Shown here in pieces: positions 1 through 31,301 of a stretch of DNA of 31,301 nt. A program made the position numbers and the translations under genes. The DNA lies in the IMG/VR virus record IMGVR_UViG_3300022925_000105, positions 1 to 31,301 of that record. The stretch is one strand, 5' to 3'. The stretch's first letter is position 1; each line of letters starts with the position of its first letter. Source of the stretch: a virus. The notes below the pieces were generated by a model. The model did not search any database. It saw nothing but the letters and a program-made list of their open reading frames with translations, and was not told where the DNA came from.

Positions 1-1
1 C

Positions 2-1936
2 CACAGTACCGGACTTGGGCCATTCGGGAAGGCACAGACAAATGTGCTCGAACGGATACAAGGTGCGATACTGCGAACCGGCAGGATTCTCAACTGCGAG
101 CCTCGCGGCTTCGCCAAGAGCACCAAGTCCGAGAACGCGATCATCTGGGCAGCACTATACGGACACAGAAGCTATGCGGTGTTCTTCGGTGCAACTGGCA
201 ACGAAGCATCCGATGCCATCAACTCGATCAAGTCAGAATTGCAAGAGAATGATCTGATCTACGAGGACTTTCCAGAGGTGTGTCATGCGATCAGGAAGTT
301 AGAAGGACGTCCGCAGCGGTGTCTGACACAGACGCACAATGGAAAGCTAACGCACATCAACTGGACAGCAGACAGCATCGTCCTGCCGACCGTGGATGGG
401 TCAGTGGCATCAGGTGCCATCATCGAGTCAAAAGGTTATCTGAGTGCGAGCAGAGGCATCCGATACAAACGGCCAGACGGGAAGCAAGTGCGTCCCGACC
501 TAGTGGTCATCGACGATCCGCAGACCGACGAGTCTGCTGTATCGCCGGCTCAAGTGCTGAAGCGAATGACGCTGCTGTCCAAGAACATCCTCCGGCTCGG
601 TGGTCATGGTAAACAGGTGGCAGCCGTCATGAATGCGACCGTGATCGCCGATGGTGATATGGTCGATCAGCTTGCAGATCACAAGCTGCATCCAGAATGG
701 CAGAGCGTCCGAGTTAAAATGCTGGAGTCAATGCCGAAAGCACTAGAGACCCATTGGCTAACAACATACAAGCAGATGCGAGGCGACTACGATCCAGACA
801 TCATCGGGGAGCAGAGAAAAGCACACCAGCGAGCGACTCAGTTTTACCTGGACAACCAAGACATCATGGACGATGGTGCCGAGGTAGCTTGGCACTTTAT
901 TCCGCTCGAAGATGGCGAGGTCTCAGCGATCCAGCACGCCATAAATATCATGTGCGATGATGGCGAGGAGGTATTCTCCTCAGAGTGTCAGAACGAGCCG
1001 AAGCGAGCAACTCAAGCCGGCGCACTGGCGATCAGCAAAGATGAGATCCTCGACAGGTACAGCAGTTTCGATCGGTACGTGCTGCCGCAAGGAACCGCAG
1101 CCGTCGTTGCTCATTGCGACGTGCATGATTCGATCTTGTACTGGTCAGTCGCTGCTGTGAAAAGCGACTTCAGCGGCTCGATCATCGACTACGGTACATT
1201 TCCAGAGCAACCGAACCCGCATTTCAGCCAGACGAACGTCAAGCGGAAAATGATCGACGAACTCGGCGCACAAAGCATCGAGGAAGCGATCGTTTCTGGC
1301 GTGCATTATGTCGGCGATATGATCTGCTCGAAGGTATACGCAACCAGCGACGGAGATCAGCTACCAGTTGCATCCATGCTGTTCGACGTTGGTTACAAAC
1401 CAGAGGAAGTCTCGAAGGGTATCAGGCTTTCGCGATATGCCAATGTCATGGCCGGCTCTCGCGGTGTCGGTATTGGGCCAACCGAAAGACCGATGGCAGA
1501 ATACGACGTAAGTGCAAAGAAGATGAGGCGTGCTGGGCCGAACCCAAGCCGACCGAGATGGTACGTGCCGAGAGTCGGCATCAACAGCGTTCCGGTGCTG
1601 CGTTTCGACGCGAACTACTGGAAGTCGGTAGCAGCGGCCAGGCTAATGCAGAAGCGTCAAAGTGCTGGCGAATGGAACCTATGGGGAAACCATCGGATCG
1701 ACCACTCTCACTACTGCTCGCACCTGATCGGCGAGGAGCCGGTGCCGACAACTGCAAAAGGTAGAACCGTTGTGATGTGGAAACCACGACCGGCAACCGA
1801 AAACCACTGGTTCGATACTTTCGTGGGATGTGTAGTCGCTGCATCATTTATCGGAATACAAACGCCAGGCGGAACACAGACTGCTGGCATTATCAGACGC
1901 AAACCAAAACAACGCAGATCATTCGTGGACTTTTAA
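2..1936 (+). CDS. terL: Terminase large subunit, 5' end cut by window edge
   Basis: This is the DNA-packaging motor: an ATPase that pumps DNA into the prohead and a nuclease that cuts concatemers. The frame is open to the left edge with no stop, so the true start lies outside the window; a GTG at 44 gives 630 residues but is unlikely to be the real start. A Walker A-like motif PRGFAKST is encoded near 100-122 and a Walker B-like VVIDDPQ near 505-526. The C-terminal half reads as an RNase H-like nuclease, with an acidic patch AHCDVHD near 1109-1130 and GDMICSK near 1315. It is followed directly by a zinc-ribbon protein, a gpW-like joiner and the portal, the usual packaging order. No small terminase is visible; it should lie upstream. 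Confidence 0.93.
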   Translation, partial: HSTGLGPFGKAQTNVLERIQGAILRTGRILNCEPRGFAKSTKSENAIIWAALYGHRSYAVFFGATGNEASDAINSIKSELQENDLIYEDFPEVCHAIRKLEGRPQRCLTQTHNGKLTHINWTADSIVLPTVDGSVASGAIIESKGYLSASRGIRYKRPDGKQVRPDLVVIDDPQTDESAVSPAQVLKRMTLLSKNILRLGGHGKQVAAVMNATVIADGDMVDQLADHKLHPEWQSVRVKMLESMPKALETHWLTTYKQMRGDYDPDIIGEQRKAHQRATQFYLDNQDIMDDGAEVAWHFIPLEDGEVSAIQHAINIMCDDGEEVFSSECQNEPKRATQAGALAISKDEILDRYSSFDRYVLPQGTAAVVAHCDVHDSILYWSVAAVKSDFSGSIIDYGTFPEQPNPHFSQTNVKRKMIDELGAQSIEEAIVSGVHYVGDMICSKVYATSDGDQLPVASMLFDVGYKPEEVSKGIRLSRYANVMAGSRGVGIGPTERPMAEYDVSAKKMRRAGPNPSRPRWYVPRVGINSVPVLRFDANYWKSVAAARLMQKRQSAGEWNLWGNHRIDHSHYCSHLIGEEPVPTTAKGRTVVMWKPRPATENHWFDTFVGCVVAASFIGIQTPGGTQTAGIIRRKPKQRRSFVDF

Positions 1937-1946
1937 GGGCGATTGC

Positions 1947-2249
1947 ATGGCAAAGAAAAAGCGAAACAGTCATCAGCAAGCTGCCGGCATCACGATACCG
2001 ACCAAGTGCCAGCAATGCGGAAGCACGCGACGAACAAAATACAGCAACAGCAAAGAACTCGGCCCTGGTAGAACTTGGCGCGACCTGCCGAACATACCAG
2101 CGGGGACGATCTACGTCAGTCTCACTAAGTCTCGGTGCATCTGTCTGAAGTGCGGACAGGCTCGCGTAGATCAGCGTTTCGAGTTTGACTCTGAAACTTT
2201 GTCCGCGTTGCGTACTAGCGAAGTCTCTCAAATGGCCGACTATAGTTGA
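1947..2249 (+). CDS. Small zinc-ribbon protein between terminase and head joiner
   Basis: A 100-residue basic protein that I do not recognise as a named family. It carries two cysteine knuckles, C21-x2-C24 and a C64-x-C66-x2-C69 cluster, which together look like a zinc ribbon. The N-terminus is lysine-rich (MAKKKRN). It lies 10 bases after the terminase stop and its stop overlaps the next reading frame, so it belongs to the packaging operon. A role in DNA binding, for instance during packaging, would fit but is inference. The zinc ligands are seen in the sequence; metal binding is assumed from the pattern. Confidence 0.75.
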   Translation: MAKKKRNSHQQAAGITIPTKCQQCGSTRRTKYSNSKELGPGRTWRDLPNIPAGTIYVSLTKSRCICLKCGQARVDQRFEFDSETLSALRTSEVSQMADYS

Positions 2250-2253
2250 CAAT

Positions 2254-2275
2254 TTCCTGCATGTATACGCAGGAA
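2254..2275 (+). promoter_or_regulatory. Perfect inverted repeat holding the gpW-like start codon in its loop
   Basis: TTCCTGC at 2254-2260 is perfectly complementary to GCAGGAA at 2269-2275, with an 8-base loop at 2261-2268 that begins with the ATG of the gpW-like gene. As RNA it would be a 7-bp hairpin presenting the start codon; as DNA it is a dyad that a protein could bind. There is no recognisable ribosome site upstream of this ATG. The structure is seen in the sequence; any regulatory role is inference. Confidence 0.4.
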
Positions 2276-2467
2276 GAACTCGAAACAAAGATCCGCTCGC
2301 TCGACACTGAGATCTCTCAGGCGATCGAAAGCGTGACGACCGACGGCACCAGCACGAAGGTCAACCTAAACGCTAAGAAAGCGGAACGCGATCGCTATCT
2401 TCAAATGCTGCAAAGCCAACGCAGCAAACGACCAGCCACGGCACGAATTAACTTGTGGGGTGGCTAA
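2261..2467 (+). CDS. gpW-like head-tail joining protein
   Basis: A 68-residue helical protein beginning MYTQEELETKI, the same size as lambda gpW and in the same place, just before a lambda-type portal gene. The pattern of two charged helices separated by a short segment (roughly residues 3-22 and 33-52) followed by a basic tail fits the gpW family, which plugs the portal vertex and prepares it for tail attachment. A TTG at 2246 overlapping the upstream TGA would add five residues and cannot be excluded. The ATG at 2261 sits in the loop of a 7-bp inverted repeat. Its stop TAA overlaps the portal ATG by one base, suggesting translational coupling. Confidence 0.7.
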   Translation: MYTQEELETKIRSLDTEISQAIESVTTDGTSTKVNLNAKKAERDRYLQMLQSQRSKRPATARINLWGG

Positions 2468-3879
2468 TGGCAGGACTGCTAAACCGTATCGGCTCAATGT
2501 TCGGATATGACGCTCTGGAACCAGCAGGGCGGCGCAAGAAGATCAGCCGAACCGTCTACAGAGAAGATCATCACTTCCAAGGCAACAAGCATCGAGGGCT
2601 GCAAGAGTCTGCATCAGACTTGGTGCGGAACCTATCGCTCGCTGGCTGGATGGTGCGACGTCATCTGGACTACGTTGCTCAGTTTGAGTTCCACGGTCGC
2701 AACGATGACGAAGGAATCAACCGGCAGATCGAGCAGTTGATGCTTGAGGACAGCCGGCCAGCAAGAGCAGACGTCTCTGGTCGCTTTGGTCGAGAAAAGC
2801 TATTCAGGCTTGCGGAAGCTCGTAGGGTGCTCGATGGCGATACTGTCCTGGTCAAGTTGCGTGATGGACGGCTACAGGGAATTCAAGCCGACCTGATCCA
2901 AGATCCGGCACGTCCACCACAGGGCGAGCAATGGATCAACGGCGTTCTAATCAATGACTTTGGCCGACCGCTGGCATACGGCGTCCATAAAAGATCAGGC
3001 TACACGCGAACCGAGTTCGCTCGAAGAGTCAACGCTACCAACTTGATCCATTACGGCTTCTTTGACCGATACGCTGCTGATCAGGTGCGTGGAGTGTCGC
3101 CGCTTGTATCGGCGTTGAACCCGCTGCGGGATGTCTACGAAAACTTCAGTTTCGCACTTGCGAAAGCCAAAGTCAGTCAGCTATTTGCGATGGCTTTCTA
3201 TCGAGACTCACCGGACTCGGTGATGCCAGTCGAGCCAGATTCCGACCAGGGCAACATCGATAGCGACGGGGACTCCATCGAGGAACCACGTGGCTTCCAA
3301 GCATTCATGAAGTCGGACACTCGATACATCGACCTGAACCCTGGCGAAAAAGCCGAGGTGATCGAAAGCAAGCAGCCATCAAGCGAGTTTCAGAACTTTA
3401 CGCAGTTGGTGATGCAGGTCGCTCTCAAGTCGCTTGATATCCCATTCTCGTTCTATGACGAGTCGCATACCAACTTCTTCGGATCTCGTGCTGCTTGGCT
3501 TCATTATGAACGGAGCTGCAAAGACAAACGAGACGACCAGATCGAGATGCGGCGGAACTACACCCAGTGGAAGCTGCAAAACTGGATCGCCAGCGGTCGC
3601 TTAGTACTGCCGGCTTCCATGCGTCAAACAGATATCAACTTTGAGTGGGTGCCTCGTGGGATGCCCTGGTGGGACCCAAGCAAAGAGATCAATGGACATA
3701 TCGCCGCAATCAAGGCAGGACTCGACACTCCACAGCGGATCTGTCGAGCAACCGGAACCGACTACTTTGACAATGTTGACGCAATCAGCAAGGCATTGCA
3801 ATACGCCAGCGAAAAAGGCGTGCCGGTCGAGTTCGCGATGCAACAACCACAGCAATCAGCAGAGGAAGCAAGCGAATGA
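2467..3879 (+). CDS. Portal protein (lambda gpB type)
   Basis: This encodes a 470-residue portal, the dodecameric ring at one capsid vertex through which DNA enters and leaves. The sequence resembles the lambda-type portal family (Phage_portal_2): an N-terminal region with SASDLVRNLSLAGWMVRRH, a central stretch RVLDGDTVLVKLRDG, then IPFSFYDESHTNFFGSRAA and a C-terminal WVPRGMPWWDPSKEI typical of this family. A GTG at 2455 would add four residues, but the ATG at 2467 overlaps the previous stop (TAATG) and is preferred. The stop overlaps the start of the head protease (ATGA). Slightly shorter than lambda gpB, otherwise ordinary. Confidence 0.93.
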   Translation: MAGLLNRIGSMFGYDALEPAGRRKKISRTVYREDHHFQGNKHRGLQESASDLVRNLSLAGWMVRRHLDYVAQFEFHGRNDDEGINRQIEQLMLEDSRPARADVSGRFGREKLFRLAEARRVLDGDTVLVKLRDGRLQGIQADLIQDPARPPQGEQWINGVLINDFGRPLAYGVHKRSGYTRTEFARRVNATNLIHYGFFDRYAADQVRGVSPLVSALNPLRDVYENFSFALAKAKVSQLFAMAFYRDSPDSVMPVEPDSDQGNIDSDGDSIEEPRGFQAFMKSDTRYIDLNPGEKAEVIESKQPSSEFQNFTQLVMQVALKSLDIPFSFYDESHTNFFGSRAAWLHYERSCKDKRDDQIEMRRNYTQWKLQNWIASGRLVLPASMRQTDINFEWVPRGMPWWDPSKEINGHIAAIKAGLDTPQRICRATGTDYFDNVDAISKALQYASEKGVPVEFAMQQPQQSAEEASE

Positions 3880-4994
3880 CACATCCTGAACGACCAGTAA
3901 AAGAAACCTTGTTTCGCGGTGCTCGTGCAACCGTTGAGGAGCCTATTCAGATTTCTCGATCAGGCGGCGACTATCAAGCTGGTCTACTTTCTGGCGTTTC
4001 ATTGATCGCGACTGGCGAGGCTCTCGGGCACGATATGTGGATTGACGAGGTTACGCTGGAACAGGTCGCACAGTACGCCAATCAGGGCAAGCATGGCGTG
4101 AAATCACGCTTTACTCATCCAAGCATGTCAGCTGATGGAATGGGCCGGCATCTTGGACGCATCAAGAACGTCCGAGTAGATGGATACCGAGTTCTGGGAG
4201 ACTTGCACTTTGCTCAGTCAGCACATGCAACGCCAGAAGGCGATCTGGCCGAATATGTGATGAAGCTCGCGGAGGAAGATCCAGCCGCTGCCGGTCTTTC
4301 CATCGTGTTCGAGCACGACCAGGAAGCTGAGCAGGAATTCATGGCGGAGCACTCATCGAGCAAGTTCGCATCGCCTGACGCAAATAACACAAAGAACTTT
4401 CCGCACGTCCGATTGGAAAAGCTCAGGGCCGCCGACATCGTTGACGAGCCAGCAGCAAACCCAGATGGACTATTCGATCGTCAGACGCTCGCAAGGGACG
4501 TTGACGAGCTTCTGAGCTATGCCGCTGGCATCAGCGTTGACAAACCAAAGTCTCTCGCATTCGGCGTGGATGCGGATCGAGCAAGTCAGTTTCTTGGCAG
4601 GTGGCTCGAACGCCATCAGCTTTCCATTGTTTCTCGTAATGAGGAGATCTCCGAGATGTCGGAAGCTACCGAAATTGTGGAGGCAGGTGTTTCCGACTCC
4701 GCACCTGCATCTTTCACCCGTGAGGACTTCCTATCCGAGTTGTCGGCTTATGTCGATCGCTTTGGATCGGAAAACGGCCAGAAGTGGTTTAGCGAAGGAA
4801 TCGAACTGCAAGAGGCACTTGGTCGCCAGTGCGATCTTTTTGCCGAGCAGATCGAGCAACTCAAAGCCGAACTAAGCGAGGCAAAAGAACAGCTCGCAGC
4901 AGCTGCTAGCGTTGGTGAAGATCCTATTGACGTTGGCGAAATTCAAGCGAACGACAACAAGAAGCGACTCTCCGAGTTCTTCAATAACAACTAG
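3876..4994 (+). CDS. Prohead protease with C-terminal scaffold-like region
   Basis: A 372-residue protein in the slot between portal and capsid. The first half (about residues 30-150) reads as a head-maturation protease: H81 in a THP motif and S142 in AGLSIVF could be the catalytic His and Ser, and GDLAEYVMKLAEEDP lies between them. The second half is acidic with a probable coiled coil (about 300-350, heavy in E, Q, L, K), as in scaffolding proteins. Such a fusion would guide capsid assembly and then digest the scaffold. An internal in-frame ATG at 4656 with its own ribosome site could give the scaffold alone, as in lambda C/Nu3. Family assignment rests on motif and position, so the catalytic residues are tentative. 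Confidence 0.78.
   Translation: MTHPERPVKETLFRGARATVEEPIQISRSGGDYQAGLLSGVSLIATGEALGHDMWIDEVTLEQVAQYANQGKHGVKSRFTHPSMSADGMGRHLGRIKNVRVDGYRVLGDLHFAQSAHATPEGDLAEYVMKLAEEDPAAAGLSIVFEHDQEAEQEFMAEHSSSKFASPDANNTKNFPHVRLEKLRAADIVDEPAANPDGLFDRQTLARDVDELLSYAAGISVDKPKSLAFGVDADRASQFLGRWLERHQLSIVSRNEEISEMSEATEIVEAGVSDSAPASFTREDFLSELSAYVDRFGSENGQKWFSEGIELQEALGRQCDLFAEQIEQLKAELSEAKEQLAAAASVGEDPIDVGEIQANDNKKRLSEFFNNN
4656..4994 (+). CDS. Possible nested scaffold protein, in-frame internal start
   Basis: Within the protease gene an ATG at 4656 is in frame and is preceded by GAGGAG at 4641-4646, nine bases upstream, a good ribosome site. It would yield a 112-residue acidic, coiled-coil protein starting MSEATEIV that contains only the scaffold-like part. 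Lambda and many relatives make scaffold exactly this way from the end of the protease gene. GAGGAG also simply encodes two glutamates, so coincidence is possible; the position right at the junction between protease and scaffold regions favours a real start. Confidence 0.45.
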   Translation: MSEATEIVEAGVSDSAPASFTREDFLSELSAYVDRFGSENGQKWFSEGIELQEALGRQCDLFAEQIEQLKAELSEAKEQLAAAASVGEDPIDVGEIQANDNKKRLSEFFNNN

Positions 4995-5039
4995 AAACCA
5001 TCGAAAAAAAAGAACCACAAAAACAGAGGAACATAAACA
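4995..5039 (+). promoter_or_regulatory. A-rich capsid leader with strong ribosome site
   Basis: The 45 bases before the capsid gene are strikingly A-rich and contain AGAGGAA at about 5025-5031, spaced correctly from the ATG at 5040. In a genome where most genes overlap, a dedicated unstructured leader fits the need for very high capsid translation. No -35/-10 pair was recognised in it. Confidence 0.5.
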
Positions 5040-5954
5040 ATGGCATCAACTCCACTTCCAATCAGTGAATTAGTCAAAATCAACGATCAGAACGTCGCAG
5101 ACGTAGAGATCAGCGATTTGCTTCGTGACGCTCCAGTGCTTGCGGCAATGCCGGCAGTCGAAGCCAGTAACGGAACCTTGCACAAGTACAACAAGCTTAC
5201 CACCGAGCCTACTGTTGGCTTCCGTTCGCTCAACGATGGACGCGATCACGATTACACCGTCCGCACGACCGTCACTGAGACATTGCAGATCTTGGATGCT
5301 TCGTTCGACATGGACGCAGCGATCTACAATCCAGAACTAGCAGCGATGGAAGGACGCAGCCATCTGCAAAGTGCATTCGCAAAAGCAGAACGTCAGATCT
5401 TCTACGGAACCAGTGCAAACGGCGACTCAGCCGGCTTCAATGGTTTCTACAACAGTGCAGATCTTAACGGCTTGGCTGACGATATGGTCATCTCCGCTGG
5501 CGGATCGAGTGCTGGCGTACAGTCCAGCGTATATTTGATTCGCGCTACACCGGACGCAACTGGCGTCTGCTCGGTATTCGGAAACGGTGGTGACATCAGC
5601 ATCGGCGGTGCATACCAGTCGATGATCGAAGGTGCCAGCGGACGTTATGACGCTTGGGTGGTTCCGATCGTTGCTTACATGGCTTTGCAACTCGGAAGCA
5701 AGTATTCCGCTGCTCGTATTGCGAACGTGGAAACCGCTTTGGATGACGACAAGATCTACGAGGCTCTCTCACTGTTTCCAGCATCTTTGCAACCGACGCA
5801 CATTTGCATGAACAGAACTGCTCTCAAATTGCTTCGAGCTAGCAGAACTTCGACAAACGCAACCGGAGCACCTGCACCTCGACCAACTGAGGTAGAAGGC
5901 ATCCCGATCATCGTTAGCGATCAGATCGTGCAAACCGAGGCAGTGGTTGCTTAA
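5040..5954 (+). CDS. Major capsid protein (HK97-fold expected)
   Basis: A 304-residue protein after the protease/scaffold gene, with the best ribosome site in the head operon, as expected for the most abundant virion protein. The sequence has a short N-terminal region, a central stretch of alternating strands and helices (residues about 65-130, including FRSLNDGRDHDYTVRTTVTE and AEGQ-like helix AFAKAERQIFYG near 113-124) and a C-terminal segment with EVEGIPIIVSDQI near the end, a pattern common in HK97-fold capsids from this kind of siphovirus. No separate decoration protein is seen. It ends TAATG, overlapping the next gene by one base. Assignment is from position, size and overall pattern. 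Confidence 0.87.
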   Translation: MASTPLPISELVKINDQNVADVEISDLLRDAPVLAAMPAVEASNGTLHKYNKLTTEPTVGFRSLNDGRDHDYTVRTTVTETLQILDASFDMDAAIYNPELAAMEGRSHLQSAFAKAERQIFYGTSANGDSAGFNGFYNSADLNGLADDMVISAGGSSAGVQSSVYLIRATPDATGVCSVFGNGGDISIGGAYQSMIEGASGRYDAWVVPIVAYMALQLGSKYSAARIANVETALDDDKIYEALSLFPASLQPTHICMNRTALKLLRASRTSTNATGAPAPRPTEVEGIPIIVSDQIVQTEAVVA

Positions 5955-6322
5955 TGGCTCTTTTGGATGACGCACTCGCGGCTCACCGCACAACGCTGCA
6001 AGCCGCTGCTGGCGAAACGATTACATACAAGCGAGGCGACTTTACTGTCTCGCTGACGGCGGTCGTTGGTCAGTCGCAGTTTGATGAAATATCGACCACT
6101 GGCGAGATCCGTCCACTGTCCAAGACGGTGGACTGGCTTGTGAAGCCAAGCTCGCTCGTGATCGACTCAAGCGTGGTGCTGCCGCAGAGAGGCGATCAGA
6201 TCCAGAGAAGCGATGGCAGCGTTTACGACGTGTTGCCAGGAACCGAAGGGACAGCCTGGCAATACTCGGACGGACGAAAGACATTCCTGCGAATCCACAG
6301 TGTGAAACGTGTCGCGAGCTAG
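5954..6322 (+). CDS. Head-tail connector protein
   Basis: A 122-residue, mostly beta protein whose gene overlaps the capsid stop (TAATG). Position straight after the capsid, size, and features such as VDWLVKPSSLVI and PQRGDQIQRSDGSVYDVLPG resemble the head-tail attachment or stopper proteins (FII-like) that sit below the portal and close the filled head. The C-terminal strand FLRIHSVKRV is typical of this family. Its function is inferred from order and pattern; no catalytic motif is present. Its end overlaps the GTG of the next gene by 14 bases. Confidence 0.7.
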   Translation: MALLDDALAAHRTTLQAAAGETITYKRGDFTVSLTAVVGQSQFDEISTTGEIRPLSKTVDWLVKPSSLVIDSSVVLPQRGDQIQRSDGSVYDVLPGTEGTAWQYSDGRKTFLRIHSVKRVAS

Positions 6323-6785
6323 TGACCTGCGTGATGCAGTGATAACGGAACTCAATACTCGACTGACGGGACAAACCGTCGAGGCGTTTATCGTTCCGCA
6401 TTACACACGCGAGGAACTAACTGACGGACCGAAGATCGCGGTGCGAGTCGCAGAGCGTGAAATAGAAGTGGATCAGGGGCCGGACAACCGGCAAGTGATC
6501 ATCGAGATCGGAGTGGTTGGCGTCACTCCGGCTCTCAGCGGAGCGGTGACAAGTGCGCACCGATCTCAGGAGGTCGCATCTTGCGACGTGTTTGACGACT
6601 TGATGGAAGAAATCATTGCCCTGTGGTCGCCATCGGGGCCGTTGTCAGTACGCACAGCAGGATTGGCCGGCCACCGATTCGTTGGAATCGAAAACTCAAT
6701 TTATTTCGACCCGCAAAAACTATACAGCGATGGTCTTTGGCTATCGCTTATTCGTTTGACTTATCAAGACAGCATAGACGACTAG
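6309..6785 (+). CDS. Tail terminator / tail completion protein
   Basis: A 158-residue protein placed between a connector and the tail tube gene, the normal slot of the tail terminator that caps the tube and joins it to the head. It starts at a GTG inside the previous gene. The pattern of an N-terminal helix (LRDAVITELNTRL), a central ELTDGPKIAVRVAEREIEV strand region, DDLMEEIIALW helix and a C-terminal LWLSLIRLTYQD strand agrees with the mixed alpha/beta fold of these proteins. Assigned mainly by order; a second connector is the alternative. Confidence 0.62.
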   Translation: MSRASDLRDAVITELNTRLTGQTVEAFIVPHYTREELTDGPKIAVRVAEREIEVDQGPDNRQVIIEIGVVGVTPALSGAVTSAHRSQEVASCDVFDDLMEEIIALWSPSGPLSVRTAGLAGHRFVGIENSIYFDPQKLYSDGLWLSLIRLTYQDSIDD

Positions 6786-6795
6786 GAGCTGAACA

Positions 6796-7290
6796 ATGGC
6801 GACCGATCTAGAACGCGGAGCATACGCTGGTAAGGAAACTTACCTTTACTACAACAGTGCAACAAACGCATCTCCGACTTGGGTTGAGATCAAGCGAGCA
6901 CGTAACGTACAGTTGACTCGCGGTGCAGCCACCAGCGAAGTGAACTTTCACGGCTCGGATCAGACTGTCAATATCCACGAGTATGAAGGCGTATCTGGAT
7001 CGTTCGAGTATGTAAGAAAACTCGGATCGGATACGGTCTATGACTTCTTAGAAAGCAGCAGAGACAACAAGAACATCATCGAGCTGATTCATCTTAACGG
7101 TCCAGAAACCGTAATAGCACCCGCAGACGCTAGTGAAGGCTGGCGAGCACCTGTGATCCTGGGCGAATTCAGCGAAACCTCAAACGGTGGCGATAGTGTC
7201 GTTGTGACGATCCCATTCGTTCTTGCTGATGCTTACACGGCAGCAGGTGCTCAGGTAACGATTGCGGCTTACACCGGAACGGTATCGTAA
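6796..7290 (+). CDS. Major tail tube protein
   Basis: A 164-residue protein with a good ribosome site (AGGAG at about 6785-6789). It is beta-rich: TWVEIKRARNVQL, then EVNFHGSD, GSFEYVRK, APVILGEFSETSNGG and VVVTIPFVLADAY, typical of the tube subunits of siphoviruses that stack as hexamers around the tape measure. Position before the chaperone and tape measure genes supports this. There is a single tube gene with no sheath protein anywhere in the window, so the tail is non-contractile. Stop TAATG overlaps the next start. Confidence 0.83.
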   Translation: MATDLERGAYAGKETYLYYNSATNASPTWVEIKRARNVQLTRGAATSEVNFHGSDQTVNIHEYEGVSGSFEYVRKLGSDTVYDFLESSRDNKNIIELIHLNGPETVIAPADASEGWRAPVILGEFSETSNGGDSVVVTIPFVLADAYTAAGAQVTIAAYTGTVS

Positions 7291-7541
7291 TGAGTACGCC
7301 AATAACATGCGGCGAACTAGCAGAACTAGCCAACAGCTTGCCGGCAGGTGAGCTGAAGGATTGGTGCGATCAGAGTGCGTCCGGGCCACAGACGCAAATC
7401 GTATTTGCTAACAGCGAAATGCTCTCGCGTTGTCAGCAAGCTGCTAGTTCGTCAATACAGGAGGAGAGCGAACCAAAAGAGAGCAAGAAGAAATGCAAAG
7501 TTTCGAAGACAATGAAGGACACGCCTGGCACCTCGCTCTGA
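7290..7541 (+). CDS. Small hypothetical tail-module protein
   Basis: An 83-residue protein of unknown function, translationally coupled to the tail tube gene by a TAATG overlap. It has four cysteines, a helical N-terminal half (GELAELANSLPAGELKDW) and a basic, lysine/serine-rich C-terminus. Its last 49 bases overlap the chaperone gene in another frame. Its place, between tail tube and chaperone, suggests a tail-assembly role, but nothing in the sequence shows one. I do not recognise the family. Confidence 0.6.
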   Translation: MSTPITCGELAELANSLPAGELKDWCDQSASGPQTQIVFANSEMLSRCQQAASSSIQEESEPKESKKKCKVSKTMKDTPGTSL

Positions 7542-7978
7542 CCATTGGAAAGGTCAGGCAGTTACGCGAAAAGCTCGGATTGGAATTGCTGAACAAGGAA
7601 CATCACTGGCAGGTGATGAACAGCGAGACCGACCGATTGACTTTCGTATTTCTGCTAGTGGAGGACCAAGCAAAGGAAATAGGTCTTGATGCTGACGCAT
7701 TTGAGGAGCGTCTGTACGGTGATGGAATTGCCGACGCTGCGAGCATTGCGTTCTTGCGAGAACTGCAATCTTTTTTCCAGAGGTTAGGCAAAAGGCTGGA
7801 AGCGGGACTAACCGAGACGCAGATAAAAGTAATGACCGCAGCCCAGTCGCAAATCCGAGAATTGATCGAGAGTGGAAAAGCCGATTTACAATTAAAGGAA
7901 CTGGAGAACGAAGCACTCAAGCAGATGCAGTTGAACAGTGGCAATGGATCGCAGAACTCGCAGCCATCGCAGGACTAG
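7493..7978 (+). CDS. Tail assembly chaperone, short form (gpG analogue)
   Basis: A 161-residue mostly helical protein beginning MQSFEDNEGHAWHLALTIGK, a start pattern shared by chaperones that precede tape measure genes in many siphoviruses. The family coats the tape measure before the tube polymerises around it. The C-terminal end is rich in Q, N and S and looks like a natural tail. The next conserved segment lies in the -1 frame and stays open across the stop, so this gene probably also makes a longer frameshift product, as lambda G does. It overlaps the preceding gene by 49 bases. Confidence 0.72.
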   Translation: MQSFEDNEGHAWHLALTIGKVRQLREKLGLELLNKEHHWQVMNSETDRLTFVFLLVEDQAKEIGLDADAFEERLYGDGIADAASIAFLRELQSFFQRLGKRLEAGLTETQIKVMTAAQSQIRELIESGKADLQLKELENEALKQMQLNSGNGSQNSQPSQD

Positions 7979-8244
7979 AGCCTTGGCCGTGGACGATTCG
8001 CGAACTGCAACACGCAGCAGAGCAAAAGCTAAAGTTCGACTGGGATCACACAGCAGAGCTTATGGCTCTTAATGCAAACCTACACGGAAACAAGTTCAGC
8101 AGAAACGACTTCCACCCACTGCGAGAGACTGCACCGAAGAACCTAGCAGATCCAGCCAAGATATTCAGACAGTTGAAAGCGAAAGAGAATGGCAGGCACG
8201 TTCAGAGTGACTTACGAAATGAAGAGAGCGTTCTTCGATCGTGA
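7493..8244 (+). CDS. Tail assembly chaperone, long form by -1 frameshift (gpGT analogue)
   Basis: The -1 frame is open from 7690 to 8244. After about 7921 it reads as real protein: EQWQWIAELAAIAGLEPWP, then WTIRELQHAAEQKL, WDHTAELMALNANLH and NDFHPLRE, a pattern I associate with the C-terminal (T-like) part of frameshifted chaperones. No ATG precedes this conserved part in that frame; the first is at 8062, in its middle. Frame slippage is therefore the natural way to express it. Candidate slip sites in the 0 frame are T TTT TTC at 7771-7777 (canonical), T GGA AAA at 7873-7879 (one base from the lambda-type site) and A AAG at 7894-7897. The exact site is not resolved. The product overlaps the next gene by 56 bases. 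Confidence 0.62.
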
Positions 8245-8716
8245 GAAAGTAAAACGTGCATTAGATAGGCAACAACGCAGAAGCATCAGCAAGTCGCTGG
8301 CATTTGTTAGGACTCGTGCGAGGTCGCTGCTAAGGCGAAGAAAGCGATCATCAGCAGCGGGCAGTCCTCCGAGCGTACACGCTAGCGGGCCAGGACTAAA
8401 AACTATCCTGTTTGCTTATGACGCAAGGATAAAAGGCGGAGTAGTTGGGCCGGTCAAACTAAACAAGTCGATGAACGGATCGACAACGACTCCATCACTT
8501 TTGGAGTTTGGAGCGACGGTAAAAATAGAGGAAACGCAGTCTTTATCTGATGGTAAATGGTACAGACGAGACCGCAGACGCAAGCTCGGAATCGGGCAAA
8601 AACGTAGAGTCAGATCAGTGCAATACCAACCTAGACCATTTATGACACCGGCACTTGAGACGGAAGCAAAAAACGGAAATATCCTTTCACCCTGGGCAAA
8701 CGTGCTAGGCAATTAA
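8189..8716 (+). CDS. HK97 gp10-like / phage morphogenesis protein
   Basis: A 175-residue very basic protein in the tail region just before the tape measure. It has an N-terminal helix with RALDRQQRRSISKSLAFVRT followed by an arginine-rich run, then AGSPPSVHASGPGLKTIL, PSLLEFGATV and YQPRPFMTPALE. The last two are typical of the gp10/gpG-like minor structural proteins, where a G-SPP turn and a C-terminal RPFM-PAL element are common. These proteins act at the head-tail junction or in tail completion. It is unusual to find it after the chaperone rather than before the tube. Role inferred from pattern. Confidence 0.62.
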   Translation: MAGTFRVTYEMKRAFFDREKVKRALDRQQRRSISKSLAFVRTRARSLLRRRKRSSAAGSPPSVHASGPGLKTILFAYDARIKGGVVGPVKLNKSMNGSTTTPSLLEFGATVKIEETQSLSDGKWYRRDRRRKLGIGQKRRVRSVQYQPRPFMTPALETEAKNGNILSPWANVLGN

Positions 8717-8717
8717 G

Positions 8718-10553
8718 ATGGCAGGAAAAAACATCAAAGCCGGTAGTGCGTATGTCGAAATCGGCATCCAAAGCCGGATAACCGCCGGAGCAAAAAAAGT
8801 TTCGGCGGATCTAAAAAAGCTAGGCGGGAGCATATCTGCCACTGGGCGATCGTTGTTAGGCATTGCAACCGCAGCAGCAGCTCCTCTGGCTGGAATGACG
8901 CTTTCTTTTGCGTCCGCTGGTGACAGGCTGGATAAGATGTCGAAGCGTACTGGCGTCGGCGTCAAGGCTTTATCAGAGCTTGCATTTGCAGCGGAGCAGT
9001 CTGGCGCAAGTCTGGACAGCGTGGAAAAAGGCATCCGTGGAATGCAGCGGTCTTTGCTTAATGCTGAGATGGGATCAAAAGCAGCGTCTGATGCTCTCGC
9101 TTCGCTCGGTCTTTCTGCTGATCAATTATCTGGGATGAACCCAGAGGATCAGTTTACGATGATCGCGGATGCTATCGCTCGTGTCGAAGATCCAAGCAAG
9201 CGAGCAGCGTTGTCGATGCAGTTATTTGGGCGGGCTGGAACCGAATTACTGCCAATGTTTCAAGAAAACGCAAAAGGCATCGCTGATCTACGCCAAGAAG
9301 CAAACGAACTTGGCCGGACAATGACCGAGGAAGATGCCAAGTCTGCTGCTGAATTAACCGACTCGATGAACCGAGTAAAAAGCACATTCATCGGAGTTAA
9401 GAACCAGATAGGTGCAGCACTCGCACCTGCAATGACTTACCTGTCAGATCTTATCGCAAGAACTTCCGCGAAGGTGGTTCCTCTGATCCGAGAGAACCAG
9501 CATCTAGTAAAGATGTTTGCTGCTGGTGCCGTTGCTGTTGGTGGACTCGGTGCCGCACTTGTTACGATCGGTGGCGTCGTCATAGCAGCGGGCGTTGCGG
9601 TGGGTGGCTTGGCTACCGTGCTCGGTGCTTTGTTCTCGCCTATCGGGTTGGCGATCGGTGGCGTTGCTGCACTCGGTACGGCGATGGTCAAGTATTTTGA
9701 TCTCGGTGGAATGGCGATCGATGCTTTGCAAAGACGCTTCGGGCCATTGGTCACTGACATCAAAAAGGCAATCGGTGCGATCACAGCAGCATTGCAAGCC
9801 GGCGATATCGAGAAGGCATGGGAAATCATGTCTGACACTCTGGAGCTTGTTTGGCTTGACATGACAGACGAGATCCGAGCAGCGTGGCTGAGTATGCTTT
9901 CTTTCATACTCAAGACTGGCGACTCGATAGCTGGCGCGATTGGAAAAGTTTTTCAAGGACTTGCAACGGTGCTTGAGAAAATGATGAATTACTACATCAG
10001 TCTGTATGACACCATCTACAACAAAGTTATCGAAGCTGGCGGTGCACTTAGTGGCGTTAGGACGATTGGCGCACCTTCATCGGGATTCCAAGCAGACTTT
10101 GGAGGCGTAGGTGCAGCAGCGGAAGGAGGAATCGAGCAACTGCGTCAGTTCGGCGAAGCGATGGAAGATGATGCAGCACAAAGGCGAAACACAAGAGACC
10201 AAAACAGACAGCAAGATCAAGCAGAGCGTGACGCACGTCGGCAAGTGCTAGCCGAGCAAATGGATCAACACGTCCAAGACGCAAAACTTGCAAAAGAGAA
10301 AAACGACCAAGAGCAGCAAGATTTGAAAGTCAAGGTAGAAGCAGCGGAATTTGAAGCAGGAACCGTTGCTGGTGCTGCTGGGCCATCTGGGACATTCTCG
10401 GCTTTTGGTGCTGCTTTGATAGGTGCGGCACCAACTGAGCAGCGGGTCAGCGATCCGGCTTTGCTTAAAGAGCAGCGAGAAGCAAATAAACTTGGCCGAC
10501 AAATGAATCAGCAACTGAAGCGGATGAACATGCAAGCGAGATTCGCAGGGTAA
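8718..10553 (+). CDS. Tail tape measure protein
   Basis: A 611-residue protein that sets tail length and passes through the cell envelope with the DNA. It has an N-terminal helical region, a long hydrophobic glycine/alanine-rich stretch (about residues 266-325) able to span membranes, and a coiled-coil, Q/E/R-rich C-terminus (about 470-550). FAGDRLDKM-like and LDKMSKRTGVGVKALSELA near residues 75-95 are typical of tape measures. By the usual ruler relation of about 0.15 nm per residue the tail would be near 90 nm. No peptidoglycan hydrolase domain is visible in it. It follows the chaperone pair as expected. Confidence 0.92.
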   Translation: MAGKNIKAGSAYVEIGIQSRITAGAKKVSADLKKLGGSISATGRSLLGIATAAAAPLAGMTLSFASAGDRLDKMSKRTGVGVKALSELAFAAEQSGASLDSVEKGIRGMQRSLLNAEMGSKAASDALASLGLSADQLSGMNPEDQFTMIADAIARVEDPSKRAALSMQLFGRAGTELLPMFQENAKGIADLRQEANELGRTMTEEDAKSAAELTDSMNRVKSTFIGVKNQIGAALAPAMTYLSDLIARTSAKVVPLIRENQHLVKMFAAGAVAVGGLGAALVTIGGVVIAAGVAVGGLATVLGALFSPIGLAIGGVAALGTAMVKYFDLGGMAIDALQRRFGPLVTDIKKAIGAITAALQAGDIEKAWEIMSDTLELVWLDMTDEIRAAWLSMLSFILKTGDSIAGAIGKVFQGLATVLEKMMNYYISLYDTIYNKVIEAGGALSGVRTIGAPSSGFQADFGGVGAAAEGGIEQLRQFGEAMEDDAAQRRNTRDQNRQQDQAERDARRQVLAEQMDQHVQDAKLAKEKNDQEQQDLKVKVEAAEFEAGTVAGAAGPSGTFSAFGAALIGAAPTEQRVSDPALLKEQREANKLGRQMNQQLKRMNMQARFAG

Positions 10554-10556
10554 AAA

Positions 10557-11471
10557 ATGGCGACTGATCTATACACACCGCAAACGCTACCGTCCGTCCT
10601 TCCGTCTTATACCGGCGGGCCGGTGTACACCAACAACGGCGTGACAGTCCGGGAGATCGCATCTCGCGAGGGATCTGACTCAGCCGGAAGCAGCACAGCT
10701 TCGATCACTTGGCGAGTGTCTGGATCATCCGATCCAACTGTTGGCAGAACTGCACTCAAGAACCTCGGACTGAGTTCGCTAGTGGTAGGCGGGCCGATAG
10801 ATAATATCTATGACGGTCTCGGGTTGGCATCGCTTTCGCGGGAGCGAGTTGCCGACGAAGTTTGGGACTTTACAGCGGAATATCGCCAGCGTGAACCAGA
10901 GCCAGGCGAGTACACGGTATCCATAGATACCAGCGGCGGCCAGATCATGCAGACATACGCTTATGCTGAGGCAAAGTATGTAGCGACTGGCGAAAGTGCT
11001 CCAGGAATGAACAACGCTATAGATGTGCAAGACAACAAGCCGCAGGGCGTGCAGCGGGTTATACCGGCACTTAAACTGTCGATCCGAGCCAAGATCAAGA
11101 CGGCGAATATCACAACTGTCGGCGGAGTCATGGCTTACGCTCAAGTCATCTCGGAATTAACTGGAACGGTCAACAATGCAACCGCATTTGGACAGTTTGC
11201 AGCCGGCGAATTGCTTTTTACTGGTGCGAGCGGTGACATCATCGCGGACGATCCAAGTCTGACTTTCAGCTTTCTAGCATCAAAGAACGTCACTGGGGTC
11301 ACCATCGGAAGCATCACTGGTATCACCAAGAATGGCCACGACTATATCTGGTTCTCGTTCAAGAACGATAAAGACGCCACAACTGGATTACAGCAGAGTG
11401 CTCCACGAGCTGCATACGTGAACCGGATCTACGGCGAGGCTGATCACTCCTTGCTTTACATTGGAGTGTAA
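10557..11471 (+). CDS. Putative distal-tail structural protein
   Basis: A 304-residue beta-rich protein directly after the tape measure gene, where distal tail or tail-tip subunits are found. It contains TASITWRVSGSSDP, DEVWDFTAEYRQREPEPGEY and SIDTSGGQIMQTYAYAEAKY, and ends in NRIYGEADHSLLYIGV. I do not recognise a named family. The position and lack of enzyme motifs suggest a structural role in the tail tip. No membrane segment or signal peptide is seen. Neighbour genes are close (3 bases on either side), so it is part of the tail operon. Confidence 0.6.
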   Translation: MATDLYTPQTLPSVLPSYTGGPVYTNNGVTVREIASREGSDSAGSSTASITWRVSGSSDPTVGRTALKNLGLSSLVVGGPIDNIYDGLGLASLSRERVADEVWDFTAEYRQREPEPGEYTVSIDTSGGQIMQTYAYAEAKYVATGESAPGMNNAIDVQDNKPQGVQRVIPALKLSIRAKIKTANITTVGGVMAYAQVISELTGTVNNATAFGQFAAGELLFTGASGDIIADDPSLTFSFLASKNVTGVTIGSITGITKNGHDYIWFSFKNDKDATTGLQQSAPRAAYVNRIYGEADHSLLYIGV

Positions 11472-11473
11472 GA

Positions 11474-12187
11474 ATGGATCTCAAAGTCCAGCCTGGTGAT
11501 CCGATCACCGCATCATTTATGAACCGCGTGATAGATAGACTTCCAAAGGAGTCGTCTGGTTTCAGTGTAGGCGGTGCTGGGCTGCATCGGTCGATGATAG
11601 AAGTCGTCAACAACAGCGGAGCAAACCGCGACATCGGCGAACTGCTGGCAGTAGGTGCATTTGATGGCGCGACAACAAGCTCTTTCGACTCTTTGCAATC
11701 CGTTGGCTTTGCCGGTAGCAGTCCAGTCTGGCATACTTCCATTGACTCCATCGGTGTTTGCGCACAGCCGATCCCGAACGGTGAGCGTGGAATGGTGGTG
11801 GTCAGTGGTCTTTGTCTCATCAAGCTAACAGCGGCGATCACAGCCGGCCATACGCACGTATTTGTTGATCCAACGACTACCACGAGTGGAAAGACGAGCT
11901 ATAGCGGCTTTGCGAAGATCCTGTCTCAATACACGCTCGATGATGCCACGGAAATGGCTTTTGTCTTGCTTGGACAAGAACAGACGCTTTGGCGGTATGA
12001 ATGCACCGGAGCGAGTGCTGCACCGAGTGCCACGAGCGTCACACTTAAAGACAGACGCGGCAATACCTACGGAACCGTGAACCTTCTCGATCCGCTTTCA
12101 ATCATGAGCGATCAGACTTCCGGCGATACTGGATGGTGCATCCAGTGCGGTAATGAATTTGAGGCTATTCAGGCACCCTGCACATGA
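11474..12187 (+). CDS. Hypothetical tail-tip protein
   Basis: A 237-residue protein of unknown family. The N-terminus, MDLKVQPGDPITASFMNRVID, resembles openings of phage structural proteins that pack against other tail proteins, and the rest is beta-rich with small residues (GERGMVVVSGLCLIKLTAAI, GHTHVFVDPTTTT). The C-terminus carries a CIQC pair and a final C, perhaps pairing with the cysteine-rich start of the next protein. It overlaps the following gene by ATGA, so the two are likely made in fixed ratio. Tail-tip location is inferred from gene order. Confidence 0.58.
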   Translation: MDLKVQPGDPITASFMNRVIDRLPKESSGFSVGGAGLHRSMIEVVNNSGANRDIGELLAVGAFDGATTSSFDSLQSVGFAGSSPVWHTSIDSIGVCAQPIPNGERGMVVVSGLCLIKLTAAITAGHTHVFVDPTTTTSGKTSYSGFAKILSQYTLDDATEMAFVLLGQEQTLWRYECTGASAAPSATSVTLKDRRGNTYGTVNLLDPLSIMSDQTSGDTGWCIQCGNEFEAIQAPCT

Positions 12188-14580
12188 ACCGACGCAATCC
12201 GCAATGCTGCTGCGATGTTCCTGGTTGCTGTCAGGACACAGACCTAAAAGATTTGCCAACTGTATCCTACGACCCATCTACCAGCACTTATACATTCTCT
12301 GAAACACAGTGGTACTACACCGATTCTAACGGTGATAGGCAGACGCATTTTACTGGCGATGTTCCCGCTGACGGATCTTCTACTCCTAACATACTTCCTG
12401 CTGGAAGCACTGTTCAGGCAGAGTTCAATATTTGTTGCTTGGATTACATTTTTGAAGTTGAAGTTTTAACTTGGGACTCAGCAGATGATGACTCCTACAT
12501 TAAAGCTGGAGCAACTCAGTTCAGATCCGCAGACTCGGGCAGCAGTTCTAGCATCAAAGCATATATCCAAAGTAGAACCAGCTACGGAGTATTAGAATCT
12601 AATATTCCATCCGCTAATTTCCCTCAAGGATACCAGCAAGGATATGCTGTTTTTGAGATGGGATCTTTTTTGGGAAACGGCAGCACAGAAGAATTGATAA
12701 ATGCTTTCAATTACCATCCAAGGAGATCCAGCGTTAATTACACTTCAGTTCAACTTGCTGCTGTCTCAGACGGCAAGGGGGATGCTTCTTGGGCTGTCAA
12801 CCTTTCTCGTCCTATTAAATTGACCATACACGCTGGAAACAGCGACATACAAATAGGTGCTATAAGACTGAGGCAGGGAGCCAATACTCGCTCTAGTTCA
12901 ACACTGTCTTGCATTAATTACAGTGGATATGACTACAGCAGACCGACTGCTTCCGGCGTTTTTCGGCTCGAATGGCCGTTAGTCAGGACTGGGGTTAGCA
13001 TTTACAAAGATGGGTACGGGACTACTGTGCTAAACGGAGATGCCGTTGGTAGAACTGCGTGCAGTACAAGCTTGCCACCAGCTTTGTATAATGCAAGAAC
13101 TCAACCGAAACACACCTACACAAACACATTCGACTATAGCGGAAAAAATGGCAACTGGTCTTATGAATTGGTTAGGCTGAACGCAGGCGCAACAAATCCT
13201 TTGGGCGGCTACACTTCCGCTAGTTTAGAGGATCAAAATTCAATCGATGCTTTAGCTACTGCGTGTAGAACTGACGACTGGGAATCAATTAGCCTGATTC
13301 CTGATTGGTGGAATTTATACTATGTGGAACCAACAGTATGCCCACCTGCTGTGCCAGACAATACAAATTGCGCTAGTGGTGCCGGAAGCCCTTACTCTGC
13401 TGACTCTAGTTGCACATCGCCAACAACTAACCCCTCTTTTACATCGTCAAATAGCTGGCCGTGGTACTTTCCTTTTTCTGTGAATACTTCACAGCCTTGC
13501 CCTTACTACGACTTGTTGGATTTTACAGATCAAACTCACCTTGGTTTTTACAGATACGGAGACACAACTGAGCTTTATCAGACTTATGTTCCTTGGGGGG
13601 GGTATGGCGATCCAAATTTTGCAGGAGCAAGTTTACAGTCAACAATCGGCACATATTTAACTACGGTCAATCCCAGTGTCAAAAGCGGGTGTGATGTTGA
13701 TGGTTTTACATCAAGTAAAGCATGGCAACCTAGTTTTTTGAATTTCGTTCCAACATTCTATGGTCTTACAAATTCGGTAAATGGGGTGCCAGATCGATAC
13801 GAGTCGAGTAACGCCACTGGTAATTTCAGCATACCTGACGACTATCTTCCTACTGTAAGTCATTCATCAAATGCTTTTGCGGGGACTATTTACTCCGCAG
13901 ATCAATCAACAGTCGCATCTTCAGGTTACATGGAAAGGCAATTAAGTTTTACTGTATCTAAGACATGGGTAGAAAATGTGCAAGGAACGAATGAAACTTT
14001 GTCTGTTTATGACGAAGTTCAAGGCGATTGGATAGGCGAAACTTTGCAATATGTTGAGTATCAAAAGGCGTCTATACCGGACACTAAGCAAGGAAGGACA
14101 ACATATGCAAAGGTTCACCAGAACTGTATTCACGACTTTGAAGTAATCTCTACGCCATACACGGGAAGCCCACCAACCGCAGGTACTCCTGTTACAGTTT
14201 CTCAAACAGGTCAAAGCACTATACCAAATCTTCTCTACCAAGGTTCTTCAACAACAAGACCATCCGGGGTTTACGATGATGGGAAGATATATGAGTGGTC
14301 TGATGATGGGTTCAATCGTGAAACTTATTTTTGGTCATCCGTTGGATATTTTCTGCACGAGGTAAGAACAGATGATGGCGACACTTATCACATTCTGTTT
14401 GGAGATTATTCTGTTATCGTCGAAATAAGGAGACTTAGCGATAATACTAAGTTTTCTGGGACAACGGTTGCCGGAAGTGTTAGTGGATGTAGTGGTCAAG
14501 GGTATTCGCATGCTTATGGATCGACTTCTGTGGAAGGAACGGTGACCGAAATATCGTTTGTTCTCAAAGGTAGCCGATGA
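12184..14580 (+). CDS. Large putative receptor-binding / tail-tip protein
   Basis: A 798-residue protein rich in S, T, Y, N and G, with few lysines and no enzyme motif recognised. It starts with a cysteine cluster (CCCDVPGCC within residues 8-16) and has further scattered cysteines, for example SGAGSPYSADSSC near 403. Beta-strand patterns dominate, as in phage adhesins. Its base composition is visibly more AT-rich than its neighbours from about 12250 to 14550 (24 of 60 G/C at 14281-14340, against 34 of 60 at 14761-14820), which suggests recent transfer or fast evolution, as usual for host-recognition proteins. A G8 run lies at 13595-13602. Placed after the tail-tip genes. Function is inferred; it could also be a virion-surface protein. 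Confidence 0.6.
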   Translation: MNRRNPQCCCDVPGCCQDTDLKDLPTVSYDPSTSTYTFSETQWYYTDSNGDRQTHFTGDVPADGSSTPNILPAGSTVQAEFNICCLDYIFEVEVLTWDSADDDSYIKAGATQFRSADSGSSSSIKAYIQSRTSYGVLESNIPSANFPQGYQQGYAVFEMGSFLGNGSTEELINAFNYHPRRSSVNYTSVQLAAVSDGKGDASWAVNLSRPIKLTIHAGNSDIQIGAIRLRQGANTRSSSTLSCINYSGYDYSRPTASGVFRLEWPLVRTGVSIYKDGYGTTVLNGDAVGRTACSTSLPPALYNARTQPKHTYTNTFDYSGKNGNWSYELVRLNAGATNPLGGYTSASLEDQNSIDALATACRTDDWESISLIPDWWNLYYVEPTVCPPAVPDNTNCASGAGSPYSADSSCTSPTTNPSFTSSNSWPWYFPFSVNTSQPCPYYDLLDFTDQTHLGFYRYGDTTELYQTYVPWGGYGDPNFAGASLQSTIGTYLTTVNPSVKSGCDVDGFTSSKAWQPSFLNFVPTFYGLTNSVNGVPDRYESSNATGNFSIPDDYLPTVSHSSNAFAGTIYSADQSTVASSGYMERQLSFTVSKTWVENVQGTNETLSVYDEVQGDWIGETLQYVEYQKASIPDTKQGRTTYAKVHQNCIHDFEVISTPYTGSPPTAGTPVTVSQTGQSTIPNLLYQGSSTTRPSGVYDDGKIYEWSDDGFNRETYFWSSVGYFLHEVRTDDGDTYHILFGDYSVIVEIRRLSDNTKFSGTTVAGSVSGCSGQGYSHAYGSTSVEGTVTEISFVLKGSR

Positions 14581-15029
14581 TTCATTGTCCTAATTGCAAA
14601 AAAAAACACACTATTGTTCATGCCGTAAGGAATAGATGTTCATGTGGACAAGGATTTGATGGTAAAGGGAATGTTGCCGATTGTAATGTGCCGCCTTTAA
14701 TCGTGAAGAATCTAGTCAAGCGAGAAGCAATCAATCCACAGCGCGATATCGTTCGCGAAAACGTAGGGACAGCACTGGCCGAAGCGATACCGTCCTGGGC
14801 GATCGCAAACAAAGAAGGATGCGGATGCCGTGACTTCGAGCGGAAGATGAATGCGTGGGGAATCGCCGGATGTGAAGGCGAGCACTACGACGAGATCATC
14901 GAGCATCTAATGAAGCAGACGGATAATTTGATCCCGTTATTCCGAAAGATTCCTGGGACCGGACGCCGGATGATCGCGAAGAGGCTGCTGGATCAGGCAA
15001 TCGAGAAAACGAAAAAACAAAAAAAGTAG
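14577..15029 (+). CDS. Cys-rich protein with N-terminal zinc ribbon
   Basis: A 150-residue protein coupled to the preceding gene by ATGA. The N-terminus has C4-x2-C7 and C21-x-C23, a zinc-ribbon pattern. A second motif, GCGCRDFERKMNAWGIAGC (residues 81-99), is one I have seen in small proteins of Mu-like and planctomycete phages, usually close to tail or surface genes, but its function is unknown. The C-terminus is basic and lysine-rich. An A9 run at 14598-14606 encodes three lysines and is a slippage-prone site. It ends the late block, ahead of the intergenic region with the terminator. Confidence 0.65.
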   Translation: MIHCPNCKKKHTIVHAVRNRCSCGQGFDGKGNVADCNVPPLIVKNLVKREAINPQRDIVRENVGTALAEAIPSWAIANKEGCGCRDFERKMNAWGIAGCEGEHYDEIIEHLMKQTDNLIPLFRKIPGTGRRMIAKRLLDQAIEKTKKQKK

Positions 15030-15031
15030 TG

Positions 15032-15060
15032 TTGACTGGCGTCGGTCAGATCCCTAAATT
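15032..15060 (+). promoter_or_regulatory. Sigma70-like promoter candidate
   Basis: TTGACT at 15032-15037 (5 of 6 to the -35 consensus) and TAAATT at 15055-15060 (4 of 6 to the -10 consensus) are 17 bases apart, the ideal spacing. Transcription would start near 15067, exactly at the 5' arm of a 10-bp stem. It could drive the early operon beginning at 15170 or a short RNA. Consensus matching by eye only; the host sigma factor is unknown. Confidence 0.5.
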
Positions 15061-15066
15061 TGCCAA

Positions 15067-15151
15067 CGTCACACACCGACCTACAAACTATTCAGGTCTC
15101 TGACCTTCCCCGGCACTGGTGTGTGACAGCTAGGTGAACCGGGGTTTTTTT
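15067..15151 (+). ncRNA. Structured RNA candidate: short RNA or attenuating leader
   Basis: The transcript expected from the promoter at 15032-15060 would be about 85 bases long and ends at a T7 run. Its 5' end, 15068-15077, pairs perfectly over 10 bp with 15118-15127. Inside this, 15094-15098 can pair with either 15078-15082 or 15102-15106, two alternative 5-bp hairpins. The terminator arm 15108-15113 lies within the first stem's loop and its partner 15139-15144 outside it, which is a pseudoknot topology. No GGA motif is present, so it is not a CsrB-type sponge. It may be a free small RNA or a leader controlling read-through into the early genes. Structure is seen; function is unknown. Confidence 0.5.
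15108..15151 (+). terminator. Intrinsic terminator after the tail block
   Basis: CCCCGG at 15108-15113 pairs with CCGGGG at 15139-15144, extended inward by CAC (15114-15116) with GTG (15134-15136) across a two-base AA bulge, and is followed by seven Ts at 15145-15151. It would end transcription of the late operon and of any transcript started at 15067. It sits 18 bases before the start of the early block, so some regulated read-through or a second promoter is needed. Confidence 0.65.
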
Positions 15152-15169
15152 ATGCACTGAGGGCATCTA

Positions 15170-15493
15170 ATGGCAACATTTGACATGGAAGAGTCAAAGC
15201 GACTCAAGGAACGCGGAATCAGGGTAGCAGCGGAAAAGCGACCGGAGCTATTGCGGATCGCCAGAACCATCGCGAAGGAGATCGCGGTATCTCAGGGAAC
15301 GGTCACAGCGGATGACGTTGCCGAGGAACTGCGAGATCGAGCACTCGGTGACATGGGGCCGGCTATGGCAGCAGTTTTCAGAAGTCGTGATTTCGAGTGG
15401 ACTGGGCTTCGGGTTATGTCGAAACAAGTAAGCAATCACGGACGCGAACTAAAGGTTTGGGCGACACGAAAGCAAGGAGCTGATCATGAATGA
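15170..15493 (+). CDS. Hypothetical protein, first gene of early block
   Basis: A 107-residue helical, basic protein of unknown family. Residues about 22-56 (PELLRIARTIAKEIAVSQG followed by TADDVAEELRDRAL) look like a helix-turn-helix or winged-helix element, and the rest contains AAVFRSRDFEWTG and SKQVSNHGRELKVW. It overlaps the helicase gene by 8 bases. As first gene after the terminator and promoter it may be an early regulator or a partner of the helicase, but this is inference. Two ATGs in frame (15170 and 15185) are possible; the upstream one is used. Confidence 0.62.
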   Translation: MATFDMEESKRLKERGIRVAAEKRPELLRIARTIAKEIAVSQGTVTADDVAEELRDRALGDMGPAMAAVFRSRDFEWTGLRVMSKQVSNHGRELKVWATRKQGADHE

Positions 15494-16871
15494 TTACGAG
15501 CTATTTATAGAGAGTAAAAGAAAGTCTCTGCAACCATGCGGATTTGGTCCAGTTTCTGAATTGAATAGGCATTTGTTCGACTGGCAGGCTCTCGTAGTCG
15601 AGTGGGCTTTGAAGCGTGGGCGTGCTGCACTATTTGAGGAGTGCGGACTCGGAAAGACGCTTCAGCAATTAAGCTGGGCGGAGCAAGTCGTAAAGAAAAC
15701 AGGAAAGCCGGTCGTTCTTCATTGTCCTGTTGGCGTTAGGCAGCAAACGAAGAGCGAAGCGGAAAAGTTCGGCATTGATGTTGATGTAGTTATCGCAAAT
15801 GAGCAGAGTGACGTCATCAATGGCGTCAACCTGGTCAACTATGAGAAGCTACATCATTTTGATCCGACTACGTTTGCCGGCGTCGTTCTTGATGAATCGT
15901 CGATATTGAAAAACGCATTCGGAAAGATTAAGCGGCATCTCGTGGAAGGATACAGCAAGACACCATATCGACTTGCATGTACAGCTACGCCGAGTCCAAA
16001 CGATCACATCGAGTTAGGCACTCACGCAGAGTTTCTCGGCATTTGCGAACGCGAGGATATGTTGAGCAAGTATTTCGTCCATGATGGAAGCGATACAAGC
16101 AAGTGGAGATTGCGAGGACATGCAAAAAAGCATTTCTGGGAGTGGGTTGCTTCGTGGTCAGTTTGCATCAGCAAGCCAAGCGACATCGGCGGAGATGATA
16201 CCGGATACGAGTTGCCGGAATTGTACGTCAGGCGTCACACGGTCGAGGTCAACGAGAACAACGAAGTAGAAGGCTATCTGTTTAATACGTCTGGAATATC
16301 TGCAACAACAGTTCACGAAGAAAAAAGGCTTACGTGTGAAGCACGATGTAATCGCGTGGCGGAAATTGTGAACGAGCTAGATGAGCCTGTTATTATTTGG
16401 TGCGATACAAACTATGAAGCCGATGCACTTCTCGACCGATTATCTAATTGCTCGGAGATCAGAGGATGTCACAAGGAATCATACAAGGAGTCGCTGCTAA
16501 ATGATTTCAGTAGCGGCAATATTCAAAAGCTAATCACAAAGCCAAGCGTGGCTGGATTCGGCATGAATTGGCAGCACTGTAAGCGTCAGGTCTTTGCAGG
16601 TCTTTCGTATAGCTTTGAGAGCTATTATCAGGCGGTGAGGCGTTGCTGGCGATTCGGGCAGACCGATGATGTTTACGTTGACATTGTTCTGGCTAATACC
16701 GAATCGTCCCTGCATTCAGCCGTTGCGAGCAAAGAGGCAGATCACAGGCTGATGCGGTCTGAAATGGCAGAAGCGATGCGAACTGTATCGCGAAAGAATA
16801 TCGGAATTGATAAAGGCAAGGCACGTTACCAGCCGGCCATCAATGCAACCATACCATCGTTTTTAGGATAA
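15486..16871 (+). CDS. SF2 (SNF2/DEAD-like) helicase
   Basis: A 461-residue ATPase of helicase superfamily 2. Motifs in order: GLGKT Walker A at residues 54-58, DESS (motif II variant of DEAH) at 136-139, TATPS motif III at 166-170, and QAVRRCWRFGQ motif VI at 382-392 with the arginine fingers. The arrangement fits SNF2-like phage helicases that remodel or unwind DNA at forks or recombination intermediates. It sits directly before a DNA methyltransferase gene, a pairing seen in other phages. The start ATG is close to the stop of the previous gene. Exact substrate cannot be read from sequence. Confidence 0.9.
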   Translation: MNDYELFIESKRKSLQPCGFGPVSELNRHLFDWQALVVEWALKRGRAALFEECGLGKTLQQLSWAEQVVKKTGKPVVLHCPVGVRQQTKSEAEKFGIDVDVVIANEQSDVINGVNLVNYEKLHHFDPTTFAGVVLDESSILKNAFGKIKRHLVEGYSKTPYRLACTATPSPNDHIELGTHAEFLGICEREDMLSKYFVHDGSDTSKWRLRGHAKKHFWEWVASWSVCISKPSDIGGDDTGYELPELYVRRHTVEVNENNEVEGYLFNTSGISATTVHEEKRLTCEARCNRVAEIVNELDEPVIIWCDTNYEADALLDRLSNCSEIRGCHKESYKESLLNDFSSGNIQKLITKPSVAGFGMNWQHCKRQVFAGLSYSFESYYQAVRRCWRFGQTDDVYVDIVLANTESSLHSAVASKEADHRLMRSEMAEAMRTVSRKNIGIDKGKARYQPAINATIPSFLG

Positions 16872-16874
16872 GAA

Positions 16875-17801
16875 ATGAATAGTGCAATCAATCAAGAGAG
16901 CGGCGAGAATTGGCATTTATATCACGGCGATTGCTGTGAGGTGTTGAATCTAATGCCAGATAACTCGATGGACTTCAGTGTATTTAGCCCGCCATTCGCG
17001 AGCTTATATGTTTACAGCGATAGCGAACGCGACATGGGAAACAATGAGACTGACGAGCTTTTCTTTGCTCACTTTAAGTTTCTAGTTGATTTGCTTCTGA
17101 AAAAGATCAAGCCAGGTCGATTGGTCTCGGTTCACTGCATGAATTTACCGTCAACCATAAGCCATCAAGGTTATATTGGCATCCGCGATTTCAGAGGCGA
17201 GATAATTAGGACGTTTGTGGAGTCTGGGTTTTACTATCACAGCGAAGTTTGCATCTGGAAAGATCCAGTTGTAGCAATGCAGAGAACGAAAGCACTTGGA
17301 CTACTTCATAAGCAAGTCAAAAAAGATTCGACAATGAGCAGGCAAGGCATACCCGACTACGTGTGCACATTCAGAAAGCCAGGTAAAAACGAAAGTCCAG
17401 TAGCAGGAGAGTTTAAGTATTTTGCCGGCGATGTCGATGAATTTAATAAGCGAGAGAAACCTGGCAACCTGTCTATTGATATTTGGCAACGGTATGCGTC
17501 GCCTGTCTGGATGGACATAAAGCAAAGCAACACGCTGAACAGCAGAATGGGCCGAGAAAGCAACGACGAGAGACACGTCTGCCCATTGCAGTTGGATGTA
17601 ATCGAGCGATGCTTGCAGCTATGGAGCAATCCAGGCGATGTCGTGTTATCACCATTCGCTGGAATTGGATCTGAGGGCGTTGCGTCATTGAGAGCCGGCA
17701 GAAAGTTTGTCGGAGTTGAACTTAAACAGAGCTACTTTGATGCAGCAAAGGGATTTCTAAAAAGCGAAGAATCAGAGCAAGCTATACCATCACTTTTCTA
17801 A
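16875..17801 (+). CDS. DNA methyltransferase (N6-adenine/N4-cytosine, beta class)
   Basis: A 308-residue S-adenosylmethionine-dependent DNA methylase. The catalytic motif IV is SPPF at residues 38-41, and the AdoMet-binding motif I is SPFAGIG at 259-265 near the C-terminus. The order IV then I marks the beta class, which includes N6-adenine and N4-cytosine enzymes. No restriction endonuclease gene is next to it, so it is an orphan, most likely protecting phage DNA against host restriction or marking DNA for the phage's own use. It lies three bases after the helicase stop. The recognition sequence is not predictable from this alone. Confidence 0.9.
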   Translation: MNSAINQESGENWHLYHGDCCEVLNLMPDNSMDFSVFSPPFASLYVYSDSERDMGNNETDELFFAHFKFLVDLLLKKIKPGRLVSVHCMNLPSTISHQGYIGIRDFRGEIIRTFVESGFYYHSEVCIWKDPVVAMQRTKALGLLHKQVKKDSTMSRQGIPDYVCTFRKPGKNESPVAGEFKYFAGDVDEFNKREKPGNLSIDIWQRYASPVWMDIKQSNTLNSRMGRESNDERHVCPLQLDVIERCLQLWSNPGDVVLSPFAGIGSEGVASLRAGRKFVGVELKQSYFDAAKGFLKSEESEQAIPSLF

Positions 17802-17813
17802 GAAGGGCAAGGA

Positions 17814-17972
17814 ATGTTAATTCTTACACGCAAACCAGGCGAACGTATTAAAATTACCGACGGGGACAAGACCATCGAGATACATCTGCAATGGTCAAAG
17901 AAGTCAGCGGCGTCAATCGGAATTGTCGCACCGCAGGACTACAAGATTTCTCGACCGAAAGAAAATCAATGA
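17814..17972 (+). CDS. csrA: Phage-encoded CsrA/RsmA-type RNA-binding regulator
   Basis: A 52-residue protein starting MLILTRKPGERIKI, an almost canonical CsrA N-terminus, and containing IGIVAPQDYKISR (residues 35-47), matching the IGVNAPKEVSVHR region of E. coli CsrA. Residues known to contact RNA in CsrA, L4 and R6 and the arginine equivalent to R44 (here R47), are kept. CsrA dimers bind GGA motifs near ribosome sites and control translation or mRNA decay. The protein is a little shorter than host versions, with a trimmed C-terminus. It has a ribosome site AGAAGGG (17801-17807) and its own start lies next to AAGGA, a possible autoregulatory target. The stop overlaps the next ATG (ATGA). Confidence 0.88.
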   Translation: MLILTRKPGERIKITDGDKTIEIHLQWSKKSAASIGIVAPQDYKISRPKENQ

Positions 17973-18196
17973 CATCCTCGCGCGACTCGCGTCGCGGTGA
18001 ATCAAGAAGCACCACAAAAAGCGACGCGGGTCGAGTGCGAGGAAACCGTAACCGCTGCAATCAATGCAGCAATCCCACTTACCAAACCATCTGCTCGGAG
18101 TGCATGTGCAATGGATGCAAAAGACTCTACATATTGTGTGAATGCGATAAAACAGGAGAGGCTTCCAGCATGGCTGGAAAGAAGCGACGCAGTTAG
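17969..18196 (+). CDS. Small zinc-knuckle protein
   Basis: A 75-residue basic protein coupled to csrA by ATGA overlap. An arginine/serine-rich N-terminus (about residues 1-29) precedes eight cysteines in C30-x2-C33, C42-x2-C45, C47-x2-C50 and C57-x-C59, enough for two zinc sites. The layout suggests nucleic-acid binding. Its second half overlaps another reading frame (17997-18380). The regular cysteine spacing argues that this frame is truly coding. Family unknown; with CsrA it may form a small regulatory pair, which is inference. Confidence 0.6.
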   Translation: MTSSRDSRRGESRSTTKSDAGRVRGNRNRCNQCSNPTYQTICSECMCNGCKRLYILCECDKTGEASSMAGKKRRS

Positions 18197-18380
18197 AAAC
18201 GCCATCGCGAAAATAGCGACTAGGCTGACCGAGATGCACAGCGATGAACGCGAGCAAGTCAAAGAGGCTATGAAACGCGGCGACACATCAGCAGCGTTAT
18301 CACACGCTGAACGAGCGGAGGCTTTCTACGAAGCATCGCGAGAAGCTCACAGTTTTATTTTAAGGAGTCAGTGGCTATGA
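18111..18380 (+). CDS. Small helical protein overlapping the zinc-knuckle gene
   Basis: Only this frame is open across 18197-18376, so it must code for something here. The helical part, LPAWLERSDAVRNAIAKIA to AERAEAFYEASREAHSFIL, looks like a real protein of unknown family. The start is unclear: a GTG at 17997 gives 127 residues, the ATG at 18111 used here gives 89, and an ATG at 18234 gives 48. The stop overlaps the ATG of the next gene (ATGA), which supports the 3' end. It is overlapped upstream by the zinc-knuckle gene in another frame. Confidence 0.5.
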   Translation: MDAKDSTYCVNAIKQERLPAWLERSDAVRNAIAKIATRLTEMHSDEREQVKEAMKRGDTSAALSHAERAEAFYEASREAHSFILRSQWL

Positions 18381-18640
18381 CCTTTGCAATTATCGGAGTC
18401 GGAATCGTTGCACCATTCGGGTTCTTGATCGCTTTGGTGCTGTCGATGGAATCCAGCCGGCAGCGACAGATGCAAGAGATCCGAAGGATAGGCCGGGACT
18501 TTGAGGCATATATGGACGGAATCACAAAGAAGAACGACGAGATAAGGAAGCGTCATGGACTACCTGTATCGAGTTTTTGCGTTGATGACGGTGATCACCG
18601 TCGCTGTGGTGATGATAATTTTGCTTGCACCAAACGATGA
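18377..18640 (+). CDS. Small membrane protein with coiled tail
   Basis: An 87-residue protein with an N-terminal hydrophobic segment (about residues 3-22, TFAIIGVGIVAPFGFLIALV) followed by a helical, charged region of coiled-coil type (ESSRQRQMQEIRRIGRDFEAY). The C-terminal third contains CVDD and a final Cys. It starts at an ATGA overlap; a GTG at 18371 is an alternative. From 18555 a second frame (below) overlaps its 3' end, so the last 28 residues may be less reliable. Function unknown; it lies in the regulatory part of the early block, not next to the lysis candidates. Confidence 0.55.
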   Translation: MTFAIIGVGIVAPFGFLIALVLSMESSRQRQMQEIRRIGRDFEAYMDGITKKNDEIRKRHGLPVSSFCVDDGDHRRCGDDNFACTKR

Positions 18641-18653
18641 GGATATGGAATGA
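18555..18653 (+). CDS. Tiny single-span membrane peptide
   Basis: A 32-residue reading frame starting MDYLYRVFALMTVITVAVVM, almost entirely one hydrophobic segment with a short acidic tail ending in DEDME. It has a good ribosome site, AAGGA at 18544-18548, six bases from the ATG, and its stop overlaps the next start (ATGA), matching the genome's style. It overlaps the end of the preceding gene in another frame. Small membrane peptides of this kind often modulate host membrane functions, but no function can be assigned. Confidence 0.45.
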   Translation: MDYLYRVFALMTVITVAVVMIILLAPNDEDME

Positions 18654-18919
18654 CTGATTGGGTATTCAGGGGAGAGAGACGCCGGCAATTTGATGACTGG
18701 TGGGAAATAGCAAAGCCGCAATTCAATATGCCGGACGATCCAAAAGTACAGATCAGCGGCAAGCAAGGCGACTTTATGCTGGCTTGCCTGCGAGCATACG
18801 AGCAAGGACGGATCGACGAGCGAGAGGACGCACACGAGATCCGCAAAGAGTACGACGCGACTGGTAGGGTCAGTCGCTTTTCTGATGTAACGCTAACGCG
18901 AGAGGATAGCGATGAGTGA
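18650..18919 (+). CDS. Hypothetical protein
   Basis: An 89-residue acidic protein, with a WVFRGERRRQFDDWWEIAKP N-terminus and helical CLRAYEQGRIDEREDAHEI near the centre. It is coupled upstream by ATGA to the tiny membrane peptide and overlaps the RecT-like gene by eight bases. No family recognised and no motif for enzyme activity. It is placed with the recombination genes, so an accessory role to them is possible but unsupported. Confidence 0.62.
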   Translation: MTDWVFRGERRRQFDDWWEIAKPQFNMPDDPKVQISGKQGDFMLACLRAYEQGRIDEREDAHEIRKEYDATGRVSRFSDVTLTREDSDE

Positions 18920-19502
18920 AGAGAACGAGTTGATAGAGATGCCGGCAGTTATCGAGACGGAAAGAGAGCCAGAAACCGCTTTGGCTTTGGTCGAGGCGGA
19001 TACGCGAAAGTTTGAGCTGGTGCAGCGAGAAGCAAAACTGCTTTCATCATCCAAGTTGGTTCCGACTCATTACCAGGGCAACATCGCTGATGTAGTGGTA
19101 GCCATGAACATGGCTCGCCGGATGAACGCAGATCCGTTGATGGTGATGCAGTCGCTGCACATCATCCATGGGAAGCCTGGTTGGTCTGCTCAGTTCCTGA
19201 TTGCGAGCTTTAACGCTTGCGGAAAGTTCGGGGCAGTTTACTACGAGTTCAACGACGACAAGAGCGAGTGCACGGCAAAGACTGTCGAGCTTGCGACCGG
19301 AAGAGAGATCGCCGGCCCGATGGTCTCGCTGGAAATGGCGAAGGGTGAAGGATGGGCCACCAAGACGGGATCGAAATGGAAAACGATGCCAGAGCTGATG
19401 CTGAGATACAGAGCAGCAGCATTTCTGATAAGAACCACAGCACCTGAGATCGGCTTGGGGCTATACACGACCGACGAATTGAGAGACATCGACAATGGCT
19501 AG
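18912..19502 (+). CDS. RecT-like single-strand annealing protein
   Basis: A 196-residue protein resembling the RecT/Red-beta superfamily of annealing proteins, which pair complementary single strands during phage recombination and replication. Family-like features: an N-terminal acidic region, then SKLVPTHYQGNIADVVVAMN, ADPLMVMQSLHIIHGKPGW, FLIASFNACGKFG, and the strongly conserved-looking TMPELMLRYRAAAFLIRTTA near residues 157-176. SSB follows immediately, with an eight-base overlap, and a nuclease-like gene comes next, forming a typical recombination unit. Shorter than RecT of Rac (269 residues). No exonuclease domain in this protein. Confidence 0.75.
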   Translation: MSEENELIEMPAVIETEREPETALALVEADTRKFELVQREAKLLSSSKLVPTHYQGNIADVVVAMNMARRMNADPLMVMQSLHIIHGKPGWSAQFLIASFNACGKFGAVYYEFNDDKSECTAKTVELATGREIAGPMVSLEMAKGEGWATKTGSKWKTMPELMLRYRAAAFLIRTTAPEIGLGLYTTDELRDIDNG

Positions 19503-19893
19503 TCTGAACAAAGTGCAAGTGATCGGAAACGTCACGAGAGACATCGAGCTAAAGCGTACACCAGGCGGAAACGCTGTCTGTGATGTAGGCGTAGCAATCA
19601 ACGAGAAGCGAAAGGACGCAGGCGGGAAATGGGTCGAGGAAGTTTTATTTTTAGATGTAACGCTCTGGGGTCGGACAGCCGAAGTCGCAGCCGAGTACGC
19701 CGGCAAAGGTGCGCCAGTCTACCTGGAAGGCAGAATGAAGATGGATGTTTGGACGGATCAGAGCGGACAGGAACGGAAGAAGCTCAAGGTGATCGGGGAT
19801 CGGTTGCAGTTACTCGGCGGGAGGTCGGAAGCAACGCCGGCACCGAAACCAGCACCGAAGCCGGAACCTTCAGCCGATGAGTTCCCATTCTGA
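19495..19893 (+). CDS. ssb: Single-stranded DNA-binding protein
   Basis: A 132-residue SSB with an N-terminal OB-fold, beginning SLNKVQVIGNVTRDIELKRT and including VAINEKRKDAGGKWVEE and EGRMKMDVWTDQSG. A proline-rich linker (PAPKPAPKPEP) follows, then an acidic tip ending DEFPF, equivalent to the DDIPF tail of E. coli SSB that recruits partner enzymes. It protects single strands at the fork and in recombination. It is coupled to the RecT-like gene and precedes a nuclease-like gene, so the C-terminal tip may recruit those proteins. Confidence 0.95.
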   Translation: MASLNKVQVIGNVTRDIELKRTPGGNAVCDVGVAINEKRKDAGGKWVEEVLFLDVTLWGRTAEVAAEYAGKGAPVYLEGRMKMDVWTDQSGQERKKLKVIGDRLQLLGGRSEATPAPKPAPKPEPSADEFPF

Positions 19894-19905
19894 GATGCCT
19901 TAACA

Positions 19906-20385
19906 ATGAGCGAAAACCATAAAAGATTTTTAACGCATCTGCGTCGCAGCACCGAAGCCGTCGATTTTGCTAGAAGCTGGCTTGTAGAGCAAGGCTTTGA
20001 TGTATTGCAAAAGGCAGTGCGAACTGCACCTGATGCGTCGCAGTGGGAAGAATACGCGGACGATGGCGATCTATACATTCAACAACGTGTAGAGGTGAAA
20101 AGACTTGGCGTAAAGTTTACTCCAACGCATTGGCCATACGGATCTAAGTTTATCGTGTGCGCCAAGCACGCATTCGATCGAGCAAAGCCTAAGCCATTTG
20201 GCTTTATTATTTTGAGCAACGACCTTGCATGTGCGGCTTGCCTGCGTTCATCAACGAAGGATCGCTGGTACACAGAAAGAAGAAATGACTCTCGATATCA
20301 AAGCGTAAATCAGGATTTCTATTTTGCACCTTTAGATTGCGTGGATTTTTTATGGACGAACCAGCAAGCGAGCGATGGCACATGA
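19906..20385 (+). CDS. Putative PD-(D/E)XK-type nuclease
   Basis: A 159-residue protein with D55 (in GDLYI) and E63-V-K65 (in RVEVKRL), the D-x7-E-x-K pattern of PD-(D/E)XK nucleases. A short helical N-terminal region (FARSWLVEQGFDVLQ) resembles the helix that precedes the core in this fold. It stands next to SSB and the RecT-like protein, where phages often place a recombination exonuclease. It is smaller than YqaJ or lambda exonuclease. I do not know its family, so the nuclease role is inferred from the motif and context. Its stop overlaps the next start (ATGA). Confidence 0.55.
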   Translation: MSENHKRFLTHLRRSTEAVDFARSWLVEQGFDVLQKAVRTAPDASQWEEYADDGDLYIQQRVEVKRLGVKFTPTHWPYGSKFIVCAKHAFDRAKPKPFGFIILSNDLACAACLRSSTKDRWYTERRNDSRYQSVNQDFYFAPLDCVDFLWTNQQASDGT

Positions 20386-20570
20386 TGCAGATTAAGAGTG
20401 CAAAGAACATTAACGATCTTCGCGAGTGCATTGCGGAGATCGAGTACGACAAGTGGGAAGAGATGGAATGGACAATGGATCAAGCAAAGATGAATCGGGT
20501 TAGGAATTATTTTGCCTTTAAGTGCATGTCGATGGGAATAAAGACTAGCGAGGTGAGCGATGGCCGGTGA
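20382..20570 (+). CDS. Small hypothetical protein
   Basis: A 62-residue helical protein starting MMQIKSAKNINDL, chosen because the ATG overlaps the preceding stop (ATGA). In-frame alternatives at 20352 (ATG) and 20337 (TTG) would overlap the previous gene more. It is acidic in the middle (IEYDKWEEMEWTMD) and has no motif I recognise. Its end overlaps the initiator gene by 11 bases. Likely part of the replication/recombination operon. Confidence 0.55.
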   Translation: MMQIKSAKNINDLRECIAEIEYDKWEEMEWTMDQAKMNRVRNYFAFKCMSMGIKTSEVSDGR

Positions 20571-21246
20571 TTGGATCAAGATGCGGATCGACTTAATGGA
20601 AGATCCGGCGGTCATGCAGATGGCGGACGAACTAGAGATCCGAGAGGAGGCGATCGTCGGATACTGTCACGCTCTTTGGTCATGGGTGTCACGCCAATGT
20701 CACGCCGACACCGTGACAGGTGTTACGCTTGCGTCACTCGGACGTCGCATTAACTTGCCTGGCTTTCCCGAATTGATGTGTGACGTCGGTTGGCTTGAAT
20801 ACGACGAAAGCGGCGAGCGTCCGGTGATACGGATACCGAACTGGGATCGCCATCTCTCGCAAAGTGCAAAAAAACGGGCAAATGACGCTAATCGGCAAGC
20901 AAATCGTCGCAAAAGCGTCACGCAGGCGTCACGCTCAACTTGTGACAACAGCGTGACTAGAGAAGAGAAGAGAAGAGAAGAGAAGAATATACACTCTCAC
21001 CCACAGTCGGAAGGTTTCGCGAAGGAATGGACTCGGTGGTGCGAGTTCCGCTTCTCGGTAGATGGCCGGCAGATTCCAGAGGTGCAAGCAGAGTCGATTC
21101 TAATGGAGTTGCATCGACGCGGCCCAGAAAAGGCAAAGCGAGATATTGACTTCAGCATCCAAAAAGGTGCTAGGTCGATACTTGATAGCGACAACGACTT
21201 CGGGAAACAACGCAGCAAACCAAAGACAGTGGATCTAGGGATATGA
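20560..21246 (+). CDS. Replication initiator (O-like) carrying its own origin
   Basis: A 228-residue protein whose N-terminal part (about residues 1-90), starting GDWIKMRIDLMEDPAVMQMA, looks like the winged-helix DNA-binding domain of phage O-like/DnaD-like initiators. A basic linker with REEKRREEKN (residues 134-143) and a C-terminal helical region follow. Such proteins bind iterons in their own gene and recruit the helicase loader. The DNA of this gene contains a cluster of GTCACGC-type repeats (see the origin entry). The following gene looks like a helicase loader, supporting the assignment. The start is in the previous gene. Confidence 0.7.
   Translation: MAGDWIKMRIDLMEDPAVMQMADELEIREEAIVGYCHALWSWVSRQCHADTVTGVTLASLGRRINLPGFPELMCDVGWLEYDESGERPVIRIPNWDRHLSQSAKKRANDANRQANRRKSVTQASRSTCDNSVTREEKRREEKNIHSHPQSEGFAKEWTRWCEFRFSVDGRQIPEVQAESILMELHRRGPEKAKRDIDFSIQKGARSILDSDNDFGKQRSKPKTVDLGI
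20665..20995 (+). other. Replication origin candidate: iterons plus GAGAA run inside initiator gene
   Basis: Copies of GTCACGC or close variants occur at 20665-20672, 20687-20694, 20698-20705, 20721-20728 (TGTTACGC), 20732-20739 (CGTCACTC), 20916-20923 and 20927-20934, with inverted copies at 20713-20718 (GTGACA), 20942-20947 and 20951-20957. A 7-mer should occur only a few times in the whole window on both strands, so this clustering is far above chance. After them, 20958-20986 is a purine run of repeated AGAAG units, followed by an AT-rich stretch (AATATACA). Iterons followed by an easily opened segment inside the initiator gene is the layout of lambda ori in gene O. Confidence 0.6.
20958..20986 (+). 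repeat. AGAAG pentamer tandem repeat
   Basis: About six head-to-tail AGAAG units make a pure purine strand within the initiator gene, encoding the basic REEKRREEK stretch. Purine-strand asymmetry of this kind is common at duplex-opening regions. It directly follows the iteron cluster. The repeat may also change length by slippage; in-frame changes need three units, so gain or loss of one would break the gene. Confidence 0.7.
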
Positions 21247-21740
21247 AAACAGCAGAAGCAAGAACAGAGCTAGGTAGAGTGCTGACGGTGTTTCCCAGTT
21301 ATCGCCAATGGCTTGAAGCAACCAGCAAACCGAAAGAGACGCTTGACGCTTGGTGCGAGATGCTGAGCGACTGCGATGCCAGCGACGTCACGCAACTGGT
21401 CTCCGAGATAGTGGCCGGCGACTTCGAGCCGGTTGGTCGCTACGAAAAGCCAGACGTCCTAGCAAGGAACATCAAGCGAGAAGCGAATGACCGACGGTTC
21501 AAGCGAGTCGAGAAAGAGCGGCAGATGCGGAACTACCACGGACAAAGCAAGAACGCGATGAAGATCGTCGGCGATATGATCACAGGTAAACTTGCAATCA
21601 GGCTTGGAACTTTGGTAGAAGCGAAACAGCTAACGCTGGAGCAAAATGAAATGATGATGGACGAACTAATGGAATGGGATCGCCAAGTCAGGAACGGAAA
21701 CAAAGAAGCACAGAAGCCGGAGTGGTTTGAGTATGTTTGA
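21243..21740 (+). CDS. Helicase-loader-like replication protein
   Basis: A 165-residue helical protein, starting at an overlap with the initiator gene. The N-terminal part (FPSYRQWLEATSKPKETLDA near residues 17-36, then EMLSDCDASDVTQLVSEIV) resembles the N-terminal fold of G39P/DnaC-like helicase loaders, which bring the replicative helicase to the initiator. The C-terminal half is charged and helical. Its place right after an O-like initiator parallels lambda O-P. No replicative helicase is in the window other than the SF2 enzyme, so the host DnaB is presumably the target. Similarity is by eye and moderate. Confidence 0.5.
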   Translation: MKTAEARTELGRVLTVFPSYRQWLEATSKPKETLDAWCEMLSDCDASDVTQLVSEIVAGDFEPVGRYEKPDVLARNIKREANDRRFKRVEKERQMRNYHGQSKNAMKIVGDMITGKLAIRLGTLVEAKQLTLEQNEMMMDELMEWDRQVRNGNKEAQKPEWFEYV

Positions 21741-21912
21741 CCTTGTGCAAAGAGCATCATCGCTGGCTTGCATCTGCTTCTTTGGAGTAAAGCAGATTGG
21801 CGATTGCCTGATGGTCACGGACTCAGGCGGATGCAAGCGGTATCTGATTGGTTATTTAGATGATGGTTCAGTGTTTTGGGAGCGACTGAAGGAATACGAC
21901 GAATGGACTTGA
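21733..21912 (+). CDS. Small hypothetical protein
   Basis: A 59-residue protein starting MFDLVQRASSLACICFFGVK, overlapping the previous gene by eight bases. It is a compact protein with three cysteines and beta-like segments (KRYLIGYLDDGSVFWERL). An in-frame TTG at 21727 is an alternative start. No family recognised. It lies between the loader-like gene and a putative secreted protein. Confidence 0.55.
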   Translation: MFDLVQRASSLACICFFGVKQIGDCLMVTDSGGCKRYLIGYLDDGSVFWERLKEYDEWT

Positions 21913-22199
21913 TAGTGGCAGCGATACTGGCAACGGTTCCTCCGACTGGAACAAGCATCGAGCCGGCAGCACAAGCACACGCGGAACGGGAAGCCAAGCT
22001 GATGGCAGATCGTGGAATCGTGGCTCACCTGCTGGGGCCGGCCAAGGGAGCGAAGTTTACCGGAGTCGGAGCGAGCAACCGGAGCGAACCGTCCACCTGC
22101 TTACCCTGGAACTTTGGAAGCTCGGCAAGAACTGTGATCGCCGATGCGATCGTGAAGGGCAAGGACGGAAGGAACTACCGATCGAGGCACTGGAAATGA
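21903..22199 (+). CDS. Putative exported small protein, possibly CAP-like
   Basis: A 98-residue protein that begins with a short hydrophobic stretch (MDLIVAAILATVPP), compatible with a signal or membrane anchor. The rest (HAEREAKLMADRGIVAHLLG, GAKFTGVGAS, ARTVIADAIVKGKDGRNYRS) weakly resembles the spacing of CAP/SCP-type small domains, but only tentatively. Start ATG 21903 overlaps the previous stop region; an upstream in-frame GTG at 21876 is less likely. It is translationally coupled to the next gene (ATGA). Function unknown. Confidence 0.5.
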   Translation: MDLIVAAILATVPPTGTSIEPAAQAHAEREAKLMADRGIVAHLLGPAKGAKFTGVGASNRSEPSTCLPWNFGSSARTVIADAIVKGKDGRNYRSRHWK

Positions 22200-22444
22200 G
22201 AAGCCCAGCACTTAATTGTCCAGAGGCGTATCACATCGAGCATCTCTACCGAAGCGGATACGGATGCACGCGGATAGCAAGGGCAATAGGGAGATCGGTG
22301 AGCTACGTTGAGCGATCAGTCAGGGGATGTCCGACATCACCGAGGCTTGCCATGTACGTTGGCCGGCTGTCCAGAGGGCTGCGACCGACCAGCGAACTGG
22401 CGAGAGGATGGCACTGGAGTCAGATCGAACATGCCAGCACTTAG
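22196..22444 (+). CDS. Small helix-turn-helix protein
   Basis: An 82-residue basic protein with a likely helix-turn-helix, GYGCTRIARAIGRSVSYVER (residues 21-40), of the type found in sigma-factor-like and resolvase-like regulators. The N-terminus has a CPEAYHIEHLY element, which is consistent with a short helix before the HTH. It starts at an ATGA overlap. It probably regulates phage transcription or another DNA process, though the target is unknown. It overlaps the next gene by 14 bases. Confidence 0.6.
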   Translation: MRSPALNCPEAYHIEHLYRSGYGCTRIARAIGRSVSYVERSVRGCPTSPRLAMYVGRLSRGLRPTSELARGWHWSQIEHAST

Positions 22445-22931
22445 CAGAGAATTCCTGCTGTCTCGCGGCTCGTGCTGCGGGAACGGATGCAGGAACTGTC
22501 CTTACACGGAGGGAAAAGTGGAAGAACCAGTATTTACCGCTAGAATTCCATTCGACATGAGCAACAGCAATGATGGCCAAGGTCATGCCTGGTATCGGAC
22601 TGCTGCGGTGCGAAAAGCGATCGCGGATCAACTGGCACGCCAAGGAATGCACCGAGAGCCTTTTGAGTTCCCAGTGCGTCTGAGAGTCACAAGAATACTA
22701 GGGCCGAGGCAACGCCTGTGGGATAGCGATTCCATCTTACGCGGATCGTACAAGCAACTCCAAGATACACTGGTTGATGCTGGATGGTTTCACGATGACT
22801 CACCAAAGTACATCACCGAGGTACTAGGGAAGCAGGATAAAGACAATCGCTCGGAAGGGCCGGCGGTTCTGATAGAAGTTTTCAAGGATGGTAGCGATGA
22901 CGCATTACAATCAGCACACGTTCACAAATGA
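22431..22931 (+). CDS. RusA-like Holliday junction resolvase fused to CCGxGCRNCPY motif
   Basis: A 166-residue protein. Residues 1-25 (LSREFLLSRGSCCGNGCRNC) match the short cysteine-rich DUF5522-type motif. Residues about 33-152 resemble RusA: RLRVTRILGPRQRLWDSDS with D98 and D100, then YKQLQDTLVDAGWFHDDSP with D112 and the D122-D123 pair, comparable to the acidic residues of RusA that bind metal and cut four-way junctions. Such an enzyme would resolve recombination or replication intermediates before packaging. The fusion is unusual. The ATG at 22431 is preferred over an upstream GTG in the same frame at 22308. Confidence 0.65.
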   Translation: MPALSREFLLSRGSCCGNGCRNCPYTEGKVEEPVFTARIPFDMSNSNDGQGHAWYRTAAVRKAIADQLARQGMHREPFEFPVRLRVTRILGPRQRLWDSDSILRGSYKQLQDTLVDAGWFHDDSPKYITEVLGKQDKDNRSEGPAVLIEVFKDGSDDALQSAHVHK

Positions 22932-23139
22932 GCAAGTGCTAGGGCGGCTCCCGCACGAGCCGACGCAGGAGGAGATCAAGGCGATGTGCGCCGAGATACG
23001 CAAAACATGGTCGGAACAGACTCGGCGATCACGGCGAGTTATCAACAATGCACCGGTGACAGCAGTGGAGATCGAGCAACGATGGGCGCAAATAGAACTC
23101 CACTCAATACTCGACAGGCCGCAAAACAGCTGGGGGTAA
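22897..23139 (+). CDS. Small hypothetical protein
   Basis: An 80-residue protein starting MTHYNQHTFTNEQVLGRLPH, charged and helical (EEIKAMCAEIRKTWSEQTRR). An ATG at 22888 in the same frame is an alternative, but 22897 has the AAGGA of its leader at better spacing. It overlaps the resolvase gene by 35 bases and the Xis-like gene by 58 bases, in other frames. No family recognised. Confidence 0.5.
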   Translation: MTHYNQHTFTNEQVLGRLPHEPTQEEIKAMCAEIRKTWSEQTRRSRRVINNAPVTAVEIEQRWAQIELHSILDRPQNSWG

Positions 23140-23309
23140 GCTCGCAGACTGTTCGCAACTGGATCACCGCTGGGACGCTGCGTGGGTACATCGTCCCAGG
23201 TGGGTCTCGTGCTTGCATTCGGACTGATCAGCAAGCAGTTGACGAGTTCTGGGATCGCTACTCGAACCAACAGAACCAAGAGAACCAAAGCAGCAAACCA
23301 GTAAATTGA
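23082..23309 (+). CDS. MerR/Xis-type small DNA-binding protein
   Basis: A 75-residue protein with a MerR-like helix-turn-helix, PLNTRQAAKQLGVSSQTVRN, followed by WITAGTLRGYIVPGGSRACI, typical of excisionase-family proteins that bend DNA or act as small regulators. The C-terminus is Q/N-rich, from a threefold 9-base repeat. An ATG at 22986 would extend it far into the previous gene; 23082 gives the expected size. If excisionase, the phage would be temperate, but no integrase is present in the window, so a transcription regulator is equally possible. Confidence 0.7.
   Translation: MGANRTPLNTRQAAKQLGVSSQTVRNWITAGTLRGYIVPGGSRACIRTDQQAVDEFWDRYSNQQNQENQSSKPVN
23264..23290 (+). repeat. 9-base direct repeat, three copies
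   Basis: Three head-to-tail copies of a GAACCAA-based 9-mer (last two bases vary) encode the QNQENQ tail of the Xis-like protein. The period keeps the frame, so copy number could vary without breaking the gene. Confidence 0.55.
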
Positions 23310-23325
23310 CGGATACCAGCACCGT

Positions 23326-23353
23326 GTGAGACTCATGGAATAAGGAGTCACGC
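23326..23353 (+). promoter_or_regulatory. Hairpin covering the metallophosphoesterase ribosome site, with GGA in loop
   Basis: GACTC at 23330-23334 pairs with GAGTC at 23345-23349; below an A-A mismatch, 23326-23328 pairs with 23351-23353. The 10-base loop holds ATGGAA, with GGA at 23337-23339, and the ribosome site AAGGAG (23342-23347) is half inside the 3' arm. A GGA in a loop plus a second in the ribosome site is the usual form of a CsrA-repressed leader, and this phage encodes CsrA. Structure is seen; the link is inference. Confidence 0.4.
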
Positions 23354-23354
23354 G

Positions 23355-24371
23355 GTGGGAAAGAAAAAACAAGCTGACACAAGAAACGTCGTCCGAGAAT
23401 TGCTGCGTGATCATCCTGAAGCAGATACCAGGACGCTGGCGAGACTGCTGCACGATCAATATCCGCACGAGTTCCCAACTGTGGAACATGCTAGAAGTCG
23501 CATTAGGTATCAGCGTGGAGCATCCGGCAAGCAGCGACAGCAAATCATTGCTGACAAAGAGCATTTCCGAGAACACGGAAAGCCAAAGTCCATCAGCTTT
23601 CCAAAGGGGCTCAAACAAGTTCAGAAGCCGGTCAAGATCCGCACGCCTGGTAAGTACTTGGTGCTCTCGGATCTCCATGTGCCGTACCACTGCGAGCGAG
23701 CATTAGAGTCGGCCATGAAAGCGGGAATCGACGCCGGATGCCAGCATCTTGTGCTTAACGGCGATTTCATGGACTTCTATCGGCTTTCTCGCTGGGATCA
23801 AGATCCGCGAGCCAGGAATCCAGAGGACGAGTTAAAGATTGGAGCCGAGGTGATCGGCGAGTTGAATAAGCATTTCAGCTCAGACGCAGTGCGAGTGTTC
23901 AAGGTAGGAAACCATGAGCATCGATATCACGCTTACCTGCATCAGCGTGCGCCCGCACTGGTCGGAATCGAGGACTTCCAGCTTGATCGGATTCTGCCGC
24001 TCAAAGAACACAAGTGGAAATTCATTCAGTCCAAGCAGGAATACCATCTTGGCAAGCTACCGCTGCTTCACGGCCACGAGCTACCCAGGGGACTCACCGA
24101 TCCGGTCAACATCGGTCGAGGTGTTTATCTTCGGGTCGCTGGGACTGCAATGGTTGGCCACTGGCATCGAACCAGCACGCACGTTGAGACAACCGGCATC
24201 GATGAGCGTTTAGTGCCATGCTACTCGCTGGGATGTCTCTGCGATCTCAAACCAGAGTACGCAACGATCAACAGGTGGAATCACGGCTTTGCCATCGTCA
24301 CTGTCGGCGATCGTGGAAACTACCAGGTGCAAAACATGATCATTCACGACGGCGAAGTATTCGCGACATGA
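23355..24371 (+). CDS. Calcineurin-like metallophosphoesterase
   Basis: A 338-residue enzyme with the metallophosphoesterase core motifs in order: DLH at 106-108, GDF at 136-138, GNHE at 185-188, HGH at 239-241 and GHWH at 268-271, which bind the two-metal centre. Phage members act on phosphodiesters such as DNA ends or cyclic nucleotides. The N-terminal ~95 residues are basic and helical and could bind DNA (DTRTLARLLHDQYPHEF). A GTG start is used, with AAGGAG 8 bases upstream; the start codon is read as ambiguous only in that other in-frame starts lie far downstream. Substrate unknown; context suggests DNA metabolism. Confidence 0.87.
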   Translation: MGKKKQADTRNVVRELLRDHPEADTRTLARLLHDQYPHEFPTVEHARSRIRYQRGASGKQRQQIIADKEHFREHGKPKSISFPKGLKQVQKPVKIRTPGKYLVLSDLHVPYHCERALESAMKAGIDAGCQHLVLNGDFMDFYRLSRWDQDPRARNPEDELKIGAEVIGELNKHFSSDAVRVFKVGNHEHRYHAYLHQRAPALVGIEDFQLDRILPLKEHKWKFIQSKQEYHLGKLPLLHGHELPRGLTDPVNIGRGVYLRVAGTAMVGHWHRTSTHVETTGIDERLVPCYSLGCLCDLKPEYATINRWNHGFAIVTVGDRGNYQVQNMIIHDGEVFAT

Positions 24372-24422
24372 CCACGGCTACCCCGTAATACCTTAAAGCA
24401 TCACTCGAAGCCGAGCCGTCAA

Positions 24423-24752
24423 ATGATCACCATTCCAGAGCGTATCAAAATTGGTCATCTGAGCATCAAGGTAATCTCGATAGACCAGAAGGAAGCGGAC
24501 AGCATCGGAGCGGATGGTCTGTTCTGCTACCGGCACGCGACCATGCGGATCAACTGCGACCAGAACGCGTCGCAAGTGGTCGAAACCGTGATTCACGAGT
24601 GCCTGCACGCTCTCTGGGCTGTTGCCGGCTTCTCATCCAAGGATGACGAGGAAGATCACGTCAGCCGGCTCGCTCCACTCTTGCTGATGCTGCTGGCAGA
24701 CAATCCAGAACTGATCGACTTGCTGGATCGGTATGTCATTGGAAAAAATTAG
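24423..24752 (+). CDS. HExxH zinc-metalloprotease-like protein
   Basis: A 109-residue protein with an HECLH motif (residues 58-62), the zinc-binding HExxH of zincins, in the helix VVETVIHECLHALW. The preceding beta strand (residues 13-23) and the following helix, EEDHVSRLAPLLLMLLADNP, agree with small phage proteins of the metallopeptidase-like group. It would act in the cytoplasm, as no signal is seen. It might cut a host or phage regulator, as in ImmA-type proteases, but no repressor is present in the window. No strong ribosome site precedes the ATG. Confidence 0.65.
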   Translation: MITIPERIKIGHLSIKVISIDQKEADSIGADGLFCYRHATMRINCDQNASQVVETVIHECLHALWAVAGFSSKDDEEDHVSRLAPLLLMLLADNPELIDLLDRYVIGKN

Positions 24753-24754
24753 CG

Positions 24755-24785
24755 GCAAACCGCAAACGTAGCAAACCGAGCAAAC
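24755..24785 (+). repeat. Four GCAAAC direct repeats in an intergenic region
   Basis: GCAAAC occurs at 24755-24760, 24762-24767, 24771-24776 and 24780-24785, spaced 7, 9 and 9 bases. They lie in a 101-base gap before the lysis-candidate genes, and a TTGACA follows at 24793-24798. Short direct repeats upstream of a -35-like element suggest a regulator-binding array. No convincing -10 was found at 16-19 bases from the TTGACA. The rest of the gap holds nothing else I can identify. Confidence 0.4.
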
Positions 24786-24853
24786 CATCTGTTTGACACC
24801 AAAAAAGCACGCCGGAAACTTAGGTGATACGAGCCAAAAAGTCGGGGTGTTAA

Positions 24854-25138
24854 ATGTTTCTCGGATCAGAAGATAAGCGAAGTGCAAGACGCATTGCTGC
24901 TCGCGTATGGAACGAGGTAAACAGCGAGGACAATTCACGCCCTCCGCAGGCACGCTTGGACATTGCAAAAGAGCGAGTGCGTGAACGCATCCGAAGCCAT
25001 CGAGCAATGCGTGGCGGAAAAGTAGGTTTTGGCTGGGAAACGATCATCATTTCTCTGATGACAAGGATCGCCATCAAGTTATTGGAAAAGTGGATCGAAA
25101 AGCGTCTGTTCTCGGTAAGCGAGGACGGCGATGAGTAA
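24854..25138 (+). CDS. Hypothetical protein, first gene of lysis-candidate group
   Basis: A 94-residue very basic protein, with a helical N-terminus (RSARRIAARVWNEVN), a charged centre (RLDIAKERVRERIRSHR) and a C-terminal amphipathic or membrane-associated helix (WETIIISLMTRIAIKLLEKW). The mixture of charge and hydrophobic helix would suit a membrane-interacting protein, possibly holin- or antiholin-like, but this is not established. It overlaps the next, clearly membrane-spanning, protein by eight bases. Confidence 0.55.
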   Translation: MFLGSEDKRSARRIAARVWNEVNSEDNSRPPQARLDIAKERVRERIRSHRAMRGGKVGFGWETIIISLMTRIAIKLLEKWIEKRLFSVSEDGDE

Positions 25139-25883
25139 GCTGACCAATAACCGGACGTTTAATATTATTTGCGGTGCTGCAACGCTGTACTTAGCGTTTT
25201 CGCTCTGGAGAGATGGCTGGTTCGATTGGTTCTTGAATGGTCGAGATGACTCCGAAGGCTACAGCAACAGTCAGCTTTGGATTACGCTCGGATCACTCGT
25301 GCTGTCCTTCTTAGAAATGGTCGGAATAGCAACGATCGCCATCGTCATGGGCATTCTGCCACACGTCGAAACGATGTTTACCTGGGCAGCAAAGCAACTC
25401 AAAGCACTTATCCAGTCAGCTCGTGACTCGATAAGCAAAAAAGACGATTCCTCCCCAAACGGTGAGCAGTGGGATTGGCGTCCGCTCGCAGTTATCCTAC
25501 TCTCGTGGATGCTGTGGACTGGCGGACAACTTGAGTCGCTGTGGAGCGCACTGATCGACGCGATACCCGACCGCGTTGACGTCGTTCAAGACAAACCAGC
25601 GGCTATTCTTTTCTCAGTCGATCCTGCATCGGCCACGGATGGCCAACTTGCCGTTTCCTCGTCCATCGTTGTCGAGGAACTTATGCGATCCAAAGGGATC
25701 GAGCGTCGGATGTATTCATCGATGCAAGAACGCGAGGCGGCTGAGTCTTGGGTCGGCCAGGCAATGCAAACTGCACCCGATGGCGCAAACTCGCTGATCA
25801 TTTACGGTCGAGATGGATCGGTAGAAGTGCTGGACATTCCAGCGAGCCTCTCGGAAATGGAGGCACTCGCGAATGGATGGTGA
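25131..25883 (+). CDS. Membrane protein with three predicted spans
   Basis: A 250-residue protein with hydrophobic segments near residues 10-27, 46-75 and 117-135, separated by charged loops, then a soluble C-terminal domain (about 150-250) with a GRDGSVEVLD-type strand. It is translated from an overlap with the preceding gene and its end overlaps the papain-like gene by 11 bases, so the membrane protein and the protease are probably co-made. A holin or membrane anchor role is possible. It is larger than typical holins. No enzyme motif recognised. Confidence 0.6.
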   Translation: MSKLTNNRTFNIICGAATLYLAFSLWRDGWFDWFLNGRDDSEGYSNSQLWITLGSLVLSFLEMVGIATIAIVMGILPHVETMFTWAAKQLKALIQSARDSISKKDDSSPNGEQWDWRPLAVILLSWMLWTGGQLESLWSALIDAIPDRVDVVQDKPAAILFSVDPASATDGQLAVSSSIVVEELMRSKGIERRMYSSMQEREAAESWVGQAMQTAPDGANSLIIYGRDGSVEVLDIPASLSEMEALANGW

Positions 25884-26613
25884 GGGTACTGGCTACGAAC
25901 TCCGAGACTACGAAAGCCACAAAGAGTTTAGCTTCTACCGCGAGTTCAGCGGCGACCGCGTTCCGATGTACGAATGGAAAGAGCGGATCGACTACATGAA
26001 CGAAATGCAGGCTCAGCCGGTGCATTGGCACAAGCGATACTGTTCCATCATGTCGCAGAAGTCTACGAATTATTGCTGGTGTTATTCGGTGGTGGCAGGA
26101 CTCAAAAACGCTTACGCCAGGCAAGGCGTCGGTGATGTCGATCTGAATGCCTACGCGACAGCATACCGAGGAAAGAACGGAGCGAACCGAGGCGGTTTTA
26201 TCGGTGAGGCGTGCAAGTACATCCAAGAATACGGAGTGCCGGAGCAGAGCGTTCTTGCAGAATTCAAAAAGACTCGGCGATGGACGGACGAGCAGCAGCA
26301 AAATGCTGACAAGCACAAAATGGCCGAGTTCGAGGAACTGGGCCGCAATGACATCGAAGGCGTAGTCTCGGCTCTGATCGGAAAGCAGCCATGTGCGGTG
26401 GCGATCGCTCTTTCCTGGTGGCGTCATGCGGTGCTTGCGGTTGGATGTGTTCTGGACAAGTCGAGGCAGCTTGGTCTGATCATTGCTAATAGTTGGAGCA
26501 CTCGGTACTCATCAGGTGGCGAGTCGGGCGGTTATGGCATTCTCTGGGGAAACAAGGCGACACCATACGAAGCGGTCGCGATTCGTCACGTATTAGCGAG
26601 AGCAGAGGCATGA
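25873..26613 (+). CDS. Papain-type (C1) cysteine protease, lysis candidate
   Basis: A 246-residue papain-like enzyme. The oxyanion-hole glutamine Q62 and catalytic C68 are spaced as in papain (Q-x5-C) within QKSTNYCWCYSVV; H185 sits in WRHAVLAVG; N206 is in NSW, followed by GGYGILWG, the equivalent of the papain NSWG..GGYG signature. All catalytic residues are intact. No pro-region or signal peptide is seen. C1 proteases are uncommon in phage genomes. No lysozyme, amidase or NlpC/P60 gene is recognised elsewhere, and this gene lies between membrane and secreted proteins, so an envelope-degrading role in lysis is the leading guess. Alternatives: host-protein cleavage or a virion protease. Confidence 0.75.
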   Translation: MDGEGTGYELRDYESHKEFSFYREFSGDRVPMYEWKERIDYMNEMQAQPVHWHKRYCSIMSQKSTNYCWCYSVVAGLKNAYARQGVGDVDLNAYATAYRGKNGANRGGFIGEACKYIQEYGVPEQSVLAEFKKTRRWTDEQQQNADKHKMAEFEELGRNDIEGVVSALIGKQPCAVAIALSWWRHAVLAVGCVLDKSRQLGLIIANSWSTRYSSGGESGGYGILWGNKATPYEAVAIRHVLARAEA

Positions 26614-26849
26614 AAGTGAACATCATTCTGGTTGCGTTAATCGCGGCCATGTTCTTTCCGTTCGATACGGAAGCGACACCAGGTAAGCCGGCAGAGCGTC
26701 AGGTGATCCGCAGTGTAGAAAAACAGATCGAGCGAGTGCGAGAAGTAAAAGTCTCCGATGAAGAATGCAAGGTGGAGCGACTCGTAAGCGAAGGACCAAG
26801 TAAACCCGTCCGAAAACTCATTGGCAAATTGCGACTGCGGAAGAAATAG
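26610..26849 (+). CDS. Small secreted protein with signal peptide
   Basis: A 79-residue protein beginning MKVNIILVALIAAMFFPFDT, a classical signal peptide with a likely cleavage after EA near residue 22, followed by a very basic helical region (ERQVIRSVEKQIERVREVKV, then RKLIGKLRLRKK). It is coupled to the papain-like gene by ATGA. It may work in the periplasm or outer envelope, perhaps with the protease, similar in place to spanin-type or lysis-accessory proteins. One cysteine only, in EECKVE, not within a lipobox. Confidence 0.62.
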   Translation: MKVNIILVALIAAMFFPFDTEATPGKPAERQVIRSVEKQIERVREVKVSDEECKVERLVSEGPSKPVRKLIGKLRLRKK

Positions 26850-26851
26850 AA

Positions 26852-27106
26852 ATGGAAAGCATCCTAGCTAACCTCGATCCAACTTTACTCGGAGTCGCCG
26901 GTACAGCAATGACCGCACTCAGCGGTGCCATTGTCCATTTGTACAAGTCTCAATTTGCGTTGCAAAAAGACCTGACCGGGCGAGTCCAGAACCAACTTGA
27001 TGAGTGCGTGGAAGATCGCAAAGCACTTCAGTTAGAACAGAAGCAGTTGTGGACTGCATTGATAAAACTTGACCCATCTGCCGAAGAATTAAGGACTATT
27101 AAATAA
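26852..27106 (+). CDS. Holin-like single-span protein with coiled tail
   Basis: An 84-residue protein with one N-terminal hydrophobic segment (about residues 12-30, TLLGVAGTAMTALSGAIVHL) and a charged helical C-terminus (LQKDLTGRVQNQLDECVEDR), reminiscent of single-span holins or of membrane-anchored coiled coils. It lies after the papain-like and secreted proteins, in line with a lysis group. Its stop overlaps the next ATG (TAATG). No direct proof of pore function; a structural membrane role is the alternative. Confidence 0.55.
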   Translation: MESILANLDPTLLGVAGTAMTALSGAIVHLYKSQFALQKDLTGRVQNQLDECVEDRKALQLEQKQLWTALIKLDPSAEELRTIK

Positions 27107-27567
27107 TGGCAAACCTACAAAAGCTCAGAGAAGAACTTGATGCCGGTCATCCGGTCACTGGTGCATATAGTGCCGACGACTCGGCAGCGTCAGAGGAGAT
27201 CAACGCAAAGAACCGAGTGCGTATCAACTCGATCTCATCGGCAGAGCTTCTTGCTTGGAGTGGTCAGGCGTCATCTGGCGACCGTCCACGGATCATCAAG
27301 ATCGAAGAAGGTAAAGCAAACGCAGATGAGCAATGTGCTGCTCTTTGCATTACAGCCGAGCAAATGATTATGCGTGACAATACAACGCTTGATCTAAATC
27401 TGCCGGATCGTGTTGCGATGCTCAACGCTCTTGTTGCTTATGGTGTGTTATCGCAAGCAGACAAGGACAGCATCGACGCATTAAGTCAAGAAAGTATCTC
27501 AAGAGCAGACGAGCTTGGTCTTGGGTCAATCAAAGCCGGAACCGTACAGCAAGCTAGGAGCCTATAA
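27106..27567 (+). CDS. Phage structural protein, second structural block
   Basis: A 153-residue helical protein beginning MANLQKLREELDAGHPVTGA, with SRADELGLGSIKAGTVQQAR at the C-terminus. This pattern of an EELDAGHP-like opening and an S-R-A-x-E-L-G-L ending followed by V-x-x-A-R is one I associate with small proteins in tail or late regions of siphoviruses. Its function is unknown, and it lies among genes for tail fibres. The stop is followed by the next gene after two bases. No enzyme motif. Confidence 0.58.
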   Translation: MANLQKLREELDAGHPVTGAYSADDSAASEEINAKNRVRINSISSAELLAWSGQASSGDRPRIIKIEEGKANADEQCAALCITAEQMIMRDNTTLDLNLPDRVAMLNALVAYGVLSQADKDSIDALSQESISRADELGLGSIKAGTVQQARSL

Positions 27568-27569
27568 GC

Positions 27570-28058
27570 ATGGCAAACAAAGTTTACATCAACGAAGAAA
27601 CGGCAAAAACTTGGACTGATACCGGCGGGGATTACACTCTCGATCTAGGTAGCCTAGCAGCAGACGGAGTTAGAGTTGGCGCACAAGGCGATCTCGGTGC
27701 AGCACCAAGAGCCGATCAGTATGCGTATAAGTTCGTCATTGACGGATTTGATACAGCACCAGTCGTTGGCGAGACAGTGGATCTGTATATCGCCACATCC
27801 GACGGCAGCTATGTTGATGGTGATGTAGGAACGGTAGACGCAGCAGGGTCCACAGACGATCTCCCTAACCTCATGTACCTCGGTAGTGCATCGGTTCAGA
27901 CAACGACTGCTAGTGACAACCTCATCATAAGTGGGCTTGTAAATATCCCGTTTAGGTATGTATCGCCGGTTGTTCATAACAATACGGCTGATGCTTTGCT
28001 TGGGACTTCGGATGCTCATAAGTTCATCTTGACTCCAGTACCACCAGAGGTTCAGTAG
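27570..28058 (+). CDS. Putative minor tail/structural protein
   Basis: A 162-residue acidic beta-rich protein, beginning MANKVYINEETAKTWTDTGG and containing YTLDLGSLAADGVRVGAQGD, DQYAYKFVIDGFDTAPVVGE and VNIPFRYVSPVVHNN. It has the look of a small phage surface or tail protein with an immunoglobulin- or jelly-roll-like fold. No enzyme motif. It is followed after one base by the GTG of the LamG-like gene, so it may be part of the fibre complex. Confidence 0.58.
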   Translation: MANKVYINEETAKTWTDTGGDYTLDLGSLAADGVRVGAQGDLGAAPRADQYAYKFVIDGFDTAPVVGETVDLYIATSDGSYVDGDVGTVDAAGSTDDLPNLMYLGSASVQTTTASDNLIISGLVNIPFRYVSPVVHNNTADALLGTSDAHKFILTPVPPEVQ

Positions 28059-28059
28059 A

Positions 28060-28908
28060 GTGGATTTGCTTAAACCTAGTTACGCTACAGGGTACGCTAA
28101 GAACGCCAGCCAATCGGCTCATCCTAATCTTTGGGATGGGCTTGTTGGTGCGTGGATGCCTTCGTTGGGTGTGACGGGTGAGACGCTCAGGGATGTTAGT
28201 GGCAACGGCAATCATGGCACGCTTGGTTCAGGTATGATTCCTGCAAACAAATGGATAACCACTGAAAAATCTTGGGTCTTGGATTTCGATGGTTTTAACG
28301 ACACAATTTATTGTGAAAACTCTAAGTCGCTGAGGGTTGGCGATGGATCATTCACAGTTTGGTTTAACTCAAGAATAAATGACACAGATGTTTATAGGAT
28401 AATTGAAAATCGTGGACCCGGACTATTAGGCACTGTCGCCGGTTGGCAAATTTCGTGGAATGGAAGTTGGTCGAACACGTTAGTTGACAGCGGTTCCGGT
28501 GCATACGTGAAAGTTGATCCATCCGATACGTCTTTGAATGTGTTGAACGACAATCAATGGCATCACGGAGTGATGATATGGGATCGACCGAATCAAGATT
28601 TGCTTTTTTATGTAGACGGAAAGAAAGTAGAAGTCTCGCTAAACAAGTCTGGCACTGTTAATTCTTTTATAAATTCTTATCGCCTACACATCGGTTCTCA
28701 CGCAACTGGACAGTATTTGAGTGGTCAGATTTCATCTTGCGGCATCTCTAACAGAATCCTATCCCCATCCGAAATCAAACAACTCTACGTTGACAGCCTA
28801 GCACCGTTCCGCAAGAAGCAGCGTGTTTCGGTCGCTGTTCCGTCAGGCATACAATTCAAGCCATATTGGGCAAAACAATCTACTCAAATCTCAGGACTGC
28901 TTAAATGA
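28060..28908 (+). CDS. LamG/concanavalin-like carbohydrate-binding adhesin
   Basis: A 282-residue protein with a LamG-3-like fold: LVGAWMPSLGVTGETLRDVS followed by GNGNHGTL, WVLDFDGFNDTIYCENSKSL, QWHHGVMIWDRPNQDLLFYV, and ISSCGISNRILSPSEIKQLY, the usual sandwich pattern of a sugar-binding jelly roll. Residues 1-20 and 240-282 flank the domain. It probably binds a surface glycan as part of a tail fibre or decoration. The gene starts at GTG. Its central part (28621-28680) has only 18 of 60 G/C, well below neighbours, pointing to acquisition or rapid evolution of the binding domain. Confidence 0.75.
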   Translation: MDLLKPSYATGYAKNASQSAHPNLWDGLVGAWMPSLGVTGETLRDVSGNGNHGTLGSGMIPANKWITTEKSWVLDFDGFNDTIYCENSKSLRVGDGSFTVWFNSRINDTDVYRIIENRGPGLLGTVAGWQISWNGSWSNTLVDSGSGAYVKVDPSDTSLNVLNDNQWHHGVMIWDRPNQDLLFYVDGKKVEVSLNKSGTVNSFINSYRLHIGSHATGQYLSGQISSCGISNRILSPSEIKQLYVDSLAPFRKKQRVSVAVPSGIQFKPYWAKQSTQISGLLK

Positions 28909-30587
28909 GAAAAAACATAAGTGGTCAGGTCGTTGCGTTCCAAGCTATCAGCAGCACAGATGGAAGTGACGTCACGACAGGAAGTCCAGTTGTTTACTAC
29001 ACTATTGACGGTGGTACACAGGCACAGACAACTGCATCAGCAGTCCACGAAGGTAATGGACAATGGACTGTTGCACTAACGCAAGCAGAAACCAACGGCG
29101 ATCATATTGCGTTCAGTTTCGTGCTAACTGGTGCGATCTCCCAAACGCTGAACGTCTATACGATCAACGCTGACATTACAAACCTTGACGCAGCAATCAG
29201 CAGCAGATCAACATTCGACTCTGCAAGCGATCAGGTAACGGTATCGACCAACAACGACAAGACCGGGTACAGCATCAGCGGAACCAAGACAACGCTCGAT
29301 GATCTAAATGACATCGCAGCGTCAGCTATCGTCAGCGGTGGTGCTATTAACACATCCGGCGGTGCTGTTAGTAACGTGACTTTGGTTGCTACAACGACAA
29401 CCAATACGGACATGCGAGGCACAGACAATGCGTTTCTTGCTGCATCTGCTCCGGCTAACTTTGGAAGTCTTGGCATTAACGCTAGCGGTCATCTACTTCG
29501 CACAGTGCTAAATGATACGACAACGACCAATACAGATATGGTCAGCGTCTCTGGGTTGTCTACATTCGATCATGCAACCGATCAGGTCATCGTCGGAACG
29601 AACACTGACAAGACAGACTACGCACTATCATCTGCGGCCAACGATGCCATTGGTGCAGCGTTCTTGGCTTATACACTGACAAAAGGAACTGCTGGTACGA
29701 TTGAGCGTGCCTTCTGGCAGAGCCTCAAAGCTACTCAGCTTGCCGATGGTGAAGTATCAGGCACACCAACTGCGTCTGCTTTCGATACTAACCTGACTGC
29801 TGTGACAGGTGCTTACGATCATTTGCTGTTGCTGTTTACAAGCGGGAGTCTTGCTGGTGAAGCTCGACCTATTGATACATACGTCTCGACTAATGGACGC
29901 ATTACTTTGCAAGAGGCTTTAACGTCTGCTCCATCGAGTGCAGATGAGTTCATTGTTGTTCCAGATCATACCGATCCGATCTCTGAGATCTATGCGTACT
30001 TCACAGATGGAAGCAACGAGGACGTATTCAAAGCTGATGTCTCAGCACTGGCGACACAGGCAAGCGTTGACACTATCGACGGAATCGTGGACGCGATCAA
30101 GGTTAAGACTGACGAACTTACCTTCACTGTACCTGGTTCAGTTGATGCTACGGCTACAGCCGACGTTGACGAAGCCGCAATCGCAGCGGCTGTCGTGGCC
30201 GGCATCGGTGGCGCAGATGTCACCATTAGCAGCCCAGTGGCTAGTGATGGCACGACCGTCACGATAGTACGCGGTGACGATTACAACAGTGCAGATGGAC
30301 GCTCGATCATTTGGACTGGTGCGACTGCTGACCAATGGCCAGACCTTAGCGGTGCGACTGTTGTACTAACAGCGATCAACCAGAATGACATACTGCGAAA
30401 GACACTGACGGTCACGCAGGCTACAGGCACGCAGCAATTCAATATGCAACTAACCAACGAAGAGACAGAGATCACGAGCGGACGATACAAGTACGACGTG
30501 CAAGCGACGCTGGCCAGCGGCAACATCATAACGATGCTGGTTGGTGAGCTAATCGTCAAAAAGAGCTATGCGGAACTTGGGGCGTAG
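28905..30587 (+). CDS. Tail-fibre-like structural protein with internal repeats
   Basis: A 560-residue protein rich in T, A, D, S and G with few aromatics, as in trimeric fibres. The N-terminus has an immunoglobulin-like unit (GQVVAFQAISSTDGSDVTTG and NGQWTVALTQAETNGDHIAF). A segment STFDSASDQVTVSTNNDKT encoded from 29208 recurs as STFDHATDQVIVGTNTDKT from 29559, 117 codons later, and TTTTNTDM occurs twice. The C-terminal 100 residues (VTIVRGDDYNSADGRSIIWT onwards) resemble a BppU-like baseplate domain. It overlaps the LamG-like gene by ATGA and likely belongs to the same adhesion complex. Confidence 0.7.
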   Translation: MRKNISGQVVAFQAISSTDGSDVTTGSPVVYYTIDGGTQAQTTASAVHEGNGQWTVALTQAETNGDHIAFSFVLTGAISQTLNVYTINADITNLDAAISSRSTFDSASDQVTVSTNNDKTGYSISGTKTTLDDLNDIAASAIVSGGAINTSGGAVSNVTLVATTTTNTDMRGTDNAFLAASAPANFGSLGINASGHLLRTVLNDTTTTNTDMVSVSGLSTFDHATDQVIVGTNTDKTDYALSSAANDAIGAAFLAYTLTKGTAGTIERAFWQSLKATQLADGEVSGTPTASAFDTNLTAVTGAYDHLLLLFTSGSLAGEARPIDTYVSTNGRITLQEALTSAPSSADEFIVVPDHTDPISEIYAYFTDGSNEDVFKADVSALATQASVDTIDGIVDAIKVKTDELTFTVPGSVDATATADVDEAAIAAAVVAGIGGADVTISSPVASDGTTVTIVRGDDYNSADGRSIIWTGATADQWPDLSGATVVLTAINQNDILRKTLTVTQATGTQQFNMQLTNEETEITSGRYKYDVQATLASGNIITMLVGELIVKKSYAELGA

Positions 30588-30589
30588 GT

Positions 30590-31039
30590 ATGAAGCTTAG
30601 GCAGATATATGTGCTTGAGGATGAAGGAAAGTATTACTATGTCCGAAACAACAAAATATTACTTCTAAAATGCACCTACGCACAGCAAAACCCAGACGGA
30701 TTGCTAAAGGCAATTTCATTGCTTGACTGGAATGATTCGTTATTTAAAGCCGTGCAATCTATAAATAGTCGCGCTAGGGGAGTAGGGAAAACAAAGTGGG
30801 AAAAGAAATTACAGAGTATAGCAGTCGGACTAAGAGACAGAGAAAAAACGGTTCGCAAGAGATCGGTGCAACAGAAAAAAGTGAACGCCAACAAGCGGCA
30901 TTTGAGTTTTACGGTTGCGATGAAAAGATGCGTCGACCAAGCGAACGCGAGAACACGCCACAGCAAATGGAGAAGATGGTGCAACAACGCCAGCAAAAAT
31001 CAACACGCGAGGTCTATAAGAAAAGAACTAGAAGCATAA
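30590..31039 (+). CDS. Hypothetical basic protein overlapping HNH nuclease
   Basis: A 149-residue protein with an ordinary N-terminal part (IYVLEDEGKYYYVRNNKILL, then AISLLDWNDSLFKAVQSINS) and a strongly basic C-terminal half (KTVRKRSVQQKKVNANKRHL). The latter half overlaps the HNH gene in another frame from 30796. The first half is coding only in this frame. The overlap of 244 bases is long for this genome; the basic C-terminus might be an out-of-frame tail, or the two frames could be joined by a -1 shift to make a single larger HNH protein. Function unknown. Confidence 0.5.
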   Translation: MKLRQIYVLEDEGKYYYVRNNKILLLKCTYAQQNPDGLLKAISLLDWNDSLFKAVQSINSRARGVGKTKWEKKLQSIAVGLRDREKTVRKRSVQQKKVNANKRHLSFTVAMKRCVDQANARTRHSKWRRWCNNASKNQHARSIRKELEA

Positions 31040-31278
31040 AGGCAGCAGATCTATTTGAACTTTTGGAAAAGCAAGAATATATCTGTCCGCTTTCGGGTGT
31101 TGAATTAACTCCAGAAAACGTTTCATGTGATCATATTGTCGCTCTGGAAAAAGGCGGAAAGCATGACATTGCCAATTTGCAGTTGGTTCATCGCACTGTG
31201 AACAGAATGAAAACAACAATGCTCCAAGACGAGTTTTTAGAGTGGTGCAGGTTGATTTCAAAACACAACGGGTCCTAA
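30796..31278 (+). CDS. HNH endonuclease
   Basis: The C-terminal part contains a clear HNH core: CPLSGVEL, then CDHIVALEKGGKHDIANLQL and VHRTVNRMK, with the D-H and the N that bind the metal. HNH enzymes next to terminase genes help cut concatemers during packaging, and the terminase is the first gene of the window, which fits a wrap-around map. The N-terminal ~75 residues overlap the previous gene in another frame and are low-complexity and charged, so the real start is uncertain: GTG at 30796 is used, but a later ATG is equally possible. The CxxC...C pattern around the HNH may bind structural zinc. Confidence 0.8.
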   Translation: MGKEITEYSSRTKRQRKNGSQEIGATEKSERQQAAFEFYGCDEKMRRPSERENTPQQMEKMVQQRQQKSTREVYKKRTRSIKAADLFELLEKQEYICPLSGVELTPENVSCDHIVALEKGGKHDIANLQLVHRTVNRMKTTMLQDEFLEWCRLISKHNGS

Positions 31279-31301
31279 TTTGGCTGGCTAGAAGGTTGAC
31301 A

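Follow-up and report, generated by a model that had tools for sequence, protein, structure and literature searches.

The virus record analysed here contains a real gene that encodes a CsrA-family protein of 52 residues. Phage CsrA is already known, and the copy described here is a shortened variant without the tail helix. We put at about 50% the probability that this protein acts as a small dimeric binder of GGA-containing host mRNAs and alters translation in infection, a reading that we base on its CsrA family membership, its fold similarity and the selection acting on it. The whole stretch of DNA that was analysed, a virus record of 31,301 bases that we call the window, may be a fragment because it has no end repeats. 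It encodes a terminase, a portal protein, a major head protein, a helicase, a methylase, csrA, a RecT-like protein and an SSB, and a metallophosphoesterase match fell just below its cut-off. A megablast search of bases 1-25000 against INPHARED returned no matching record, and neither Rfam families nor tRNAs were detected in the window at default thresholds. The features discussed in this report are listed in Table 1.

Table 1. Positions of the window features discussed in the text
Feature	Position	Strand	Basis
Conserved structural-region protein, 304 aa, used for host-group search	10557-11471	+	Genome matches
107-aa gene, immediately 5' of csrA in G013 and G005	15170-15493	+	Locus comparison
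SNF2-type helicase	15486-16871	+	Present in G007; missing from G013 and G005
N6/N4 DNA methylase	16875-17801	+	Present in G007; missing from G013 and G005
Gap before csrA with purine stretches GAAGGG and AAGGA; GGA abuts ATG	17802-17813	+	Sequence; fold no better than shuffles
csrA-like gene, 52 aa, without C-terminal helix	17814-17972	+	Pfam match; silent-only changes over 49 codons; CsrA fold matches
Cysteine-rich (zinc-ribbon-like) protein, 75 aa; ATG overlaps csrA stop (ATGA at 17969)	17969-18196	+	Sequence comparison
RecT-like annealing protein, downstream of csrA	18912-19502	+	Profile matches
Predicted hairpin over ribosome-binding site and GTG start of metallophosphoesterase gene	23320-23357	+	Fold z; relatives

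The original prediction placed a CsrA/RsmA homologue of 52 residues at 17814-17972, and the open reading frame proved exact. Its product matched the Pfam CsrA profile (PF02599) with 43.1 bits against a cut-off of 27 (E = 4.2e-11), and residues 1-47 matched the PHROG 9500 profile, 'CsrA-like regulator' (E = 1e-6). With NCBIfam TIGR00202, the equivalog model for chromosomal csrA, the score was 28.2 bits, below the cut-off of 70.1, which places the protein outside that equivalog. The core RNA-contact positions L4, T5, R6, A39-P40 and R47 are all kept. A39-P40 corresponds to A36-P37 of E. coli CsrA and R47 aligns with R44, so that L4, R6 and an R44 equivalent, as had been predicted, are indeed present. 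In an alignment of 22 CsrAs, M1, L2, L4, R6, A39 and P40 were invariant, and I3, T5, K7, I14, I21, G36 and R47 were conserved in at least 90%. RNA-contact roles of the core residues at these positions (L4, T5, R6, A36-P37 and R44 in E. coli numbering) are described in part in PMC3791407, PMC4005645 and PMC7829508.

A CsrA-like fold might also have been repurposed as a scaffold for protein or DNA contacts, or as virion cargo, with no part in RNA regulation. The score under the csrA equivalog cut-off would suit such a use, as would the one CsrA peptide that was found in virions of Burkholderia phage JC1 (Lessievirus) and that its authors called not definitive (PMC9144972). The retained RNA-contact core argues against it, and we regard this reading as very unlikely. 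The JC1 protein, gp47, is a phage-encoded CsrA like that of the window, but, as described in that source, it has 64 residues and its gene lies between virion genes, whereas the 52-residue protein of the window is encoded ahead of recombination genes.

A sister phage (locus L002; whole record G013) has a csrA of the same length, whose product is 94% identical to that of the window, and the stop-start overlap with the next gene is found in both phages. Over codons 1-49, with 34.0 silent and 113.0 replacement sites, the two genes differ by eight silent changes and no replacement change, a pattern with P ~8e-6 if evolution were neutral. This comparison indicates that residues 1-49 of the phage CsrA are under purifying selection. 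The same data bear on whether csrA is the remnant of a gene that was taken up from a host and is now decaying. Decay would agree with the protein being the shortest CsrA among 136 measured, with the last three codons, in which the residue is changed in all three between the window and L002, and with the lack of csrA in more distant relatives. The silent-only changes in residues 1-49, together with the equal length of the sister CsrA and the overlap shared by both phages, point the other way and appear to make decay the least likely of the alternatives, one to which we give hardly any credence.

The C-terminus of the phage CsrA comprises only five residues past R47, and for this reason the C-terminal helix that follows strand 5 in canonical RsmA/CsrA proteins is absent, in the sequence as well as in the model. 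Tail lengths after the R position were compared in a set of 137 distinct viral and bacterial CsrAs, which was gathered by searches seeded with the window CsrA and its relatives and is thus not a random sample; 136 were measured, and one that is cut by a contig end was left out. A tail of five residues occurred only in the window CsrA and its sister, the next-shortest tail had ten residues, and all others had at least 13. Two related viral CsrAs (L003 and L004, from 10001 onward) carry H instead of R at the R44 position, the only two among the 136 measured to do so.

The AlphaFold2 monomer of the phage CsrA (pLDDT 86.1, pTM 0.60) had strands at residues 11-16, 19-28 and 33-38, no helix, and unpaired first and last segments. 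Such unpaired ends of a lone chain would fit a domain-swapped dimer. The 14 best PDB fold matches obtained with Foldseek were all CsrA/RsmA chains, with weak E values of 0.03-0.53, and no PDB match was found at E 0.001. An E. coli-type CsrA chain of 49 residues that is part of a solved structure (chain 5z38_E) matches residues 1-46 of the window CsrA; it is labelled truncated by its depositors and is not a natural short protein, whereas the window CsrA is naturally short. RsmN of Pseudomonas aeruginosa also lacks the C-terminal helix and is reported to retain RNA binding (PMC3791407). However, strands 2 and 3 of RsmN are separated by an inserted helix, and the phage CsrA has no such insert in either the alignment or the model, which sets it apart from the RsmN type.

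The claim that the RNA-contact residues are intact was upheld for the beta core (strands 1 and 5) but not beyond it, because the helix contacts of the RsmE type have no counterpart in the phage protein. In RsmE, the helix and residues beyond it (Ile47, Arg50, Ile51) are reported to contribute to keeping the looped-out motif base in place, and cutting RsmA into its C-terminal helix abolished function (PMC3791407). C. jejuni CsrA without its 25 C-terminal residues was highly unstable (PMC7829508). Because of these two observations, the short form of CsrA may be weak. The FliW-binding residues of C. jejuni and Geobacillus CsrA also sit in the C-terminal helix (PMC7829508), and the phage CsrA stops short of both positions (C. 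jejuni V51 and N55) whose equivalents would mark FliW control.

In the reading that we prefer, csrA would be expressed from an operon of a tailed phage that runs on into the recombination and SSB genes. Two chains would intertwine strands 1 and 5 to form a dimer, which would bind A(N)GGA sites over the ribosome-binding sites of host, and perhaps also phage, mRNAs. Capture of host mRNAs in this way is possible, and host translation would then be shifted during infection. Loss of the helix might alter the RNA affinity of the protein; it might also remove the FliW-binding site, such that the phage copy would escape FliW where the host has FliW. That this minimal CsrA is an RNA-binding regulator that host FliW cannot switch off is a tentative idea, and we would rather doubt it than rely on it.

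The 304-aa protein of the structural region was used to search for the host group. Among 343 genomes of the phylum to which a Pirellulales MAG belongs, which we take to be Planctomycetota, 31 had a match (best E 7.8e-33). Matches were also found in 12 of 240 genomes that share their phylum with a Lentisphaera MAG (best E 1.5e-18), and in none of 247 from that of Desulfoluna. Because of this distribution over the three phyla, Planctomycetota appear to be the most likely hosts of the phage. We then counted CsrA and FliW in 32 genomes of this group, 31 of which carry the structural-region gene; CsrA was present in 25 of the 32 and FliW in 18, counts for which genome completeness values are not given. 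Eight to ten CsrA matches per genome were obtained in seven of the 32 (G067, G130, G148, G248, G300, G376 and G032); 14 of the 32 genomes, four of these seven among them, gave no FliW match. About 10 kb separate one csrA of G248 (locus L181, about 16300-16440) from genes of terminase and portal type that are distantly related to those of the window phage, and this copy is possibly a prophage csrA. Possible prophage csrA genes near such distant structural genes were seen in two genomes.

An alternative is a dominant-negative partner: the helix-less chain would enter mixed dimers with the CsrA paralogues of the host and lower their activity, and host mRNAs would be set free instead of being repressed. 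The retained strands and missing helix, the presence of up to ten CsrA copies in likely hosts, and the inactivation of RsmA by helix truncation cited above (PMC3791407) are all consistent with a poison subunit. Such a subunit would have no need of the core RNA-contact residues, yet these are kept and are conserved with the sister; according to PMC7366521, there had been no demonstration of mixed dimers of CsrA. We think this explanation unlikely and retain direct binding of host mRNAs as the preferred reading.

The window portal protein led to 29 related virus loci. CsrA was detected in four of the 31 virus records scanned, many of which are short fragments unable to show absence of csrA: G013, G005, G007 and the distant G029, whose portal proteins are 99%, 89%, 88% and 38% identical to that of the window, respectively. 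Longer relatives whose portals have diverged further, G010 (84%), G012 (73%) and G015, G016, G021 and G022 (63-65%), had no CsrA. The csrA slot is conserved in the three closest long relatives (G013, G005 and G007), in all of which csrA is followed by the cysteine-rich gene and then by three further small genes. The CsrAs of G007 and G005, with 62 and 64 residues, are about 40% identical to that of the window and keep the start of the helix (RAEL/RAEI).

The predicted arrangement, with csrA after a helicase/methylase pair and before a run of small genes, was found in the window; among the three closest long relatives, only G007 has this order in common with it. In G013 and G005, csrA lies directly 3' of the gene that precedes the helicase in the window. 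The window and G013 differ by one clean indel of about 2.3 kb that holds the pair (window 15486-17813 vs. about 10000 in L002), and the ribosome-binding site before 15486 serves the helicase in the window and csrA in G013. A tie between csrA and the helicase/methylase pair was ruled out, as the pair is missing from G013 and G005. An obligate pairing of csrA with the cysteine-rich protein was ruled out as well, as homologues of the latter occur in G010 and G012, which are csrA-less. The two genes may nevertheless be co-translated in the window by way of their ATGA overlap. Neither the 75-aa cysteine-rich protein nor the 107-aa protein had a Pfam match. The cysteine-rich gene (17969-18196) itself overlaps an open reading frame of 127 aa (17997-18380) in a different frame, and both have homologues in G005.

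A tyrosine integrase is encoded near the csrA slot in G005 and G010, for which reason some members of this phage family are probably temperate; no integrase was found among the scanned window proteins, a subset of the window open reading frames. In a FastTree analysis, the window CsrA grouped with its sister (0.89) and, at weak support, with G029 (0.70) and next L003/L004 (0.67); a protein this short gives no finer resolution. A search for the donor of csrA among 54 chromosomal loci and 49 distinct Planctomycetota CsrAs found no close donor; the best chromosomal match among the 54 loci, at 55%, was from a Spirochaetia MAG.

Two GGA motifs of the window had been proposed as targets of the phage CsrA, and both are where they were said to be: one at 17811-17813, abutting the csrA ATG, and one at 23337-23339, within the loop of a hairpin that is predicted to be stable. 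Their role as targets was not supported. The csrA start region had no fold better than its shuffles (z -1.27 for 46 nt and +0.14 for 71 nt), and the upstream context of csrA differs in the sister phage. The metallophosphoesterase hairpin was well separated from its shuffles (z -3.78 for 40 nt and -3.00 for 71 nt), but its loop GGA is replaced by GAC in G013, and neither G005 nor G007, which have identical hairpins, contains it. All four phages keep the GACTC/GAGTC stem, and they also keep the AAGGAG site, in which the GGA lies partly in the loop and partly in the stem. This conservation agrees with a stem that covers the ribosome-binding site; the hairpin is possibly a translational control element, and its AAGGAG is a possible candidate site for CsrA.

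We also counted how often a GGA lies within a predicted hairpin loop at gene starts, a measure that is confounded by GGA-rich ribosome-binding sites. This share was 0.29 in the window vs. 0.12 at random positions. In the csrA-bearing relatives it was 0.15 (G013), 0.17 (G005) and 0.18 (G007), with 0.13-0.14 at random positions, and in the csrA-less relatives it was 0.15 (G010), 0.12 (G012), 0.10 (G015), 0.11 (G016) and 0.05 (G021), with 0.07-0.11 at random positions. The excess in the window favours the idea of phage targets put forward in the original prediction, and the trend across phages is weak. CsrA might serve as a timing switch that binds GGA sites in the mRNAs of the phage, among them the csrA start and the leader of the metallophosphoesterase gene, as the GGA at both sites, the excess in the window and the AAGGAG kept in four phages would suggest. 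Since the loop GGA is missing in three relatives, the csrA leader is without a fold and the other csrA-bearing phages stay close to background, we consider a timing switch quite unlikely.

Phage CsrA has been reported in 30 of 2517 phage genomes (PMC7366521). A set of phage RsmA/CsrA proteins from GenBank and IMG/VR has also been described, whose authors suggest that the phage copies manipulate the host and have an anti-CRISPR role, and found phage CsrA to be correlated with host CsrA (PMC8450108). That set is the same kind of observation as the window csrA, and the part of the paper that was covered makes no mention of helix-less forms or of Planctomycetota. A literature search of titles and abstract starts found no published case of a CsrA in a planctomycete phage. 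The GenBank phage records that matched the window CsrA were all Pseudomonas phages (9/9), AUS531phi among them. Bci of AUS531phi and, in P. aeruginosa phages, the RsmM type are phage-encoded CsrA domains, as is the window protein. However, Bci has 123 residues, is 42.6% identical to the window CsrA over residues 1-47, and comes from a different phage of a different host phylum. Deletion of Bci was reported to lower infection and to change quorum-sensing gene expression, motility and biofilm (PMC7546807), indicating that a phage CsrA can change both infection and host regulation, and we count this for the reading of the window protein as a regulator of host translation. Counting against that reading are the lack of a Foldseek match at E 0.001, the failure of the proposed GGA targets, the hosts in which FliW is missing (14/32), and the lack of csrA at portal identities of 84% or less except in G029.

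Phage CsrAs are thought to reprogramme their hosts, and in the sources available a deletion test was found only for Bci of a Pseudomonas phage. The present data extend the theme of phage CsrA to phages of Planctomycetota, some genomes of which have up to ten CsrA genes. As a natural CsrA of 52 residues that has the RNA core and lacks the helix, the window protein would offer a direct way to test whether RNA binding depends on the helix or whether the helix serves mainly for control by partners such as FliW. If the phage copy is indeed blind to FliW, hosts with several CsrA paralogues would be reprogrammed at the level of translation by a protein of only 52 residues.

At its far end, the window also encodes an HNH endonuclease (PF01844; 30796-31278). 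It has weak similarity, far below the cut-offs, to the HNH regions of Cas9d, IscB and Cas9 models, and it is 92.5% identical in G005.

What the first reader, a model, noticed from the sequence alone, without database searches (positions are those of the whole stretch)
20665..20995. Lambda-style origin inside the initiator gene
Roughly ten GTCACGC-type sites (direct and inverted) occur within 300 bases of the initiator gene, in two clusters, followed by an AGAAG purine tract and an AT-rich stretch. This far exceeds chance for a 7-mer and copies the layout of lambda ori in gene O, with an initiator in front and a loader-like gene after.
Basis: partly seen in the sequence, partly recalled or inferred. 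Interest (0 to 1): 0.7.

Follow-up and report, generated by a model that had tools for sequence, protein, structure and literature searches.

The report
Phage replication origin inside initiator gene
A phage gene for a replication-starting protein carries, inside its own coding sequence, the DNA sites that the protein very probably binds to start copying the genome; relatives keep the layout while rewriting the site letters, and the purine tract that follows is also found in other starter-gene families.

Summary
Gene 20560-21246 (phrog_2509 replication initiator) holds 10 GTCAC/GTGAC cores in about 290 bp, in all three codon frames and mostly on an 11-bp grid. They form two clusters, and the second abuts a 29-nt pure-purine tract (20959-20987). 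AT-richness after the tract is weak. Comparison argues for an origin. Of 115 divergent relatives, most have their own intragenic array. The letters change (GCGTGAC, GCGTTAC, GCGGAC, GCGACA and others), but positions and orientations relative to the tract stay fixed (-42R, -31R, -18F, -7F). In 94 genes there are 606 site 6-mers against 134 in synonymous shuffles. The tract is selected as DNA: 278 of 279 of its Arg codons are AGA, against 133 of 2,047 elsewhere in the same genes. In about 65% of relatives the next gene matches DnaB helicase or a P- or DnaC-like loader; the window's own next gene has only a non-significant fold resemblance to lambda P. Best reading: a lambda/SPP1-like intragenic theta origin of an initiator family that is not lambda O by Pfam. 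Intragenic phage origins are known. What looks new is concerted rewriting of sites within fixed geometry, and an (AGAGA)n tract shared with other initiator families. Binding and replication are untested.

The parts
20560..21246 (+). Replication initiator gene (228 aa; phrog_2509). AF2: winged-helix N-terminal domain about 16-119, helical C-terminal domain 151-217
   Evidence: PHROG 2509 E=1.4e-41; AF2 mean pLDDT 82, most of the N-terminal blocks above 90
20666..20739 (.). Cluster 1: six GTCACGC-type sites (20666R, 20688R, 20699R, 20711F, 20722R, 20733R) at steps of 22, 11, 12, 11, 11 bp, in the sequence coding for the winged-helix domain
20778..20784 (-). Outlying GTCACAC site (GTGTGAC on +)
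20917..20957 (.). Cluster 2: four sites 20917R, 20928R, 20940F (core only), 20951F; their 6-mers lie at -42, -31, -18 and -7 relative to the purine tract, the family's conserved template
20959..20987 (+). Purine tract (AGAGA)n, 29 nt, coding REEKRREEK; separated from the last site by one base
20988..21006 (+). Weakly AT-rich stretch after the tract; possible part of the unwinding region
21243..21740 (+). Next gene, 165 aa, all-helical; candidate helicase loader
   Evidence: Overlaps the initiator stop codon; AF2 model; top PDB fold hits are lambda P in 9oa1 but E=0.94; no sequence similarity to P-like loaders
19495..19893 (+). SSB gene, part of the replication/recombination block
   Evidence: Pfam SSB E=2.8e-30
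18912..19502 (+). RecT-like annealing protein gene
   Evidence: phrog_561 E=4.3e-67

Best explanation
This is the phage's theta replication origin, embedded in the gene of its own initiator. The N-terminal winged-helix domain binds the 7-bp sites, which lie about one helical turn apart and so on one face of the DNA, in both clusters, and builds a nucleoprotein complex (inferred). This strains the adjacent purine/pyrimidine-asymmetric (AGAGA)n tract and the short AT-richer stretch behind it, which open (inferred from lambda). The C-terminal domain and/or the product of the next gene then delivers the host DnaB helicase onto the opened strand (inferred); no strong match to a DnaB helicase, primase or polymerase was seen among the window's ORFs. 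Shown here: sites, geometry, DNA-level selection on sites and tract, conserved context. Inferred: binding, melting, loading.
For: Site density and frame independence. Among 115 relatives under 80% identical, 65% have a 6-mer at least 6 times in the first 480 nt, against 3.8% of control windows and 1.2% of synonymous shuffles. Across 94 genes, 606 class 6-mers precede the tract against a shuffle mean of 134, maximum 163. The template -42R/-31R/-18F/-7F is kept while letters differ. Concerted one-base switch of the sites between the window (GTGACA), L004 (GCGACA) and L008/L009 (GGGACA), largely at matching gene positions. Tract Arg codons 278 AGA, 1 AGG, 0 CGN, against 133 AGA of 2,047 outside. 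Next genes of 93 relatives: 25 DnaB_C, 21 lambda P, 11 IstB/DnaC-like by Pfam; 25, 25 and 14 by PHROGs. Lambda O, fetched for comparison, has its iterons mid-gene followed by an 18-nt purine run, and the lambda AT-rich region is described as almost all purines on one strand (PMC5043065). SPP1 gp38 binds direct repeats of oriL within gene 38, next to a DUE (PMC6316719).
Against: No binding or replication data. AT-richness is weak and narrow. GC skew does not change sign at the site. The window's next gene is not demonstrably a loader. About 18 of 114 sequences in the tree set, mostly outliers, lack a clear array.
Confidence: 0.85

Rival explanations
1. The sites are an autoregulatory operator: the protein binds within its own gene to limit transcription or copy number, and replication starts elsewhere.
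For: Phage DNA-binding proteins often self-regulate (own knowledge). Two clusters could serve two roles, with cluster 1 as the regulatory one. The array lies inside the transcribed gene.
Against: The array is 100-400 nt inside the coding region, not at a promoter. Its fixed register to a DNA-selected purine tract and the downstream helicase/loader genes fit an origin better. It could still be a secondary function.
Confidence: 0.07
2. The repeats reflect a protein-level constraint (VT/SR/RD and REEKRREEK peptides), not DNA function.
For: REEKRREEK is a conserved charged peptide, and VT and SR recur in the linker.
Against: Sites occupy all three codon frames. Synonymous shuffles destroy the excess. 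Arg in the tract is AGA in 278 of 279 codons although AGA is 6.5% of Arg codons elsewhere in the same genes. Linker peptides change in step with site letters.
Confidence: 0.02
3. A partition (centromere-like) or packaging site read by this DNA-binding protein.
For: Arrays of short sites bound by winged-helix proteins also occur in partition systems (own knowledge); one weak fold hit is the centromere-binding protein AspA (5k5q, E=0.15).
Against: No parA-like gene was seen among the best PHROG matches of the window's ORFs (partial list). The initiator PHROG assignment, neighbours SSB and RecT, and helicase/loader genes in relatives point to replication.
Confidence: 0.03

Closest known systems
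Lambda ori in gene O (and P22 gene 18, Stx phages)
   Same: Initiator sites in the middle of the initiator gene, followed by a purine-asymmetric region; N-terminal DNA-binding part; loader or helicase gene next.
   Different: Lambda O is Pfam Phage_rep_O, which this family does not match. Lambda has 4 iterons of 18 bp (6 in Stx phages); here 7-bp sites in two clusters at about 11-bp steps, and a 5-nt repeat tract.
SPP1 gp38/gp39/gp40 and oriL
   Same: Origin inside the origin-binding protein gene, direct repeats next to an unwinding element, with loader and helicase (PMC6316719).
   Different: SPP1 encodes its own DnaB-type helicase and has a second origin, oriR; no DnaB-like helicase was seen among the window's best PHROG matches.
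phrog_2509 replication initiation proteins (phage epsilon15 gene, Rac-phage ydaU of E. coli 442/2, Xanthomonas phage CP2)
   Same: Same protein family; each has its own intragenic array and purine tract.
   Different: Site letters differ (GCGGAC, GCGTTAC); C-terminal domains vary (DnaT-like in epsilon15). The annotation calls the epsilon15 and CP2 proteins initiators but lists no origin feature in the records viewed.

Membership tests
phrog_2509 phage replication initiator | Profile match over the N-terminal region | tested here: met
   E=1.4e-41, residues 1-150; all 108 aligned members match
phrog_2509 phage replication initiator | Initiates replication in vivo | not testable with these tools
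   No experiment on any member found in the library searched
Lambda O family (Pfam PF04492 Phage_rep_O) | Phage_rep_O domain | tested here: not met
   No hit in the window protein or any of 108 relatives; lambda O and P22 18 do hit
Lambda-type intragenic origin (by layout) | Repeated initiator-type sites inside the initiator gene | tested here: met
Lambda-type intragenic origin (by layout) | Strand-asymmetric purine region directly after the sites | tested here: met
   29-nt tract, DNA-level codon bias in the family
Lambda-type intragenic origin (by layout) | AT-rich unwinding region | tested here: inconclusive
   Only about 14 points above background over the 20 nt after the tract
Lambda-type intragenic origin (by layout) | Four 18-bp iterons, each an inverted repeat | tested here: not met
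   7-bp sites, 10-11 in two clusters
Lambda-type intragenic origin (by layout) | Next gene encodes a helicase loader | tested here: inconclusive
   True for many relatives; window gene has only an E=0.94 fold match to lambda P
Lambda-type intragenic origin (by layout) | Initiator binds the sites and DNA melts | not testable with these tools
   Needs gel shift, footprint and melting assay

The most novel reading that the evidence does not exclude
The 23-nt (AGAGA)n tract is a general phage origin element, an unwinding or helicase-loading signal that works with several unrelated or only distantly related initiator families. Each family writes its own short phased sites just upstream, and within a family the complete site set is rewritten in step with the initiator encoded by the same DNA.
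Probability: 0.45. Interest if true: 0.8.

Novelty: new variant of a known kind. Interest (0 to 1): 0.6.

Why it matters
Initiator and binding sites are one stretch of DNA, so each genome records a matched protein-site pair. At least eight site classes with fixed geometry make this a natural data set for how a replication initiator and its origin change specificity together, testable by swapping N-terminal/origin cassettes. The shared purine tract gives a simple sequence marker for finding origins in uncultured phages and a defined DNA element whose role in melting or helicase loading can be tested directly.

Tried and rejected
Protein-repeat explanation: rejected by frame and codon tests. Rac oriJ as direct proof: rejected; K-12 ydaU has a different N-terminus and no tract, so oriJ does not validate this family. 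Residues that best separate site classes (51, 66, 67) as specificity determinants: rejected, because those codons overlap the sites themselves; after masking, 105/109/113/116 on helix 101-119 remain, but only 2-4 independent switches exist, so no significance. Lambda O membership: Pfam negative. PDB sequence search: no hit. Fold search of the initiator: only weak winged-helix hits in PDB; viral hits include Primosomal protein 1 and Replisome organizer. Sequence link of the next gene to P-like loaders: none. Phage-collection relatives of the next gene: none. Literature on the tract or its peptide: no relevant paper in the open-access library; Weigel and Seitz 2006, a review of phage replication modules cited in PMC5499656, is not readable here and may contain related predictions.

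Full report
What is there. The window is a whole 31,301-b IMG/VR virus record. Gene 20560-21246 matches phrog_2509, replication initiation protein, and lies after RecT (18912) and SSB (19495) genes. Ten GTCAC/GTGAC cores lie between 20666 and 20957, against 47 in the remaining 30.6 kb. They form cluster 1 (20666, 20688, 20699, 20711, 20722, 20733, with an outlier at 20778; 20722 is a one-mismatch GTTACGC) and cluster 2 (20917, 20928, 20940, 20951), mostly at 11-12-bp steps. One base later a 29-nt purine tract begins (20959-20987).

More than chance. It is the densest 6- and 7-mer cluster in the window, and sites use all three codon frames. Synonymous shuffles reach the heptamer count in 8 of 20,000; resampling by genome codon usage reaches the core count in 2 of 20,000.

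Family evidence. I collected relatives from viral contigs and bacterial genomes and reduced them to 115 under 80% identity. In the first 480 nt the best 6-mer occurs 6 or more times in 65% of genes, in 3.8% of control windows, and in 1.2% of synonymous shuffles. The motif differs by clade: GCGTGAC, GCGTTAC, GCGGAC, GCGTCAC, TGTGAC, GTCTAC, GCGACA, CGGGAC. The geometry does not: relative to the tract the 6-mers sit at -42R, -31R, -18F, -7F (individual genes fill two to four of these slots, some with small shifts), and cluster 1 repeats the same R-R-F spacing. In 94 genes, 606 sites are found against a shuffle mean of 134 (the motif class was chosen per gene, which favours the observed value somewhat, but the gap is more than fourfold). 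On a tree of 114 N-termini the class changes at least 12 times (the tree is poorly resolved). In the window's own clade one base of the site has changed across the array: GTGACA (window, L002, L003), GCGACA (L004), GGGACA (L008, L009), largely at matched positions.

The tract. I located it by its peptide, so codon choice was free. Among 103 genes its Arg codons are 278 AGA and 1 AGG; outside the tract in the same genes AGA is 133 of 2,047. This is selection on DNA. Among 36 such ORFs, matches include several PHROG families labelled replication initiation, O-like or primosomal (some matches may lean on the charged peptide itself, and 8 still match phrog_2509). Short repeats precede the tract there too: a 6-mer 3 or more times in 120 nt in 74% of non-family loci, 94% of family loci, 13% of control windows. 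In one such family, found by protein, several members have 11-bp-phased repeats before a purine tract with 33 of 33 AGA (AGA is common in those genomes, so the codon part is weak there).

Structure and context. AF2 gives a confident winged-helix N-terminal domain, a long helix at 101-119 and a helical C-terminal domain. C-terminal domains vary among relatives; epsilon15 has a DnaT-type one. The next gene in relatives is often DnaB, a P-like loader or a DnaC-like loader. The window's next gene (165 aa) is all-helical and its best PDB fold hits are lambda P, at E=0.94, not significant. No strong DnaB, primase or polymerase match was seen among the best PHROG hits for the window (list partial).

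Comparison with the known. Lambda ori lies in gene O, with 4 iterons (6 in Stx phages) and an AT-rich region with nearly all purines on one strand. SPP1 oriL lies in gene 38, and initiation needs the phage loader gp39 and helicase gp40. The window works like these (inference from layout and selection). It is not a lambda O member: no Phage_rep_O match in the window protein or 108 relatives, while lambda O and P22 18 match. An intragenic origin is therefore a known kind; the two-cluster 7-bp architecture, its concerted rewriting and the shared tract are what I could not find described in the open-access library.

Limits. No binding, melting or replication is shown. Specificity residues could not be settled. 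K-12 oriJ belongs to a different N-terminal type. The window's GC skew has no switch at the site.

Noticed in passing
L515:9221-10078 and L387:1228-2016: Rac ydaU exists in two allelic forms: E. coli 442/2 phage Rac has the phrog_2509-type N-terminus with six GCGTTAC sites and an AGAGGAAGAGG tract; K-12 MG1655 has a different N-terminus (annotated DUF1376), three TGTTTGAA-type repeats and no tract, with near-identical C-terminus. N-terminus plus sites appear to swap as a cassette.
   Followed up: partly
L392-L509 (tract scan): The 23-nt AGAGAAGAGAAGAGAAGAGAAGA tract also sits in unrelated-looking phage replisome-organizer genes (for example MAKELPYFKF-, MTWFKFYG- and KWFKHD-type), many preceded by their own short repeats.
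   Followed up: partly
codons 49-67 and 113-131 of relatives: Site letters are written into the protein: DGHA versus DGNA and RDGF versus VTGF follow GTCACGC versus GTAACGC, so apparent specificity residues can be artefacts of overlapping sites.
   Followed up: yes
window 15486-17801: SNF2-type helicase followed by an N6/N4 DNA methylase gene, upstream of the replication block.
   Followed up: no
L239, L240: Planctomycetes bacterium TBK1r chromosome carries two copies of a related initiator locus about 44 kb apart; several relatives are from Planctomycetes, a hint at the host group.
   Followed up: no
L033: An unusually dense array: 13 CGTCAC-type sites before the tract, more than in other relatives.
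   Followed up: no
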